Shown here: piece after piece, positions 1 to 64,000 of the stretch
Layout of the letters: every line of letters starts with the position of its first letter
Position numbering within the stretch: position 1 is the first letter of the stretch
From: Thiorhodovibrio litoralis
Lineage (GTDB): Bacteria; Pseudomonadota; Gammaproteobacteria; Chromatiales; Chromatiaceae
Direction: 5' to 3'
Length of the DNA: 64,000 bases
NCBI RefSeq assembly: GCF_033954455.1
Contig: NZ_CP121473.1
Location: forward strand, 2,900,501-2,964,500
Made by a program: the position numbers and the translations under genes
Notes under the pieces: model-generated
What the model saw: only the letters and a program-made list of their open reading frames with translations
What the model was told of the DNA's origin: nothing
Databases searched by the model: none

Positions 1-830
1 GGGCGTTGGCGGGCGTTGCCCGCCGCTGAACCAAACACCTCAAGGTAGAGTTGTTCATCGAGCTGCGCGCGTTCGAGCCGAGCAGCCTGCGCCAGCAATT
101 CTGCCGCCATGGTCGTGAGCACGCGATAATTGCCCAACGCATGCTCAGCGAGCGTCTTCATCAGCCCTGCGCTCATCAGACTCGCATTGCCGGCACTGTG
201 TTGTAAATGCTCCAGGCAGGCGACCAGCGCCTCGCGACTGGCATACTCCATACTCAGGCGCGTACGGATACGACTGCCCAGCGGCAGCAACTCCTCACGG
301 CGCAGCTTGGTCGCCAGGCGGCCATCGCCGGCCAGGATCACGCTCAACAACGTGCGCGAATCGAACTGCATGGAGGTCAGCAGACGCAGCTCATTGAGCA
401 CCGTCGGATGCATCTCCTGCGCCTCGTCGATGAGCAACACCGGGCGCAACAGCGTCGTCTCCAGATGCGCCAGCCAGCGCTCGCGCAGGATCTTGAAGCC
501 ACCCCAGCGGTTATGGGGCTTGAGGTCAACGGCGAACAGATCGCCCATCTCGCGGTAGAAGTCCGCCACCTTCGAGCTGGGATGCGTGAGCGCCCCAACG
601 CTGATATCGGGCAGCTGGCGCAGACGCTCATCGAGCAGGCGCAGTACCGCACTCTTGCCGGTACCCGGATCACCTTGAATGAGCGCAAAACCGCCTTCGC
701 GGATCAGGCTCTGCTCGATGCGCCAGCAAAACTGCTCCACCGGCGCGCTGCGATGCAGTGCCGCCGTCGGCAGCTCCGGGGAGAACGGATTGAACTTCAG
801 TCCATAGAGGGCCAGCAGGGTCTTGTTCAT
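1..830 (-). CDS. ExeA/TniB-like AAA+ ATPase of a transposon, 3' end outside window
   Basis: The frame stays open from an ATG at 830 to the window edge (about 276 residues), so the C-terminus is missing. The protein begins MNKTLLALYGLKFNPFSPE, typical of the ExeA/TniB group of transposition ATPases. A Walker A motif (GDPGTGKS) lies near residue 55 and a Walker B (PVLLIDEAQEMH) near residue 125, followed by a sensor-like stretch (LSVILAGDG). In such systems the ATPase helps the DDE transposase choose and bind the target. The ATG overlaps the TGA of the upstream transposase gene by four bases (ATGA), which indicates translational coupling. Family assignment is strong; whether it is closer to TniB, IstB or ExeA cannot be decided by eye. 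Confidence 0.85.
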   Translation of the reverse strand, partial: MNKTLLALYGLKFNPFSPELPTAALHRSAPVEQFCWRIEQSLIREGGFALIQGDPGTGKSAVLRLLDERLRQLPDISVGALTHPSSKVADFYREMGDLFAVDLKPHNRWGGFKILRERWLAHLETTLLRPVLLIDEAQEMHPTVLNELRLLTSMQFDSRTLLSVILAGDGRLATKLRREELLPLGSRIRTRLSMEYASREALVACLEHLQHSAGNASLMSAGLMKTLAEHALGNYRVLTTMAAELLAQAARLERAQLDEQLYLEVFGSAAGNARQR

Positions 831-2284
831 CGACTGGATTCCAGGTCATCGTGTTTTGGCAGATAGGCCGGCGGCAGACCGGTGGCGGCATACTCGGCGA
901 GCAAGTCGCGCAGCAACGGTGGCAGCGTCGTGGCGCGTTGTGATGGCGGTGGCGGTGCGCCGGCGGGCTCAAGGCGCCGACGCTGCCCGGAGGCATTGGC
1001 GGCTTTATCGAGGGGATAGAGGCGGCAGAGGATGGCGCCCGAGTGGGGATCAACCACGTCCACAGCACTCAGATCCCAGCGGGCATAAGCGATATGCAGT
1101 TGCTCAAGGTGACGCAAGCGCGCCGGCACCTCGAAGCGCTTGCCCGCCAGGCTGAGCGTCCCATCGCTGCGGCGCTGACGGCGTTGGACGCGACAACGAA
1201 AAGCGGCGCGGACCTGCTCGCTGTCCGGACAGGGGCGCCCCACGTTGGGCGCATCGAGAAGACGCGCAAGCGGCGTGGCGGCGGTCTCACTGTGGACCTT
1301 GCGGTGGTACTCCTGCTCCACCCACGCCTGAGTGAGGGTGTTGAGCCGCTGCAGGCTCAGCTCCTCCAGCCCCTTAAGCATCGCCATCAGGCGGCCTTCC
1401 AGCGTGGCCCAGAAGCGCTCCTGCTTGGCGTTCTGATACGGGCTGTACGGCAGGGTCGGCTCGTGGAGGATGCCCAGCGCATGCAATCCGGCGGTGAATT
1501 CCTCGGCCTGCATTGCCGCGCCGTTATCGCTCATCAGGGCGCGCGGCAGCCCGCGCTTGTGCAACGCCTGTCCCAGACCATGCACCAAGGTCTCGGTGGT
1601 CTCATCGAGGTACCACTGCAGATGGCAGATCAGGCGCGAGTGATCGTCGATGACCGCCAGCAGCAGGGGCTTGACCCAGACGCCACCCCGGGTGAGGACG
1701 TTGCGCGAGCCATGATGAAAGTCCAGATGCCACAAGGCATGGACATACTGGGCTTCATAGCTGCGCACCTCGCAGGCCTCCAGGCGCCGCGCGGCCTGCT
1801 CGGCCCCGGGTGTCTTGCGCGCCGGGACACGCCGGCGGTGCAGGCCCGCGCGCTTCATGAAGCGGCGCACGGTGGCATAGGAGGGCAGCGGCCCCAGGGT
1901 TTCATCGCCCGCGCACAAGGCGGCGAGGTTGTCGTAATGCAGCTGCACCGTCCAACCGGGGTAGTCGCGGTATTGCGCCTGTACGGCCTCCATCAGGCGC
2001 GGGCTCAGCGCGCGCTGCTCCCCGGCATCGCTGCGCCGGCGCGGGCGCAGTGCGGTCACCGGGTCTTGGGCATCGCGTGCGAGGTAATACCAGCGCTCCA
2101 AGGTCCCAAAGCTAAAACTGACCGCCCGCCCAGTCACCGGATGACGCCATGACTTGGCCGCCAGCGCCTTCAGCCGCGCGCCCAGCGCGTTCGCCGGCGC
2201 AGGATCAGCCAATAAAGGACCAATAATGGCAAAGCGCAACCGCGCCCAACCATCGGGATCACCGAGGCCGTTGTCATCGGACAT
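827..2284 (-). CDS. DDE transposase with rve integrase core (Mu/IstA/TniA-like)
   Basis: A 485-residue protein with an N-terminal helix-turn-helix type region (about residues 1-150) and an rve integrase core. The catalytic triad is visible: first Asp in ALWHLDFHHGS, second in LMSDNGAA, and Glu in YQNAKQERFWATLE. A Mu-type beta-barrel region follows (LAGKRFEVPARLRHLEQLH). It would catalyse strand transfer of the mobile element with the ATPase gene that overlaps its stop codon. Gene order transposase then AAA+ ATPase is the known order in Tn7/Tn5053/IS21-like units. The exact family and both element ends are not resolved here; the left end lies outside the window. Confidence 0.9.
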   Translation of the reverse strand: MSDDNGLGDPDGWARLRFAIIGPLLADPAPANALGARLKALAAKSWRHPVTGRAVSFSFGTLERWYYLARDAQDPVTALRPRRRSDAGEQRALSPRLMEAVQAQYRDYPGWTVQLHYDNLAALCAGDETLGPLPSYATVRRFMKRAGLHRRRVPARKTPGAEQAARRLEACEVRSYEAQYVHALWHLDFHHGSRNVLTRGGVWVKPLLLAVIDDHSRLICHLQWYLDETTETLVHGLGQALHKRGLPRALMSDNGAAMQAEEFTAGLHALGILHEPTLPYSPYQNAKQERFWATLEGRLMAMLKGLEELSLQRLNTLTQAWVEQEYHRKVHSETAATPLARLLDAPNVGRPCPDSEQVRAAFRCRVQRRQRRSDGTLSLAGKRFEVPARLRHLEQLHIAYARWDLSAVDVVDPHSGAILCRLYPLDKAANASGQRRRLEPAGAPPPPSQRATTLPPLLRDLLAEYAATGLPPAYLPKHDDLESSR

Positions 2285-2377
2285 TCGTCTTCACCTCCCA
2301 GTTGTTTCACACATCACCGGGAGTCTAGAAGGCGCCGCCCAGCGGCGCGATGAGGTCTTCTGCGGGTTGGCGTTGCC

Positions 2378-2947
2378 CTACAGCAAGCCTGTCGCTGTCG
2401 TGCTCGGGGCGATCAATATCAGCAGTTGCACGACGCGCTCGGACAACGCTTTTGCGCTCAATTTTTCCAGCAGGGATCCTGGCAGGTGCTCGGTGGCGAT
2501 CGGCGGCATCAACAGACCAGCCAAGGATCGAAAGCAGCGGGTTTGCACAAACTGCTCACGCCACCAGTGCTGCCACCGCCGCAGGGTTTGGACGGTGACA
2601 CCAAGCGTCTTGATCAAGCGCCGGCGACGCGATGCGCTCAGTCCGTCATGCAGGGCCGAAATCAGCACGACGATGACCCCGAGATAGACCTTGCGGCCCA
2701 GAAACCGAACGGAAGGCGGGGTGCTGCGCCGCCGGCACCCGTCCGCGGCACAGCAGAAACTCAGACGGCTCTGGTAGCTCTCATCCAAGACGCCACGCAC
2801 AACACCTCGGGGCTTACGCGGATAACGGGCGCTGTGCAACGCACCACCGCAGTCACAGCCGCCCGCGCGGACTTCCTCGGCAATCGACTCGTCGATCCGG
2901 GTGAGCAGTTGGTAAAAGTTCGTGTCGGCAAGAAAGGCGTGACACAC
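2378..2947 (-). CDS. Transposon-associated protein of unknown function
   Basis: I do not recognise this 189-residue protein. It lies 93 bases upstream of the transposase on the same strand and is probably the first gene of the same element. It contains a short cysteine cluster (CDCGG) and a second pair (FCCAADGC), suggesting a zinc-binding knuckle, then a helical basic segment (SASRRRRLIKTLGVTVQTLRRWQHWW) that reads like a helix-turn-helix. I chose the GTG at 2947 because an AGGAG lies nine bases upstream on the minus strand. A DNA-binding accessory or regulator of the transposon is a reasonable inference only. Confidence 0.6.
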   Translation of the reverse strand: MCHAFLADTNFYQLLTRIDESIAEEVRAGGCDCGGALHSARYPRKPRGVVRGVLDESYQSRLSFCCAADGCRRRSTPPSVRFLGRKVYLGVIVVLISALHDGLSASRRRRLIKTLGVTVQTLRRWQHWWREQFVQTRCFRSLAGLLMPPIATEHLPGSLLEKLSAKALSERVVQLLILIAPSTTATGLL

Positions 2948-2952
2948 TGGGA

Positions 2953-2986
2953 CTGTCTCCTGGTTTTTGGCGAAATTCGGAGACAG
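2953..2986 (-). promoter_or_regulatory. Inverted repeat covering the ribosome-binding site of the transposon gene
   Basis: CTGTCTCC (2953-2960) and GGAGACAG (2979-2986) are a perfect 8-bp inverted repeat. In the minus-strand transcript the second arm contains the GGAG that serves the GTG at 2947, so folding would hide the ribosome-binding site in transcripts entering from outside. This mechanism is known for several IS elements; here it is an inference from position. It could instead be part of the transposon end or a repressor site. Confidence 0.4.
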
Positions 2987-3029
2987 CCCTCTCGGACAAC
3001 TTGCGTCAAGTTGTTTGAGGGGGTTTTTT
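2987..3029 (+). terminator. Terminator-like hairpin with T run
   Basis: ACAACTTG (2996-3003) pairs with CAAGTTGT (3007-3014) around a three-base loop. An outer CCCTC/GAGGG pairing (2987-2991 with 3017-3021) follows, then six T residues (3024-3029). On the plus strand this has the form of a rho-independent terminator. No real plus-strand gene ends just before it, so it may stop antisense transcription leaving the element, or be a piece of an older unit. Confidence 0.45.
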
Positions 3030-3139
3030 GTTTTCCCTCACTGAATTTGCTCAGAATCGCGGCCGATTCCCGCAAATAGTCTGCTCAGGCTCACCAGGGT
3101 GCACGGCTGTCCGAGACCATCCTGCAATCGGCTTAAAAC

Positions 3140-3729
3140 AACTTCCGCTCGCATTTCGGTCCGGACGTCCTGCGCAATCTTGATGGCGAAGACCTACTGA
3201 ACACCATGCACCGCCACGGCAGTCAGGACAGCCTGGTGTATTGGCTTGAGTTCAAGAACGACGATGAGCTGCCTGCGGTCTTTGGTAGCATTGCCGGTGG
3301 CAGTGCGCTGAAGTTCGGGCTCTACAATCGCAAGGAAACCGGCCAATGGATGAGCGGCTCCTCGCAACAACAGACGGTCCTCAGTCTGCCCGATGCAATT
3401 GCCTTGGCGCGCAAACATCACGATGAGTTGTTGACCGGCGTTGAACAATTGGACACCATGCCGTCTGAGCCCAAGCTCGCAGACTATCAGGCGCTTCAAG
3501 CCGCGATGGATCGCGTGGCGCCAACGGTCAGCCGGCTGGCCTGGGGGCATAAGTATTTCAGTCTGCTGTTTCAGACCGGCTCGACGACTATCACTCATCG
3601 CCCTATCAGCTGTTTCATCTGATCAAGCTGTTGCAGGACCCACCCCCGGTCGATGAGCGCTATGTCGCCGCCTGGTATTTTCTGACCATCGCAGCCGCTT
3701 TGGACGGCGTCTCTCTATCGGCTGCCTAA
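3140..3729 (+). pseudogene. Remnant of a McrB-like AAA ATPase, N-terminal part, frameshifted
   Basis: The frame FRSHFGPDVLRNLDGEDLL continues without a start codon into LLNTMHRHGSQDSLVYWLEF and on to WGHKYFSLLF. These are conserved strings I associate with the N-terminal region of McrB-like AAA proteins of restriction/defence loci. At about 3570 the frame is lost; one frame over, the reading continues as DRLDDYHSSPYQLFHLIKLL up to a TAA at 3727-3729. So a single-base indel broke the gene, and both the 5' start and all the ATPase motifs are missing. The transposon to its left probably removed the 5' end. The family name is from memory of the motifs, hence moderate confidence; the pseudogene status is clear. 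Confidence 0.6.
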
Positions 3730-3738
3730 TCACCGCAA

Positions 3739-4860
3739 ATGATCCGAGTCGAGCATCTCTCCAAGCATTTCGGCAACCTCCAGGTCCTCAAGGACATCAA
3801 TGTCGAGATCAAACGGGGCGAGGTCATCTCCATCATTGGCCCCTCAGGTACCGGCAAGAGCACTTTTCTGCGCTGCCTGAACCTCCTCGACCGCCCTTCC
3901 GGTGGCCGTATTGAGATCGACGGCGTCGATATCCTCGCATCCAAGGCCGAGGTGCCCGCGCTGCGCCGACGCATGGGCATGGTGTTCCAGTCCTTTAATC
4001 TGTTCGCCCATTTGACGGTGCTCGAGAACCTCTGCATCGGCCCGATCCGACTGCTGGGTCGGCCAGTTGCCGATGCGGCGGACAAGGGAATGGAATTGCT
4101 GCGCATGGTCGGGTTGGCGGAGAAGGGCCAACAATTCCCCGATCAGCTCTCCGGCGGTCAGAAGCAGCGTGTTGCCATCGCCCGTTGCCTGTCCATGGAG
4201 CCCAAGATCATCCTCTTCGACGAGCCGACTTCGGCTCTGGACCCCACCATGGTCAGCGAGGTTCTGGGGGTGATTCGACGCCTCGCGCGGCAGGGCATGA
4301 CCATGGCCATTGTCACCCATGAGATGGAGTTCGCCCGCGACGTCTCGACGCGGGTGCTCTACATGGACGAAGGCCTGATCTACGAGGAGGGTCCACCTGA
4401 GCAGATCTTCGAGCACCCCTTACGCGAGCGAACCCGAGACTTCATCGGCAAGGTGCGCAGCCTGCATTGGCGAGTCGAGAGCCCGGATTACGACCTCTAC
4501 GCCCTGGTCGGTCAGATCGAGGGTTTCTGCGAAAAGCACCTGATCCCCGCCAAGACTGCCTATGCGGCCCATCTGCTGGTGGAGGAGTTGCTGGGTGTCC
4601 TGCTTGCCTGTCCAGGCTCACCCTGCATCGACCTCACCCTGGCCTATTCCGAAAAGCAGCACCAGCTTGAGCTTCGCACCGACAGCCTCGGCCCGGTCGG
4701 GAACCCGCTAGAGAGCGCACAGCTTGACGATGGCATTGCCCTGCAGCTCATCCGCGGCTATGCCGAGGAGATTCGCTACCAGCGTGCCCATGACTGCAAC
4801 CGACTGCGGCTGCTGATCAAGCCGCCTGCAGCTCATGGTCCCGGCCACCCCGGAGAGTAA
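3739..4860 (+). CDS. Polar amino-acid ABC transporter ATPase fused to an RsbW-like HATPase domain
   Basis: Residues 1-245 form a complete GlnQ/HisP-type ATPase: Walker A (GPSGTGKS), Q-loop (VFQSFNLF), signature (LSGGQKQR), Walker B ([13 protein letters not shown]) and H-loop (IVTHE). It would drive uptake through the permease encoded just downstream. After the usual C-terminus there are about 125 extra residues. They contain [14 protein letters not shown], which resembles the N-box of anti-sigma-type HATPase domains (RsbW/SpoIIAB), and a C-terminal strand pattern (LRLLIKPP). This extension is not part of normal ABC ATPases and suggests a regulatory function. The next gene begins within about 80 bases, so they are an operon. 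Confidence 0.88.
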
Positions 4861-4915
4861 ATCCATGACATTCACGGGAAGGCTCATGGCCCCGGCCATG
4901 CCGGAGGGTGAAATC
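4831..4915. repeat. Imperfect direct repeat at the gene junction
   Basis: Two copies of about 32 bases, 4832-4863 and 4883-4915, share CTCATGG, CCCCGGCCA, CCGGAG, GT and AAATC with a few substitutions. The first copy holds the end of the ATPase gene, the second the leader of the next gene. It is a local duplication that produced several in-frame ATGs and complicates the choice of start for the following gene. Confidence 0.6.
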
Positions 4916-4939
4916 GGCTGCTTCACAGTCAAGCCCCGG

Positions 4940-7387
4940 ATGAAAGCCAATATGACCCTGTCCAGAGGTTGGCTACTGATCCTGACCCTGCTAAGCCTGC
5001 TAGGATTGAACAGCTGCGATTCCGGCGCTCCCTCGGCTGACAGCGGGCCAGTTGCGGGGCGAAGTATCGCCCTGTCCGCAGAACCGGCCCGCACGGATGC
5101 AAGGGGCGAGCGTGCCGCTTCCGGGTGGCGCTCAATGGACGATCTGGAGCACGCCCGCATCGGGGTGATCATGGGCACCGTCATGAGCCTGCACATGGAA
5201 AAGACCCACCCCGAGGCGAAGCTAACCAGCTTCAACGCCAGCGCGGACCTGATCGTCGCGATTAAGTCTGGCAAGGTCGATGCGGGTCTGTTCGACGCCA
5301 TCAGCGCCAAGGCCATCATCCAGGCGCATCCCCAACTCGCGGTGCTCGATGATGATCTCTTTCGTTACGACCTTGGCATCGGCTTCAGCCGCAAGCAGCC
5401 CGAACTGCGCGAGCGGTTCAACGCGTTTCTCCAGCGCATCCGTGCCGATGGACGCTATGCGGAGATTAGTGGTCGCTGGTTTGACGGGGCCCCTGAACAG
5501 GTCCAGATGCCCGATCTCCTCAGGGCGCAAGCCCCAAAGGGGCACTTCGTCCTCGGCCTGTCCATCTCCGACCTACCCTACGTCGCCTACAAGGATGGCC
5601 GCTATGTCGGCTTCGATGTGGAGATCCTGCAAGCATTCGCCGCCGAGGAAGGTATCGAGCTGGCAATGCGGTCGTTGGACTTTGGCGCGCTGATCCCGGC
5701 CCTTGCTGCCGGTAAGGTCGATATCATCACCGATGGCATCGCGATCACTCCGGAGCGGGCGAAGGCGGTGGACTTCTCAGCCCCCTACGTCAAGGGGCAC
5801 GCCGTAGCTGTGGTGCTCCGATCCAGGCTGGCCCCGCAGGCTGAGTCCGGCGCTGGCGCGCCCAGCACCACCGGCTGGCAGAGCCTTGCCGACCTGTCCC
5901 AGGGCAGGCTCGCGGTCTTCAACGGCACGGCTCAGGACATCTTCGTGACCAAGGCATTTCCGCAGGCGCAGATTCTGCGCTTCAATAGTCAGGCGGATTT
6001 TGTTCTCGCGGTCAAGACGGGAAAGGTTGATGCCGCCATCACGGAGGCCAATGCGATTCGAGAGATCGTGAAGGCCAATCCGGATCTGGCGGTCTTGGCG
6101 GATGATTTTTACAGCACCGCCATCGCTGCCGCCTTCGCCAAGGGGAACAACGAACTGCGTGAGCGGTTCGACCGTTTCCTGACTGCGGCCCGGGCCGACG
6201 GCACCCTGGCGTCGATTCAGCGCCGCTGGCTGATCGACCAGCCAGAGACGGTCGTCATGCCGGACATCCCTAGGGCGAGCAGCGGCGAGACCATCAGCGT
6301 CGGCACTTCTTATCTGATTGGCCTGCCCTTCGTCTCCCAGGCCGACGGCGAGCCTATCGGCCACGACATCGAAATACTGCAACGGTTTGCCGCCCAGGAG
6401 GGGCTGGCCCTCAACATCATCCCGATGGAGTTTGACGCCATGATCGCCTCGCTCGCGGTGGGCAAGATCGACATGATCATGGCGCGTCTGTCCGTCACCG
6501 ATGAGCGCAAGGCCAAGGTCGACTTCTCAATCCCGTACGATGAGGAGCGCTCGGCCGCGCTGGTATTAAAAGAAAGATTGGGCCCGCCGAGCGCACAACA
6601 GAGCGCGTCAACCCCTGGCGCCAGAAGTCCATCAAGCACTGCGACCAATCAGCCACCATCTCGTGTCGATGATCTGCTGGCCAGCATGCATGCCAACTTC
6701 GTCCTTGAGCAGCGCTGGAAGCTGATCCTGAGCGGCCTTTGGGTGACTGTGGTCATCTCAGTCGCCTCAACTCTCGTCGGCACGCTACTCGGCGCCTTCA
6801 TCTGCTGGCTGCGGATGTCGCCACAGAAAGTGCTGCGCCTGCTCGGCTCCGGCTACATCTTCCTGATCCGCGGCCTGCCGGTGTTGCTGCTCTTGATGTT
6901 GATCTTTTACGTCGCCTTTGCCTCAATCAACATCGACCCGATTCTGGTTGCCATCATCGCCTTTGGCATGAACTTCGCCGCCTATGTCTCGGAGATGTTC
7001 CGCACCGGCATCAAGGGTGTCGAACACGGCCAGACCGAGGCCGGCATCGCCATGGGCTTCACCCGCGTCCAGACCTTCCTGTACATCGTGATGCCGCAGG
7101 CGGTCCGGCGCATCTTGCCGGTCTATCGCGGCGAGTTCATTTCCATGGTCAAGATGACGTCCATTGTCGGCTACATCGGCGTCCAAGACCTCACTAAGGC
7201 CGGCGACATCATCCGCAGCCGCACCTTCGAGGCCTTTCTCCCTCTGATCATGGTGGCAGCCGTCTACTTCCTGATCATTTGGGTGCTTGGGCTGGTGCTC
7301 GACGATATCGATCGGCGAACAGATCCGAAACGGCGTGCCAAAGCGGGGAGCCACTCTGGTTTTCCGCCGGCCGCCTCGCTGCCCTGA
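4940..7387 (+). CDS. Fused solute-binding (SBP_bac_3) lipoprotein and HisM-type permease
   Basis: About 815 residues from the ATG at 4940, chosen because it gives a lipoprotein signal peptide with lipobox LLGLNSC (Cys at 26); upstream ATGs at 4835 and 4865 would precede it. The binding part has four half-domains in an unusual order: a C-terminal-type half (about 63-195, GVIMGTVMSLHME), an N-terminal half (about 200-305, GRYVGFDVEILQAFA), a second C-terminal half (about 314-444) and a second N-terminal half (about 452-547). A HisM/GlnP permease follows (about 590-800) with several membrane helices and the EAA loop (EHGQTEAGIAMGFTR). It would bind and import amino acids with the ATPase encoded upstream. 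Substrate unknown. Confidence 0.88.
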   Translation: MKANMTLSRGWLLILTLLSLLGLNSCDSGAPSADSGPVAGRSIALSAEPARTDARGERAASGWRSMDDLEHARIGVIMGTVMSLHMEKTHPEAKLTSFNASADLIVAIKSGKVDAGLFDAISAKAIIQAHPQLAVLDDDLFRYDLGIGFSRKQPELRERFNAFLQRIRADGRYAEISGRWFDGAPEQVQMPDLLRAQAPKGHFVLGLSISDLPYVAYKDGRYVGFDVEILQAFAAEEGIELAMRSLDFGALIPALAAGKVDIITDGIAITPERAKAVDFSAPYVKGHAVAVVLRSRLAPQAESGAGAPSTTGWQSLADLSQGRLAVFNGTAQDIFVTKAFPQAQILRFNSQADFVLAVKTGKVDAAITEANAIREIVKANPDLAVLADDFYSTAIAAAFAKGNNELRERFDRFLTAARADGTLASIQRRWLIDQPETVVMPDIPRASSGETISVGTSYLIGLPFVSQADGEPIGHDIEILQRFAAQEGLALNIIPMEFDAMIASLAVGKIDMIMARLSVTDERKAKVDFSIPYDEERSAALVLKERLGPPSAQQSASTPGARSPSSTATNQPPSRVDDLLASMHANFVLEQRWKLILSGLWVTVVISVASTLVGTLLGAFICWLRMSPQKVLRLLGSGYIFLIRGLPVLLLLMLIFYVAFASINIDPILVAIIAFGMNFAAYVSEMFRTGIKGVEHGQTEAGIAMGFTRVQTFLYIVMPQAVRRILPVYRGEFISMVKMTSIVGYIGVQDLTKAGDIIRSRTFEAFLPLIMVAAVYFLIIWVLGLVLDDIDRRTDPKRRAKAGSHSGFPPAASLP

Positions 7388-7551
7388 TTGCCGCTTCGAC
7401 GACGCCACTGCCCCGGGTGGCAGGCGAAAGCGGCCGGCGCGTTATTCGCGCGCCGGCGGGGTACGTGCGGGAGCGATGCGGCGCGCTCTTCGCGCGCGGC
7501 CTGGGCGGACAAGTCTCGAGCCGACTGGCCCCGCGGGGCTGGCAGGGATTC

Positions 7552-8331
7552 TCAGTGGGTACTCTTTCTCGCCGCCCTGGCGGAGCTAGCGGTTTGCGCC
7601 GGTGCGGGCAGCGGCGACGGGACAGGTCTCCCCTTCCCTTTCTTCGGCGACAGCCAGGGCCCGGGCGCGGTGGCGGCAGGTGTGGGCAGCGCGCGCAGGC
7701 GCTCCCAGTCCGGGGCGATCTCGCGGACGGGACAGCCGGGATCAAAGCGCAGGCGGCCATAGACCAGCAGCAAGCGCGGGGTCAGACGCTCGAGCATGGC
7801 GACGAGGCCGGCGCGAAAGCGGCGCTCGACGTGCGGGCGGCGCAGGTCGGCGACCGAGATGGTCAGGGTCTGGCTGGGCGGGATGCCGTCGAAGCAGAAC
7901 GCCCAGCTTTGCGCGTCGCTCCAGTTGACGGTCGGGATCACCCGACAGCCGCGCTCCTGCCAGAAGCGCGCGACCCAGCGGGCGCGGTAGGTCTGCCAAA
8001 GTTGCATCGCCCGGGGCCAGGCCGGGTAAAGGCTGAAATCTGGCGTGCAGGTCGCCCAGTAGGCCGAGACATGGCGCCAGCCGACCCCGGGGCTGTTCCA
8101 GGTGGTCTCGAAACGGTAGTCGTCGAGGTAGAAGTGACAGATGTCGCGGGCATGGTCGAGGCGGTCGATGCGGGAGCGGTAGGGGCGCAGGCGGATGTCC
8201 TCGGGGACATCGAAGGACTGGGGTTCGAGATCGGGGATCCCGAACGGGGAGCTGGCGGGAAAGCGCCGGGCGGTGTTGAGCGGGTCAAAACTGCCCGGCT
8301 TGGTAATCCAGTTGGCGGAGCTGCGGGTCAC
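7552..8331 (-). CDS. DUF4417 family protein
   Basis: About 259 residues from a GTG at 8331, preferred because AAGGA lies just upstream on the minus strand; a longer frame from 8490 begins with composition unlike a protein. The core (DFSLYPAWPRAMQLWQTYRA, then RVIPTVNWSD and AFCFDGIP) matches what I know of DUF4417, a family frequent in prophages and mobile regions with no settled function. The C-terminal 40 residues are proline/alanine-rich. The neighbours (ABC transporter on one side, integron-type cassette on the other) do not explain its job. It ends about 165 bases from the convergent permease gene, a stretch in which I see nothing. Confidence 0.65.
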   Translation of the reverse strand: MTRSSANWITKPGSFDPLNTARRFPASSPFGIPDLEPQSFDVPEDIRLRPYRSRIDRLDHARDICHFYLDDYRFETTWNSPGVGWRHVSAYWATCTPDFSLYPAWPRAMQLWQTYRARWVARFWQERGCRVIPTVNWSDAQSWAFCFDGIPPSQTLTISVADLRRPHVERRFRAGLVAMLERLTPRLLLVYGRLRFDPGCPVREIAPDWERLRALPTPAATAPGPWLSPKKGKGRPVPSPLPAPAQTASSARAARKSTH

Positions 8332-8477
8332 CGATTCCTTTCGTCGTTGCTGCGGCCGCCGGTGGGGTTCTCGTGCATGGCGCGTCTCCTGTGGGTGGGC
8401 TTGACCGGAGTTTAGCGCAGGGTGGTGGGTGTGGCGATGATGCGAGCAGCTTTGGGCGCTTTGCTCGGATGCCCTGC

Positions 8478-8537
8478 CGGTTACGTTCAAACTCAGCCGC
8501 GCCGATTTTTGGCGTCGGCTGGAGTGCCTTGTTATGC
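8478..8537 (-). repeat. attC-like recombination site downstream of the DUF4435 gene
   Basis: Read on the minus strand it starts GCATAACAAGGCACTCC, matching the attC R''-L'' consensus (YAACAAGG...). A hairpin follows in which CAGCCG pairs with CGGCTG and CGCC with GGCG around a short A-rich loop. The far side (GAACGTAACC) departs from the R' consensus GTTRRRY, so this copy looks degenerate at that end. The stop codon of the upstream gene (TAA, 8532-8534) lies inside the R'' box, as in true gene cassettes. Confidence 0.65.
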
Positions 8538-10130
8538 CATATTCTGCTGAAAGTTACCGAAGTATGGTTTGAGAGCATCTTTAATTTGCTCTTTGCATTC
8601 ACTCTTCGATAGACGTACAACTGTTTCAGGCAGGCTGCCATTGGCTAAGCCAAGTGCATTGCTTACTTGAGCAGACAATGATTTACGGTTATATAGAGAT
8701 AACAATACATTATAGTCACGCTTTTGCACGACATCAGCATATAGCTGGTGTATATTAGTGTAGATCTGATTTATATCGATACTAGCTACTAGAGACTGTA
8801 GAGCACCGTCTATTGCTTGTGCGCCTTTTTGATTTTCATCAAACATGTTAAGTAAGAACTTCACCTCACTAGACACTCGCAATGATACTTGGTTGTCAAG
8901 CTCGCCCTGCAATCTTGTAAAAACAGTGTTCGATACGGATTGGAAGTCGGCATTAGGATCGCGTCCTAGCCTGTTGCTAACAATCTCAAGTATTTCTTTA
9001 GTACAAAATAGATTTTCTACCTCCGCAACATCGAGAACAAAAATTGAATCTTGTTCAAGCTTTGCAATTTCGGCAGGTACACGTCTATCTCTGTCAACTA
9101 TTCCATATACTTGCAGGTGATGTATTTGATGGTTTGCTTTTAATGCTTTAACTGACTGAATTACCTGCGTACAACTCCCTCTGGGGATGACGAGGAAGTT
9201 TGGCAATAGCTCCCTAAATAAACTTGCATCGTGGCTGCCATTATCTCCTTCAACAAACACCACAGGCTTTCGACTTCCTAATACCTCGACTAAAAGGTCA
9301 TCTGGAAGATTTTCATCTTGCTCAATTAGCTCCCAGTCCCAGTGTTGACCATCAAACGATTTCAACCATATTCTCTTGGCTGTTTGTTTGGCTGCCGCAA
9401 AATCAACGTCATGCGTTAAGTAAACAAATAAGCAATCATCTCTAAGTTCTTCGATAGCATCCCATAATGGCGTTTGCACTGACTTGTGAAGATGTAGCTC
9501 AGGTTCGTCTACGACAATAATAGCATTACGCGGTGCGGCCAAGCACTGGCCTATCAAGTAAAATATAACTCGCTCGCCATCACTCATTTCAGATGAGTTA
9601 TATACTTTTTCTTCTTCACCTTTTACACGTGTCTGAATTCTCAATCCACCTATAATCAGCTCTCTATGTGGTAATATTTCTTCCCACAAATCTTTGACAC
9701 GGTCAATTTTTGTTGTGGGAGGTTCTATGCGTTCATTGCTAGATTTACAGGCAATTTTGAATTTAGCGTTCTCTTCTGTTTCACTAGAAAATAGGTAGAC
9801 CATGAGTTTTTCATAGTCACTTAGCATATAAGTTGCTGGCTTTTTCCCCCATTTATGAACTTTATGTTGGTAGCTCCAATCAGGGTTGCCAAATAATAGG
9901 CTTTTCTCAGCAATTTCTATAGATTGAGGTGTAGTTGAGTCAGGCATAGATAGAGATTTTTGAGCTGATATCCTATGTACCAGCTCACGCTGAGGAGATG
10001 ATATTTCGATCCAAGTACCAAGCCTTGTTTTGCCAGATCCGTTTGCGCCGACGAGCATGATGCTCTGGCTTGTTTCTATTGACTGTGTGCCATTATTCTC
10101 CGCTGGGAGAGTCAGTTGCTTGTTATCCAT
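8532..10130 (-). CDS. ATPase-DUF4435 fusion, single-gene PARIS-like defence protein in a cassette
   Basis: A 532-residue protein. Residues about 1-290 form an ABC/OLD-type ATPase: Walker A (LVGANGSGKTRL), signature (MSDGERVIFYL), Walker B (AIIVVDEPELHLH), switch His (YLTHD). From about 292 comes a DUF4435/TOPRIM-like domain with VVFVEGDNGSHD, YGIVDRDRR and VAEVENLF, giving the Glu and Asp-x-Asp positions expected of that nuclease-like fold. AAA15-type ATPase plus DUF4435 is the composition of the anti-phage system PARIS (AriA + AriB), of which fused forms are known. The gene is AT-rich compared with its surroundings, starts 25 bases after one attC-like site and stops inside another, so it is a mobile gene cassette. 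Function in defence is inference from family. Confidence 0.8.
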   Translation of the reverse strand: MDNKQLTLPAENNGTQSIETSQSIMLVGANGSGKTRLGTWIEISSPQRELVHRISAQKSLSMPDSTTPQSIEIAEKSLLFGNPDWSYQHKVHKWGKKPATYMLSDYEKLMVYLFSSETEENAKFKIACKSSNERIEPPTTKIDRVKDLWEEILPHRELIIGGLRIQTRVKGEEEKVYNSSEMSDGERVIFYLIGQCLAAPRNAIIVVDEPELHLHKSVQTPLWDAIEELRDDCLFVYLTHDVDFAAAKQTAKRIWLKSFDGQHWDWELIEQDENLPDDLLVEVLGSRKPVVFVEGDNGSHDASLFRELLPNFLVIPRGSCTQVIQSVKALKANHQIHHLQVYGIVDRDRRVPAEIAKLEQDSIFVLDVAEVENLFCTKEILEIVSNRLGRDPNADFQSVSNTVFTRLQGELDNQVSLRVSSEVKFLLNMFDENQKGAQAIDGALQSLVASIDINQIYTNIHQLYADVVQKRDYNVLLSLYNRKSLSAQVSNALGLANGSLPETVVRLSKSECKEQIKDALKPYFGNFQQNMA

Positions 10131-10154
10131 GAAACCTCAATTTTTCCTTATAAG

Positions 10155-10223
10155 GCATAACGCCGCACTCAGCGGGAAAATCGACCGCAGGGAGATTTTA
10201 TCCGATGCAGTGCCTTGTTATAT
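10155..10223 (-). repeat. attC recombination site between two cassette genes
   Basis: On the minus strand the site runs from ATATAACAAGGCACTGC (R''-L'') to GAGTGCGGCGTTATGC (L'-R'), 69 bp, with the arms GCACTGCATCGG and CCGCTGAGTGC able to pair imperfectly. R' reads GTTATGC, close to GTTRRRY. The stop codon of the upstream cassette gene (TAA, 10218-10220) lies in R''. The next cassette gene starts 25 bases after R'. This is the standard layout of integron cassettes. Confidence 0.75.
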
Positions 10224-10565
10224 TGATTCTGCATTTGCACTCCTACCCTGTCTTTTTAGAATGCATTTAAATGGCGCAATTCTGTGATCACTATCAGCAT
10301 AGGATGAGAAGAAGCCTTCAAGGCTACTACCATTCTCACGAAGCATTAAGCTAAGACTGCCTCGGTCAATGTTTGCGCAGTCTTGATTTTCGTATTCACC
10401 AGTTAATATTAGGTTCTTAAATGAGCCAGTAAAACCATAGGTATGGATATCACTTGCGCCACCGATTTCAACAATTTGTCCAAAAACTTAGTGGCCTACT
10501 CGTTTCATTTCAACTCTTACCTCAATTGGCGCCATATCAGAGCCTATTTTCACAAAGAATTTTCT
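10218..10565 (-). pseudogene. 3' half of an IS-disrupted cassette gene (beta-rich domain protein)
   Basis: This is the downstream part of a gene whose upstream part lies at 13825-14247; the ISNCY element sits between them. The frame reads DRKFFVKIGSDMAPIEVRVE, then an in-frame TAA at 10488-10490, then VFGQIVEIGGASDIHTYGF, NIDRGSLSLMLRENGSSLEG and a stop in the attC site. The pattern of short strands with glycine turns resembles beta-barrel sensor domains such as those of SMODS-associated 2TM effectors, but I hold that loosely. So the gene is dead twice: by insertion and by a nonsense change. Confidence 0.7.
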
Positions 10566-11133
10566 ATCTAGTGCCTGGCCGAAAAGTCGATTTTTTCGCA
10601 AGGCATACCCGGCTGCGGCCGAGTTAAACACGGAATGTCGACGGCTTTTTTCGGTGCGAGCGGCACCGAAATCTGCGTATTAATAATGATTCTTAAATGC
10701 GACAAAATTAAGGCAAACCGATCCCTCGGGCCGTCTCACGGCACCCGGCGGAATCGCCTTAAGCGGCGCGTTTGAGTTGTCGGCGCCGACGGCGTTCGGC
10801 CTCGGCATCAGCGGCGATGAGGATGGCGCCGAGGCGGTGGATGTTGCGCCCAAGCACCGCGAGGGCGACATAGCGCTCGAAGCCGTCCGCGCCATGATCG
10901 GGACAGCGGTCGAGGCCATGGGCTTCGAGCGCATTGATGGCTGATTCAACCGCCGAGTGCCGGCGTTTGCGCCGGCGGAATGCGGGATCTTGCTCGCGCT
11001 CACGCTCGGCGGCGTTGCACTTGCCTTTCTTGGGCAGCACGGGGAAGTCGATCACCTCGGCGAGTTGCTTTTGGTTGCTCGGGCTGTGAAAGCCTTTGTC
11101 GAAACTGAGGCTTTTGATGCGTGGGTAGCAGGC

Positions 11134-12461
11134 ACTAGTGTCCCAACGTTTCGTACACGGTCCACGTAAGTACTTATATTTAATATACATTTAGGATTTT
11201 TCGAGAAAATCGACTTGAACGCGTCGGCTCATTTCGCCCAGCCTCCGTCCGGAATCTTTGACTGGAGGCTAATTGCGAATGTATACCGGCAAACTCGTTT
11301 TCTCACAGTTAACCGAGCATCTTCCGTTGCCGGCTTTTCGGCAGTGCGTGACGCGTTATCGTGGCAACCATAAGATCAAATCATTCTCGTGTCTCGATCA
11401 GTTCCTAAGCATGATGTTCGCGCAACTGACCTATCGGGAAAGCCTTCGAGATATTGAAACGACTCTGCGCGCGCATTCGAGCAAGCTTTACCACATGGGT
11501 ATTCGTGGAGGGATATCGCGGAATACCCTTGCTAACGCCAACCAGGTCCGTGACTGGCGGATTTATGCCGACTTCACTAGCACGCTAATTCAAATCGCCC
11601 GTGGCCTCTATAGCAACGAAAAACTCGCGCTTGACCTTGAGCAGACAGTTTACGCCTTTGACTCATCCACAATCGATCTTTGTCTTTCTGTTTTTCCATG
11701 GGCGCCTTTTCGGCGCACGAAAGCGGGCATAAAACTCCATACATTACTGGACCTACGCGGTAACATACCGAGTTTTATCGCAATTTCCGACGCAAAACTG
11801 AATGACGTCAAGGCGCTAGATTTGCTGACTATTGAGCCGGGCGCTTTCTATATCATGGATCGTGCGTATCTAGATTTTGAGCGTCTTTATCGCTTTCAAC
11901 TCGCCGGGGCCTTTTTTGTTATACGCGCCAAATCGAATACAAAGATGCGAAGATTGCACTCTCGCCCGGTCGACAAGACAACCGGATTAAGATGCGACCA
12001 AACTGTCTCTCTAACAGGTGTCAATACGGCCTTGCGTTATCCGCAGCATCTTCGCCGCATTAAGTTCATCGATCCAGCAACGAATAAAGAACTGGTTTTC
12101 TTAACAAACAACTTTGCTTTGTCCGCATTCACGATCACAGAGCTTTATCGGAATCGCTGGTACGTAGAACTGTTTTTTAAATGGATCAAGCAACACCTGC
12201 GCATAAAAGCTTTCTTTGGCACGACTGAAAATGCAGTCAAATCGCAAATTTGGATAGCGATCTCGACATATGTATTAGTAGCAATTGTAAAGAAACGATT
12301 GAATATCAATGAAAGTCTGTATAGTTTGCTACAGGTTCTGAGCCTGACGTTGTTCGAGCGTGTGCATATAAATCAACTACTTAACCATGTTCCCGACAAA
12401 TACACAGATCAGGAAAACGCTAAGCAATTGAATTTATTAGATTAAACGTTGGGACACTAGT
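11134..12461 (+). mobile_element. IS4-family insertion sequence, complete
   Basis: A 1328-bp element with perfect 18-bp terminal inverted repeats (ACTAGTGTCCCAACGTTT at 11134-11151 and its complement at 12444-12461) and an 11-bp direct target repeat GGGTAGCAGGC (11123-11133 and 12462-12472). It carries one intact transposase gene. It has landed in the transposase of the surrounding ISNCY element, so it is the youngest insertion of the nest. Confidence 0.95.
11279..12445 (+). CDS. IS4-family transposase
   Basis: A 388-residue DDE transposase from ATG 11279 (a TTG six bases earlier is also possible; GGAGG at 11264-11268 favours the ATG by spacing). The N-terminal region is of the DUF4372 type (FSCLDQFLSMMFAQLTYRES). 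Catalytic residues: first Asp in VYAFDSSTIDL, second in FYIMDRAYLDF, and the IS4 signature Y-x2-R-x3-E-x6-K is exact in YRNRWYVELFFKWIK. It would mobilise the 1.3-kb element in which it lies. The gene is less GC-rich than the host core. Confidence 0.95.
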   Translation: MYTGKLVFSQLTEHLPLPAFRQCVTRYRGNHKIKSFSCLDQFLSMMFAQLTYRESLRDIETTLRAHSSKLYHMGIRGGISRNTLANANQVRDWRIYADFTSTLIQIARGLYSNEKLALDLEQTVYAFDSSTIDLCLSVFPWAPFRRTKAGIKLHTLLDLRGNIPSFIAISDAKLNDVKALDLLTIEPGAFYIMDRAYLDFERLYRFQLAGAFFVIRAKSNTKMRRLHSRPVDKTTGLRCDQTVSLTGVNTALRYPQHLRRIKFIDPATNKELVFLTNNFALSAFTITELYRNRWYVELFFKWIKQHLRIKAFFGTTENAVKSQIWIAISTYVLVAIVKKRLNINESLYSLLQVLSLTLFERVHINQLLNHVPDKYTDQENAKQLNLLD

Positions 12462-13824
12462 GGGTAGCAGGCTTTGAGGTGGGTGGCGATGGGTACGGCA
12501 ACTTGGTCATCGGTTTCACCGAACATCACCCGATGCTGGAGGATGAAACCAAACTGATCCTCGCTGATGGCCACGCGCACGCCAAGCTCGACCGGGGTGC
12601 TGGCCTTGCCTTTGCTGACCCACTCGGTATGAGGCTCGAAGATGGAGAAGACCTTCTCGGCATGGGGGATGCGCTCGCCCTGCAAGACACGGCGATCGAT
12701 CTGTTCGATGAACAGTTCGGCATAGTCGATGTAATCATTGAGCGCGGTGAACTGTTCGGCTGGGACATGATGGAACACCACGAGCTTGTAGCGGGTGTCC
12801 CGGGCGCGAGTGAGGAACTGCTCGGCAATGTCGAGGTAAGCGCCGTAAGCGGCATCGATCTCCTCTTCGCGTGCCGCACGCTTGGCTTCATCCTTGGAGG
12901 TGGAGCGCTTGAGTTGCTGCACGCGCCGATAGGCTCGTTTCAAGCAACGGATGTTGTAGGCGCTCTGGCGCCAGTCACTCAGACCATGGTCGCTGCAGAA
13001 AGCCGCCGAGGTCTCGATGGTCTTGCGCACGGCGTCCTGGAGCAGATTGATGTCGGTGGGGAAGTGCACATCGGTTTCAACGACGAAGGAATCGCAGCGC
13101 GCTTCCAGCGGGGAGTCCGGATGCGGTTTCACCAAGTCATGTCCAGCCTTGACCACCACGGCATTGATGCCCGCGAGCAGCTCCGGGGTGAACAGGCGCA
13201 GGTTGTCTTTGAGAGTTTGCAGGCTGTAGCGATGCTCGTCGGCCCAGTCGCTGTGGCCGAGCATCTGGCGCACCAGGCGATGCTGGTTGGCGAGTTCTTG
13301 CACCCGGTCGTAGTCGGCATTCAACCCCAAGCGCAAGGTGCCCAAGACCAGAATGCGCCATTGCGACATGCCCGGACGCCCGGTCTGGGCACTGACGAAC
13401 TCCTCGCCGTCGGCGCGCACCGGCAGTACATCGGCGAGGATGGCGAAGACCTCATTGCGCAGCGCCTCGGTGGTGTAGATGTGCTGCAAGCCCCGTAGCA
13501 GGCGCGGGATGTCATCGCGGGAGAAGCAGTCGAACTCGATGGCAGCGATGTCGCATTCGCCAAGTTGCATCTGGGCACGAAGGATGTCACGCATGGGAGA
13601 AGCTGGTATGAACGAAGTTTGGGTTGATGGGACAGTGCAGCGCGGCTCGATTGCCCGCCGGCAAAGCCAGTATTCTTAATGCATTCAGTTGCTTGCGCTT
13701 CTTCCTGCCATCGCCACAGGATACGCCGGGGTTAAGGGAGCAAGAAATTGACTAAACTTCACCAATCGTTTCGTATTCTAACGCATTGTCTTTGCTTGTG
13801 AAAATCACTTTTCGGCCAGGCACT

Positions 13825-14247
13825 ATCTACAAGCTCGTCCTCGGCATCATGATTTTCATCTTTGGGCGCATTTATTATAATTAACTCTGCTTCAATATCT
13901 CGCTCACTGTCGTGTTCTTGTTCAGAAGCTGCGACCTTGAGAGATCTGTTTTGATCTTCTTCTGAGGCGGACTCCTCATTTTTTTGTACTCTCTTCCTAC
14001 GCCTACGCTCGACAATACCAAAAGCAATTTTTATTCTTCGTTTGTCGATTTCCTCTATGCCGACAAATGGAACCAATATTCCGTTCCAAACACCCTCTAT
14101 TTTGGTGTCTTTGTACAGTAGGTTTTCAACCCAAGGAGTGATATTTGATCGCCACAATATTGAAAATATAAGAATCAGTATTGATGTGACAACTACACCA
14201 GCGATAACGCCATTTACAATCGGTTCGGCTAAATCCGCTTGTGATTT
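13825..14247 (-). pseudogene. 5' half of the IS-disrupted cassette gene, with one membrane helix
   Basis: Reading on the minus strand gives KSQADLAEPIVNGVIAG, a clear transmembrane segment (VIAGVVVTSILILIFSILW), then WVENLLYKDTKIEGVWNG and a long charged linker rich in E, D and K. At GTA GAT (13830-13825) the ISNCY element begins; the codons continue in the same frame at 10565. No start codon is present: the frame is closed upstream by a TAA about 14 codons further, so the 5' end was probably lost at the junction near 14241-14272. A membrane-anchored protein with a C-terminal beta-rich domain is what the joined sequence suggests. Confidence 0.65.
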
Positions 14248-14272
14248 ATGGGGCCAGTGATTTATGGGGCCA
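14241..14272. repeat. Tandem 16-bp duplication at the truncated cassette edge
   Basis: GTGATTTATGGGGCCA occurs twice head to tail (14241-14256 and 14257-14272). It lies where the AT-rich cassette gene loses its 5' end and where the neighbouring gene of the PIN pair acquires an odd C-terminus, so it marks a rearrangement point. Confidence 0.8.
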
Positions 14273-14519
14273 GGGTCGGTTTATTTTTGATCAGGGGTGA
14301 TTTGTTTTTAATGTCAAGCTGCAAAAGATCCGGGACTTGGTCAATTTTGTCCTTCTCGATAGCCACTCTGGGAGCCGCTGCAACGACGCGCCGGCCATTC
14401 TGTCCCTGTTTACGGCGGGCGTCGTCACAGATAGCGTGTAGGTCTTGATTGAACCGCTCGGCATATTCGCGGCGAATTGCGTGGAGTTCGTTAAGGATTG
14501 AGTTGGTTGCCATCTTCAT
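14262..14519 (-). CDS. Small partner protein of a PIN-domain gene
   Basis: About 85 residues from the ATG at 14519, which overlaps the TGA of the PIN gene by four bases (ATGA). It begins MKMATNSILNELHAIRREYA, a helical, charged start that I have seen next to PIN toxins of this type; it is likely the cognate antitoxin or partner. The last 20 residues (LDIKNKSPLIKNKPTLAP) have a different, lysine-rich composition and end at the duplicated junction, so the natural C-terminus may have been replaced. No DNA-binding motif is obvious. Confidence 0.6.
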   Translation of the reverse strand: MKMATNSILNELHAIRREYAERFNQDLHAICDDARRKQGQNGRRVVAAAPRVAIEKDKIDQVPDLLQLDIKNKSPLIKNKPTLAP

Positions 14520-14986
14520 GCCTCCAGTAACTCGAGGGGCGTGCAAATGATTGGTGATTCGTAGCCGAATGTCTGTATCGTCAAGCTAATCGGGTGACGA
14601 AGAGAGGGATTTGCGATATGGGTGCAGTTCCATGTGAGCAGGTAGTCCATCCCGCCAATGGCTGCGATGGCGATATGCAAGGCATCAAGTTTGGCGGTGG
14701 GCGGCAAGGCGGCTTGGCTTAGCAGTGTCTCGGCAATGCGGTCGACCGCTTCGGTGATCTCAAGCTCTGGAATTCCGTTGAGAACATTCAAGCGTTGCTG
14801 AGCCGCACCCGGATCACCAGCCGCCGCTTCCTGCAGCACGAACTGGGAGACAAAGAGTTCAAAATCGTCCCGGCGATCCCACCATTCTCGCGTTGTCTCC
14901 TGGTTGCCTGCCACGACGATGTCACGGCTAGCTCGAGCTGTGAGATAGCTGATGATGGACGTTTCGACGTAAACCTTGGGTTTCAT
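14516..14986 (-). CDS. PIN-domain protein, VapC-like
   Basis: A 156-residue PIN protein beginning MKPKVYVETSIISYLTAR. Acidic residues expected in the nuclease site are visible: Glu in VYVETSII (in place of the usual Asp), Glu in VLQEAAAGD, and Asp in AKLDALHIAIA; the C-terminal YLLTWNCTHIAN is typical of this subgroup. It would act as a ribonuclease toxin together with the small gene that overlaps its stop codon. Toxin before partner is the order here, opposite to ordinary vapBC. Activity is inferred. Confidence 0.8.
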   Translation of the reverse strand: MKPKVYVETSIISYLTARASRDIVVAGNQETTREWWDRRDDFELFVSQFVLQEAAAGDPGAAQQRLNVLNGIPELEITEAVDRIAETLLSQAALPPTAKLDALHIAIAAIGGMDYLLTWNCTHIANPSLRHPISLTIQTFGYESPIICTPLELLEA

Positions 14987-15146
14987 GTGTCAGATTGTGA
15001 TGATGGAGCTAGCACAAAACGCTGACCTTCCGACCGGCTTTGACGGGATTGCTGGCTTTCATATCCGTGGATTCTGAGTTTATGACTATTACCGCTATCC
15101 GACAAGTTGTGCCTGGAACGGCGCTGCGGGTTGGAGTGTTTCTACG

Positions 15147-16568
15147 TCACCTCACCCACTCCGCCGACCAAACCTCCGCCTGCGCTAACACCGTTTGCAC
15201 GGCCGTTGCCTGCAAGTCCGGCGGTTACCCGTACTTGCGCAAGACGCGCTTCACCAGTACCCGGATCTTGGCCCGCGTTTTCCCGATGTGCCCAATCGAC
15301 GGTGATGTTGCCTTGGAGCTTCACCAGCAGTTCATGGGCGATGACCTTGAGTTCATCGCTGCCCATGACCTCGACGGCGCTTTCGTTCTCGGCTAGGGCA
15401 TCGTAGAAGGCCAGCTTCTCTTGGCTGAGCCCTTCCGCCTCGCCACGCGCTTGGGCCGCGCGGACTTCCTTCGCCATGTCGATCAGCTCTTGCAGCACCT
15501 CCACGGTGCTGATGGCGTTGGTGTGATAGCGGGCGATGGCGTCTTCCAGGCGTTCGGAGAATTTGCGGCTTTCGGTGACGTTGCTCGACGATGGTCGGGT
15601 TGGCCATGGCCGGGTGGCGCACCAGTTGGCCGACGTAGAAGGCCATCAGCAGGCTTTTGCCGGAGCCTTGGGTGTGCCAGATCACGCCGATGCGGCGGTC
15701 GCCGGTCGGATTGGTGGCGTCGATGGTGGTCGAGATCGCCTTGCGCACCGCTTGGTATTGGTGATAGCCGGCGAGGATCTTGATCGGCCCGGCCTCGGTG
15801 CGCCCAAAGACAGTGAACTCGCGCAGCAGGGTCAGCAGCCGCTCGCGCGCCAGCACGCCCTGGACCAGCACCGGCTGCTCGGGGGTGCCGTCTGGGGCGA
15901 TGGTCTCGCCATCGACGGTGCAGCCAGCGCATGAAGCGCTCGGCATTGGCGGTCAGGGAGCCGATGCGGGCCATCTGGCCATCGGAGATCACCAGCGCAG
16001 CATTGGTGCGAAACAGGCTGGGAATTTCGGCCTTGTAGGTTTGCAGTTGGTTGTAGGCGTGCGTGATGGTCGCCTGCACGCTGCTCGGGCTTTTCAGCTC
16101 CACCACCAGCGGCAGGCCGTTGATGAAGATCACCACATCGGCGCGGCGGTTTTGGCCGGCCTCGATCACGGTAAACTGGCCGACGGCGAGCCAGTCGTTC
16201 TTGTCCGGGTGCTCGAAGTCGATCAGCCAGACGCGGCCGCCGATCAGGGTGCCATCCTTGGCGTAATACTCGATCTTGGCACCCTCGGTGATCAGGCCAT
16301 GCAGGCGGCGGTTCTCCTCAATCAGCGACGGGGAGACGGTGGCCACCACCTGGCGCAGGGCATCGGCGCGGGCCTCGGGCGGCAACTCGGGGTTGAGCCG
16401 GTCGATGGCGGCCTGCAGGCGCCCCAGCAGCAGCACATCGGCGAAGGCCTCGCGCTCGGCGGCGGGACCATCGTGGCCGATCTGCGCCTCGGTGGTGGTC
16501 TGGTAGCCGAGATCGCCCAGTTCGGCGAGCAGGGCTTGCTCGATGTCGGCCTCAGTGAGAAACGCCAT
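15147..16568 (-). pseudogene. hsdR: Type I restriction enzyme subunit HsdR, degraded
   Basis: The start MAFLTEADIEQALLAELG and the nuclease region (RADVVIFINGLPLVVELKSP, PD-(D/E)xK type) are intact. Then come several lesions: a frameshift near 15925 (MRWL to [11 protein letters not shown]), a large internal deletion near 15585 that joins NPTIV, just after Walker A ([12 protein letters not shown]), directly to the C-terminal [14 protein letters not shown], thereby removing helicase motifs, another frameshift near 15275, and a nonsense codon in the tail (RKYG-stop-PPDLQ). The remaining end AEVWSAEWVR stops at 15147. The subunit cannot work. It overlaps the start of the small gene upstream by 17 bases. 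Confidence 0.88.
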
Positions 16569-16770
16569 CGCCCATCGCCTTGTCGAGCACTTCGAGTCCG
16601 CGCGCGTGCTGGCCTTGGCCACGCTGGGCGCGGGCGTGAAAGCGTGCCTCGGCGTCGGCGTCGGCGACTAGATGGCCGGCCATGGCGTCGATGCTCTGGC
16701 CGCGATCTTGCGCGATCTCATCGAGGCGCTGATAGGTCTCGTCGGGTAGTGTCAGGGTGAGCGAAGTCAT
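16552..16770 (-). CDS. Small antitoxin-like protein, ribbon-helix-helix type
   Basis: 72 residues starting MTSLTLTLPDETYQRLDEIA, the strand-helix pattern of RHH/CopG-like antitoxins that contact DNA through the first strand. The C-terminal half is charged (AEARFHARAQRGQGQHARG). Its ATG overlaps the TGA of the truncated vapC upstream (ATGA), and its own end overlaps hsdR by 17 bases, so it sits in a chain of coupled small genes within the restriction wreck. A toxin partner is not visible downstream. Assignment rests on the first 25 residues. Confidence 0.55.
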   Translation of the reverse strand: MTSLTLTLPDETYQRLDEIAQDRGQSIDAMAGHLVADADAEARFHARAQRGQGQHARGLEVLDKAMGDGVSH

Positions 16771-16886
16771 GATGGCGTAAACCAGTTTTCCAATACTTCA
16801 AGGTTTTGCACCACTCCAGGATTTGGCGTTTTCGCTAAGGGTTCGGAGAGGACATTGGTGTCCAGCAAATAGCTCAATCGAGCCAT
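16767..16886 (-). pseudogene. vapC toxin, truncated to 39 residues
   Basis: The frame MARLSYLLDTNVLSEPLAKT is a classical VapC PIN N-terminus with the first catalytic Asp (LLDTNVLSE), but the protein stops after 39 residues (ENWFTPS) without any of the later acidic residues. It overlaps the end of the antitoxin gene upstream by 13 bases, the usual vapBC arrangement. It is a toxin remnant left by a deletion. Confidence 0.75.
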
Positions 16887-17155
16887 GAGAACGGCTCCTG
16901 AGTGGAGCGATCCCGCCAGCTATCGATCTCTCCAGGCGCCCAGTCAATTGGCTCGAAATCGCGCGCGGCGCGCATGTTCAGCACGGATTGCCAAAAGTTT
17001 GCCGATTCATTGGGCGGTTCGACCGCGCGGGTCTTTGGGGAACCTTCCACGAGCGGGCGCACGATCACTTGCAGGCGGCGGTGCTCCCACTCCGGCGGCA
17101 GGTCGATGCACAATTGTCTGGGCGCGTCGTCGATTTGGCTTTGCAGGATGGTCAT
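16874..17155 (-). CDS. VapB-like antitoxin
   Basis: 93 residues (MTILQSQIDDAPRQLCIDLP at the start). The first part resembles AbrB/VapB-type dimerisation regions and the end (FEPIDWAPGEIDSWRDRS) resembles the toxin-wrapping tails of antitoxins that precede VapC. It overlaps the truncated vapC. With the toxin gone it would be an orphan. The class is judged from context more than from motifs. Confidence 0.6.
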   Translation of the reverse strand: MTILQSQIDDAPRQLCIDLPPEWEHRRLQVIVRPLVEGSPKTRAVEPPNESANFWQSVLNMRAARDFEPIDWAPGEIDSWRDRSTQEPFSWLD

Positions 17156-17180
17156 TCTTGGTCAGACCTCATGGTTGGGA

Positions 17181-17400
17181 TCACAACACCGCATCCACCG
17201 CACGCTCGGCGTCGCGCAGGCGGATTTCGCCGGACATCAGTTTGGGGAGGAGGAGATCGCGGGTTTGGGCGAGGGTGCGGGATTCCTCACCAGCTGCCCT
17301 GATTTCCTCGAAAATAAGGGTTAGTACATCGGACAGAGCAAGCCAAACAGGCTCGTCAGGGATAACCACTGGATATTCAGCCAATCGAGAGAAATCCTAC
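17181..17400 (-). pseudogene. hsdS: HsdS specificity subunit, C-terminal remnant
   Basis: The frame ends ESRTLAQTRDLLLPKLMSGE followed by IRLRDAERAVDAVL, the characteristic last helix and tail of type I specificity subunits. Upstream the frame is closed by a stop near 17400, so both target-recognition domains are lost. Together with the damaged hsdR it shows that a type I restriction system once stood here. No hsdM is left in the window. Confidence 0.85.
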
Positions 17401-17624
17401 ATGAGTCGGGTGTTCTCTTGGGGACTTGCACGCGGTTATATCCAAACCGGACTAGCTCACCGGGAAGTGAGCATAATCTAGGTGCAAGATGCGAGGGCTA
17501 GAGACCAGCGAATAACAGTTCCAAGCATCGCCTAACGCCCGCAAAATGTTACCCGAAGCGTTACCCGGAAGACGAAACGCAAAGTCAAAGCTTAACTAAA
17601 ATCAAGCTAAGCTGCTGTTTTTAT

Positions 17625-17700
<76 letters not shown>

Positions 17701-17716
17701 TTGTTGGTGGGAGCGG

Positions 17717-17758
17717 GCGCCATCGGCTCGGTGGGTGGGGGGCCGAGTCGGATGGCGC
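17717..17758 (-). terminator. Strong hairpin between rpoD and the tRNA gene
   Basis: GCGCCATC (17717-17724) pairs perfectly with GATGGCGC (17751-17758), extended inward by GCTCGG with CCGAG. It begins nine bases after the rpoD stop. There is no T run on the minus strand, so it may be an RNA 3'-end or processing structure rather than a simple intrinsic terminator. Confidence 0.4.
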
Positions 17759-17766
17759 GAGGGGCT

Positions 17767-19581
17767 TTATTCGGTTTCGATGAAGCTGCGCAGTTTGTCC
17801 GAACGGGTGGGATGGCGGAGCTTGCGCAGGGCTTTGGCTTCAATCTGACGGATGCGCTCGCGGGTGACGTCGAATTGCTTGCCAACTTCTTCGAGGGTGT
17901 GGTCAGTGTTCATGTCGATGCCGAAGCGCATGCGCAGGACCTTGGCCTCGCGCGAGGTGAGGCTGGCGAGCATGTTCTGGGTGGCCTCGCGCAGGCCCTC
18001 GGCGGTGGCGGAGTCGACCGGGGAGATGACGGTGGAGTCCTCAATGAAGTCGCCGAGGTGGGAGTCTTCATCGTCGCCGATGGGGGTTTCCATGGAGATG
18101 GGCTCTTTGGCGATCTTGAGCACCTTGCGGACTTTGTCCTCGGGCATTTCCATGCGCGTGGCAAGTTCCTCGGGCGTGGCTTCGCGGCCCATTTCCTGCA
18201 CCATCTGGCGTGAGATGCGATTGAGCTTGTTGATGGTCTCAATCATGTGCACCGGGATGCGGATGGTGCGTGCCTGATCAGCGATCGAGCGAGTGATCGC
18301 TTGACGAATCCACCAAGTGGCGTAGGTGGAGAATTTGTAGCCGCGCCGGTATTCGAATTTATCCACGGCTTTCATCAGGCCGATGTTGCCTTCCTGAATC
18401 AGATCAAGGAACTGCAAGCCGCGGTTGGTGTATTTCTTGGCGATGGAGATGACCAGGCGCAGGTTGGCCTCGACCATCTCCTTCTTGGCGCGACGGGCCT
18501 TGGCCTCGCCGATGGACATCTTGCGGTTGATTTCCTTGATCTCGCCGATCTTGAGGACGTTTTCTTCTTCCAGCTCCTGCAGTCGGCGCTGAGCACGGCG
18601 GATTTCCTCGGCATACTCGCCTAGGCGACCGGAGTATTTCTGGCCTGATGCCAGGTGCTCGTCGAGCCAGTTGGGGTTGGTCTCGTTGTCAGGGAAGGAA
18701 TCGATGAAGACCTTCCGCGGCATGCGGGCACCATCGACGCACAGCCCCAGGACCTGGCGTTCCTGCGCGCGAATGCGTTCGATCGTCTGGCGCAGAATGC
18801 GGATCAGGTCGTTGAAGACGGCGGCAACCAGCTTGAAGCCGAGGAATTCCTCCGACACCCGCTCAAGCGCATAACGAGTGCGATCGTCATCGCGCCCGTA
18901 GTCGTGCAGATTGAGAATCAGGCGTTCGTAGTTATCCCGCAGCGCCTTGACGCGCTGAGCAAACTCTTCTGGATCGGGGCCTGTGTCGACGACCTCTTCC
19001 TCGGCATTGTCGTCAGTGGTGGTGGCATCCTTGGCCGCCCCTTTGTTGACGGGCTCGGCAATTTCGTCGCTGCCGTCGTCAAAGCCGGTGATCACGTCGG
19101 TGATGCGCATTTCCTCGCGCTCGACCTGATTGAACAGTTCAAGCAGCACGCCGACGGTCTTGGGGTAGACCGAAAGCGCACCCAAGACCTGATTGAGGCC
19201 TTCTTCGATCCGCTTGGCGATGCGCAATTCGCCCTCGCGCGTGAGCAGCTCGACGGTGCCCATCTCGCGCATGTACATGCGCACGGGATCGGTGGTGCGG
19301 CCGAATTCACTATCGACCGACGCCAGCGCGGCGGCAGCGGCCTCAGCGGCCTCGTCATCGGCGACGGCAGAGTCGCTGAGTTGGTCGACTTCTGACGGCG
19401 CCGTCTCATGGACTGTGATGCCCATGTCGTTGATCATGCGCACGATGTCTTCGATCTGCTCGGGCTCGACGATGCCGTCCGGCAGATGGTCGTTCACCTC
19501 GGTGTAGGTCAGGAAGCCCTGATCCTTACCCTTTGCGATCAACTGTTTTAACTGCGACGCCTGTTGCTGTTCCTGGTCCAT
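17767..19581 (-). CDS. rpoD: RNA polymerase primary sigma factor RpoD (sigma-70)
   Basis: 604 residues, the usual length. Region 1.1 is at the start ([20 protein letters not shown]), then the non-conserved acidic insert, region 2 with the -10 recognition helix ([20 protein letters not shown]), region 3 ([19 protein letters not shown]) and region 4 with the -35 helix-turn-helix ([20 protein letters not shown]). It directs transcription of most housekeeping genes. It is the last gene of the rpsU-yqeY-dnaG-rpoD order; a 256-bp gap separates it from dnaG, where a separate promoter may lie. Confidence 0.98.
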
Positions 19582-19631
19582 AAAGTACCTATCGAATCTG
19601 GTCGAATATGGCTAACACGCACGATCCATCT

Positions 19632-19708
19632 CGCCGGGGTTCTGGAGCCGGTTTTGGGGCCAGTTCTGAACTCGGTTCTGGCTCAGTTCTGAGCCCAATT
19701 CTGGGCCA
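19632..19708. repeat. Short degenerate repeats between rpoD and dnaG
   Basis: The gap holds five or six imperfect copies of a TTCTGRGCCCRGT-like unit of 11-13 bases (for example GGTTCTGGAGCC, AGTTCTGAACTC, GGTTCTGGCTC, AGTTCTGAGCCC, ATTCTGGGCC). The run lies 50 bases upstream of the rpoD start, on the leader of its mRNA. Role unknown. Confidence 0.5.
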
Positions 19709-19837
19709 TTTGTCGCGCGCACGAAGAACGCGGCACCCAAGGCGAAAGAAGGCCTGCGCCGAGACGGAGAATCAAGTCGACACGGACGATGCGAAACTCC
19801 CAAGTATAACATAGGAATGCCGATCCGGCGCGGACCA

Positions 19838-21625
19838 TCAACCGCCTTGGTTGGATGTTTCGCGACTTTTCGGCGTGTGATTCATGGCCGTCACCGCACT
19901 GCTGGCGCCGGCGAGACCCCCGAGTTGCCCACTGCTGAGCATGCGAAAGCGCCGCTCGCGCTCGGCCTCGCGGCAGAGTGCGGACAGCGCACCGACAAAT
20001 TCGAGTTCCATGCCGGTCTCGGGAATATGTTGAGTCAAATGCGGGCCTTCAAGTTCCGTCACAAAGGGCTCGTGCTCACTGTCGCGGAAACATTCCCGCA
20101 GCATTTCCGGGGTCATATCGGGGTCGGCGTCGGCGTGCGCAAGGATTTCGTTGAGCAATTCCATGCCGTCCTCGTCCAGTTCTGTCCACTGCTCCGGTAT
20201 CTCGCGCGCGGCGAGCGCCAGCCGCGGACGCTGGAGCAGCAGCGCGGAGGCAAGCCGCACCGCTGTCAGTCGCCCGCGCACTGGCGCTGCGCGCGGGGGG
20301 CGCGCGCGCCAGCCCGAGGGAGCTTTCGCCGCGGGAGAAGGCACGATCGCCGGGTTGCGAATACCGATCAGCCCCTCGAGTTGTTGCAGCAGCAGTTTCC
20401 GGTAGGTGCCTTCGGGTGCCAGGGCGATCAGCTCGCGCGCTTCGGCATCGCAGCGCGCGCGGCCCTCGGCAGAGTTTAGATCGGAGTGCTCGCGCAGGGC
20501 GTCGAACAGGAAATCCGACAGCAGCTGGGCCTGCGCGAGGCGCGTCTCGAAGGCATCAAGGCCCTCTGCGCGCAGCAGGGAGTCCGGGTCATGGCCAGGC
20601 GGCAGCAACAGAAAACGCAGGGTCAGGCGCTCGGCGGCAAAGGGCAGACTCACGCGCAGGGCTTTCCAGGCCGCGGCGCGCCCCGCTTTGTCCCCATCGA
20701 AACAATAAATCAGCTCGTCTGCCTGGCGCTTGAGTCGCTGGACCTGATCGGCGGTGGTGGCGGTGCCGAGGGTGGCGACCGCATAGGGCAGCCCAAATTG
20801 GGTGAGTGCGATAACATCCATGTAGCCCTCGACAATCAACAGACGCGAGAGCTGGCGCTGGCGCTCGCGCGCCTCAAACAATCCGTAAAGCTCGCCGCCC
20901 TTGTGATACACCGGCGTCTCGGGCGAGTTGAGGTACTTGGGCTCGGATTGGTCGAGCACCCGTCCGCCGAAGGCAATGACACGGCCGCGACGATCGCGGA
21001 TCGGGAACATAATGCGGTTGCGAAAACGGTCGTACCGTCTTGTTTCGCCATCTTTTTCGCGCTCGATGACCAGGCCGGCGTCGATCAGCGCCTGCTGCCG
21101 GGCGGAATCACGACCGAGCCTGGATAGCAGAAAATCCCAACCTTGCGGTGCGAAACCAAGGCCGAATTCCATCGCGATCTCGCCGGTCAGCCCGCGCTCT
21201 TTCAGGTAAGCGATGGCGCGCGGGTCCTCGCGAAGCTGCGCGCAGTAAAGCGCAGCGGCATCCTCGAGCACCTGGTACAACGGGCTGAGATCGGGCGCGG
21301 GGGTATCGGGCTCGCCAGTGGCTCCCGCCTCTGGCAGAGCAATGCCCGCGCGGCTGGCAAGTTCTTCAATGGCTTCCGGAAAGTTCATCCGATCGTATTC
21401 CATCAGGAAGCTGATCGCGTCGCCATGAACCCCACAGCCAAAGCAGTGATAGCTCTGTCGCCCTGGCGTGACGATGAAGGACGGCGTTTTTTCCTGATGG
21501 AAAGGGCAGCATGCCTTGTAGAGCTGCCCGGCCGGGCGCAGCGGCACGCGCGCGCCGACAATCTCGACGATGTCGGTACGCGCAAGAATCTGCTCTTTGA
21601 GTTCGGGTGGGATTCTGCCGGCCAT
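19838..21625 (-). CDS. dnaG: DNA primase DnaG
   Basis: 595 residues. The N-terminal CHC2 zinc finger shows CCPFHQEKTPSF and YHCFGCG; the RNA polymerase core contains the basic RYDRFRNRIMFPIRDRRG motif; the TOPRIM fold has LLIVEGYMDVIAL and the acidic CFDGDKAG. The C-terminal region should bind DnaB helicase. It synthesises RNA primers at the replication fork. It lies between yqeY and rpoD in the macromolecular-synthesis order. The C-terminal third is less conserved and arginine/alanine-rich. Confidence 0.97.
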   Translation of the reverse strand: MAGRIPPELKEQILARTDIVEIVGARVPLRPAGQLYKACCPFHQEKTPSFIVTPGRQSYHCFGCGVHGDAISFLMEYDRMNFPEAIEELASRAGIALPEAGATGEPDTPAPDLSPLYQVLEDAAALYCAQLREDPRAIAYLKERGLTGEIAMEFGLGFAPQGWDFLLSRLGRDSARQQALIDAGLVIEREKDGETRRYDRFRNRIMFPIRDRRGRVIAFGGRVLDQSEPKYLNSPETPVYHKGGELYGLFEARERQRQLSRLLIVEGYMDVIALTQFGLPYAVATLGTATTADQVQRLKRQADELIYCFDGDKAGRAAAWKALRVSLPFAAERLTLRFLLLPPGHDPDSLLRAEGLDAFETRLAQAQLLSDFLFDALREHSDLNSAEGRARCDAEARELIALAPEGTYRKLLLQQLEGLIGIRNPAIVPSPAAKAPSGWRARPPRAAPVRGRLTAVRLASALLLQRPRLALAAREIPEQWTELDEDGMELLNEILAHADADPDMTPEMLRECFRDSEHEPFVTELEGPHLTQHIPETGMELEFVGALSALCREAERERRFRMLSSGQLGGLAGASSAVTAMNHTPKSRETSNQGG

Positions 21626-21735
21626 GGACTTTAAGCTAGCAGATAATCGGGAAAAGTCTGCGACCGTTCAGCGCCGCGTGCGTGCTCCGCCGCGCGAGCG
21701 CATCCGATAGACGGACGACTCACAGACGGGGCGGC

Positions 21736-22179
21736 TCAGGCATTCAGGCGCTGTTTCACTCGAGCGCTAATCTGGCCAATGTCGGCACGGCCTTGCACTT
21801 GCGGCTTAATGATGCCCATCACCTTGCCCATGTCGCGCATGGAGCTGGCGCCCGTCTCGGCCAAGGCCGCGTCGATGCAGGCATCGATCTCGGCATCGCT
21901 CAGCGGCTCGGGCATATAGGCTTGGCAGACCAGGATCTCGGCGGCCTCCTTCTCTGCCAGGTCCTCACGCCCGGCATCCTGGTACTGCGCGTGTGAGTCC
22001 CGCCGTTGCTTGATCATTTTCTCGAGCACGGCGAGCACCGCCGTGTCGTCAAGCTCGATACGCTCATCGACCTCGCGTTGCTTGATCGCGGCGTTGATGA
22101 GCCGAATGGTACCCAGACGCTCCTTGTCGCCGCCCTTGAGCGCGGCTTTCATATCATCCTGCAGGCGCTGCTTGAGCAT
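21736..22179 (-). CDS. yqeY: GatB/YqeY domain protein
   Basis: 147 residues, the whole length being a YqeY domain: helical start MLKQRLQDDMKAALKGGDKE, RLINAAIKQREVDERIELDD, and the conserved end GKVMGIIKPQVQGRADIGQI. The domain is related to the tRNA-binding tail of GatB, but the free-standing protein has no proven function. It sits between rpsU and dnaG in many gammaproteobacteria and beta-proteobacteria, as here, nine bases after rpsU. Confidence 0.93.
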   Translation of the reverse strand: MLKQRLQDDMKAALKGGDKERLGTIRLINAAIKQREVDERIELDDTAVLAVLEKMIKQRRDSHAQYQDAGREDLAEKEAAEILVCQAYMPEPLSDAEIDACIDAALAETGASSMRDMGKVMGIIKPQVQGRADIGQISARVKQRLNA

Positions 22180-22188
22180 GGTTATTGC

Positions 22189-22404
22189 CTAGAACGGGCG
22201 TTCCCAGCGGCGCGACTCGCGCGACAGCTTCTTGTGATGACGTTTGACGGCGGCGGCTTTCTTGCGTTTGCGCTCAGCCGTTGGCTTCTCGTAGAACTCC
22301 CGGCGGCGGACCTCGGCGAGAATCCCGGCTTTCTCACAGGAGCGCTTGAAGCGACGCAGGGCGACCTCGAAAGGCTCGTTTTCTTTGACACGAACGTTTG
22401 GCAT
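22189..22404 (-). CDS. rpsU: 30S ribosomal protein S21
   Basis: 71 residues from the ATG at 22402-22404: [20 protein letters not shown] to the basic tail [14 protein letters not shown], full length for the family. A longer frame upstream is not needed. S21 is bound to the 30S platform and helps initiation. It is the first gene of the rpsU-yqeY-dnaG-rpoD order and faces lolC divergently, so the 300-bp gap 22405-22707 should hold both promoters; I could not assign boxes with certainty. Confidence 0.97.
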
Positions 22405-22707
22405 GCAACAATCCCAATCAGTGACGGAAAAAAGGTTGTTAGAGAGAAGCAGCAAAAGTGCTTGGAATAAAACAACCGCGAATGATAACGTGCGCAGCTA
22501 CCGGTGTGCAATCCGTTTGTCGCCCATCGACTTGGCGCGCGTCAGCCTAGCCCTGCCCTGCCCCACCAAAATCAGCTCGGCCCAGTGCGGCCCAGCTCTG
22601 ACCAGCCATTCCCAAAGTCAACTAGCGACAGACACCCCGACCTTACACCACCAGCCAACACCATCAGCCAACACCAAAAAACAGTCACTCAAGCAGTCAC
22701 CCAATCC

Positions 22708-23961
22708 ATGTTTCATCCCCTGCCGTTGTTCATCGGCTTGCGCTACACCCGCGCCAAGCGTCGTAACCACTTTATTTCGTTCATATCCCTGATCTCGATG
22801 CTGGGCATCATGCTCGGCATCGTGGCACTGATCGTGGTGCTGTCGGTGATGAACGGCTTTCATAAGGAGATTCAGGAGCGCATCCTCGGCATGGCCTCGC
22901 ACGCCACCATCAGCGCAGCCGATCCGGCCGGACTGACCAACTGGCCAGAATTGCTCGCGCAGGTGCGCGGCACGCCGGATGTGGTGGGTGCAGCGCCCTT
23001 TGTCGAGATCGAGGCCATGCTGATGAGCAACGGTCAGACCAATGCCGCCATGCTGCGCGGCATCCTGCCGGCGGAAGAAGACCAGGTCTCGGACCTGCGT
23101 GAGGACATGATCGCCGGGCGCGTTGAGAACCTGATCCCGGGCGAGTTCGATATCATCCTGGGCGCGGAGCTCGCCAACATCCTGCGGGTGGGTCTGGGCG
23201 ACAAGGTCACAGTGGTCACGCCTCAGGTCAATGCCACGCCAGTCGGCGTGATGCCGCGGCTTAAAGCCTTCAACATCGTCGGTCTGTTCCAGGTTGGCAT
23301 GGCTGACTACGACCGTGGCATGGCCTTTGTGCACATGGTGGATGCGGCCAAGCTGATGCGCCTGAACGAGGGCGCCGCCGGTGGCATCCGTCTTAAGCTG
23401 ACGGATATGTTTCAGGCCCCGCGCACCGCACGCGAGGTGGCCGCAACGCTCGAGGGCTACTATCGGGTCACCGACTGGACCCAGGTACATCGAAATTTCT
23501 TTGCCGCGCTGCGCACCGAAAAGCGCATGATGGCGATTATTCTCTTTCTGATCGTCGCCGTGGCGGCCTTCAATATCGTCTCCACCCTGGTGATGGTGGT
23601 GACCGACAAGCGCGGGGATATTGCCGTGCTGCGCACTCTCGGCGCCTCGCCGGGCAAGGTGATGGCGATCTTCATGGTGCAGGGCACCAGCATCGGGCTG
23701 GTCGGGACGCTATTTGGCGTGGTCGGCGGGGTGCTGCTCGGCTGGAACGTGGAGAGCATCGTCGCGACCATCGAGCAAATGTTCGGGGTGCATTTTCTGG
23801 ACCCCAGCATCTATTACATCAGCGCCCTGCCCTCGGATGTGCGCTTCAGCGACGTGGTCACCATCGCCGGCGGCGCCTTTGCGATGTCGGTGCTCGCCAC
23901 CCTCTACCCCGCCTGGCGCGCCTCGCGCACCGACCCGGCCGAGGCATTGCGCTATGAATAA
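22708..23961 (+). CDS. lolC: Lipoprotein-releasing ABC transporter permease LolC/LolE
   Basis: 417 residues from ATG 22708. The first membrane helix follows [20 protein letters not shown]; a large periplasmic domain lies between it and three C-terminal helices in the FtsX-like region ([20 protein letters not shown]). It ends ALRYE, as LolC/E proteins do. With LolD it extracts lipoproteins from the inner membrane for transfer to LolA. Only one permease gene is present, as in species with a single LolF-like permease or with lolE elsewhere. The ribosome-binding site is weak. Confidence 0.93.
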
Positions 23962-24760
23962 CCCCTCCCCCGTGCTCGAGGCGATCGGCCTCGGCAAGTC
24001 CTTTCGCGAAGGTCCGCAGGAAGTGAAAGTCCTGCGCCAACTCGATCTGCGGGTCGAGCGCGGCGCGCGCGTGGCCGTGGTGGGTGCATCCGGCTCTGGC
24101 AAAAGCACCCTGTTGCATTGCCTGGGCGGTCTCGAGCAGCCCAGCGTCGGCGAGGTGCGCTGGGCTGGCGAGCCCATCGTCAAGCTCTCCGAGCGCCGGC
24201 GCGGGCTGCTCCGCAACAAGCGGCTTGGGTTTATCTATCAGTTTCACCATCTGCTTGGTGAGCTTACCGCGCTTGAGAATGTCGCCCTGCCCCTGTTGAT
24301 CGGAGGGGCCAGCGCCGCCGATGCGCGCAAGCAGGCGAACGCGATTCTCACGCGCGTCGGACTAGCCGCACGCGTGGAGCACAAGCCTTCGGAGCTCTCC
24401 GGCGGCGAGCGCCAGCGGGTGGCCATCGCCCGGGCGCTGGTGACGCGGCCCGATTGCGTGCTGGCCGACGAGCCCACGGGCAATCTCGACCGGCGCACCG
24501 CGGCTGATATTTATGATCTGCTGTTGGAGCTGAACCGCGACATCGGCACCAGCGTGGTGCTGGTCACGCATGATCTGGAACTCGCCGCGCGCGCCGATCA
24601 CATCTTGCGGCTGGAGGATGGCGCCTTGGTGGCGGATGCGCAGCCCGCTGCCGAAGCAGGTTCCGATGCTGATGCTGGGGTTGATGCTGGAGCTGATTCG
24701 GATGCCGGTTCCGAATTAGGCGCCGAACCCAATAGTGGACCTGGCAGCGATCGGGCATAG
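23954..24760 (+). CDS. lolD: Lipoprotein-releasing ATPase LolD with low-complexity tail
   Basis: 268 residues; the ATG lies inside the last codons of lolC (8-base overlap). Walker A ([13 protein letters not shown]), the Lol-specific stretch [20 protein letters not shown], signature (LSGGERQR), Walker B ([12 protein letters not shown]) and the switch His (VTHD) are all present in the first 225 residues. The last 40 residues are made almost only of A, D, G and S, absent in ordinary LolD, and are encoded where the convergent DUF2062 gene overlaps by 163 bases. Energises lipoprotein release. Confidence 0.95.
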
Positions 24761-25260
24761 CGAGCACGCCGGCGGGCATTGAGCCGCCGCACCACCGCCC
24801 AGCGCCACAGGCCCTGCACCGTCCAGTAGGCAATCAGGGCGCTGATTGTGGCGCACACCAGGCTGCCGAGCAGGACTGGCCCAAGGATGCCGAGCCAGTT
24901 GTGCCAGTCGATCCAGAAATGGGCATTGAACGGTGGCACCGGCCGCAGCAGTAACAGGCAGCCGATTACATAGGCAAAATAGAACAGCGGCGGGATGGTC
25001 AGCGGATTGCTGAGCCACACCAGAGAGAAGGCGATAGGGAGGTTGACGCGCAGCTTGATGGCGCCGATCGTGGCATAGAACGGCTGACCCAGCGGCGGCA
25101 GGCAGAGGATGAAAAACCCAAGCGCGACCCCACCGGAGACCGAGCGTCGGTTCAGCACCCACAGCTGCGGCTCGCGCAGCAGATGTGCCACACGGCGCAG
25201 GGCCCAGTGCTCCACCAAGACGCGGGGATCAGGCAGACGCTGCTGCAGCCAGCGTTTCAC
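24598..25260 (-). CDS. DUF2062 membrane protein
   Basis: 220 residues with the DUF2062 core: [40 protein letters not shown] and [20 protein letters not shown], giving three to four membrane helices. The function of the family is unknown; it is frequent next to lol/comEC in gammaproteobacteria. The C-terminal 40 residues are a low-complexity A/S/P/E stretch that is the antisense of the LolD tail. It starts 48 bases from the divergent comEC. Confidence 0.88.
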
Positions 25261-25308
25261 GATTCAGCGATCACTCCGCCTGAGTTTATCCAGCTTTCAT
25301 TCTCCGGT

Positions 25309-27726
25309 TTGATTATACCCACAAAGCCTCGCGATCAAGCGCAATCCCTCGCATTTTCGCGCCTCATCCCCGGCGGCCTGCCGGCGACGGCCCTGGCGTT
25401 CGCGCTCGGTGCCGGCGGATTTTTCCTACAAGACCATCTCGCACCAGCTCCCCTGCTGCTCGGCAGCTGTGCCGTCCTCGCCCTGGCTGGCATGCGTTGG
25501 CGCTGGCCGCGCTTGCTGCTGTTGGTCTTGGTCGGATTCGCCCATGCGCAATGGGCCAGCTGTCCGCTGCTGTGCCAGCCCTTCGACGAATCCTTGTTGC
25601 GCCAGGACCTGCTGATCCAAGGGCGGGTCGCAGGACTGCCGGATCAGACCAGCGAGCGCGCGCGCTTTTTGTTTCATATCGAGCGCGCCAGCCGTCAGCT
25701 CGATGCGGAGCAGCAGCCAGAGAGCCCCTCAACGAGCGAGCCGCTTGAGCTCCCCGAGCAAGTGCGCCTGAGCTGGTACAAGGGCGCCCCGCAGATCAAG
25801 GCCGGGGAGCGTTGGAGTCTGCTGGTGCGCCTTAAACCGCCACATGGCTTCGTGAATCCGGCCGGATTCGACTACGAGCGCTGGTTGTTTCAGCAGGGTA
25901 TCGGCGCGACCGGCTATGTGCGCGACAGTGACCAGAACCGGCGGCTGGATGCCGGTCCGGGCGACCAGTGGCTCAATCACCTGCGCCAGCAGTTGCGAGC
26001 ACGCATTATCGCTGTCCTGGGCGAGACGCGCGCCGCCGCCCTGGTGCGAGCCTTGGTGCTGGGAGACCGCGAGGGGCTGACGCCGCCGGACTGGCAGGTG
26101 CTCACGCGCACCGGCACCAACCATCTGTTGGCCATCTCGGGACTGCATATCGGGCTGATCGCGACCGCGGCTTTCTTTCTGACACGCGGGTTTTGGGCAA
26201 GGGCCGGCTCCCTGCCGCTGTGGCTCGCCGCACCGCGTGCGGGCGCCGTCATGGCAATGCTGGCCGCGCTGGGTTACAGCGCCCTGGCCGGATTCGCGGT
26301 CTCGACTCAGCGCGCCCTGGCGATGCTGGCCGTGGTGCTGGTGGCGCTGATCGCCGGGCGCACCTTGCGTCCGTTCGCCGCGCTCAGTCTGGCGCTGCTG
26401 GCGGTGCTGCTGGTCGATCCGCTCGCCATGCTGTCCTATGGATTCTGGCTGTCCTTCGGCGCCGTCAGCGCCCTGCTCTATGCCCTGGGCGGGCGTCTGG
26501 GCCAGCCGTCGCTGTTCGCTGGCTGGAGCCGCGCCCAGTGGACGGTTGCCTTGGGGTTGCTGCCGCTGTTATTGCTGCTGTTTGGGCGCGCGTCCTTGAT
26601 CGCACCGCCGGTGAACCTGATCGCGGTGCCCCTGTTCTCCGTGCTGCTGCCCGCGATTCTGCTCGCCACCCTGATCAGCCTGGCAAGCAGCTGGACCTTA
26701 CCCTTGACCTTAATCGGCGCCGGGCTCGAGCACGGATTAAATCTTCTCGCAACCCTGGCCGAGTTGCCCTGGGCGACCATCGGCCTGGGCGAGCGCCCGC
26801 TGTGGGTCTGGGGCGCGGCCTTTGCTGGCGTGGCCCTGCTGCTGGCACCGCGCGGCCTGCCAGGGCGTTGGCTGGGATTGATATATTTGCTTCCGCTGCT
26901 GCTGGTGCGGCCGCTGCCGCCGGCGCCTGGAACGGCGGCCGTCACGGTGCTCGACGTCGGTCAGGGGCTGGCGGTAGTCATCCGCACCGCGCGACACACC
27001 CTGGTCTATGATCTGGGGCCGCGCTTTCCCAGCGGCTTCAATACCGGCACGGCGGTGGTCGCGCCCTATCTGCGCGCCCTTGGCATCGGGGAGGTCGATC
27101 TGCTGGTGGTCAGCCATGCCGATCAAGACCATGCCGGCGGGCTGTCCGGGCTGCTTGAGGAGAATCCGGTCGCACGGCTGCTGAGCGGAGAGCCGGCCGA
27201 GCTGGAGTCGGCACTGTCATCCGGCGTCACTGCCGAGCCCTGTCAGGCCGGCCAGCAGTGGCACTGGGACGGCGTTGAGCTGGCCATCTTGCACCCGAGT
27301 GCTGCGACGCAACTGGAAGGCAACGACAGCTCCTGCGTGCTGAAAATCACCACCGGCGGTGCCAGCCTGCTGCTGAGCGGTGATGCTGGCAACCGCATCG
27401 AGGCCGGATTGGTCCGCGAATATGGCCAAGCCCTGCGCGCCGAGGTTCTGGTGGCCGGGCATCACGGCAGCGCAACATCCTCAGCGCGCGTTTTTCTAGA
27501 ACAGGTCGATCCGCGCTGGGTGATCTACTCGGCGGGTTTCGCCAATCGCTATGGATTTCCGGCCAAGGTGGTGTCTGAGCGCGTCGATCATCTTGGCATT
27601 CCGTCGCTGAACACGGCTACCACTGGCGCCATCTCCTTTCTGCTGCCGGCTCGGCCGCCGCTGGGGCCGCCGGAGCTGGCGCGGGCGCAGCGCGACCGAT
27701 TGTGGCGCCATCATCCAGCGCCCTGA
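25309..27726 (+). CDS. comEC: DNA internalization protein ComEC/Rec2
   Basis: About 805 residues if it starts at the TTG at 25309; an upstream start inside the divergent gene (25183) is possible but gives a sequence without family resemblance. Order: two or three helices, an OB-like DUF4131 region (about 100-190), the Competence domain with many helices (LLAISGLHIGLIATAAFFLT), and a metallo-beta-lactamase domain from about 540 (VTVLDVGQGLAV, SHADQDHAGG, VLVAGHHGSATS). ComEC is the inner-membrane channel for single-stranded DNA in natural transformation. The gene is complete. It ends 110 bases inside the convergent zinc-ribbon gene. Confidence 0.95.
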   Translation: MIIPTKPRDQAQSLAFSRLIPGGLPATALAFALGAGGFFLQDHLAPAPLLLGSCAVLALAGMRWRWPRLLLLVLVGFAHAQWASCPLLCQPFDESLLRQDLLIQGRVAGLPDQTSERARFLFHIERASRQLDAEQQPESPSTSEPLELPEQVRLSWYKGAPQIKAGERWSLLVRLKPPHGFVNPAGFDYERWLFQQGIGATGYVRDSDQNRRLDAGPGDQWLNHLRQQLRARIIAVLGETRAAALVRALVLGDREGLTPPDWQVLTRTGTNHLLAISGLHIGLIATAAFFLTRGFWARAGSLPLWLAAPRAGAVMAMLAALGYSALAGFAVSTQRALAMLAVVLVALIAGRTLRPFAALSLALLAVLLVDPLAMLSYGFWLSFGAVSALLYALGGRLGQPSLFAGWSRAQWTVALGLLPLLLLLFGRASLIAPPVNLIAVPLFSVLLPAILLATLISLASSWTLPLTLIGAGLEHGLNLLATLAELPWATIGLGERPLWVWGAAFAGVALLLAPRGLPGRWLGLIYLLPLLLVRPLPPAPGTAAVTVLDVGQGLAVVIRTARHTLVYDLGPRFPSGFNTGTAVVAPYLRALGIGEVDLLVVSHADQDHAGGLSGLLEENPVARLLSGEPAELESALSSGVTAEPCQAGQQWHWDGVELAILHPSAATQLEGNDSSCVLKITTGGASLLLSGDAGNRIEAGLVREYGQALRAEVLVAGHHGSATSSARVFLEQVDPRWVIYSAGFANRYGFPAKVVSERVDHLGIPSLNTATTGAISFLLPARPPLGPPELARAQRDRLWRHHPAP

Positions 27727-27952
27727 TGAAACCCAGAAGCTCGCTGGCCAAGGGCTGAGATTTCAACCCCTGCGCATCGCGCAGCAGCCTGGCTGCGAGC
27801 GACCGGTTTCCGTCCGCCAGGGCCGTCACGGCGACGCGCAGCTTGCGCTCCGCCGCAACCTCGATCTCGGCGAGTCGCTCGAGTGCCATGCCGCAGCGGC
27901 GGCAATTCGGGTTGCCATCATAGCGGGCACGGCAGTTGGGGCAACGATCCAT
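27617..27952 (-). CDS. Zinc-ribbon protein at the end of the chaperone operon
   Basis: 111 residues. A zinc ribbon is visible at the start, CPNCRARYDGNPNCRRCG (two CxxC pairs), followed by a helical region (LAEIEVAAERKLRVAVTALA, repeated alanine/leucine helices similar to TPR-like hairpins). The C-terminus is an alanine/proline run overlapping comEC convergently by 110 bases. It starts 17 bases after the Hsp70 stop on the same strand, so it belongs to that operon and may act with it. I do not recognise a named family. Confidence 0.7.
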   Translation of the reverse strand: MDRCPNCRARYDGNPNCRRCGMALERLAEIEVAAERKLRVAVTALADGNRSLAARLLRDAQGLKSQPLASELLGFIRALDDGATIGRAAPAPAPAAPAAAEPAAERRWRQW

Positions 27953-27969
27953 CGATACTACCCCCTGGC

Positions 27970-29733
27970 TCAGGACTCCAGGTAAAACACCAGGTCGGAG
28001 AGCTCCGCCATGGTTCGCTCGATGGCCGCCGGGTCATTGGCCTCGAGCGCGTCGCGCACGGCTTCGGTCATATCGACCAGATCTTCCTTGTCGTCGGCAT
28101 TGGCGCTTTCCATCAAGCGCTCGGCCTTTTCGATCAACGCCTGGGCCTGGACATTCTCGCGCCGCGCGGCGGTATCGCTGGCCGCGCCAGTGGCCGCATC
28201 ATCGTCGACTCGCTCGGCCTCGCCGTCGATCAGGGCCGAGAGCCGGTTGCGGGCGGCCTCCAGCTCCTGCTCCTCGAAACGCGCGGTGGCGTTGTCAATG
28301 GTGATCTGCTTTTCCAGCCCGGTGCGCTTCTCGCTCGCGGTCACCTGCAAAATGCCGTTTAAGTCGAGCGTGAAGGTCATGACGATGACATTGCCGGCCG
28401 GCACGTCGCCCAGCCCCTCAACGTGGAAGGAGCCGATCTCGGTGTTATTGAGCGCGTCCGGGTCCTCGCCCTGGTAGACATGCACCTCGATCTTGGTCTG
28501 ACCGTCGTACATGGTCTGGAAGGCTTCGCTCTTGGTCACGGGCAGCGGCGTGTTCTTGCGAATCACCGGCACATAAACGAATGGATAGGGCTCGCCATTG
28601 AAGTCCCCGAAGGCGCTGGTGCCGAAGGTGTAGGGCGTGACATCGACCAACACCGAGGCGACCGTCTGCCCGCTGATAACAGCGGCCTGAATGGCTGCGC
28701 CGGCGGCGACGCACAGGTCCGGATCGACCTCGGCGCGCGGCTGCATGCCGAGAATCTGTTCCAGGCGCTCCTGAATCAGCGGCGTGCGCGTGCTGCCGCC
28801 GACCAGCAGCACCTCGTCGAGATCGGCCACCGCCAGGCCAGCGCCCTTGAGCGCGGTGTGCACGGCCTCGAGGGTTTCGTCGATATAGCTCTTGATCAGG
28901 TCCTCGTAGTCGCTGCGCGAGATCTCGAGCGACAGGTTGAGTGGCTGGCCTTGGTGCTCGAGCAGGTACTCCTCCTCGATGCGCGCGAAGGGGGAGTCGC
29001 TGAGGGTGATCTTGGCCGCTTCGCAGGCGCGCTGAATGCGGGCAAGGGCGCTGCGGTCTTCCAGCGACGCGATGCCATGCTCGTTTTTGAGATGGTTCAA
29101 CACATGCTCGACCAAGCGGGCGTCGAAATCGTCGCCGCCAAGCTGGTTGTTGCCATGGCTGGCAAGCACCTCGGTGATGTCGGCGGTCATGCGCACCACC
29201 GAAACGTCGAAGGTGCCGCCGCCAAGGTCGTAGACCAGGATGGTGCGGCTGCCCTGATGATCGGCCTCGTAGGCGAGCGCGGCGGCGGTGGGCTCATTGA
29301 TGATGCGCACCACCTCGAGCCCGGCCAGTTCGCCCGCATCGCGGGTGGCCTGGCGCTGGGCGTCGGAGAAATAGGCCGGGACCGTGATCACCGCCTTGCC
29401 GACGGATTCGCCGAGATGCTGCTCGGCGGCTTGCTTCAGGCGCTTTAAGATGAGCGCGGAGATTTCCTGCGGGCGATAGGACTGCTCGCCCAGGCTCAGA
29501 TGCACATCCTCGCCCATGCGCCGCTTGACCGAGCGGATGGTGCGCTCCGGATACAAACTGTACTGATTGCGTGCGGCCTGACCGACCAGCAGGTTGCCGT
29601 CGTCGCCCAAACCGACCACCGATGGCAGCAGCTTGGCACCGTCGATGGCGAGAATCTCCGGGCGCCCATCGCGCACCACGGCCACTTCCGAGTTGGTGGT
29701 ACCCAGGTCGATACCGATGATGATGTCAGTCAC
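27970..29733 (-). CDS. Hsp70-family chaperone, HscC-like short form
   Basis: 587 residues, shorter than DnaK (about 640). The ATPase domain has phosphate 1 (GIDLGTTNSEVAVV), phosphate 2 (VYDLGGGTFDVS) and adenosine motifs (VLLVGGSTRTPLIQ); the linker and substrate domain follow (VDVTPYTFGTSAFGDF), and the C-terminal lid is short and lacks the acidic EEVD-like end. It should bind peptides in an ATP-driven cycle. Genes for a GrpE-like exchange factor and a J-like protein are just upstream, so this Hsp70 appears to have its own co-chaperones, separate from the housekeeping DnaK. Confidence 0.93.
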   Translation of the reverse strand: MTDIIIGIDLGTTNSEVAVVRDGRPEILAIDGAKLLPSVVGLGDDGNLLVGQAARNQYSLYPERTIRSVKRRMGEDVHLSLGEQSYRPQEISALILKRLKQAAEQHLGESVGKAVITVPAYFSDAQRQATRDAGELAGLEVVRIINEPTAAALAYEADHQGSRTILVYDLGGGTFDVSVVRMTADITEVLASHGNNQLGGDDFDARLVEHVLNHLKNEHGIASLEDRSALARIQRACEAAKITLSDSPFARIEEEYLLEHQGQPLNLSLEISRSDYEDLIKSYIDETLEAVHTALKGAGLAVADLDEVLLVGGSTRTPLIQERLEQILGMQPRAEVDPDLCVAAGAAIQAAVISGQTVASVLVDVTPYTFGTSAFGDFNGEPYPFVYVPVIRKNTPLPVTKSEAFQTMYDGQTKIEVHVYQGEDPDALNNTEIGSFHVEGLGDVPAGNVIVMTFTLDLNGILQVTASEKRTGLEKQITIDNATARFEEQELEAARNRLSALIDGEAERVDDDAATGAASDTAARRENVQAQALIEKAERLMESANADDKEDLVDMTEAVRDALEANDPAAIERTMAELSDLVFYLES

Positions 29734-29783
29734 AGCTTAGGATTCCGTGCGTTTTGATGAATGTTCTTCTGATGCATGCTTTT

Positions 29784-30578
29784 CTAATCCATGCTTTCTG
29801 GGGTGTCGATGCGGTTGACGACCACCTCGGCCAGCCGCAGCAGATCGTCGTGCAGCAGCCAGCCCGGCCTCGACTCGGCCATCACCTCGCCATTGCGGTA
29901 CTCGGGCTCGCGGGTCAGCTCCGCCGCGCGCATGCGGTGCGGGTCGAACAAGCGCCCAACTGTCGCAATGGGCCGCACCCCGCGCCGCGCCAAGCTTTCC
30001 TCAAGCCGACGCAGATTCATGGCCATGCCTTCGGCCAGAGAGCCGATCAGCCGTGCCTCGCGGCGATTGCGCGCATACCAGTGGGGCTGAAAGCGTGTGG
30101 CCTGTTCCTGACCGGCCTGCAGCCGATCGCGAAGCTCGAGCAGTTCGAGCAGCATGTCGCGCCAGCCGGCACGGTCGCCCGCGCGGGTCTGCTCGCAGCG
30201 GCGTTCCTGCTCGTCGGCGAGCCGCGTCTGGCTCTCGCGCAGGTTGTCGAACAGACCACGGAACTCTTCCAACGCGGTTCTGACCTGCCGGGACTCGAGC
30301 TTGACCTCGTTTTTGAGCGCGGCGAGCTCGGCGAAGAACGAGAAAAGATCGGGCGCGGGTGCCTCCTCGGCTCCACCCTCGGCTGCGCTGACGGCCCGCC
30401 CGTCAGCTCCCGAGTCGCGCCGACTCTTGTCTCGGCCGTCGTCCCAGTCGTCTGCGCCGGCCCCAAGGTCACCGGCCAGTTGATCCGGTGCTTGTTCTTC
30501 TGCGGCTTGTTCTGCCGCGATGGTATCGAGATAGGCGCGAAACTGTGCCGTCAGCGCCTCGCGGGTGGCCAGGTCCAT
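29784..30578 (-). CDS. GrpE-like nucleotide exchange factor
   Basis: 264 residues. An N-terminal acidic, unstructured region is followed by a long coiled coil (about 90-150, LAALKNEVKLESRQVRTALE) and a C-terminal head with the GrpE pattern FDPHRMRAAELTREPEYRNG, EVMAESRPGWLL, LRLAEVVVNR. It should release ADP from the Hsp70 encoded 50 bases downstream. The similarity to classical GrpE is low outside the head. Its ATG overlaps the stop of the J-like gene by one base (TGATG). Confidence 0.85.
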   Translation of the reverse strand: MDLATREALTAQFRAYLDTIAAEQAAEEQAPDQLAGDLGAGADDWDDGRDKSRRDSGADGRAVSAAEGGAEEAPAPDLFSFFAELAALKNEVKLESRQVRTALEEFRGLFDNLRESQTRLADEQERRCEQTRAGDRAGWRDMLLELLELRDRLQAGQEQATRFQPHWYARNRREARLIGSLAEGMAMNLRRLEESLARRGVRPIATVGRLFDPHRMRAAELTREPEYRNGEVMAESRPGWLLHDDLLRLAEVVVNRIDTPESMD

Positions 30579-30871
30579 CAGGCATCTCCCCGCAACAGGG
30601 CTTGCAGCATGGCCGCGTCCGGACGTCGGGGCTCGCCGACCGGCGCGGCGCGCTCGAGGATATCCGCCGGTTCCACGGGCGTGCGGTCGAACAGCTCATA
30701 GGCGATGCGATCGCGCTCGGTGCGCAGCATCTCAAAGGCCGCGCGAATGGCGCTGAAGCGCTCGCCATCACGCTCGGGCGGACAGCGGCGGATGGCGTCG
30801 TGATAGGCGCGCTCGACGGCGGCATCGTCGGCGTCGGCGCCGAGGCCGAGAATCAAGTAAGGGTCGCGCAT
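30578..30871 (-). CDS. J-domain-like protein without the HPD motif
   Basis: 97 residues. The start MRDPYLILGLGADADDAAVE and later FSAIRAAFEMLRTERDRIAY give helices I, II and III of a J domain. Between helix II and III, where the essential His-Pro-Asp should stand, the sequence is RRCPPERDGERF, so both His and Asp are missing. Such a protein could bind the Hsp70 without stimulating its ATPase, as J-like regulators do. Overlaps by one base with its neighbours on both sides (TGATG), which implies coupled translation. Confidence 0.85.
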   Translation of the reverse strand: MRDPYLILGLGADADDAAVERAYHDAIRRCPPERDGERFSAIRAAFEMLRTERDRIAYELFDRTPVEPADILERAAPVGEPRRPDAAMLQALLRGDA

Positions 30872-33699
30872 CAGAAAAGATCCAGTTGTTTGGGCGGGGG
30901 ATCATTCGGCCCATCACTCGACGGACCACTGCCATCGGCGCTCGAGCCGGGTTTGGTAGCCTGTTTTGACGGCGGCTTGGGCTTCGCACCTGATCCGGTT
31001 TTGGGCTTGGACCGAGACCTTGCTTTGGACGAGCCTGTTGACGGAGGCTCGGAATCTCCCGGGCCGGGAAAGGGCGAGTCACCCAAAAGGGCACTTGCGT
31101 CGACGCCGCCCTGAATGGCATTCAACACCATATCGATCACCGCTTGCCGGCCTAACGCCTTCTCCATTTCCTTGGCTTCGCGTATCACGCTTTTAGGCGC
31201 GCCGAGCATTTCCATCACCTTGACCGGACCGATGGACTCGATCATGTGACGCACGGCGTCACTGGAGAGCATCTCGCCAGCGTCCAGACTATCGAAAACC
31301 GGGGGCGGGACATCGAAAGGATCGTCCGGCCAGAATTCGTCTTCTTCATCCTCGTCATCGTCATCGAAGAACATCGGCGGCATCGGAAAGTTGCCGCGCA
31401 GCGGCGGGCCGTGCGGGAGGACTTTCTCGATGCGGATGGCGGTACGGGTGTCGCCGCCGTCGCGCGCCCTCTGCCAGGCATCCTCGAGCTCACTCAGGTC
31501 GGCGCGGCGGCGGTAATCGAAGCCGCGCGGGTATTTCCCCTGAAACTGGTACATGACAAAAATCGGCTCACGCGGCCATTGCTTCAGCGCCGCCTCGGCC
31601 GCTTTCTGGCAGGCCAGATGCTGACCGAAACGCTGCAGGGTATCGCAGGCGGTCTCCAGCTCCGCGCGCGAAAGATCCCGCCATGGCGCGGCGTTGAAAA
31701 CCTTTTTTTGCAGAGTCGCGGCCAGGTCGTCGCTAATGGGACTATTGTCCTCGAGATGGCGGCGCAAACGCCCGAGGGCGGCGAGCAAATCCTCCCGCCC
31801 CCGGCCCTTGGACTTGTTCAATGACAGCAGCCGGAACACGTCCGAGGCTTGGACCCTTACCCGAGCGCAGGCCAGGGCCAGCTCGACCCGCGCGTCCAGA
31901 CTGTCGCCGCGCCCGCCATAGCGGGCTTTCAGCTCCGCGAGCGCCGCGTCCGTGCTCCGACGGTCCATCGCGTCCACCAGCACCAGCCCCAGGGACAGCT
32001 GATCCTTGTCCTCGTCATTCGATGCCCACTCCTGTGCGTCAACCAGCTCTTTGCGGGCGAGGTCCAGGCGGCGATTGCCGACCTGCTTGTGGGCATGCAG
32101 GAAATGCGCGCCGACCAACCGCCGTCGTACATCGGTGTTGATCGGATCGATCTCCAACACCTTTTTGGCCAGGGTCGCTGCCTTTTTGAAGGCACCGCCA
32201 TCGAGGGCCGTCTGCATGGCCTCGATCATTAGCGGCAGATCCCGCGGCCAACGCTTCTGCCCCAACTCCAGCACCCGGCGGGCATCCTTGAGCTGACGCG
32301 CTTTACGGAAGAACTCGATCAGTTTCAGATAGGTGGCGCGGTCGTCCGGGTCCCAGCGCAGACTTTCCTCAAGTTGTTCCGCCACCGCCAGCTCAAAAGC
32401 GTCCGGCTCTTGGCTCGCCGAACAGCGCTCGAGCACTTTCAACACCCTGTCGGTCCGGCGCAGGATGAGCGCGATACGCAAAGGCGACTGCGCATCCCGC
32501 GCCTCCTCGGACTGAAACATTTGCAATTGCGCACATTCGCGCCAGCATTCGATCAGGTCGAATGGATCGCCATGGGTGTCCACTTCGGCATCCCAGGCCG
32601 ACACCAGCTCGCGCTCCCATGTCGTCAATGCGGGCGCCCCACATTCGCGCAGCCAAGTCGAAATATTCGCACGGATATCGAAATCGAAGACCGAGGTGGG
32701 CGTTACCGCGTCATTAAAGGCCAGCGTCAGCGCCTTGCGTCGCACCCAGTTGCGCCCAAGATCCTTGATGTGGCGGTACAACGTCTTCGCCAGCGCGCGT
32801 GGCGCCGGTTTCGATCCAGGTTTCGGACCAAGGCGATTCAGCTCCTGCCACAGCGCAAGCCGCTCCGGCGGCCAGCCACGCAGCGCGCAAGCCACCTGAA
32901 ACTCCGCCCCGGTCGCACCACCAGCGCCATCGGCAAAGGCCCGATCGGGCAAGACCGCAAGCGCAAGGGCGCGCTTCAAAGGCGCGAATGGCGATGAATC
33001 CGACACCCGCTCGAGCTGAGCCACCACGGGCTTTGCATCGCCTTGCGAAGCGTCCGGCTCAGTCGCGGTCTGCCGCTGCAGCACCTTAAGCAACTGCACC
33101 CAGTCGCGGTAAGGCGAGCGGAAGGGAATGGCCGACAGCGCAGCACGCAAGTCGTCATCCCGGCCCTCGCAATAGGCGTGCAGGGCTGCCAAGGCCGGCT
33201 CGGCATGCAGACGCACCGGATCATCCGCCGGAAGCTGCGCGAGCAGGGCGGAATGTCCGCCGACGACCTGGGCGGCGATTTGTGCGCGCAGACTCTCGCG
33301 CTGCCCGGCTGCCAGGGCATCACTCCCCGCGCTGTCCGGATTATCGGTGAGCGCGCCCACCACCGCCTCCATGCGGCCGAGCCTGACCAGCAGCCCCGCA
33401 TGCTCTAGGTGCATGGGCGCCTTGTCATGGAGAGCGGCGCGGTTCTCCCAGATCGCCAGCGCCTCCTTCAGCATGCCCTTGGCGGTCAGCTCCCCCGCCC
33501 GTCCGGCGTAGGCATCCGCCAGCGCAGTGCGCCACTCGGGGCGTGGCTCGCGCTTGAGCAATTCCTTGAAATCAGCGATTGCATCGCGCCAGCGGCCGCT
33601 CTCGAGCGCCGCGCGCGCTTCTTGCTCGAGCGCGGAGGTGTTGGTCTTGTGGCGATTCTCGCCGCCACGGGGGGTACGCTTCTTTTGCTTCTTGCCCAT
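30871..33699 (-). CDS. Large TPR-repeat protein heading the chaperone operon
   Basis: 942 residues. The N-terminus is lysine/arginine-rich (MGKKQKKRTPRGGENRHKT), then helix pairs like TPRs (LESGRWRDAIADFKELLKRE, AGLLVRLGRMEAVVGAL) and a second repeat block around 450-620 (LKLIEFFRKARQLKDARRVL). Near 800 is a strongly acidic segment (DDDDEDEEDEF), and the last 70 residues are a low-complexity S/P/K/G tail ending KQLDLF. No enzyme motif was seen. Its stop overlaps the start of the J-like gene. A scaffold or client-presenting protein for the Hsp70 is an inference from order. Confidence 0.75.
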   Translation of the reverse strand: MGKKQKKRTPRGGENRHKTNTSALEQEARAALESGRWRDAIADFKELLKREPRPEWRTALADAYAGRAGELTAKGMLKEALAIWENRAALHDKAPMHLEHAGLLVRLGRMEAVVGALTDNPDSAGSDALAAGQRESLRAQIAAQVVGGHSALLAQLPADDPVRLHAEPALAALHAYCEGRDDDLRAALSAIPFRSPYRDWVQLLKVLQRQTATEPDASQGDAKPVVAQLERVSDSSPFAPLKRALALAVLPDRAFADGAGGATGAEFQVACALRGWPPERLALWQELNRLGPKPGSKPAPRALAKTLYRHIKDLGRNWVRRKALTLAFNDAVTPTSVFDFDIRANISTWLRECGAPALTTWERELVSAWDAEVDTHGDPFDLIECWRECAQLQMFQSEEARDAQSPLRIALILRRTDRVLKVLERCSASQEPDAFELAVAEQLEESLRWDPDDRATYLKLIEFFRKARQLKDARRVLELGQKRWPRDLPLMIEAMQTALDGGAFKKAATLAKKVLEIDPINTDVRRRLVGAHFLHAHKQVGNRRLDLARKELVDAQEWASNDEDKDQLSLGLVLVDAMDRRSTDAALAELKARYGGRGDSLDARVELALACARVRVQASDVFRLLSLNKSKGRGREDLLAALGRLRRHLEDNSPISDDLAATLQKKVFNAAPWRDLSRAELETACDTLQRFGQHLACQKAAEAALKQWPREPIFVMYQFQGKYPRGFDYRRRADLSELEDAWQRARDGGDTRTAIRIEKVLPHGPPLRGNFPMPPMFFDDDDEDEEDEFWPDDPFDVPPPVFDSLDAGEMLSSDAVRHMIESIGPVKVMEMLGAPKSVIREAKEMEKALGRQAVIDMVLNAIQGGVDASALLGDSPFPGPGDSEPPSTGSSKARSRSKPKTGSGAKPKPPSKQATKPGSSADGSGPSSDGPNDPPPKQLDLF

Positions 33700-33731
33700 T
33701 AGAGATACCAGAAGGGTTGGCGGCAGGCCAG

Positions 33732-35126
33732 CTAGCCGCGCCGCCAGCGCGAACCGCTCGCGCCATCCTCGAGCTGAATGCCGGCCTGCTGCAATTCATC
33801 GCGGATACGATCGGCCTCAGCGAAATCCTTGGCTTGCCGCGCCTGGGCGCGGCGCGCGATCAGGTCCTCGATCTCCTTGTCGCTCGGCCCCTGCTGCACG
33901 GCATTGGTCTCCGGGCTGCCGCGCAAATAGGCATCGGCATCGTCCTGAAGCAGGCCGAGCGTGGCGCTCAGGCGGCGGCCCTCGGCCGCGAGCGCGGCCG
34001 CCGCTGGCGGGTCGCTATCGCGCAGTCGGTTGACCTCGCGCGCCATGTCAAACAGCGCAGCCAGTGCCTCGGGGGTGTTGAAGTCATCGTCCATGGCGGC
34101 AGTGAAACGCTGCCGGTAGCTCTCACCGCCAGCGGGCTCAGCAGCCGGCAGTCCGCGCATCGCAGTATAAAGCCGAGTCAGAGAAGCGCGTGCCTGCTCC
34201 AGATTGCTCTCGTCGTAATTCAGCGGGCTGCGGTAGTGGCTGGCGAGGATAAAGTAGCGAATCTCCTCGGGCCGGAAGCGCGTGAGAATCTCCCGCACGG
34301 TGAAGAAATTGCCCAGCGACTTGGACATTTTTTCATCGTTGATGCGCACAAAGCCATTGTGCATCCAGACATTGACGAAAGGCTCGCCGGTCGCGCCCTC
34401 GGACTGGGCGATTTCATTGTCGTGATGCGGAAACTGCAGGTCCGCGCCGCCACCATGGATGTCAAAATGATTGCCCAGGCAATGAGTGGACATGGCCGAG
34501 CATTCGATATGCCAGCCCGGTCGCCCCGGCCCCCAGGGCGACTCCCAGGACGGCTCGCCCGGCTTGACCGCTTTCCAGAGCACGAAGTCGAGCGGATCGC
34601 GCTTGTGCTGATCGACCTCAACGCGAGCGCCGGCGCGCAGATCGGCCGGGTCTTTGCCGGAGAGCCGCCCATAGCCAGGAAAGCTCGCCACCTTGTAGTA
34701 GACATCGCCATTGTCGGCCGCGTAGGCATGACCGCGCGCGATCAGACGCTCGACCATGGCCAAAATCTCACCGACATGGGCAGTCGCGCGCGGTTCCAGC
34801 GTCGGCGGGCGCACGCCAAGCAGCGCGGCGTCTTCATGCATCGCGGCGATGAACTGATCCGTCAGCGCGTCGATTGCAACGCCCTGCTCCGCCGCGCGCG
34901 CGATGATCTTGTCGTCAATGTCAGTGATGTTGCGCACATAGGTCACGTCAAAGCCTAGGTGGTGCAGGTAGCGGAAAACCATGTCAAACACCACCAGCAC
35001 CCGCGCATGGCCAAGGTGGCAGTAGTCGTAGACCGTCATGCCGCAGACGTACATGCGCGCCTTGCCAGGCTCCAGCGGTTCGAACGGCTCTTTGCGTCGA
35101 GTCAGGCTGTTATGAATGTGCAACAT
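33732..35126 (-). CDS. cysS: Cysteinyl-tRNA synthetase
   Basis: 464 residues, normal length. The class I signature HIGH appears as HLGHAR after [12 protein letters not shown]; the zinc ligands include that Cys and the [19 protein letters not shown] region; KMSKS is exact ([15 protein letters not shown]). The C-terminal helical domain ends GSRWRRG. It charges tRNA-Cys. It runs opposite to ppiB and lpxH, its usual neighbours, but here the AlbA/ParA pair lies in between. Confidence 0.98.
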
Positions 35127-35469
35127 CCGCGTATTCGCTCACAAGCTCAGGAAACAGCGCGCCATGCTAGCAAAGCAGCGGACCTGCAAACAATGCGCAA
35201 CGCCAGGAGCGCAGTCACCGGTGCAACCCTTCGAGTCCCCGTCGAGTTGCCAGCTAACGCACTTGCGGAGCCGCCACTCTCAGTGTCAGCGAAAGGCGGC
35301 TCGAGGCATCTGGCGTGGCGAAAACGGAGAAGTGTCACGTCCCCTCGGCGTTTTCGATACCATGCTGTCGATGGTTGTTCGGACTGGTTTCTGCGAGGTT
35401 GAATGGCCGTTTCGAACCACGTAGCAGCGTTTACAATCCAAGCAAATTCCTACCCAAGCTTCAATCGTC
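35127..35469. other. Intergenic stretch, no gene supported
   Basis: This 343-bp gap between divergent genes contains one side's promoter for cysS and one for the AlbA-like gene. I found no convincing tRNA, hairpin or conserved frame. A short stretch near 35170-35200 looks a little like part of a tRNA-Cys but does not fold. Confidence 0.5.
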
Positions 35470-36660
35470 ATGAACAAAGCTGAGCTATATCGCACCGAGA
35501 CGGACCGCATCGAATGGAAGCGCTCGCCTCAGGACAGCGACGGCATCCTGCGTGCTACTTGCGCCTTGGCGAACGACCTCGGCGGGAGCGGCGAGCCTGG
35601 CCGGCTAGTTATCGGGCTGGAAAAGGACGTTTTCCGGCGCGGAGTCGACGCAGAGCGATTGGATCAACTTCAGCAGGACCTATCGAGCAGACTGCGCTCG
35701 ACCAAGATCCAGCCGACGCCAAGCTTCGACATTTCCGTCGATCACGGGGATGATGGCGTCACCCTCCTGGTTATCACCGTCATTCCTTATCCGGTTCCGC
35801 CGATGGTGATGGTAGATGGCGTTGCTTGGGTTCGCCAGGGCAGCTCGACCCGCCGCGCGACCCAAGCTGACCTGCTGCGCTTGAACGAGCGCCGTCCTGA
35901 GCACAGCCAACCCTTCGATCTTCGCCCGATCGCCGCGGCTACCCTTCAGGATCTCAATCTAGGCCTGCTCCGAGCTAGGTACGAAACCGAGCGCGACGAA
36001 GACCTCGACGAGGAGACCTTTCCCGGCTTGGAGCAATGGCTGACTCAGCGTCAGTTGGGCCGCCTGGTCACCAGGATCTGGCGCCCGAACCCGGCGGCGC
36101 TCTTGCTCTTTGGTGTGAGCCCGCAGTCCTGGCTGCCCGGGGCCACGGTCGAGTTTGTACGCTACGCGGGACCGGACATCGATAGCGAGGTGGTGGCCCG
36201 CAAGACGGTGACTGGAACCCTGGCGGATCAGCTGGAGGGAGTTTGGGCGCAGATAACCGCCCATCTCGCCTCTGCACCGGATCATCGGAAAAACGATGGC
36301 ATCGTCGAACGTTATCTTCCGCAGTATCCAATTGAGGCGCTGAAAGAATTGGCTCGCAACATGGTTCAGCACCGCATGTACGAAGGAACCCACGCGCCTG
36401 GACGCATTGAATGGTTCAATACGCGCATCGAGTTTTCAAATCCGGGTGGCCCGTTCGGGCGCGCGAGCGAGGGCGAGTTTGGAGAGCATTCCGACTACCG
36501 GAACCCCATCGTGACGGCCGGTCTGGTAGACATGGGTTATGTGCAGCAGCTCGGGCGGGGCGTTCGGCGCGTGCGATTGCTCCTGGAGCGCAACGGCAAC
36601 CCGCCGCTGGAGATCGAAAAAGATGGCTTCACGCGGTTGATCCTGAGAGCTCGACCATGA
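35470..36660 (+). CDS. AlbA-like (Schlafen-type) ATP-binding protein
   Basis: 396 residues. The N-terminal 140 form an AlbA_2/Schlafen-like domain: RIEWKRSPQDSDGILRATCA, ANDLGG, GRLVIGLEKD, and a VAWVRQGSSTRRATQADLLR end. After it comes a region resembling an HATPase_c_4 module (ELARNMVQHRMYEG, RIEWFNTRIEFSNPGG, GLVDMGYVQQLGRGVRR). Proteins of this class are annotated as putative DNA/RNA-binding regulators, some of them in defence loci. The stop overlaps the ATG of the ParA-like gene (ATGA), so the two products are made together. Confidence 0.85.
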   Translation: MNKAELYRTETDRIEWKRSPQDSDGILRATCALANDLGGSGEPGRLVIGLEKDVFRRGVDAERLDQLQQDLSSRLRSTKIQPTPSFDISVDHGDDGVTLLVITVIPYPVPPMVMVDGVAWVRQGSSTRRATQADLLRLNERRPEHSQPFDLRPIAAATLQDLNLGLLRARYETERDEDLDEETFPGLEQWLTQRQLGRLVTRIWRPNPAALLLFGVSPQSWLPGATVEFVRYAGPDIDSEVVARKTVTGTLADQLEGVWAQITAHLASAPDHRKNDGIVERYLPQYPIEALKELARNMVQHRMYEGTHAPGRIEWFNTRIEFSNPGGPFGRASEGEFGEHSDYRNPIVTAGLVDMGYVQQLGRGVRRVRLLLERNGNPPLEIEKDGFTRLILRARP

Positions 36661-37730
36661 AATCGATCGTCTTCTTCAACAACAAGGGGGGAGTCGGTAA
36701 GACGACCTTGACCTTCAACATTGCACATATGTTGGCTGGACGTGGGGTGCGGGTGGTCGTACTCGACTTCGACCCACAGTGCAATATCTCCGCGATCTTT
36801 CTCGACGAGATCCGACTGTTCGAGATTTGGGAGGATGTGCGCAGCGATGCTACGGTGACCGGTTGCTTAGAGCCGGTGCGCAGGGGTAAGGGGGACGTGC
36901 TGCCGCCGCGCTTGGAGCGCGTTGCCGATGGACTCTGGTTGCTGCCTGGACACCTGGCACTCAGCCGATTCGAGCAGACTTTGGCGGAGGAGTTCGCCAA
37001 GACGCTGGCCTCGGACAATGATCGGGCGCTCGATGTGACGACGTCGCTCGATCTGCTGTCGAATCTCGCCGCCGAGCAGGTAGCGGCGGATGTGATGATC
37101 ATGGATCTTGGCCCCAGTCTGGGCGCCCTCAACCGGGCCGCGCTGCTCGCTTGCGATCACCTGGTGCTTCCGGTGGCACCAGATCTGTTTAGCTTACAGG
37201 GACTCCGCAACGTCGGGCCGACTTTGCGCGAGTGGCGGCGCGACTGGGGCACTGTTCGTGAGCGTGGTCTCGCCGGCAAGCCCCAGGAGGCATTGCCCCC
37301 TCATGATTTCCTGCCGCTCGGTTACATGGTCCAGCAGCATCTTGCCCGGGCTGATCGACCCGTCGCGGGTTACGCCCGTTGGGCGCAGGCCATCCCCGCA
37401 GAGTATCGCCGATCCGTTCTGGATGAAGCGCCTAGTCAAACTGCGGTTTCCTTCGAGCAAGACGAGCATTGTCTTGCCCTGATCCCGCACTACGCCAGTC
37501 TGGTCCCGATTGCCCAGCAGGCACGTAAGCCGATCTTCGATCTCAAGCAGGCCGACGGCATCGGTGGGGGGCAGATTCAGGCCGTGGCACGCTGTCGGGA
37601 CAACTTCAACCAAATTGGCGAGCAGCTGTTGGAACGGCTCGGGATCGAGGCGCCATGGATCCAACGATCTCGACAGCCGGTCGCTCCCGATAGCCCTGAG
37701 CATGGACAGAGCGCTGAGGCGTGGCGGTGA
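36657..37730 (+). CDS. ParA-like ATPase
   Basis: 357 residues from the ATG overlapping the upstream TGA. The deviant Walker A (NNKGGVGKTTLTFNIAHML) includes the signature lysine of the ParA/MinD class; Walker A' VVVLDFDPQCNIS and Walker B VMIMDLGPSLGA follow, then LPVAPDLFSLQGLRNVGPTL. There is no ParB gene or clear centromere nearby, so plasmid partition is unlikely. The paired AlbA-like gene suggests a two-component unit of unknown purpose, possibly for defence or DNA positioning. A 250-bp gap follows in which I see nothing. Confidence 0.9.
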   Translation: MKSIVFFNNKGGVGKTTLTFNIAHMLAGRGVRVVVLDFDPQCNISAIFLDEIRLFEIWEDVRSDATVTGCLEPVRRGKGDVLPPRLERVADGLWLLPGHLALSRFEQTLAEEFAKTLASDNDRALDVTTSLDLLSNLAAEQVAADVMIMDLGPSLGALNRAALLACDHLVLPVAPDLFSLQGLRNVGPTLREWRRDWGTVRERGLAGKPQEALPPHDFLPLGYMVQQHLARADRPVAGYARWAQAIPAEYRRSVLDEAPSQTAVSFEQDEHCLALIPHYASLVPIAQQARKPIFDLKQADGIGGGQIQAVARCRDNFNQIGEQLLERLGIEAPWIQRSRQPVAPDSPEHGQSAEAWR

Positions 37731-37981
37731 CCCAACGGGGCGCAAAGACGCGGATGCAAGTACGTAGATCTCATGCGAGACGCCTTGCACTTGCGCCTTG
37801 CTCTGCTTCGCGGTGTCGCGCTCAGCAGCGAGCAGATGCGCACCTGCGGAGCCTGTCCTGGAGGCGTCCCGCATCGCCCGTGTTATCGACAAAGAGCTGC
37901 AACAGTCAGTAGGATAGCTGCGTCCAAAGACTCCGCGGTATCACGAAGCCGCCAACACTGACCTGGGAAGCACTGCAATCC

Positions 37982-38470
37982 ATGATCAAATTCACAACCA
38001 ACCACGGCGATATCCTGATTGAGCTCGACCACGACAAGGCTCCGGAAACCTGCGAGAACTTCGAGCAGTATGTCCGTGATGGCCATTATGACAACACCAT
38101 CTTTCACCGGGTGATCGATGGCTTCATGATCCAGGGCGGGGGCATGGCAGCGGATTTTTCGCAAAAACCGACCCGTGACCCGGTCAAGAACGAGGCCAGC
38201 AATGGGCTCAAGAACGTCGCCGGTGCCGTCGCCATGGCCCGCACTGCGGACCCGCATTCGGCCTCGGCGCAGTTTTTCATCAATGTGTCCGACAATACCT
38301 TTCTCGACCACCCCGGGCAGGACGGCTGGGGCTATGCCGTTTTCGCTCGCGTGACCGATGGCATGGAGGTCGTCAATGCCATCAAGGGGGTGAAGACTGG
38401 AAACAAGCACGGCCACCAGGACGTTCCCCTTGAGGATGTCGTCATCCTCAAGGCCGAGCTGCTGGACTGA
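37982..38470 (+). CDS. ppiB: Peptidyl-prolyl cis-trans isomerase B
   Basis: 162 residues of a cyclophilin without signal peptide, hence cytoplasmic. Active-site strings are present: [14 protein letters not shown] (Arg and Phe), SASAQFFIN and [12 protein letters not shown]. The N-terminus [20 protein letters not shown] is as in PpiB. It speeds up proline isomerisation in folding proteins. It is followed by lpxH, the order known in gammaproteobacteria. Confidence 0.97.
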
Positions 38471-38588
38471 GCCCTGAACTGAGCCATGGAATGAGCCCTT
38501 AAAGGAGCAAGACATTCTTCCTGCCTCGGCTCTTGCGCTGACTGGCGTGCCGGCGCTTGTTCGGGCGGTATAGGGCGCGCGTCACCCG

Positions 38589-39341
38589 ATGGACCAGCGG
38601 CTTTTTATCTCCGACCTGCATCTCGCCCCGGAACAGCCGGAGATGCTGGAGCTTTTCCTTGGCTTTCTGAGCAAGCGCGCGCGCGCGGCGGCCGAGCTCT
38701 ACATCCTCGGCGATCTGTTCGACAGCTGGATCGGCGACGATGACGACACGGCGGAATATCGTCAGGTGATCGCCGCGCTGCGCCAAGCCGTCGACAGCGG
38801 CACCGCCTGTTGGCTGATGTGCGGCAATCGCGATTTTCTGCTCGGTCGGCGCTTCGCGCGCGCCAGCGGCTGCCAGCTGCTGGCCGATCCGAGCCGAATC
38901 CAGATCGCCGATCAATGGGTGCTGCTGATGCATGGCGATTTGCTCTGTACCGACGATGTGCCCTATCAGCGCTTCCGCCGCCGGGTGCGCAATCCTATCG
39001 TCAAGCGCCTTTTCCTGCTGCGCTCGCTGCGGCGGCGGCGCGAGATCGCGGCCAATTACCGCCGTCGCAGTCGCGAGGCAATGGCCGCCAAGCAGGCGGC
39101 CATCATGGACGTCAACCAGCAGGCGGTCGTGGCCTACCTGCGCCGCTATCGCGCCCAGCGGCTGATTCATGGCCACACCCACCGCCCCGGCGATCACAGC
39201 ATATTGATTGATCAAGCTATCCGCACCCGTCAGGTGCTGGCGGACTGGCGCATGGACGCAGGCCAGGCCAAGGCTGAGTTGCTGGTGGAACAAAACGGAC
39301 GCTGGTGGCGCGAGCCATGGCCCGGTGAGATGCTACGGTGA
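38589..39341 (+). CDS. lpxH: UDP-2,3-diacylglucosamine diphosphatase
   Basis: 250 residues of a calcineurin-type metallophosphoesterase. Metal ligands are all visible: SDLHL (Asp, His), LGDLFDSWIG (Asp), CGNRDF (Asn), LMHGD (His) and HGHTHRP near residue 195. LpxH hydrolyses UDP-2,3-diacylglucosamine to lipid X at the inner-membrane surface during lipid A synthesis. The helical insertion (RRVRNPIVKRLFLL) is that of LpxH rather than LpxI/G. It lies about 120 bases after ppiB. Confidence 0.97.
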   Translation: MDQRLFISDLHLAPEQPEMLELFLGFLSKRARAAAELYILGDLFDSWIGDDDDTAEYRQVIAALRQAVDSGTACWLMCGNRDFLLGRRFARASGCQLLADPSRIQIADQWVLLMHGDLLCTDDVPYQRFRRRVRNPIVKRLFLLRSLRRRREIAANYRRRSREAMAAKQAAIMDVNQQAVVAYLRRYRAQRLIHGHTHRPGDHSILIDQAIRTRQVLADWRMDAGQAKAELLVEQNGRWWREPWPGEMLR

Positions 39342-39387
39342 GGTGCTACAATAACGCCATTGTGACGGCCCACACGAGCATTTCACC

Positions 39388-42300
39388 ATGATCTTCAAGC
39401 GCCTCTTTCGCAAGGCGCCCTCACCCGCCGCGCCCGACCCGCGCGCGCTCGCCGAGGCGGCGCTGAACGATGCCGATCCCGCCGCGCAGCGTGAGGCCTG
39501 CCGCCGGATCGATGACCTGAGTGTGCTGCGCCAGGTGGCGGAGCAATCATCCGATGCCGGCACCCGCGATCTGGCCGCCGCCCGCTATCGCCACATCCTG
39601 TGCAGGCTCGAATCCGGCGCCGCGCGCTTGGACCAAGCCATCGCGGAAATCCCAACCCTGACCGACCCGGACCAGCTCGGCGAGATCGCGCGTGAGGCGC
39701 GCGCCCCGGAGCTGCGTCTAGCGGCCATCGCGCAACTCCCGGCCGACGCGCCCGCGCTCGCCCGCTGCGCCGTCGAGGACGCCCTGCCTGGTCATCGCCA
39801 GCAAGCAGTGGAGCGCATTCGCGAGCGCCATCTGCTTGAGCAAGTCGTCCGGCAGATCGGCAAGAGGGACACCAAGGTCTACCGTTTCGCGCGGGAAAAA
39901 CTGCGCAGCCTGGCGGAACAGGAGGAGCGCCCGCGCCTTGCCCGTCAGCGCCATGACGAGCTCTGCGGCCAGCTTGAGCGCCTGGGTCGCTTTAAGAACT
40001 GGACACAAGATCGCGCCCGCCTGACGCTGATCGACCGGCAATGGTCGGAGATTCAGGCCGACCTCGAACCAACGCAGCGCGATCATTTCCAGGCGCTGCG
40101 CGAAACCTTCATCGCGGAATTCGATCGGCACGCCCAGGCCAAGGCCACAATGCACGCCGCTCAACAAACCGCCACCGCCGACATGGCGCGCAGACAGGAG
40201 CTGATCCGTCGGCTGCAAACCCTTGAGCATGAAACCGACCCGCACCGCCTGGACGCTGAGCTTGCCAGCATCGGCGATGCCTGGAGCGATCTCGATGGCG
40301 AGCAGTCGCTCGATCCGAGCAACGAAGCCGAGTCCACTTCCACCGACCATGATGCTCCCGCTGCGGACCACGCGCTTGAGGCCATGCGCCATGCCGGGCA
40401 ACAGGCGCTCGCCCGCGCGTTGGCGCGGCAACGCCAACTGCGCAACCAGGACACAGAAGACAAGAACGCCTTTGTCGAGCAAAACCACCAGCGAGAACTG
40501 CAGACACAACTTCTGTCAGACGCGGAGAACTTACTGGAAGCCTCTTCTGGCCCCATCGATTATCAGTCGGCGCGTAAGCTGCAAAAGCAGCTCAAATCCC
40601 TGCAGAACACGGACAAGGCACCGGCGGATGCAGAGCGCTCGCGCATTGCCAGCCTGCTCGAAACCCTCGACCGACGCATCTGCAAGCAGAGGCTGCACGC
40701 TGAGCGCAAGCTCGAGGCCGCGCCCGAGCAACTGCACCAACTGGCCGCGCATCTCGACGCCGGCGAGTTGCGCAAGGCCGAGCCGCTGCATCAGAAGATC
40801 GGCGCCGCGCTCGATCAGGCGCGCGCCGCCGACTTGCCCCGTTCCGAGATCAACAAGCTCGACAAGCAGCTCAACCACCACCAGGCCAAACTGCGAGAGC
40901 TGCAACGCTGGCGCCGCTGGAGCGCCGATCAGGGACGCGAAAGCCTGTGCCACGAGGCCGAAACCCTCCTCGCCCGCGCCGAGGCTGACACGGCCGACGC
41001 CGAGCTCGACACATTGGCCGCGCGTCTGAACCACTTGCGCCGCGACTGGCGCCGCATCGACCAGTCCGGCACCCCGGCTGGTGAGAGCTACTGGCAGCGC
41101 TTCAAGCAGGCCACCGACCAGGTCGCAGCCCGCTGCGAGCCCTACTTTCAGGCCCGCGCCGAACATCAACGTGCCAGCCGCGAAGCGCGGCGCATGCTGT
41201 GCGAAAAGCTCGAGCATTTTCTCGCCGCGGTCGACTGGGACAGCGTCGACTGGAAAGCCATGGTGCGCGCCGAGCGCGAAATGCGCCAGGCATGGAACGC
41301 GCTCGATCAGCCCGAAGCCGGGGGCCGCGGCGGTCTTGAGGGCCGCTTCCGTCGCGGGCTGGCACAAGTCGACAAGGCGCTGAAGGAAGAACGCGCAAGC
41401 AATCAGGCGCACAAGCGACATTTAATCGAGCGCATGCGCGAATTGGCCGAGATGGAGGATCTTGACGCTGCCATCGCTCAAGCCAAGTCCGCGCAAAAGC
41501 AGTGGCACACGACGGTCTCTGGACGCAAGCAGGAAGAAAACGCCCTGTGGCGGGAATTCCGCACCGCCAGCGATGCCGTTTTCGCCCGCCGCCACCAAGA
41601 GCGCGCCGCGCGCAGTCAGGAGTTTCAGGACAACCTGGCCCGCAGTGAAGCCCTGTGCGACCAGGCCGAAGCGCTGGTGGGGCGCGACAAGATCCAGGCC
41701 GCCACTCTGTCAGAAGACTTGCAGCAACTCACCCAGCAGTGGCGCGACAGCCTCGCCCTGCCCCTGCCACGTCAGGACAAAAAGCGCCTGGAGCAGCGCT
41801 GGGACAACGCCGAGCAACAGGCCCGCCAGTTGTTGCGGACCCTGCGCGACCAAGCCGATTGGGATGCGCTCGAAGGACTCAGGCAAAAATCTGATTTTCT
41901 GAGCCGCACCGCTGGGGCCATCCTGGCGGACAGCAGCGCCGCGAGCGAGCAACAGCTAAGGGCGCAATGGTCTCAGCTCGACGAATCGGACCACGAATCG
42001 CACGACGAATCGGTCGACAATGGCAGCCCCCCAAACCGCCACAAGAGCCGGCAGGCGCGCGCGGACCAGCACCGCAGCCTCCAGCAGCGCTTCGAGGCAC
42101 TGCTGCACGCACTGCAGAACCCGAAAGCCCGCGACCAAATGATCGAGCAATGCGAGAGCGCCCGTCACGAGCGCGAAGCACTCTGCCTGCGGCTGGAAAT
42201 TCTCGCCCACCTTGACTCGCCGCCCGAGCTCACCGCGCGGCGCATGGAATTACAGGTGGAACGCTTGCAGGAAAAACTCGGCGACGGGGACAACCAGGCC

Positions 42301-42450
42301 GATCCTCTCGCTCAGTCCAGGCCACTGCTTATCGACTGGTACCTGAACGCGCCGGCGGCGAACGACCAGCAACTCCAAGCCCGCTTCGAGCGCATCGAGG
42401 CGGCATTGAAGCCCGGAGCCTCAGCGGCTCAAACCCCACCAGCACCGTAA
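39388..42450 (+). CDS. Very long DUF349 coiled-coil protein
   Basis: 1020 residues. Several DUF349-like units can be seen, each with an aromatic helix start such as RLGRFKNWTQDRARLTLIDR, LQRWRRWSADQGRESLC and ESYWQRFKQATDQVAARCEP. The rest is highly charged and predicted helical throughout (long runs of R, E, Q, A). A HEAT-like region rich in Ala/Leu lies in the first 170 residues (ARYRHILCRLESGAARLDQA). DUF349 function is not established. No signal peptide or membrane helix. Its last 22 bases overlap the convergent diguanylate cyclase gene. Confidence 0.85.
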   Translation: MIFKRLFRKAPSPAAPDPRALAEAALNDADPAAQREACRRIDDLSVLRQVAEQSSDAGTRDLAAARYRHILCRLESGAARLDQAIAEIPTLTDPDQLGEIAREARAPELRLAAIAQLPADAPALARCAVEDALPGHRQQAVERIRERHLLEQVVRQIGKRDTKVYRFAREKLRSLAEQEERPRLARQRHDELCGQLERLGRFKNWTQDRARLTLIDRQWSEIQADLEPTQRDHFQALRETFIAEFDRHAQAKATMHAAQQTATADMARRQELIRRLQTLEHETDPHRLDAELASIGDAWSDLDGEQSLDPSNEAESTSTDHDAPAADHALEAMRHAGQQALARALARQRQLRNQDTEDKNAFVEQNHQRELQTQLLSDAENLLEASSGPIDYQSARKLQKQLKSLQNTDKAPADAERSRIASLLETLDRRICKQRLHAERKLEAAPEQLHQLAAHLDAGELRKAEPLHQKIGAALDQARAADLPRSEINKLDKQLNHHQAKLRELQRWRRWSADQGRESLCHEAETLLARAEADTADAELDTLAARLNHLRRDWRRIDQSGTPAGESYWQRFKQATDQVAARCEPYFQARAEHQRASREARRMLCEKLEHFLAAVDWDSVDWKAMVRAEREMRQAWNALDQPEAGGRGGLEGRFRRGLAQVDKALKEERASNQAHKRHLIERMRELAEMEDLDAAIAQAKSAQKQWHTTVSGRKQEENALWREFRTASDAVFARRHQERAARSQEFQDNLARSEALCDQAEALVGRDKIQAATLSEDLQQLTQQWRDSLALPLPRQDKKRLEQRWDNAEQQARQLLRTLRDQADWDALEGLRQKSDFLSRTAGAILADSSAASEQQLRAQWSQLDESDHESHDESVDNGSPPNRHKSRQARADQHRSLQQRFEALLHALQNPKARDQMIEQCESARHEREALCLRLEILAHLDSPPELTARRMELQVERLQEKLGDGDNQADPLAQSRPLLIDWYLNAPAANDQQLQARFERIEAALKPGASAAQTPPAP

Positions 42451-43493
42451 GCGCGGTGATCAGCCGGGCCGGTCTGCGCATCCTCCCAGACGCACACCCG
42501 GTCTCGCCCTGCGGTCTTGGCCGCATAGAGCGCTTGATCGGCCGCCTCGAATAAAGCCTGAGCCTGACGAATGCCGGATTCCGACGCACCGGGCGACTCG
42601 ACGACGACGATCCGACTCTTGGCGACGTCGGGGATGAAACTGGCCGCGCCGATGCTCAGAGTGACGTAAGGCGCCGCATCTGAGTGCTCATGAAGGATGG
42701 TCAGTGCCCGCACAGCGGCGGCGCTCTTCTCGGCCAGCGCGACGGCATCTGCGAGCGAACTGCCAGGAAGCAGGAAGGCAAATTCCTCTCCCCCATAACG
42801 CGCCACCATATCGCCGGCGCGCGTTACCGTCGCGGCCAGCCGCTGGGCGACCTTGCGCAGACAGGCATCCCCCCGCACATGCCCATAGTGGTCATTGTAG
42901 GCTTTGAAATGATCGATATCGGCCATTAACAGCCCCAGCGGCTGCTGCTGTCGCTCGGCGCGCCGCCATTCCTGGCTGAGACGCAGACCCAGTGCCCGCC
43001 GGTTGGCAAGATCGGTCAGTGGGTCCCTGTCGCTGAGCCGCCGCAGGCGGTCCTTCTGTGCCTTGAGCTTGAGATGCAGACCAACCCGCGCGCGAACCAA
43101 CGGAGGATTGATCGGCTTGCTCAGAAAGTCGCTGGCGCCAATTTCCAGGGCCAGCAGTTCGGTGTCGAAATCCATGGCGGTGGTGACGAAAATCACTGGA
43201 ATTTCAGGATACTCGCGTTGCATGATCCGACAGACTTCAAAACCATCCATCTCTGGCATTTTTACATCGAGCAGCACCAGGTCGAAGGTGTCGCGATCCA
43301 TGCGTTGCAGCGCTTCCGCGCCGCTGGTGGCAAATCTTAAATCCCCCACGCCTTCAAGCGCCGCATGCAGCACCCGAATCGCGATCGCCTCATCGTCGAC
43401 AATCAGCAGCCGCGGACGGTCATTCTCGCGAGCACGTCCGCCAGTGAAACGGGGGAGATATTCCTGCTGCGCGGATTGGGTGGCAAGATTCAT
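42429..43493 (-). CDS. Response regulator with GGDEF diguanylate cyclase domain
   Basis: About 354 residues from the ATG at 43493; the longer frame from 43610 would reach into the upstream gene region. REC domain: RPRLLIVDDEAIA, phospho-acceptor Asp in LVLLDVKMPEMDG, conserved Lys in ASDFLSKPINPP. GGDEF domain: DPLTDLANRR, MADIDHFKAYND and active-site ARYGGEEF; the inhibitory RxxD (RAGD) stands five residues before it. It should make cyclic di-GMP when phosphorylated, with feedback inhibition. Starts 50 bases after the STAS gene, probably one operon. Confidence 0.93.
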   Translation of the reverse strand: MNLATQSAQQEYLPRFTGGRARENDRPRLLIVDDEAIAIRVLHAALEGVGDLRFATSGAEALQRMDRDTFDLVLLDVKMPEMDGFEVCRIMQREYPEIPVIFVTTAMDFDTELLALEIGASDFLSKPINPPLVRARVGLHLKLKAQKDRLRRLSDRDPLTDLANRRALGLRLSQEWRRAERQQQPLGLLMADIDHFKAYNDHYGHVRGDACLRKVAQRLAATVTRAGDMVARYGGEEFAFLLPGSSLADAVALAEKSAAAVRALTILHEHSDAAPYVTLSIGAASFIPDVAKSRIVVVESPGASESGIRQAQALFEAADQALYAAKTAGRDRVCVWEDAQTGPADHRAYGAGGV

Positions 43494-43543
43494 TCTATCG
43501 TTCCCTAAAGAGTGGATGCCTGCATTGCATAGTGTATCGACGC

Positions 43544-43972
43544 TCAGTTCCATCGGAAGTGATAAATAATCCCCGCGCGCGCCAGGCGGCGATACACCCT
43601 GGGCCCACAATTGGCGAGCACAATCCGCTCTCGCAGATAGCCGGCATGGTGATTTAGCAGCAAGAGCAGCGCCATCCCAGAATCAAACACCTTTTCCGTC
43701 GCGGACAGATCGACCACCAGAGTTCGCGGCTTAACCGTCAGGAGCGTCTCAATCGCCTGACGGATGAGCGCAATGAGCCTGAGATCGAGCTGCTCGCCAG
43801 GGCGCACGACCAGGGTGTTGGATTTTTTGTCCCACGCCAGTTCTCCGCCCATCACGACGTCGCCTTCATGGTGACTGCGCTCCCCGTGCGGCGCGAGATC
43901 AGGCAACGCCTGCTGATCGGTCTGACTGAGGGGTAGGTTGATCGGTTGGCTTAAACTCTTCTGAAGCTTCAT
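43544..43972 (-). CDS. STAS-domain (anti-sigma factor antagonist-like) protein
   Basis: 142 residues from the ATG at 43972, which has GGAGG seven bases upstream; the longer open frame to 44254 has no family support. The STAS fold shows TLLTVKPRTLVVDLSATEKV, FDSGMALLLLLNHHAGYL and ANCGPRVYRRLARAG. The phospho-acceptor-like Ser of SpoIIAA-type domains corresponds to the Ser in FDSGMA. It likely relays a partner-switch signal to the diguanylate cyclase encoded next. No kinase partner of the RsbW type is adjacent. Confidence 0.8.
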   Translation of the reverse strand: MKLQKSLSQPINLPLSQTDQQALPDLAPHGERSHHEGDVVMGGELAWDKKSNTLVVRPGEQLDLRLIALIRQAIETLLTVKPRTLVVDLSATEKVFDSGMALLLLLNHHAGYLRERIVLANCGPRVYRRLARAGIIYHFRWN

Positions 43973-44564
43973 CGCTACCTCCAGTATCAATGGATAAGAC
44001 TCCACAACGCCGCATCTCTGCACGCTGGCATTGGTATGGGGATTATCCGGCCAAGCACACCGAAGGGTGATCGGGAAAGTCCTGATCCTTGAGTCCGGGA
44101 TACTCACCCACACAAGCTCGGAGCATCCAGCAGGCCCGAGCCGCGCTCGTTTTCTATGCCCACAAGGAAAGTATTGACGAAAACAAGCACTTTGTTGATA
44201 GGCAAAGTGCTGCTCCTTGGGTCGGGCGTTCTCCCTGGCCGATACCTGGGTCATTGCCGACCGGGCCTAAGGCATCGCCGGCGCGAGCGGACCCGTTATA
44301 TGTTCTCTTCGGGGCTATACTTTAAACAACCACACTCAAAAAGCGTCCGCGGCAGAGCCCTGATCAGGGTTTCCGGAGGGGGGTAAATCGGGGGATGGCA
44401 CATTGCCTGATGCGTTTGGAATTGTTCCTATGGAGAGTGATAAGAAATGCCTCTGGACTCGTTTGGAACCAAGGGCCAAATGCGATCAGGAATGACAAGA
44501 AATGCCTCTGGGCTCGTTTGGAACCAAGGGCCAAATGCGATCAGGAGCAGCGAGAAAAGCCGTC
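43973..44564. other. Intergenic region upstream of the NarL-type gene
   Basis: 592 bases between divergent operons. The right part holds a 55-bp tandem duplication; the remainder shows no frame or hairpin that I can support. The minus-strand frame over 43973-44254 is open but of poor protein composition. Promoters for both operons must lie here. Confidence 0.55.
44438..44547. repeat. 55-bp tandem duplication just before the regulator gene
   Basis: Two head-to-tail copies (44438-44492 and 44493-44547) differ at only two positions in the first 50 bases. Each copy contains GAAATGCCTCTGG, CTCGTTTGGAACC and GCCAAATGCGATCAGGA. The second copy ends 17 bases before the start codon at 44565 and supplies its AGGAG, so the duplication also doubles the ribosome-binding area. 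It could be a pair of operators. Confidence 0.85.
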
Positions 44565-45278
44565 ATGCATGACAATTCCCCCATAGCGCCTCACGCCGTC
44601 CTGCCGAGCCATTCAGTGATAACCAAGAGCGATGCACGACGCGTCCTTATAGTGGACGACCATCCTCTTGTGCGCGCAGGTCTCTCGGCGGTCATTAATC
44701 AAGAGTCGGACCTTTTTGTTTGTGGAGAAGCGGGCACCGCTCGCGAGGCCATGGAGCTTGTTCAACACACCCAAGCGGACATCGTGATCCTGGATCTGAC
44801 GCTGCCCGACGGCAGTGGGCTGGACCTGATCAAACGACTGACCAAGCTGCCGGGGTGCCCGCGTCTGCTGGTCTGCTCCATCCACGAGGAATCGCTCTTC
44901 GCCCAGCGCGCGCTCGCAGCCGGCGCCAGCGGCTACATCAATAAGCAGGAGGCAACCACGCTGGTGGTGACAGCGATACGCAAAGTCTTGTCTGGTAGCA
45001 ACTACTTGAGCGAAGGCATGACCCAGTTTTTGCTGCGCCAACTTACTGGCCGCGTAACCAACGACAGCCAAGCTTCCGTCGATAGTCTGACCGCACGCGA
45101 GGTAGAAGTGTTTATGCTGATCGGAAAATGCCTGAGTGCCTCCAAAATTGCCGAACAGCTTCATTTGAGCGTCAAAACCATTGAAACCCATCGCGCGAAG
45201 ATCAAACGCAAGCTCAACCTTGCAACCAGCGGTGAGCTGACACGCTACGCTGTGCAGTGGGTACTGGAACAACACTGA
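44565..45278 (+). CDS. NarL/FixJ-type response regulator
   Basis: 237 residues. REC domain: RRVLIVDDHPLVRAGL, acceptor Asp in ADIVILDLTLPDGSGLDL, Lys in GASGYINKQEAT. LuxR-type helix-turn-helix: LTAREVEVFMLIGKCLSASK and HLSVKTIETHRAKIKRKL near the C-terminus. It should bind DNA when phosphorylated, perhaps by one of the hybrid kinases downstream. It begins right after a 55-bp tandem repeat and is the first gene of a four-gene signalling cluster. Confidence 0.95.
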   Translation: MHDNSPIAPHAVLPSHSVITKSDARRVLIVDDHPLVRAGLSAVINQESDLFVCGEAGTAREAMELVQHTQADIVILDLTLPDGSGLDLIKRLTKLPGCPRLLVCSIHEESLFAQRALAAGASGYINKQEATTLVVTAIRKVLSGSNYLSEGMTQFLLRQLTGRVTNDSQASVDSLTAREVEVFMLIGKCLSASKIAEQLHLSVKTIETHRAKIKRKLNLATSGELTRYAVQWVLEQH

Positions 45279-45343
45279 GACCTGACTGGGATTTCCTTGT
45301 ACACTGGTCTGAGACACCCCGGTTATTTCAGGTCGATTCCAAA

Positions 45344-48300
45344 ATGCATTCTGCTCCCAACAGCCCCAAAGACACACCGACCGACGCCTCACCGACGCCC
45401 CTCTTGTCTGCCGACAACGCCTCTTCAGCAACTGAAACCCCGCCCCCGGCACCCGAAGACGCATCCCCTCCGCCCGACAGCGCGCCAGCGCCCTTCCCTA
45501 TCGTCGGCATCGGCGCATCGGCCGGTGGCCTTGCCGCCTTCGAGGCGTTCTTCTCGGCCATCCCCCCCGACACCGCGACCGGCATGGCCTTTGTGCTGGT
45601 GCAGCATCTCGCGCCCGATCACAAAAGCATTCTGACCGATCTGGTCAAACGCTATACCTGCATGCAGGTGCAGGAAGTCACGGACGGCATGGTGGTCGCG
45701 CCCGACTGCGCCTATATCATCCCGCCCAAACTCGACATGGCGCTGTTCAATGGCAAGCTGCACCTGCTGGAGCCCTCCACACCGCGCGGACAGCGCCTGC
45801 CGATTGATTTCTTCTTCCGTTCCCTGGCCGACGACCAGCATGAGCGCGCCATCTGCGTGGTGCTTTCCGGCACGGGTAGCGACGGCACCCTGGGCGCACG
45901 CGCCATCAAAGGCGCTGGCGGTCTGGTCGTCGCCCAGAGCCCCGACACAGCGGCCTATGACGGCATGCCGCGCAGCATCATCGCCAACAGTCTGGCGGAT
46001 CTAGTGTTGTCACCGGCGGAAATGCCCGAACGCCTGATGACCTACCTCGGGCAGGCCTTCGCTCAACCGGCGGACGTGAAAGACCCGCTCATTAAGGCCG
46101 AGGATTCTCTGACCAAAATCTGCCTGCTGCTGCGCGATGCCACTCGTCACGACTTCTCCCAATACAAGCGAAGCACCCTGGTGCGCCGCATCGAACGGCG
46201 CATGGCCCTGCAACAGATCGAGCGGCAGTCGGATTATGTCCGCCACTTGCAACGCGAGCCTGGGGAGATTCTGGCACTTTTCCACGATTTGCTGATCGGC
46301 GTCACCAACTTCTTTCGCGATCCAGAGGCCTTCGCGGTGCTGGAGACCGAAGTCATCCCCAAGCTGTTCGCGCGCAAAGCCCAACACAGCACAGTGCGCA
46401 TCTGGGTGTGCGGCTGCTCTTCGGGCGAGGAGGCCTATTCCATTGCCATCCTTGCGTATGAGCACATGGAAGCCATGAATCTAAAACACGAGTTGCAAAT
46501 CTTCGCCACCGATGTGGATGTACGCGCCATCGCCCAGGCGCGCGCGGGCAGCTTCCCGACCAATATCGCGGTCGACATCTCGCCCGAACGGCTGGAGCGA
46601 TTTTTCACACTCGACCCGGAAAACCAGGTCTACCGCATTCAGAAAGTAATTCGCGATCTACTCGTGTTTTCTGAGCAGGATCTCATCCGCGACCCCCCAT
46701 TCTCTCGCATCGACCTCATCAGCTGCCGCAACCTTCTGATTTATCTGGATGGAAACCTGCAACGCCGAATCATCCCGCTGTTTCATTACGCCTTGAGTCC
46801 AAACGGGGTGCTCTTTCTTGGCAGTTCGGAAACCATCGGCGACAACATGATGATGTTCACCGCGCTGGATCGCAAATGGAAGATCTTCGCCCGGCTCGAT
46901 CCCATCGGTGGCATGCCTGCACCAACGATTGGGGAACTCACACTCAAGCGGTATGAGGAACCGAAAATGGAGACTCTGACGTCGGGCGCGCAAGGAACCC
47001 TAGCAGCGGCCTCGGACCTGCACGCCCTGACCGTGCGCACTCTGCTAGAGCATTTTAATGCCGTTGGTGTTCTCATCGACGCGAAAGGCACGGTTTGCTA
47101 CATTCACGGCCGCACAGGGCGATATCTCGAGCCGGCTGTCGGCAGCGCCAACATGGACATTTTCCAGATGGCGCGCGACGGACTGCGGCGACCGCTGACC
47201 GCAGCGCTGCAGCGCGCCATTTCGCGCCAGGAGGTCATACAGGCGCCGAATATCCGGGTCAAGACCAACGGGGACTTTGCGCGCGTCAATCTCTCCATCC
47301 GACCGATCAAACCCGTTGCGCGCGGCGGCTCGGGCGACGACCCGGGCAGCTACTACTTGGTCGTCTTTGAGCCGGCAGCGAATGCAAGCTCCGATGATGC
47401 GGGCGCAAAACCAGCTCCCGATAGCGCGACGGGCGCAACCCCAAAGACAAAACCCAGCACCGACAGTGAAGGCCCGGAGCCGGCGCCCTCTTATGAGCAG
47501 GCAATCCGCCGTATTGCCGAGTTGGAGGACGAACTGCACGCCAACGAGGACTACCTGCAAACGACCCGCGAGGAAATGGAGACCTCGAACGAAGAGCTGA
47601 AATCCACCAACGAGGAAATGCAATCGGTCAACGAGGAACTCCAGTCTACCAACGAGGAGCTGGAAACCTCTAAAGAAGAGCTACAGTCCGTCAACGAAGA
47701 ACTGGCCACAGTCAACACCGAACTCCAAACCAAGGTGGTCGATCTCTCGCGTGCCAACGACGACATGAACAACCTGCTGGCGGGCACCGGGGTAGCCACG
47801 CTCTTTGTCGATGATCGCCGGTGCATCAGCCGCTTTACGCCAGCGATGACGAAAATCATCAAGCTCATCCCAGGCGATACCGGCCGCCCGGTGGGCGATA
47901 TCGTCTCGAACCTGATCGGCTACACAACGCTTGAGGAAGACGTTGATTCAGTGTTGCAAACCCTGGTACCCATCGAGAAGTCCGTGCAGGCACTGGATAA
48001 CACCTGGTACCTGATGCGGATTGGCCCCTACCGCACCCTGACCAATGTCATTGAGGGTGCGGTCATGACCTTCGTCGACATCACCAGCCGCAAGCGCATG
48101 GAAGACGATCTGCACAACGCGCGCACCTTCGCCGAAGGCATCGTCGAAGCCGTGCGCGAGCCCTTGATCATCCTGGATGGCGAAACGGTGCTGATCTCGG
48201 CCAATCGGGCGTTTTATCGGCATTTTCAGCTCACCGAGACCGAGACCCTGGGTCAGGCCCTGTTTGAGCTTGGCAAGGGCCAATGGGACATCCCCGCACT

Positions 48301-48532
48301 GCGTGAGCTGATCGAGAAGATTCAAGACTCCAGCGCAAGCATTGACGACTATCGCATTGAGCATGATTTCCCCCGGCTCGGTCGCCGGGTTATGCAAATC
48401 AACGCCCGCCGTCTGTCAGCCATGAGCGACCAGAAGGGGCACATCCTGCTCGCGTTCGAAGACATGAACGTCCCTGTGGAACCCGACACCGCGCCACCGG
48501 CGGGAGGCCCGCTTGAGCCGAACAACAAATGA
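45344..48532 (+). CDS. CheB-CheR fusion with coiled coil and PAS domains
   Basis: 1062 residues from ATG 45344. Methylesterase CheB part (about 50-240): GIGASAGGLAAFEAFF, VQHLAPDH and SGTGSDGTLGARAI give the Ser-His-Asp triad. CheR methyltransferase (about 270-530): FFRDPEAFAVLE, RIWVCGCSSGEEAYSI for SAM binding, FSEQDLIRDPPFSRIDLISC. Then a linker, a coiled coil of repeated (S/T)NEE(L/M) heptads (around 770-830), and two PAS-like domains. It has both opposing chemotaxis modification activities but no Che receptor genes nearby, so it likely works as a two-component output or scaffold with the following kinase. Confidence 0.93.
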   Translation: MHSAPNSPKDTPTDASPTPLLSADNASSATETPPPAPEDASPPPDSAPAPFPIVGIGASAGGLAAFEAFFSAIPPDTATGMAFVLVQHLAPDHKSILTDLVKRYTCMQVQEVTDGMVVAPDCAYIIPPKLDMALFNGKLHLLEPSTPRGQRLPIDFFFRSLADDQHERAICVVLSGTGSDGTLGARAIKGAGGLVVAQSPDTAAYDGMPRSIIANSLADLVLSPAEMPERLMTYLGQAFAQPADVKDPLIKAEDSLTKICLLLRDATRHDFSQYKRSTLVRRIERRMALQQIERQSDYVRHLQREPGEILALFHDLLIGVTNFFRDPEAFAVLETEVIPKLFARKAQHSTVRIWVCGCSSGEEAYSIAILAYEHMEAMNLKHELQIFATDVDVRAIAQARAGSFPTNIAVDISPERLERFFTLDPENQVYRIQKVIRDLLVFSEQDLIRDPPFSRIDLISCRNLLIYLDGNLQRRIIPLFHYALSPNGVLFLGSSETIGDNMMMFTALDRKWKIFARLDPIGGMPAPTIGELTLKRYEEPKMETLTSGAQGTLAAASDLHALTVRTLLEHFNAVGVLIDAKGTVCYIHGRTGRYLEPAVGSANMDIFQMARDGLRRPLTAALQRAISRQEVIQAPNIRVKTNGDFARVNLSIRPIKPVARGGSGDDPGSYYLVVFEPAANASSDDAGAKPAPDSATGATPKTKPSTDSEGPEPAPSYEQAIRRIAELEDELHANEDYLQTTREEMETSNEELKSTNEEMQSVNEELQSTNEELETSKEELQSVNEELATVNTELQTKVVDLSRANDDMNNLLAGTGVATLFVDDRRCISRFTPAMTKIIKLIPGDTGRPVGDIVSNLIGYTTLEEDVDSVLQTLVPIEKSVQALDNTWYLMRIGPYRTLTNVIEGAVMTFVDITSRKRMEDDLHNARTFAEGIVEAVREPLIILDGETVLISANRAFYRHFQLTETETLGQALFELGKGQWDIPALRELIEKIQDSSASIDDYRIEHDFPRLGRRVMQINARRLSAMSDQKGHILLAFEDMNVPVEPDTAPPAGGPLEPNNK

Positions 48533-51500
48533 CGCCCAGCACCCGGAAACACCGCTGGCGCCGGCAGCCGCGAGCGCCAGCGCGCCCGCGTCCAGCCTCG
48601 ACCTGCGCGCCCGCGCCGAGGCTCGCCTGGTCGCGCGGGGCAAGCTGCCCTCCGAGCCCCTGACACGCGAAACCAGCCAGCAGCTCATCCACGAACTCAG
48701 CGTCCATCAGATCGAGCTGGAAATTCAAAACGAGGAACTGCGCCGTTCCCAAAGCGAGCTGGAAGCCTCTCAAGCGCGTTACTTTGAGCTTTACGACCTC
48801 GCACCCGTCGGCTATGTCGCCTTAAACGATGGCGGCCTCATCAAAGAAGCCAACCTCGCCGCCGCCCGGCTGCTCGACCTACCCCGCCGGGATCTGATCA
48901 ACAAGCGCCTGTCGAACTGGATCAAGCCGGACGACCAGGACATCTTCTATCTCTGCCGTCGACGACTCAAGGCCACGGCGCCCCAGCAGCAATGCGAACT
49001 GCGCCTTCAGCGTCCCGACGGCTCCAGCCTTTGGGCGGCACTGGCGCTGTCGCTGCAACCGGGGCGCGAGAGCGAACCCCAATGCCTGGTCGTCCTCAAC
49101 GATATCGACGTTCATAAACAGCTGGATGCCCTGCGCAGCCAGACCGAACAGGACATGCTGAGCCTCAACGCCGAACTCGAACAGCGCGTGCAAACCCGCA
49201 CCGCAGAGCTTGAGCAGGCGACCGCCGCTCTGCAAAAAACCGAGGAGCGTTTTCGCTACGCCATGGATGCCACGCAGGACGGCATCTGGGACTGGCAAAT
49301 GGCGAAAGATAGCGTGTACTACAGCCCTGGCTATGCCCGGATGCTGGGCTATCAGCCCGGTGAGCTGACGCCAAACAAGGGCGCTTGGCTGCAACTGCTT
49401 TTTTCGGGAGAACGTGAGTCAATTGCGACGAACCTCAGTCACCAGTTGCCTAGCGGGACCCTTTCTCTGGAGTACCGTTTGCGCACCAAGACGGGCGGTT
49501 ATCGCTGGGTTCTGGGCCGCGGGAAGGTGGTGGAGCGCGACGCCGATGGGACACCAATCCGGGTCGTTGGTACGCACGTCGACATCACCGAGCGCAAAAC
49601 CGCTGAGCTGATCCTGCGCAGCTACCGCCAGATCGTCGAGACCGCCAGCGACATGCTGATCTTTCTCGACCGCGAGTTGCGCTACCAGATCGTCAACCCT
49701 GCCTATGCGACTTGTCACGGCAGCACGCCGGAACAACTGCACGGACAGCCCCTGGAGGCGGTCGAGGACGCCGAGGTCTTTGCCCAAGTCCACCCGCACC
49801 TGCAGGCAGGGCTCGCCGGCAAAATCCGGAAGTTTGCTGTCCGCTGCAAAAACACGGACGGTCAACCCCGCTGGATCGATGCGGAACAGCGGCCTTTTTT
49901 CCAGAGAGGCAAGGTCGTCGGCTTGGTGGTCAGCTTCCACGACATCACTGAGATACACGAGGCCCGGATTGCCCTGGAGGCCGAACGGGCGCATCTGGAA
50001 GCAGAGGTCACCGCCGCCCGCACCGCTGAGCTGCGCATGCAAACCGAGCGCCTGACCCTGGCCACCGAGGCCGGCGGCGTCGGCATTTGGACATGGAATC
50101 CGGACAGCGGCACCATCACCTGGGACACACAGGTTCGCGAGCTCTATGGACTGAGCAGCCAAGACGCCACGCCCTCGGTTGAGACCTGGAAGCGCTGGGT
50201 GCGCCGGGAAGATTTCCCACGCCTCATGGTAAGCGTTAGACGGGTTCTGAACGGCAAGCGCCAGATCTTCTATCATGTGTTTCGGATTCGCGCCCGCAAC
50301 GGCCAGGAGCGCTATATTGCCGCCCGCGGCCGCCTGCTGCCGCCGACAGCCGAAGGTGAGCGCTTAATGCTCGGCGTCAACTGGAATGTCACCGATGAGC
50401 AGCGCACCGCCGCCGCCCTGCGTGTGAGCGAGGCCAATGCCAACGCGGTAGTGAACGCATCACCCGTGCCACTGGCCATCACCCACAAGAGCGACGGCGT
50501 CTGTCACCTCAATCCCGCGTTCGTCGCGACTTTCGGCTACGACCTCGACGAGATCCCCACCTGGAGCCACTGGTGGAGTCGTGCTGTGCCCGAACCCGCC
50601 GAGCGCGCGCGCACCCTGTCCATGCTTCAGCAACAACTGACGACCATCACGCAGGCGAACAATCCCAGCGACCCGCTCGAAATCAAGGTTCGCCGCCGGG
50701 ATGGCCGCGAGGCCGTCGTGGTCATTCGTGTCACACAGATGGGGCACGATAAACAACTCAACACCCTCTACGACATCACCGAGTTGGTCCAGGCACGCGT
50801 CGCCGCTCAGCAGGCCGCGCGCGCCAAGTCGGATTTCCTCTCGCACATGAGCCACGAGATCCGCACACCGCTGAACGCGGCGCTGGGAATGACGGAAGTC
50901 CTGGAACGGACCCACCTCGATGCAGAGCAGCTCCACCTGGTGCGCCAGGTGCGCATGGCCGGACGCTCCCTGCTGGAGATTCTGAATGACATCCTGGATA
51001 TCTCGCGCATTGAGGCCGGAGCAATGCAGATCGAACAGCGTGCTTTCGCGCTGCCCTCGGTGCTGAACTCGCTCGAAGCGCTGCTGTCGAGTGCGGCTCA
51101 CCAGAAAAAAATCAGGCTCGCGATCAGCACGCCTCCCGCAATCGACGGCGCTCTGCTGGGCGATGCGCGACGACTGAAACAGGTCCTGATCAATCTGGTG
51201 GGCAATGCCATCAAGTTCACCAAGCACGGCGAGGTGTGGGTCGAGATCACGCGACTTGAAGAGACCACAGAAGAGATTGGTCTGCGCTTCGAGGTGGTCG
51301 ACACCGGCATTGGCATCCCACCTGAGATGCTTGAGCTTCTGTTCCAGGCCTTCGTCCAGGGCAGCGTTGGCGTGACTCGTCGTTTCGGCGGCACCGGACT
51401 TGGATTGGCGATCTGCAAACATCTTGTCGAGGCCATGGGCGGCACCATCGGCGCGGAAAGCCTGCCAGGCATCGGCAGCCTGTTCTGGGTCGATCTCACC

Positions 51501-52640
51501 TTCGGGCGCACAACCGAGACGCCCGAACAACCTGAGACGCTCGAGCCGAGTGCATCCCCATTCACCGGCGAACCGCGTCTGGACGGGGCGCGGATGCTAC
51601 TGGTGGACGACAGTGCCATGAATCGGGAGGTGGGCGAGCGCCTGCTCATGCTGGAGGGGGCGCACATCACCCTAGCCAGCGATGGCCGCAAGGCCCTGGA
51701 GTTACTGCGCGAATACCCGAGGGACTTCGACGCGGTGCTGATGGATATACAAATGCCAAACATGGACGGCATCACCGCAACCCGACGCATCCGCGGCGAA
51801 CTTGGGCTGACCGATCTGCCGATCGTCGCCCTGACCGCCGGCGTGCTGCCAGCGCAGCAGGCCGCCGCGCTAGAAGCCGGAATGAACGCGGTCTTGATCA
51901 AGCCGCTGGAAACGGATCGGATGGTCGCCACCTTGCGCCAATGCATGGGGCTTGAACCAGCCTCAGGCTCCCGCGCTCCGCCACCCTCGACCAAGGTCGC
52001 CGAACCCTTCCCCGAGATCCCCGGGATCGACCCGGTCCAAGTCAACCAGATCACTGGCGGAAGCCCGGCTCTATTTGAGAACCTGCTGTCACTCTTCGTC
52101 GCAGACGCCCCTTCCTCATTGACGAAAACCCGCGAAGCCCTAAAGGTCAACGACCGCATGCTGGCGAGCCGACTGATGCACAGCCTGCGCGGCAATGCGA
52201 GCATTCTCGGAGCGCCCGGGATTATGGACGCAGCCAAAGCGCTGCAGGACAGCATTGATGCGGGAGAGAGCGACCTGGACGGACCACTCGATGCGCTCGC
52301 CACACAGCTTGCCCCACTGATCGCGGCCAGCAACGCCTGGCATCCGACGCAACCGGCGACGGAAACACAGGCCAAAGCAGCCTCTCAAAAAGCGTCGGAA
52401 CCTCCACATGACGAAGTCGAGGCGCTGCATGCACTGAGAGCCATTTTGCGCATCAATGACCTCGATGCCATCGCCCATTTCGACCGACTGCGCCCGGAAC
52501 TCAACAACATCCTGGGCGAGACGCGCAGCGAGGCGCTCGGCCGCGAGATCAGCAACCTGCGCTTCAACGAGGCGCTGGCGCTGCTGGAGCCCGCCATCGC
52601 CGAACAGGGACCAGTGGGACCACATAGCGCAGATGCGTGA
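48513..52640 (+). CDS. Large hybrid sensor histidine kinase (PAS repeats, REC, HPt)
   Basis: 1375 residues from the TTG at 48513, with GGGAGG five bases before it; no ATG is better placed. Five PAS-like regions lie between about 85 and 750 (for example APVGYVALNDGGLIKEANLA and ATQDGIWDWQM). Then HisKA with His in SHMSHEIRTPLNAAL, HATPase (LINLVGNAIKFTKHG, VVDTGIGIPPEM, FGGTGLGLAICK), REC (LLVDDSAMNRE, VLMDIQMPNMDG) and an HPt-like end (LMHSLRGNASILGA). There is no membrane helix, so it is cytoplasmic. Its start overlaps the CheB-CheR gene by 20 bases and its end overlaps the next gene by 8. Confidence 0.93.
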   Translation: MSRTTNDAQHPETPLAPAAASASAPASSLDLRARAEARLVARGKLPSEPLTRETSQQLIHELSVHQIELEIQNEELRRSQSELEASQARYFELYDLAPVGYVALNDGGLIKEANLAAARLLDLPRRDLINKRLSNWIKPDDQDIFYLCRRRLKATAPQQQCELRLQRPDGSSLWAALALSLQPGRESEPQCLVVLNDIDVHKQLDALRSQTEQDMLSLNAELEQRVQTRTAELEQATAALQKTEERFRYAMDATQDGIWDWQMAKDSVYYSPGYARMLGYQPGELTPNKGAWLQLLFSGERESIATNLSHQLPSGTLSLEYRLRTKTGGYRWVLGRGKVVERDADGTPIRVVGTHVDITERKTAELILRSYRQIVETASDMLIFLDRELRYQIVNPAYATCHGSTPEQLHGQPLEAVEDAEVFAQVHPHLQAGLAGKIRKFAVRCKNTDGQPRWIDAEQRPFFQRGKVVGLVVSFHDITEIHEARIALEAERAHLEAEVTAARTAELRMQTERLTLATEAGGVGIWTWNPDSGTITWDTQVRELYGLSSQDATPSVETWKRWVRREDFPRLMVSVRRVLNGKRQIFYHVFRIRARNGQERYIAARGRLLPPTAEGERLMLGVNWNVTDEQRTAAALRVSEANANAVVNASPVPLAITHKSDGVCHLNPAFVATFGYDLDEIPTWSHWWSRAVPEPAERARTLSMLQQQLTTITQANNPSDPLEIKVRRRDGREAVVVIRVTQMGHDKQLNTLYDITELVQARVAAQQAARAKSDFLSHMSHEIRTPLNAALGMTEVLERTHLDAEQLHLVRQVRMAGRSLLEILNDILDISRIEAGAMQIEQRAFALPSVLNSLEALLSSAAHQKKIRLAISTPPAIDGALLGDARRLKQVLINLVGNAIKFTKHGEVWVEITRLEETTEEIGLRFEVVDTGIGIPPEMLELLFQAFVQGSVGVTRRFGGTGLGLAICKHLVEAMGGTIGAESLPGIGSLFWVDLTFGRTTETPEQPETLEPSASPFTGEPRLDGARMLLVDDSAMNREVGERLLMLEGAHITLASDGRKALELLREYPRDFDAVLMDIQMPNMDGITATRRIRGELGLTDLPIVALTAGVLPAQQAAALEAGMNAVLIKPLETDRMVATLRQCMGLEPASGSRAPPPSTKVAEPFPEIPGIDPVQVNQITGGSPALFENLLSLFVADAPSSLTKTREALKVNDRMLASRLMHSLRGNASILGAPGIMDAAKALQDSIDAGESDLDGPLDALATQLAPLIAASNAWHPTQPATETQAKAASQKASEPPHDEVEALHALRAILRINDLDAIAHFDRLRPELNNILGETRSEALGREISNLRFNEALALLEPAIAEQGPVGPHSADA

Positions 52641-54586
52641 GAAGCCCGCACAACTCATCGCGCCGACAGATTCTCGGGTGTGCTCAGAGTCGGAACCGGG
52701 GTCTGAACGGACGCTGCGGCAGCGAGCCGAGCAGATCGCGCGCGATACACCGGCCGAATCTCAGGAAGCTATCGCCACATTGTCACCAGAAGACATCCAG
52801 CGGGTGTTTCATGATATTCGTGTGAAGCAGATCGAGCTAGAGCTGCAAGACAAAGAACTGCAACGCGCCAAGGCGCAAATCTGGACCGCACAGGCCCGTT
52901 GCCACGTCTGCCAAAAGCGGACACTACTCAGCGCCCCGCCGGACAGCGAGAAGCTTTTCCGCGCGATCTTCATGACCGCGCCGATCTGCATTTTGATCCA
53001 CGACAAAGATAGCGGTGAGATGCTGGAAGCCAACCCGACCGCCTGCGTGCCCGCGAGGCGGCCGGGCAAGCGGCCCAGATTAAGTCCCAGTTCCTGGCCA
53101 ACATGAGCCATGAGATCCGCACACCACTGAGCGCCATGCTGGGCCTGGCGCAACTGCTGGAAGGCGAGGCGCTGTCCGCAGAGCAGCACCACCTGGTCCA
53201 GCAGATGCGCACGGCCGGACGATCCCTGAACGCGCTCGTCAACGACATCCTCGATCTCTCCAAGCTCGAAGCCGGCCAGTTACGGCTGACCGCAAGAACC
53301 TTCTCGCCAGTGGCCGTGCTGGCACCGGTCGCAAGCCTCATGGGTCAGCAGGCCCGCGCCAAGGGACTCGTGCGCCCGCGGAAGAGATCGAAGACGCCGA
53401 GCAACCGAGCGGCCCGCGCCTGAGCGGCCTGCATTGTCTGGTCGCGGATGACTGCCCGATGAATCGGGAAGTGGTCGAACGCGCACTGCGGCGAGAGGGC
53501 GCTTGTGCGACTCTGGTCACCGATGGTCAGCAAGCGCTCGACTGGCTGCGCGCCCACCCCCAGGATGTCGATGCGGTGCTGATGGACGTCCAGATGCCGG
53601 CGCTGGACGGGCTGACTGCGACTCGTAAGCTCCGTCGGGAGCTTGGTCTGACCGATTTGCCGGTGATCGCCTTCTCCGCCGGCGTGCTGACCGAGCATCG
53701 CCAGCAGGCCGAGGAGGCCGGGTTCAGCGACTTCCTGGCGAAGCCCGTGGACCTGGAAGATCTCGTGTCGATACTGGGGCGTTGGTGCACAACGCCCGCG
53801 GCGGACGCATCGCCGCCCAGCAGCACCCCGACACAAAAGCCATCCAGGCAGCCGAACACGGACTTTCCCGACATTCCCGGACTCGATACCCGTCAAGCGG
53901 CGCGATATTTTGACAACGATTGGTCACGTTTTCTGAAATCGCTGGCCTCCCTAACCACTGACTTCCACGATGCGGCACAGCATACGCGCGACGACCTGGC
54001 GCGTGGCGCGGTTGACGCCGCCGCCCAGCGGCTCCATTCCTTACGGGGTCGCGCGGGCTATCTTGGCAAGCAGGATTTGATCCAAACAGCCGCAACCTTG
54101 GAACAACGCCTGCTGGAAGGGCGCACGGATCTCAAGGACTTAATCGATGCGTTCGAGGAGCAGCTTGCCGCACTCCTGACCGCGCTCAAACCCTGGCTGC
54201 CATCCAAAGACGAGAAGGCTCGAATACTCATTGTCGATGACGACCCCGCCAGCGTCAAAATGATGGGGGAGGCACTGATGCCCGAATATCAATGCGAATT
54301 TGCCTTGTCCGGAGCGCAGGTGCTGGAACAGCTGAAGACAGCGGCGCCGCCTGCGCTGATCCTGCTCGACCTCATGATGCCGGAGATGGACGGCTACGAA
54401 TTGTGTCGATCTCTTCAGGAAGAACCAGGATGGCAGGACATTCCGATCATTTTCGTGACGGCCAGCCAGGACATCAAGAATGAGACTCAGGCCTTGCAAG
54501 CTGGCGCGACGGATTTCATCCCGAAACCCATCGATCCGTCGGCACTGCGCTTGCGGGTTGAAGTGCAACTCCTGTTGCGCGAGTAG
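52633..54586 (+). pseudogene. Second hybrid histidine kinase, catalytic domain deleted
   Basis: Starts at ATG 52633 within the last codons of the previous gene. Readable pieces lie in three frames: N-terminus with a coiled region and a PAS start (FRAIFMTAPICILIHDKDSG), lost at about 53045; then REAAGQAAQIKSQFLANMSHE with HisKA (SHEIRTPLSAMLGLA) up to GQQARAKGL; then, after about 53370, IEDAEQPSGPRLSGLHCLVA, REC (VLMDVQMPALDG), HPt-like (LHSLRGRAGYLGKQ) and a second REC (ILIVDDDPASVK, LLDLMMPEMDGYEL). The PAS remainder and the whole HATPase domain are missing. The last 375 residues from ATG 53459 could still be made, without a complete first REC domain. Confidence 0.85.
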
Positions 54587-54737
54587 GTTCACCGCGCCTT
54601 CGAGCCTCAAAGACCAGTTGCGCCAATATAGCAAAGGTGAGTTACGGGTCGAACATTCCCGAATCAGGGGTAGGTTTGAGGCACAGCGGTGCAGGCAAGG
54701 CAGACATCGGTCATTGAGTCGCTCAACGCATTGAAAA

Positions 54738-55583
54738 TCAGCCAAGCAACGCAGAAGCTGTCAGCAACAGAGCCACTTCGGTGATCTCGACCAGAGCGCC
54801 GGCCCCGTCGCCGGTGAAGCCACCGAGCCGATGTATTTGCGACGCGCGCCACAGCAAGAGACTCAGCCCCGCAACCACCAGCCACAGAAACCAGCCCAGC
54901 CCGAGCCAGGGCCAGGCGAGCAGCCAGCAGCCGAGCGCAAGACCCCAGGCCGGGGTGCGCGGCAACCCGGCGCGCAGCGCGGCGCCCATGCCGGTCTCGG
55001 TCGCGCCCGGCGTGGTTAGCGCCAGCAACAGAATTTGCAGCCGCGCGAGTGCCGGCACCAGCAGCAAGACCGCCACGACGGCTCCCCTGCCCTGTGTAGC
55101 CATGAGTTCCGCACCAGGTCCGCTGCCCGACGCTGTCATCTGCTCGCTCGCCGAGGCCAGCAGCACCCAAAGTGCGCTCCATTTCGCCAGCAACGCCAGC
55201 ATCAGCGCCACCGCGCCCATGGCGCCGAGATGCGGATCTTTCAAAATCGCAAGGGTGCGCGCACGATCCCCCAGCCCACCGACCCAGGCATCGGCGCAGT
55301 CCGAGAGTCCGTCCAGATGCAAAGCGCCGGTGCCCCAAACCCAGGCGATCAGCAGCACAGCCGCAACGACCGGCGCCGGCGCCCCGCTCAACAGCCAAGC
55401 GAGCACAGCCAAGAAGCCGCCGAACAGCAGACCGACCAGCGGATACAGCAGGGCAGCGCGCCCGGAGTCGGCCGGTTGCAGCGCAGTTCCAACAAAGGGA
55501 TCGGGCAAGGGCGCGCGCGTCAGGAAACGCCCGGCGATCAGGAAAGCTCGCCACCAGTCGGAAACAGTCTCTTGCATCGTCAT
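54738..55583 (-). CDS. cobS: Adenosylcobinamide-GDP ribazoletransferase (cobalamin synthase)
   Basis: About 281 residues from the ATG at 55583; a GTG at 55622 inside cobC is possible. The CobS pattern is clear: FLIAGRFLTRAPLP at the start, YPLVGLLFGGFLAVLAW, GALHLDGLSDCADAWVGGLG with the acidic active-site residues, RTLAILKDPHLGAMGAVAL. Several membrane helices. It joins adenosylcobinamide-GDP with alpha-ribazole in the last steps of cobalamin synthesis. Last gene of the btuB-cobU-cobC-cobS operon. Confidence 0.95.
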   Translation of the reverse strand: MTMQETVSDWWRAFLIAGRFLTRAPLPDPFVGTALQPADSGRAALLYPLVGLLFGGFLAVLAWLLSGAPAPVVAAVLLIAWVWGTGALHLDGLSDCADAWVGGLGDRARTLAILKDPHLGAMGAVALMLALLAKWSALWVLLASASEQMTASGSGPGAELMATQGRGAVVAVLLLVPALARLQILLLALTTPGATETGMGAALRAGLPRTPAWGLALGCWLLAWPWLGLGWFLWLVVAGLSLLLWRASQIHRLGGFTGDGAGALVEITEVALLLTASALLG

Positions 55584-55611
55584 CGTCTCGGGAAAAACTG
55601 CAGGCTGACCA

Positions 55612-56220
55612 TTAAACCCCACCTACTGGGGGAAGATGCGCGACCAGACTTGGCAGACCGCCGCCTTCGGGCAAACGCCAGCGGGTGATGCCGGCGGGCG
55701 GCACTTCAAGCAGCAGTAAGGCTGCATCGGCCAGGCCCAGCACCTCTGCGAAAATCGACCGGACCACACCACCATGAGTCACCAGCAGGCCGTGACGCCA
55801 ATCACTCTCGATCAGCTCCCACCAGGCAGCGGCGACGCGGCGGCGGAAGGCGGCGAAAGGCTCGGCATCGGGCGGGTCGAACGACTGGGGCGCGGACCAG
55901 AAGGCGGACAGGTCGGCGAGCGGAATCTCGCTCGCGGTGAGCCCCTCCCAGGTGCCGAAGTCACGCTCGGCGAAAGCCGGCAGCTCAAGCAGCGGCAGCG
56001 CCCACGCACCGGCGAACTCGCGCGCGAACTCCCGGCAACGCCTGGCCGGGGAGCTCAGGACCATGTCCCAGGGCGCGCCATGGCGGGCGGCCAGGTCGTT
56101 GAGCGCCTGTTGCATCTGCTGCCAGCCTTGGTCGGTGAGGGGATCATCCTGGCGGCCGCGAAAGCAGGGACCGCCCTGGACTTCACCATGGCGCAGCAGG
56201 TCGATGAAACGACCGCTCAT
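55612..56220 (-). CDS. cobC: Histidine phosphatase, probably alpha-ribazole-phosphate phosphatase
   Basis: 202 residues. The phosphohistidine motif LLRHGEVQGG stands at the N-terminus with GRQDDPLTDQG, and VLSSPARRCREFA and LVTHGGVVRS complete the active site. Within a cobU-cobS context the natural reading is CobC, which removes the 5' phosphate from alpha-ribazole phosphate. Its start overlaps the end of cobU by four bases. Confidence 0.92.
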   Translation of the reverse strand: MSGRFIDLLRHGEVQGGPCFRGRQDDPLTDQGWQQMQQALNDLAARHGAPWDMVLSSPARRCREFAREFAGAWALPLLELPAFAERDFGTWEGLTASEIPLADLSAFWSAPQSFDPPDAEPFAAFRRRVAAAWWELIESDWRHGLLVTHGGVVRSIFAEVLGLADAALLLLEVPPAGITRWRLPEGGGLPSLVAHLPPVGGV

Positions 56221-56819
56221 GAGCGATGACCGTCAGCAGTGGGCTGTTCGCCAGCGCAATCAGGTTCCGCCGGTCCCTTCACCGGTCCCTTCACTACCAG
56301 GGGCAAGCCAGCCACGCATAGCAGCACGCGTTCGCACTGGCGCGCCAGGTCCTGGTGGAGCTCACCAGCGAGATCGCAGTAGCGCCGCGCCAGTGCGTCC
56401 ACCGGTATCACGCCCTGATTGGTCTCGTTACTCACAAAGATCACCCGACCGGGCAATTCGGGCAGCAGGGCGCGCAGCGCGGCCAGTTCGTGCTGGAGCA
56501 GGTGTTCATCCTCGGCCCACAGCAGGTTGGCGAGCCAGAGGGTGAGGCACTCGACCAGCACGCAGCGCTCCGGCGCGGCGGTTGCGCGCAGGGTATCGGT
56601 CAGATGCAGGGGTTCTTCGACCAGGCTCCACTCGCGCGGGCGACGCTCGCGGTGGGCCTGCACGCGCGCTTGCATTTCCACATCCTCGCCGGTGGTCGCG
56701 GTGGCGAGATAGGTCACTGGCCAGCCGGAGTCCAACGCCAGGCGCTCGGCCAGGCGGCTCTTGCCCGAGCGCACGCCTCCCAGGATCAGGATGCGCTGCG
56801 CGCGCGGGTCAGGGCGCAT
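56217..56819 (-). CDS. cobU: Adenosylcobinamide kinase / adenosylcobinamide-phosphate guanylyltransferase
   Basis: About 200 residues from the ATG at 56819, which lies inside the last codons of btuB (11-base overlap). Walker A is LILGGVRSGKSRLAER; the guanylylated-histidine region reads QARVQAHRERRPREWSLVEE; further CobU strings are LVECLTLWLANLL and VSNETNQGVIP. It phosphorylates adenosylcobinamide and attaches GMP. The C-terminal 25 residues are an unusual K/P/E tail. Confidence 0.95.
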   Translation of the reverse strand: MRPDPRAQRILILGGVRSGKSRLAERLALDSGWPVTYLATATTGEDVEMQARVQAHRERRPREWSLVEEPLHLTDTLRATAAPERCVLVECLTLWLANLLWAEDEHLLQHELAALRALLPELPGRVIFVSNETNQGVIPVDALARRYCDLAGELHQDLARQCERVLLCVAGLPLVVKGPVKGPAEPDCAGEQPTADGHRS

Positions 56820-58668
56820 AGCGCAGGGTGACGAAGACTGTCCGCCCGGGTTGGTTGTAATAGGCGGCGGTTTCATAGTGCTCATCGAACAGATTCTCTA
56901 TCCGTCCCTGCAGCACAAGGCTGCGGCTGAAGGAATAGTCGGCGCGCAGATCGAACAGGACGAAGCTGTCCAGTCGGGTCTGGTTGGCGAAATCATCGTA
57001 ACTGCGCCCGGAATAGTTCAGGGTACCACCGACACCGATTTGGCCGAACTGGCGGTCGGCGTCCAGGCGGAAGCTCTGCTCCGCTCGGCGCGCGAGCAGG
57101 TTGCCGTGATCGGCGCCATTGGACGTGTTGCGCGGATCGAGCAGCGTCAGGTTGGCATCCAGGTCCCAACTGCCAATGCGCGCCGTGGTCCAAAGCTCGA
57201 CGCCGCGAATGCGCGCGGAATCCAGATTAGCCGGCGCCGAGGTGGTGGCGTCGAAGGCGATGAGGTCATCGATATCCGTCTGATACAGGCTCATGCCCCA
57301 GTCGCCCCAGGGATGTGGCCCGCTCAGCCCCAGCTCGGCGCTGCTCGCGGTTTCCGGCTTCAGGTCGGGATTGCCGAAGCCGGGATAATACAGCTCGTTG
57401 AAGGTAGGGGCCTTGAAGGCCGTGCCCCAGGATGCGGTCAGCCGCAGCCCGTTGTTGAGCCAGTACCCCCAGCCGAGACTGCCGGTTGTATGACCGCCGA
57501 ACTGCTCGTTGTCATCCTGACGCAGGCTAAAATGCAGGTCCTGTGGGCCGAATTGGCCGAGATACTCGCCGAAGACGCCAAGGTTGCGGCGCGAGTCGGA
57601 CTCATAGCGCTGCTCGGCAGCGACGTGGTCATACTGGTAGTCAAGGCCAAGACCCAGTTGATGTCCTTCGGCCAGCCGGACTTGGTTCAGCCAGCTGAAA
57701 AGATCGCGGCGGGTGTTGAAATAATCGATCTCATCGTCATCGAAATAGACCTTGGAATCATCCCAGGAGCGCGCCAGCGACAACTTGGTCGACCAATTCT
57801 CCAGCGCTTGCCAGGACAGATTGACGCCGGCGACCTGCAACAAGCCCTTACTGGCATTGCCGGACCACTCGCTGCCGTCATAGTCGGTGTCACTGGCCGA
57901 ACTGAGAAAATGCAGGTCCGCTTCCAGACGCTCGGAAAAGCGATAACCGGCCCTGAGCGAGGCGTTATCGTTGCGGTAGCCGTCGCGATCGGGCTGATCG
58001 ACAAAGCAGCCGCCAACATTCGGCTCCCCGGTGCAGGCGTTGAACCCGTCGCTGCGCTCGAAGCCAATACCGGCATCGAACCAGGCGTGCTTGGTGCTGC
58101 CAGAGAGCCCAAGATGCCCTTCCACTGATCCATAACTCCCGGCACCAGCCACCACCCGCGCATTGAGCGGCTCGCCCGCTTCTCCTGCGCCCTTGCGGGT
58201 GAAAATCTGAATCACACCGCCGATGGCCTCGGACCCATAAAGGCTCGAGCGCGGCCCGCGCACCACCTCGATGCGTTCGATCTGCTCCACCGGAATGTTC
58301 TGCCAGGGCGTCGTGCCCAAGGTCGCAGAACCCACCTTAACGCCATCGATCAGCACCAGGGTGTGGTCCGACTCGGTGCCGCGCAGATAAATCGAGGTCG
58401 GCTGACCAGGCCCGCCGGATTCGCTGAGACCCACGCCCGGCAACCCGCGCAGAATGTCGGTCATGGTGCGCGACTGGCGTTTTTCGATCTCCGCTCGCTC
58501 AATCACTGTCACCGAGGCCAGCGTCTGTGCGGTGGTCTCCGGCATGCGCGTGGCGGTGACCACCAGGGGCTCGAGCTCGGTGGCATCCTCGACAGCGGCT
58601 GCCGACAGGGTGGGGAAAGCGCTCGCAAGCGCGACGGGCAGCAGGCTGCCCAGGGTTCGATGTTTCAC
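56809..58668 (-). CDS. btuB: TonB-dependent outer-membrane vitamin B12 receptor
   Basis: About 619 residues from the GTG at 58668, with GAGGA upstream; this start leaves a normal signal peptide (VKHRTLGSLLPVALASAF, cleavage after SAAA). TonB box region ELEPLVVTATR, plug with MTDILRGLPGVGLSESGGPG and SIYLRGTESDHTLVLIDGVK, then a 22-strand barrel ending in VTLRYAP with aromatic-type C-terminus close to the rule. It imports cobalamin or cobinamide. A cobalamin riboswitch precedes it, so B12 should repress the whole operon. Confidence 0.95.
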   Translation of the reverse strand: MKHRTLGSLLPVALASAFPTLSAAAVEDATELEPLVVTATRMPETTAQTLASVTVIERAEIEKRQSRTMTDILRGLPGVGLSESGGPGQPTSIYLRGTESDHTLVLIDGVKVGSATLGTTPWQNIPVEQIERIEVVRGPRSSLYGSEAIGGVIQIFTRKGAGEAGEPLNARVVAGAGSYGSVEGHLGLSGSTKHAWFDAGIGFERSDGFNACTGEPNVGGCFVDQPDRDGYRNDNASLRAGYRFSERLEADLHFLSSASDTDYDGSEWSGNASKGLLQVAGVNLSWQALENWSTKLSLARSWDDSKVYFDDDEIDYFNTRRDLFSWLNQVRLAEGHQLGLGLDYQYDHVAAEQRYESDSRRNLGVFGEYLGQFGPQDLHFSLRQDDNEQFGGHTTGSLGWGYWLNNGLRLTASWGTAFKAPTFNELYYPGFGNPDLKPETASSAELGLSGPHPWGDWGMSLYQTDIDDLIAFDATTSAPANLDSARIRGVELWTTARIGSWDLDANLTLLDPRNTSNGADHGNLLARRAEQSFRLDADRQFGQIGVGGTLNYSGRSYDDFANQTRLDSFVLFDLRADYSFSRSLVLQGRIENLFDEHYETAAYYNQPGRTVFVTLRYAP

Positions 58669-58772
58669 GAATGTCCTCGTCCTGCATCCGCTCACCCGCG
58701 GATGCTGCTGCGCCAGATGGCATGACGCGGCAATTGCCCATTTTCATGGGGGGACGGGACAAAATAAGGACG

Positions 58773-58847
58773 GGAGACCGGCACAGCTGCGGCCTGACCC
58801 GGCCGCCGCCCTCCGCAACGCCGCAGAAAGGACGCAGGCCGGTCTCC
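58773..58847 (-). promoter_or_regulatory. Inverted repeat forming a possible riboswitch expression platform
   Basis: GGAGACCGGC (58773-58782 on plus) and GCCGGTCTCC (58838-58847) are a perfect 10-bp inverted repeat 55 bases apart. On the btuB transcript the upstream arm is the conserved 3' edge of the riboswitch (GGAGACCGGC), so it can pair either inside the aptamer or with the downstream arm, which is followed by a T-rich run (CCTTATTTTG). This is what a ligand-controlled switch would look like. Confidence 0.55.
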
Positions 58848-59040
58848 GGGCTTGCGAGTGAAATACCGTCGTCATGCGATGAGCAGTCATCGCGGACGTG
58901 GCATCTGGATCACGACGCCTTCCCATGGTGCCGTCGGGACCAAGAAATACTTGGCCCGACCAACCACAGTGGCCTATGTCGCGATCGCTACTCGCCTACC
59001 GTTGCGGGGGCAGCGCCGGAATTGCGGTGATGTTTTAGAC
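58838..59040 (-). promoter_or_regulatory. Cobalamin riboswitch upstream of btuB
   Basis: Reading on the minus strand: ACATCACCGCAATTCCGGCG, then the B12 box GCTGCCCCCGCAACGGTAGG, GCCACTG (about 58967-58973), GGGAAGGCGTCGTG, and the 3' conserved GCCCGGAGACCGGCC. This is the full order of the AdoCbl/cobalamin riboswitch. It lies about 170 bases upstream of the btuB start and should reduce expression of btuB-cobUCS when cobalamin is present. Confidence 0.92.
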
Positions 59041-59060
59041 AAGGTCCGGGCCAGATAACG

Positions 59061-59501
59061 AGCGCGGGGGACGCCGTGAATACATCCCTTTAGGCTTGCG
59101 ATCGAATCCCTTCGATCGAACACCCCCGCGCACGTCATCTGGCCCAGACCCCAACGTCAACAATCGCTGGACCGGCTTCCCGTTTCAATTCGCACCCAGA
59201 TGAAAGACTGAGCAAAAAGGTGCGAATCACCTAGCGCCAATAGGGATTTAGACTAAGCTGGAAGACCTGCTGAGGTCAAACCGGCCTGATCGAACGGGCG
59301 GGACGGAAGCGCGGGCAGACGTCGGCCAGGTCTGCGAGCGGTGCGACCGATGAGAGCAGCACCCGTTTGCCCTGCGCGGCGGCCCCGCGCCCTTGGCAGG
59401 TCATCTGCTCGATTTGCTGCAAGAACCGCTCATGTCGGCGCGCACCGGGTTCAGGCTCGATCTTGGGGGTGTGACGCGCAGATGGCCATGATGCGCGCGG
59501 G
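59061..59501. other. Intergenic region upstream of the riboswitch
   Basis: Contains the btuB promoter region and a palindrome-like TTCGATCGAACA-type stretch near 59100-59125. On the minus strand 59275-59490 an open frame without start codon reads RRHERFLQQIEQMTCQGRGA and ends SIRPV; I do not recognise it and treat it as a possible decayed gene end. Confidence 0.45.
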
Positions 59502-60422
59502 TCAATGATCCCGGCGCTGCTTTTTCAGCCAGGCTTCGATCAGATCGGGGTCCAGCCCCTTCAGCCGCGCTTCAGGATCAAGCCCCTTGAGCCGCGCTTC
59601 AGGATCAAACCGCCTCAGCACCTCATCAGGATCCAGCCCCTCAAGGCGTTCCTCGGGGTCGAGCTGGGGCAGGTATCCCTTGAGCCAGTCGCGGGCTTCG
59701 CGTTTCATGTCTTTGTAAGTGTGCGCCATCTTGCCTTCTCCAAGTCGGTGGTGGGCCATGAGATTGTGCAGGTGCGCGCCCACGTCACTGCGCGGGCGAT
59801 AGGCCTGATAGGCGGCGAGCCAGCGCGCCTCATCGGTGGCAAATAAGCCCCAGGGGGCGTTGCGCGGGTGGGGCTCGAGCTGGTTGATCACCACCAGGCG
59901 CAGGTCGCGGGTGCCGACGCGCAGGTGATAGATTCCTGCCTTTGCGGTCTTTTGACAACTCCCAGGCGGCAGTTGTTTGACCAGCTTGCGCGGAAAGCGG
60001 GTGGTGATGGCGTAGCAGCGGAAGTCTTCAGCCGGCAGCAGGGGGTAGGCATTGCGCGGTTCCGCGACCGGGGTGTCATCGTTGACGGGCAGGTGGCGCA
60101 GGGCGCGGATGGAGGCGAGTTTGCGGTAGGTGACATAGTGGCTGTTGAGTTCTTCGGCTGCCCAAACATCAAAGGGTTCGCCAGCGGCTTTGAAGCTCAA
60201 CAGGTTGTGCTTGGCCAGGTCTTCAAGCCCGTCGGGGCGCTCCTCGGGCGGGGCGACGGTTTCCTCGGGCGATGGCCCTTGTTCGATGATGAGCACGTCC
60301 AGGCGCTGGCTGCGCAGCGCCAGTTCTTCTTCGCTGCTGACGTGATAGGGCAGCCCGATCAGAGCGTCAGTGAGCGCTTTGCCAAGCAGTTCGTGCCAAG
60401 GGGTGCGTCTCTCGCGACTCAT
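59502..60422 (-). CDS. PDDEXK/Rpn-like protein with C-terminal repeats
   Basis: 306 residues. N-terminal region WHELLGKALTDALIGLPYHV and RLDVLIIEQG, then VWAAEELNSHYVTYRKLASI, resemble proteins of the Rpn/PD-(D/E)xK putative transposase group, with an Asp and Glu in roughly the right places. The last 60 residues are four copies of an eleven-residue unit (LDPEERLEGLD, RFDPEARLKGL, DPEARLKGL). Such RLxGL(S/D)PE repeats are usual at the C-termini of this group and may vary in number. Function is not established; the Rpn name is by analogy. Confidence 0.6.
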   Translation of the reverse strand: MSRERRTPWHELLGKALTDALIGLPYHVSSEEELALRSQRLDVLIIEQGPSPEETVAPPEERPDGLEDLAKHNLLSFKAAGEPFDVWAAEELNSHYVTYRKLASIRALRHLPVNDDTPVAEPRNAYPLLPAEDFRCYAITTRFPRKLVKQLPPGSCQKTAKAGIYHLRVGTRDLRLVVINQLEPHPRNAPWGLFATDEARWLAAYQAYRPRSDVGAHLHNLMAHHRLGEGKMAHTYKDMKREARDWLKGYLPQLDPEERLEGLDPDEVLRRFDPEARLKGLDPEARLKGLDPDLIEAWLKKQRRDH

Positions 60423-60591
60423 GGGTGGAGTCTAGCCGATGCGCTGGCGTTTTTGCAGGTGCGGGTTTCTGATCCAGCCGCAATAGTCCCGCATCGCCCA
60501 TCTGCCCTTGCGGCATTACCGTGATGGTGAAAAACCCATCCCAGGTTCCATCTGGCTGGCCTGCCTGGGCTGGGAAGCCATCCGGCCCCAA

Positions 60592-62364
60592 TCAAAGATG
60601 CCGCTGCAGCCAGTATTCAAGCAGCGCCAGCTGCCACAGCTTGCTGCCTTGAATGCGGGTATGGTGCTGGTCGGGCGCGGACAGTAGCTCATCGACCATA
60701 GCGCGGCGGTAGAGCCCGCGCTCGCGGCAGGTCTGGGAATTGAGAATGTCGCGCATGAAGTCGAGAAACTCTCCGCGCACATACTTGAGCGCCGGCATGG
60801 GGAAATAGCCCTTGGGTCGGTCGATGACGGCATCAGGCAGTCGGCCGCGACTAATCTGCTTGAGCAAATACTTGCCTCCATCGCGCAGCTTGAGATCCGG
60901 CGGGCAGCGCGCGGCAAGCTCCACCAGATGATGATCCAGAAATGGCACGCGCGCCTCCAGTCCCCAGGCCATGGTCATGTTATCGACGCGCTTGACTGGA
61001 TCATCCACGATCAGGGTGGTCACATCCAGGCGCAGCACAGCGTCTATGACCTCATCCGCATTGGGTTCGGCCAGCTTTTGCGCCAGCAGCGCCTCGGTAT
61101 GATCGGCGCCCGCATAAGCCTCGGTCACCAGGGCCAGATATTCGTCATGGTCGCGGTCGAAGTAATGCTGGCGCAGCCGCTCGACCGGCGAGCCCTTGGT
61201 CTCGGCGGCGATGCGCGGATACCAGAAATAGCCTCCAAAGACTTCGTCGGCGCCCTGCCCCGATTGCACCACCTTGATCTCGCGTGAGACTTGCTCGGCC
61301 AGCAGATAGAAGGCCACCGCATCCTGGCCGAACATGGGCTCGGCCATGGCGTCAACCGCCTCGGGCAGGCGGCGCAGCACCTCGTCATTGGGCACCAGAA
61401 AGCGATGGTGGCGAGTGTCATAGCGCTCGACCACCTGATCGGAAAAGACAAACTCGCTGCCGGCCTCTTCCGGAGTGTCCTCGAAGCCGACAGAAAAGGT
61501 CATCAGATCCTTGGCGCCCGCCTCGGCCAGCAGAGCCACCAGCAGGCTGGAATCCAGCCCGCCGGAAAGCAGCACGCCGACTGGCACATCGGCAATCTCC
61601 AGGCGTTTACGCACCGCCTGCATCAGCCGCTCATGCACGGCCTCGACCCAGTCGGACTGCGAACGCGCGACCGGCTCGCGCGTGGCATTGAGCCGCCAGT
61701 AGGCCTCGCCCTGCTCCTGGCCATTGGCGTCGATGCGCAGCCAGTGCGCCGGTTCGAGCTTGCGCGCTCCCTTTAGCACGGTGCGCGGCGCCGGAACCAC
61801 CGCGTGCAGCGTAAACAGGTGATGCAGCGCGATGGGATCGATTCCGGTGTCCACCTCGCCACCGGCCAGCAGCGCCTGGGTATTGGAGGCAAAGCGAAAC
61901 CCGCGCCCGTCGCGCGTCCAGTACAAGGGCTTAATGCCGAAGCGATCCCGCGCCAGGAACAAGACCTGGCGGTTGGTATCCCAGAGCGCGAAGGCGAACA
62001 TGCCATCGAAACGCGCAACGCAATCCTCGCCCCAAGCGTGCCAGGCTTTCAGGATGACCTCGGTGTCGCCCTCGGAGAAGAACGCATAGCCCAGGCCGCG
62101 CAGCTCATCGCGCAGCTCCGGGTAGTTATAAATGGTGCCATTGAACACCAACGCGAGCCCGAGGCGCTGATCGACCATCGGCTGATTGGCGCGCACCGAG
62201 AGATCGATGATCGACAACCGGCGATGCCCAAACCCCAAAGCGCCGTCGCTATAGCTGCCGCCATGATCCGGCCCGCGCGGAACCAGCTGCTCCATCATGC
62301 GGGCAACTCGACTCAGGTCCGCAGGTTTGCCGTCAAAGTTCAGTTCGCCACAAATTCCGCACAC
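60592..62364 (-). CDS. N-acetylglutaminylglutamine amidotransferase (asparagine synthase family)
   Basis: 590 residues from a GTG at 62364; this start places Cys at position 2 (VCGICGELNFDG), the nucleophile required in class II glutaminase domains, and GGGAG lies seven bases upstream. Glutaminase: RGPDHGGSYSDG, FNGTIYNYPELRDEL. Synthase domain: PP-loop VGVLLSGGLDSSLLVALL, VVQSGQGADEVFGGYFWYPR. The string set fits the enzyme that amidates N-acetylglutaminylglutamine, a compatible solute of salt-tolerant bacteria, better than ordinary AsnB. The usual partner ngg gene is not in the window. Confidence 0.88.
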   Translation of the reverse strand: MCGICGELNFDGKPADLSRVARMMEQLVPRGPDHGGSYSDGALGFGHRRLSIIDLSVRANQPMVDQRLGLALVFNGTIYNYPELRDELRGLGYAFFSEGDTEVILKAWHAWGEDCVARFDGMFAFALWDTNRQVLFLARDRFGIKPLYWTRDGRGFRFASNTQALLAGGEVDTGIDPIALHHLFTLHAVVPAPRTVLKGARKLEPAHWLRIDANGQEQGEAYWRLNATREPVARSQSDWVEAVHERLMQAVRKRLEIADVPVGVLLSGGLDSSLLVALLAEAGAKDLMTFSVGFEDTPEEAGSEFVFSDQVVERYDTRHHRFLVPNDEVLRRLPEAVDAMAEPMFGQDAVAFYLLAEQVSREIKVVQSGQGADEVFGGYFWYPRIAAETKGSPVERLRQHYFDRDHDEYLALVTEAYAGADHTEALLAQKLAEPNADEVIDAVLRLDVTTLIVDDPVKRVDNMTMAWGLEARVPFLDHHLVELAARCPPDLKLRDGGKYLLKQISRGRLPDAVIDRPKGYFPMPALKYVRGEFLDFMRDILNSQTCRERGLYRRAMVDELLSAPDQHHTRIQGSKLWQLALLEYWLQRHL

Positions 62365-62938
62365 AAAGATTCTCCCGGTCAAAGCGGCTCCATGCTCGCT
62401 TCGCCTCTAATGGACTCCCGCCTCATTTCGCTGAAGACCCAGCCCGAAACATTACTGATCGATGCTCACATGGGGATTGCCCCAAGGGCCGCTGACGGTA
62501 GACACGTTTACTTCGAGTCATGGCGGTCATGGATTTCGCCCGATCGTCGCAAGACCTCGATGCATTGTCGCGCCGAATTCTAACCCGTCACAGCCCCGCG
62601 AGACTCGGGACTGCTGATGCAGCCACCAAATCCAAGGTGCAAAGCCAAGCCCCGAGCGGAAAGGTTCGACGCAGCGGCCAAAGTAGCCTCAAACGTCGCG
62701 TAAAAGCATTGACCAAAAGCCTTATGTCTGGCAAGGTCTTGTGGTCATCATTCTCACGCATCCTGAGCCACTGGATATCCCCACCCCGCAACTTCCATCA
62801 ATTGGAAAGCCCATTGGGCGCTGCAGGACAATCGATCACTGCTTGGGCACCCCGGCCCCATTCGCGGCCATGAAGAACTCACAACTCCCGGCAACTGCGC
62901 TTCCGGCCTAGACGATTCCAACCTCGGACCACCATCCC
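62365..62938. other. Intergenic region, no gene supported
   Basis: 574 bases between divergent genes. A short plus-strand frame (62520-62873) has serine/arginine-rich composition without family resemblance. No hairpin or repeat stands out. Promoters for the amidotransferase and the DUF389 gene must lie here. Confidence 0.5.
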
Positions 62939-64000
62939 ATGCAACCGCACAGCGAGAGTTTCATTCAGTACCTCTCGCGTCTGTTTCGATGGCGCCTGCG
63001 CCTGGATATCTCCAGTCAGCGCGCACGTGAGATCTTCGACAGCATTGCCGAGGGCTCCCAGCCTGAAGCGCGTTTCTATGTGATGGTTGTGGTGTCCACG
63101 CTCATCGCCGGCTTTGGGCTTGTAACCAACAGCACGGCCGTCGTGATCGGTGCCATGCTGGTCGCACCGCTGATGACGCCCATCTTCGGCATTTCCCTAG
63201 CACTGGTGCGCGACGATGCCCGCCTGATTCACCGCGCCATGCTGGCAGAGCTGCTCGGCATGGCATTGGCTGTCGGCATGGGCTTTGTCGTGGGAGCGAC
63301 CCTGATCTCCGTGGACCCATATCTGTCCATCACTCCGGAGATGCTCTCACGCACCAAACCCAACCTGGCCGATCTGATCGTGGCCGTGCTGGCTGGGCTC
63401 GCAGGTGCCTACGCGCTGCTTGACGAAAAGATCAGCCCCGCACTGCCCGGTGTGGCCATTGCAACGGCCATCGTCCCGCCCCTGGCAAACGCCGGCCTCT
63501 GCCTCGCCTTTGGCGCCTATAGCGGCGCCATCGGGTCCTTTCTTTTGTTCGTCACCAATGTTGTCTCGATTCTGCTGATTTCTTCCATTCTGTTTTATCG
63601 CGCTGGCGTCCACCGCATCGCCGGCGTAACGCGCTCCAACAACATCATCCGCAAGGTGGGGGTGACCGCCATAGGTTTCCTGTTGATCGTCGGTGTGCTG
63701 ACCCATTCCCTGTTCAGCATTACCCGCAACCGCATCACCGAGCATGAAATCAAGAAGCGCCTCACCGTCGAGCTTGCTGGCTACACCGTTTCAGGCGTCG
63801 ACAAACTCCTTACCAATATCCGCGACGGAAGGGTGCACGCACTGGCCCAAATTCACGCCCCCGTTAAGGTTGACCCTGACATCGTTCAGCGACTCGAGGA
63901 CCAGCTGGCGGAGAAGCTACAGATGCCCGTTAGCCTGGTCGTGCGAGAAGTGAACACGAACGACGTCTCCGCCAAAGGCTCCAATGTGGCTGTGGTGAAT
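62939..64000 (+). CDS. DUF389 (TIGR00341-type) membrane protein, 3' end outside window
   Basis: 354 codons from ATG 62939 to the edge. The DUF389 core is evident: ARFYVMVVVSTLIAGFGLVT, NSTAVVIGAMLVAPLMTPIF, LVAVLAGLAGAYALLDEKIS, ALPGVAIATAIVPPLANAGL. About seven membrane helices are followed by a soluble region (HEIKKRLTVELAGYTV). The family has no proven role; transport or stress sensing are suggested. It is complete at the N-terminus. Confidence 0.92.
   Translation, partial: MQPHSESFIQYLSRLFRWRLRLDISSQRAREIFDSIAEGSQPEARFYVMVVVSTLIAGFGLVTNSTAVVIGAMLVAPLMTPIFGISLALVRDDARLIHRAMLAELLGMALAVGMGFVVGATLISVDPYLSITPEMLSRTKPNLADLIVAVLAGLAGAYALLDEKISPALPGVAIATAIVPPLANAGLCLAFGAYSGAIGSFLLFVTNVVSILLISSILFYRAGVHRIAGVTRSNNIIRKVGVTAIGFLLIVGVLTHSLFSITRNRITEHEIKKRLTVELAGYTVSGVDKLLTNIRDGRVHALAQIHAPVKVDPDIVQRLEDQLAEKLQMPVSLVVREVNTNDVSAKGSNVAVVN

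Follow-up and report, generated by a model that had tools for sequence, protein, structure and literature searches.

What do two overlapping genes do between cysS and ppiB in Thiorhodovibrio litoralis, and how did they come to be there? The window analysed here is a stretch of 64,000 nucleotides within a single-contig genome of 5.47 Mb. A preliminary description had reported a pair of overlapping genes between cysS and ppiB–lpxH, combining a Schlafen/AlbA-type domain with a positioning ATPase and lacking partition partners, and had suggested an unnoticed defence or stress unit. Both reading frames, here gene A and gene B, are present and flanked by housekeeping genes (Table 1), and their overlap is corrected to 4 nt. 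Homologues and sequence place the start of gene B at ATG 36657, which overlaps the TGA of gene A (ATGA). The 439-aa frame opening at 36411, a mechanical start taken from the list of open reading frames, was rejected.

Table 1. Coordinates in the window of the A–B pair, its parts and its neighbours.
Feature	Positions	Strand	Description
cysS, left neighbour	33732–35126	-	open reading frame list; name from the preliminary description
Left-flank copy, 82%	35197–35358	-	counterpart: 3′ end region of a serine-hydrolase-like gene at another place in the genome
Transferred segment, ~2.36 kb	35431–37787	+	39 bp before A, both genes, 57 bp after B
TACAAT, -10-like hexamer	35432–35437	+	left edge of the segment; putative promoter element
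Gene A	35470–36660	+	396 aa; AlbA_2/Schlafen domain and GHKL-type domain; predicted effector
AlbA_2/Schlafen match in A, residues 10–130	35497–35859	+	Pfam SLFN_AlbA_2
HATPase_c_4 match in A, residues 312–386	36403–36627	+	GHKL-like; Pfam E 1.5e-10
Gene B	36657–37730	+	357 aa; ParA/Soj-fold ATPase; predicted regulator or antitoxin
Deviant Walker A KGGVGKT of B, residues 10–16	36684–36704	+	alignment of 41 proteins
B tail	37653–37730	+	not common to L012, L007 and L008, which end here; low model confidence
ppiB, right neighbour	37982–38470	+	open reading frame list; name from the preliminary description; lpxH (same naming) next

The genes cysS and ppiB are divergent, and their start codons lie 2,855 bp apart in the window. 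For comparison, 17 ppi-gene stretches from 16 genomes, one of them the window's own, were inspected. The cysS start is present in 11 stretches, all from other genomes, where the nearest ppi gene is only 103–540 bp away, so that the proposed splitting of cysS from ppiB by an insertion holds; in four of these (L030 and L033–L035) the nearest gene is a second ppi copy, the better ppiB match lying 748–830 bp from cysS. The empty site expected in close relatives is found in two genomes of the same genus, at 245 and 252 bp. Gene B occurs in only 6 of the 55 genomes searched (E up to 1e-15, the window's own genome counted) and in neither of the two other same-genus genomes, and a stable core feature of the clade was rejected. 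The genome of the window carries a single B at this threshold.

The segment containing both genes matches Thiorhodococcus mannitoliphagus (L012) with 94.5% blastn identity (35420–37782) and two metagenome-assembled genomes with 90.8% (L007) and 90.7% (L008); the flanks of these three copies do not align with those of the window. L007 and one of the ppiB stretches (L024) apparently belong to one genome (G017), and the window differs from this genome by a dS of 0.29 in A and 0.25 in B, compared with 1.31 in ppiB, which argues for horizontal movement of the pair. The closest named matches are Chromatiaceae records. Genes A and B were acquired horizontally as a pair.

The left edge of the segment, TTACAATCC, lies immediately 5′ of gene A. 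The hexamer TACAAT is common to the window, L012, L007, L008 and L011, and may serve as a promoter element; it was not among the matches listed by a consensus promoter scan. The right edge varies among copies, those of L007, L008 and L012 being more alike mutually than to the window. Transposon ends were looked for and not found: no inverted repeat of at least 9 bp links the segment ends, direct repeats there reach 9 bp only, and the segment DNA has no match among plasmids. The left-flank copy, whose source gene was labelled serine-hydrolase-like by eye, is perhaps a recombination scar.

Gene A encodes a protein whose Schlafen/AlbA-type domain is confirmed by profile and fold. The SLFN_AlbA_2 profile matches with E 1.9e-10 (41.7 bits against a cut-off of 25.3), and residues 1–144 of the predicted model resemble SLFN14, SLFN5, SLFN13 and SLFN11 at Z of about 10 (SLFN13: Z 10.0, rmsd 2.5, 108 aligned) and SAMD9 at Z 11.2 (7ksp, titled DNA-binding) and Z 11.0 (9o0d, titled tRNase domain). 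For the C-terminal half the fold matches are histidine kinases and SpoIIAB, at Z of about 7, in an arrangement that is widespread. Pfam gave no HEPN match for A, nor an HTH match at E up to 1, and an NCBIfam scan of the protein gave no match. In PADLOC, residues from about 134 onwards match Argonaute-associated models (E 6.9e-12, up to 4.6e-21 in L131). The full model (mean pLDDT 84.0, pTM 0.59) is closest to 3lmm (DIP2311; Z 18.2, 20% identity), a likeness that holds domain by domain, since rmsd is 10.7 over 334 residues.

Residues E10, E15, N35 and D36 of A are invariant in all 31 aligned proteins. E10 and E15 show the five-residue spacing of E205 and E210 in SLFN13, which equates them by distance along the chain rather than by residue-level superposition; alanine mutants of these two SLFN13 residues are described as inactive (PMC5862951). 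The third Schlafen carboxylate is variable: position 53 is D in 13 of the 31 proteins, including the present one, and position 52 is D in 22 of 31 (K here). The fold is no proof of cleavage, as the same-fold SAMD9 entry 7ksp is titled a DNA-binding domain. A is likely a nuclease. A distant relative of A (29% identity) is encoded on a Klebsiella plasmid within a type I restriction operon, adjoining a TrlF ATPase gene; this locus is the one examined among 44 plasmid records.

Gene B matches AAA_31 with E 1.7e-25 (Pfam, measured on the 439-aa frame), as well as CbiA/ParA profiles. Its model (mean pLDDT 90.7, pTM 0.89) is closest to 3pg5 (DIP2308; Z 29.1, 30% identity) and compares with Soj/ParA proteins at Z 26–28 (9a6n: Z 27.9, rmsd 2.1, 248 aligned). 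With Soj/ParA partition ATPases it shares the fold and the deviant Walker A motif, in which K10 is kept in 40 and K15 in 39 of the 41 aligned proteins; altered motifs stand beside a full-length A in two B proteins (RAGVGTT in L011, KGGVGQT in L131). Unlike those ATPases, the B family has effector-type neighbours and B has no adjoining ParB, and its core is about 70–90 residues longer than the Soj chains compared. Immediately adjacent to the pair are only cysS and ppiB, with no ParB-type gene, and the window holds no match, at up to three mismatches, to one 16-bp consensus of one parS type. Within this scope the reported lack of partition partners is supported and a parABS system was rejected, whereas 'positioning ATPase' as the function of B is not supported. 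A known PADLOC system was likewise rejected, the Argonaute-associated matches of A and those of B to PDC-M28B being no more than partial: in B, 52 residues of the 438-position PDC-M28B model matched (E 2.5e-10), with 35–39 residues in three of four other B proteins and none in the fourth.

A and B are steady partners far beyond Chromatiaceae. A B profile of 15 rows, several of them SIR2- or HEPN-paired, matched in 13 of 274 Gammaproteobacteria genomes (E up to 1e-40) and in 34 of 398 Pseudomonadota genomes (E up to 1e-50); both sets include the genome of the window and may overlap. We assembled 47 stretches around B, comprising the 13 non-window places from Gammaproteobacteria, 30 of the 36 non-window places from Pseudomonadota (the six left out being partial matches), three from the 55-genome search and the window's own. 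The anticipated co-occurrence is borne out: A lies directly upstream of B, whole or in pieces, in 28 of the 47, and among the 37 A–B pairs whose gap was measured, 28 have a value of −4. A is present at 11 of 13 named B loci, among them Myxococcales, Corallococcus and Vicinamibacteria records; it is broken in L012 and L017 and cut by the contig end in L009, and a broken B was seen in L013. When A was searched in 299 Pseudomonadota genomes, all 18 places above 280 bits adjoined a profile-found B; below this score the matches were fragments of A next to B and, for the larger part, loci lacking a profile-found B, many in longer frames.

The distances among A proteins track those among their B partners, with r 0.92 over 30 pairs, a value inflated by shared ancestry, and none of 2000 permutations reached it; the two proteins are co-diverging. 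Between the window and its relatives dN/dS is 0.085–0.137 for A (five comparisons) and 0.055–0.102 for B (six comparisons), with rough values where dS exceeds 1, and both genes are kept under purifying selection. A–B is a real, horizontally acquired and conserved operon.

A position in defence islands, which the preliminary description had named as a check, is not supported by the surroundings of the pair. From 210 open reading frames near A–B pairs, 128 were chosen by script and 105 scanned; methyltransferases (4), response regulators (3) and phosphoesterases (3) were the commonest among the 25 of 130 Pfam families listed. PADLOC matched 32 families, of which the 25 listed occur in one or two proteins each, several being general helicases or polymerases. 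By these raw counts, metabolism and regulation account for most of the neighbour families listed, and no clear defence island emerges.

The remaining 19 of the 47 stretches lack A, and the gene directly downstream of B in them encodes a SIR2 protein in five, a HEPN protein in five, a RelA/SpoT-type protein in three, an ISP-type methyltransferase in one and an unrecognised protein in one (L129), four showing no downstream gene. Pfam (SIR2_2, HEPN_RiboL-PSP, RelA_SpoT) confirmed nine of ten partner proteins scanned, one of the nine coming from a plasmid; the tenth is that of L129. For L098, L099, L119, L120, L122 and L123 the partner assignment comes from inspection of the sequences, and L119 has SIR2-type PADLOC matches as well. 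In L124 an extra small gene overlaps B upstream. Among seven loci chosen from 40 plasmid-collection matches listed, B is paired with SIR2 in three and HEPN in one, and three have no recognised partner; the plasmid pVPon1 carries a separate annotated ParA–ParB pair 2.6 kb from its SIR2-paired B. Gene order is B–effector in the SIR2, HEPN and RelA versions and A–B here.

In a tree of 58 B proteins, built by a 'quick' method with neither bootstrap nor root and containing long branches for L124 and L100, the partner labels need 8 changes, compared with a shuffled mean of 24.7. A single branch sets apart all eight SIR2-paired rows (support 99), another all six HEPN-paired rows (support 95), and a 33-row branch (support 98) unites all 32 AlbA-paired rows with L091. 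RelA-paired rows stand in two places, and the seven rows without a recognised partner need 4 changes. As B proteins sort by partner, the B subclades appear to have their own effectors. We see an even chance that one ParA/Soj-fold ATPase family acts as a general hub controlling the immunity of bacteria and prophages, with a different, unrelated cell-stopping enzyme under each subclade. These would be a Schlafen RNase, a SIR2 NADase, a HEPN RNase and a RelA/SpoT-type alarmone synthetase. Drawn from gene context, such a hub would be a more interesting claim than the local operon.

Relatives of B also occur in viruses. A single-sequence search of viral contigs found no relatives of A or B, whereas alignment searches with both yielded 89 loci, for B limited to the best 80 matches. 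B exceeds 120 bits in 48 of these, and 21 of the 48 have a recognised partner: HEPN in nine, RelA in seven, SIR2 in four and AlbA in one (L165, gap −4). The other 27 have no partner recognised by the profiles used, and only one of nine viral contigs found through A shows B. In a phage collection, 74 records match B, eight of them over at least 80% of its length at 26–30% identity. The B-like gene of phage SE1 stands alone between the cI and gp24/sieB genes, with no frame longer than 57 residues in the gap after it. In phage WX-TY a HEPN_RiboL-PSP gene lies 3′ of the B-like gene, and in phage Pf1 an unannotated frame, HEPN-like by eye, has the same position.

Abortive infection and toxin–antitoxin systems repeatedly have SIR2, HEPN and RelA/SpoT-type proteins as their effectors. 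If B is a shared regulator of such enzymes, A is most simply an effector, and since relatives of B adjoin other cell-stopping enzymes, A–B probably constitutes a mobile unit of anti-phage or toxin–antitoxin type. Of the suggested defence or stress role, then, the role itself is plausible through these relatives, viral ones included; a defence-island setting is not supported. We hypothesize, with a probability of roughly 0.6, that A–B is a mobile two-gene unit of abortive-infection or toxin–antitoxin type, composed of a Schlafen-type effector A and a ParA-type regulator B. Under this hypothesis A would be a toxic nuclease, probably cutting tRNA or other RNA, with its GHKL-type nucleotide-binding domain as a control domain. 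In the uninfected cell B would hold A inactive by direct binding, dependent on the ATP/ADP state of B or on its contact with DNA. Infection, as by a phage, or DNA stress would change the state of B and release A, which would then stop translation. Several observations count against this reading: Walker A motifs altered next to a full-length A, a third carboxylate that varies, a gene order opposite to that of the other versions, neighbourhoods of ordinary genes and B genes without a partner.

DNA binding and a response to ATP characterise ParA-fold proteins. B could accordingly be a sensor of phage DNA or replication that switches on a latent A, non-toxic on its own; the GHKL domain of A could keep it latent, and the presence of B relatives on viral contigs and in phages fits as well. 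By sequence alone this alternative is inseparable from an antitoxin model, but B proteins with an altered Walker A persist beside full-length A, and we regard activation by B as unlikely. Somewhat less probable still is that A binds nucleic acid without cleaving it and B is a positioning ATPase, the two forming an orphan partition or stability module for DNA or a complex. The Soj/ParA fold of B speaks for such a module, as do the description of AlbA_2 as a DNA-binding domain (PMC6299218) and the view that ParA genes found close to Abi genes mark plasmids or mobile elements (PMC5379612). However, the pair sits between housekeeping genes of a 5.47-Mb contig with neither an adjoining parB nor a match to the one parS type, and sister subclades of B have SIR2, HEPN or RelA/SpoT genes where parB would be expected. 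Moreover, pVPon1 has its own annotated ParA–ParB pair besides the SIR2-paired B, and a distant ParA match with a true adjoining ParB (L018) is only 27% identical.

A neutral hitchhiker, mobile cargo that now serves no function here, would agree with the single B of the genome, its altered tail and the broken copies elsewhere. Yet both genes are open and diverging under purifying selection, and their pairing holds far outside Chromatiaceae, which makes this alternative very improbable.

The effector–regulator reading has a direct precedent. A dyad of a HEPN protein (MAE_18760 family) and a ParA/Soj-like ATPase was predicted to be a toxin–antitoxin system with the ATPase as the proposed antitoxin (Anantharaman et al. 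2013, PMC3710099). There, as here, the ATPase gene adjoins a nuclease-type gene, and the present B family has a HEPN-paired subclade, called by Pfam HEPN_RiboL-PSP. The partner in the window differs, being an upstream gene for an AlbA_2/Schlafen and GHKL protein, and HEPN partners belong to another B subclade. A–B is the Schlafen-partner version of an already predicted ParA–effector dyad. Titles and abstract beginnings in the open-access literature, partly among the first matches listed, contained no report of a Schlafen–ParA, SIR2–ParA or RelA–ParA dyad, and the parts of that literature covered held no experimental test of ParA–effector dyads. The word 'unnoticed' in the preliminary description is only half apt, the HEPN–ParA sister dyad having been predicted already.

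In bacteria, Schlafen RNases have been described as fusions with a minimal histidine kinase and a wHTH next to BREX, and bacterial Schlafens have been linked to anti-phage defence (PMC12839542). A shares with them the Schlafen domain and a GHKL/histidine-kinase-like domain, but has no HTH match, and its partner is ParA, not BREX. A carries the SLFN_AlbA_2 domain of the Schlafen RNase family, with two of the three active-site carboxylates matched by spacing and the third position variable. Panacea/netFlax antitoxins, in which one antitoxin domain serves many toxin types (PMC8832971, PMC10440598), are based on another domain, and the main texts of these two papers contain no whole-word match to ParA or Soj.

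If the hub proposal is true, the 2013 prediction would extend to Schlafen, SIR2 and RelA/SpoT effectors, and bacterial relatives of Schlafen and SAMD9 proteins would be tied to a dedicated control protein. Proteins annotated as ParA partition ATPases would in many cases regulate suicide enzymes, and the label of many orphan 'ParA partition proteins' in chromosomes, plasmids and phages would be wrong, since these would belong to immunity or act as antitoxins. The swap of partners over four effector types would give a direct handle on what the ParA-type switch senses.

The closest solved folds of A and B, 3lmm and 3pg5, are both structural-genomics entries from Corynebacterium diphtheriae, whose PDB names give no function. 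Their tags, DIP2311 and DIP2308, are three numbers apart, hinting that the two corynebacterial proteins may be encoded at one locus.

The closest solved relatives of the predicted effector A (AlbA_2/Schlafen) and of its ParA-like partner B are the PDB entries 3lmm (DIP2311) and 3pg5 (DIP2308), respectively; both proteins originate from Corynebacterium diphtheriae, carry tag numbers differing by three and were deposited without an assigned function. A distant relative of A is encoded on a Klebsiella plasmid (L044) within a type I restriction operon, adjoining a gene for a TrlF family ATPase.

The orphan B family contrasts with a distant ParA hit (locus L018), which is directly followed by a ParB gene. 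Altered Walker A motifs were observed in two ParA-like proteins (L011 and L131), both adjoining full-length AlbA genes. The gene downstream of the B homologue in locus L129 produced no Pfam match; by eye, its product appears nucleotidyl-cyclase-like.

Relatives of B are also encoded by phages. In phage Pf1 (L258, AY324828), ParA-like orf317 precedes an unannotated open frame, located after position 3500 and labeled HEPN-like by eye. Phage WX-TY (L259) possesses the same gene order, its HEPN gene being identified by a Pfam match. In the P22-like phage SE1 (L260), the ParA-like relative of B stands by itself, flanked by the cI repressor on one side and the gp24/sieB genes on the other.

To the left of the inserted segment carrying A and B, the window contains an 82% copy of a stretch found elsewhere in the same genome, where it lies 3′-terminally in a gene labeled serine-hydrolase-like by eye.

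Positions of the features discussed and of a riboswitch elsewhere in the window
Feature	Sequence	Position	Strand	Score
Left-flank copy	window	35197-35358		
Copied stretch	G000:C1	909993-910151		
Cobalamin riboswitch	window	58835-59233	minus	66.5 bits
Distant A relative	L044	5974-7134		
ParA-like, altered Walker A	L011	2515-3513		
ParA-like, altered Walker A	L131	6001-6984		
Gene downstream of B homologue	L129	7039-7770		
Distant ParA hit with ParB gene	L018	10740-11600		
ParA-like B relative	L260	2495-3568
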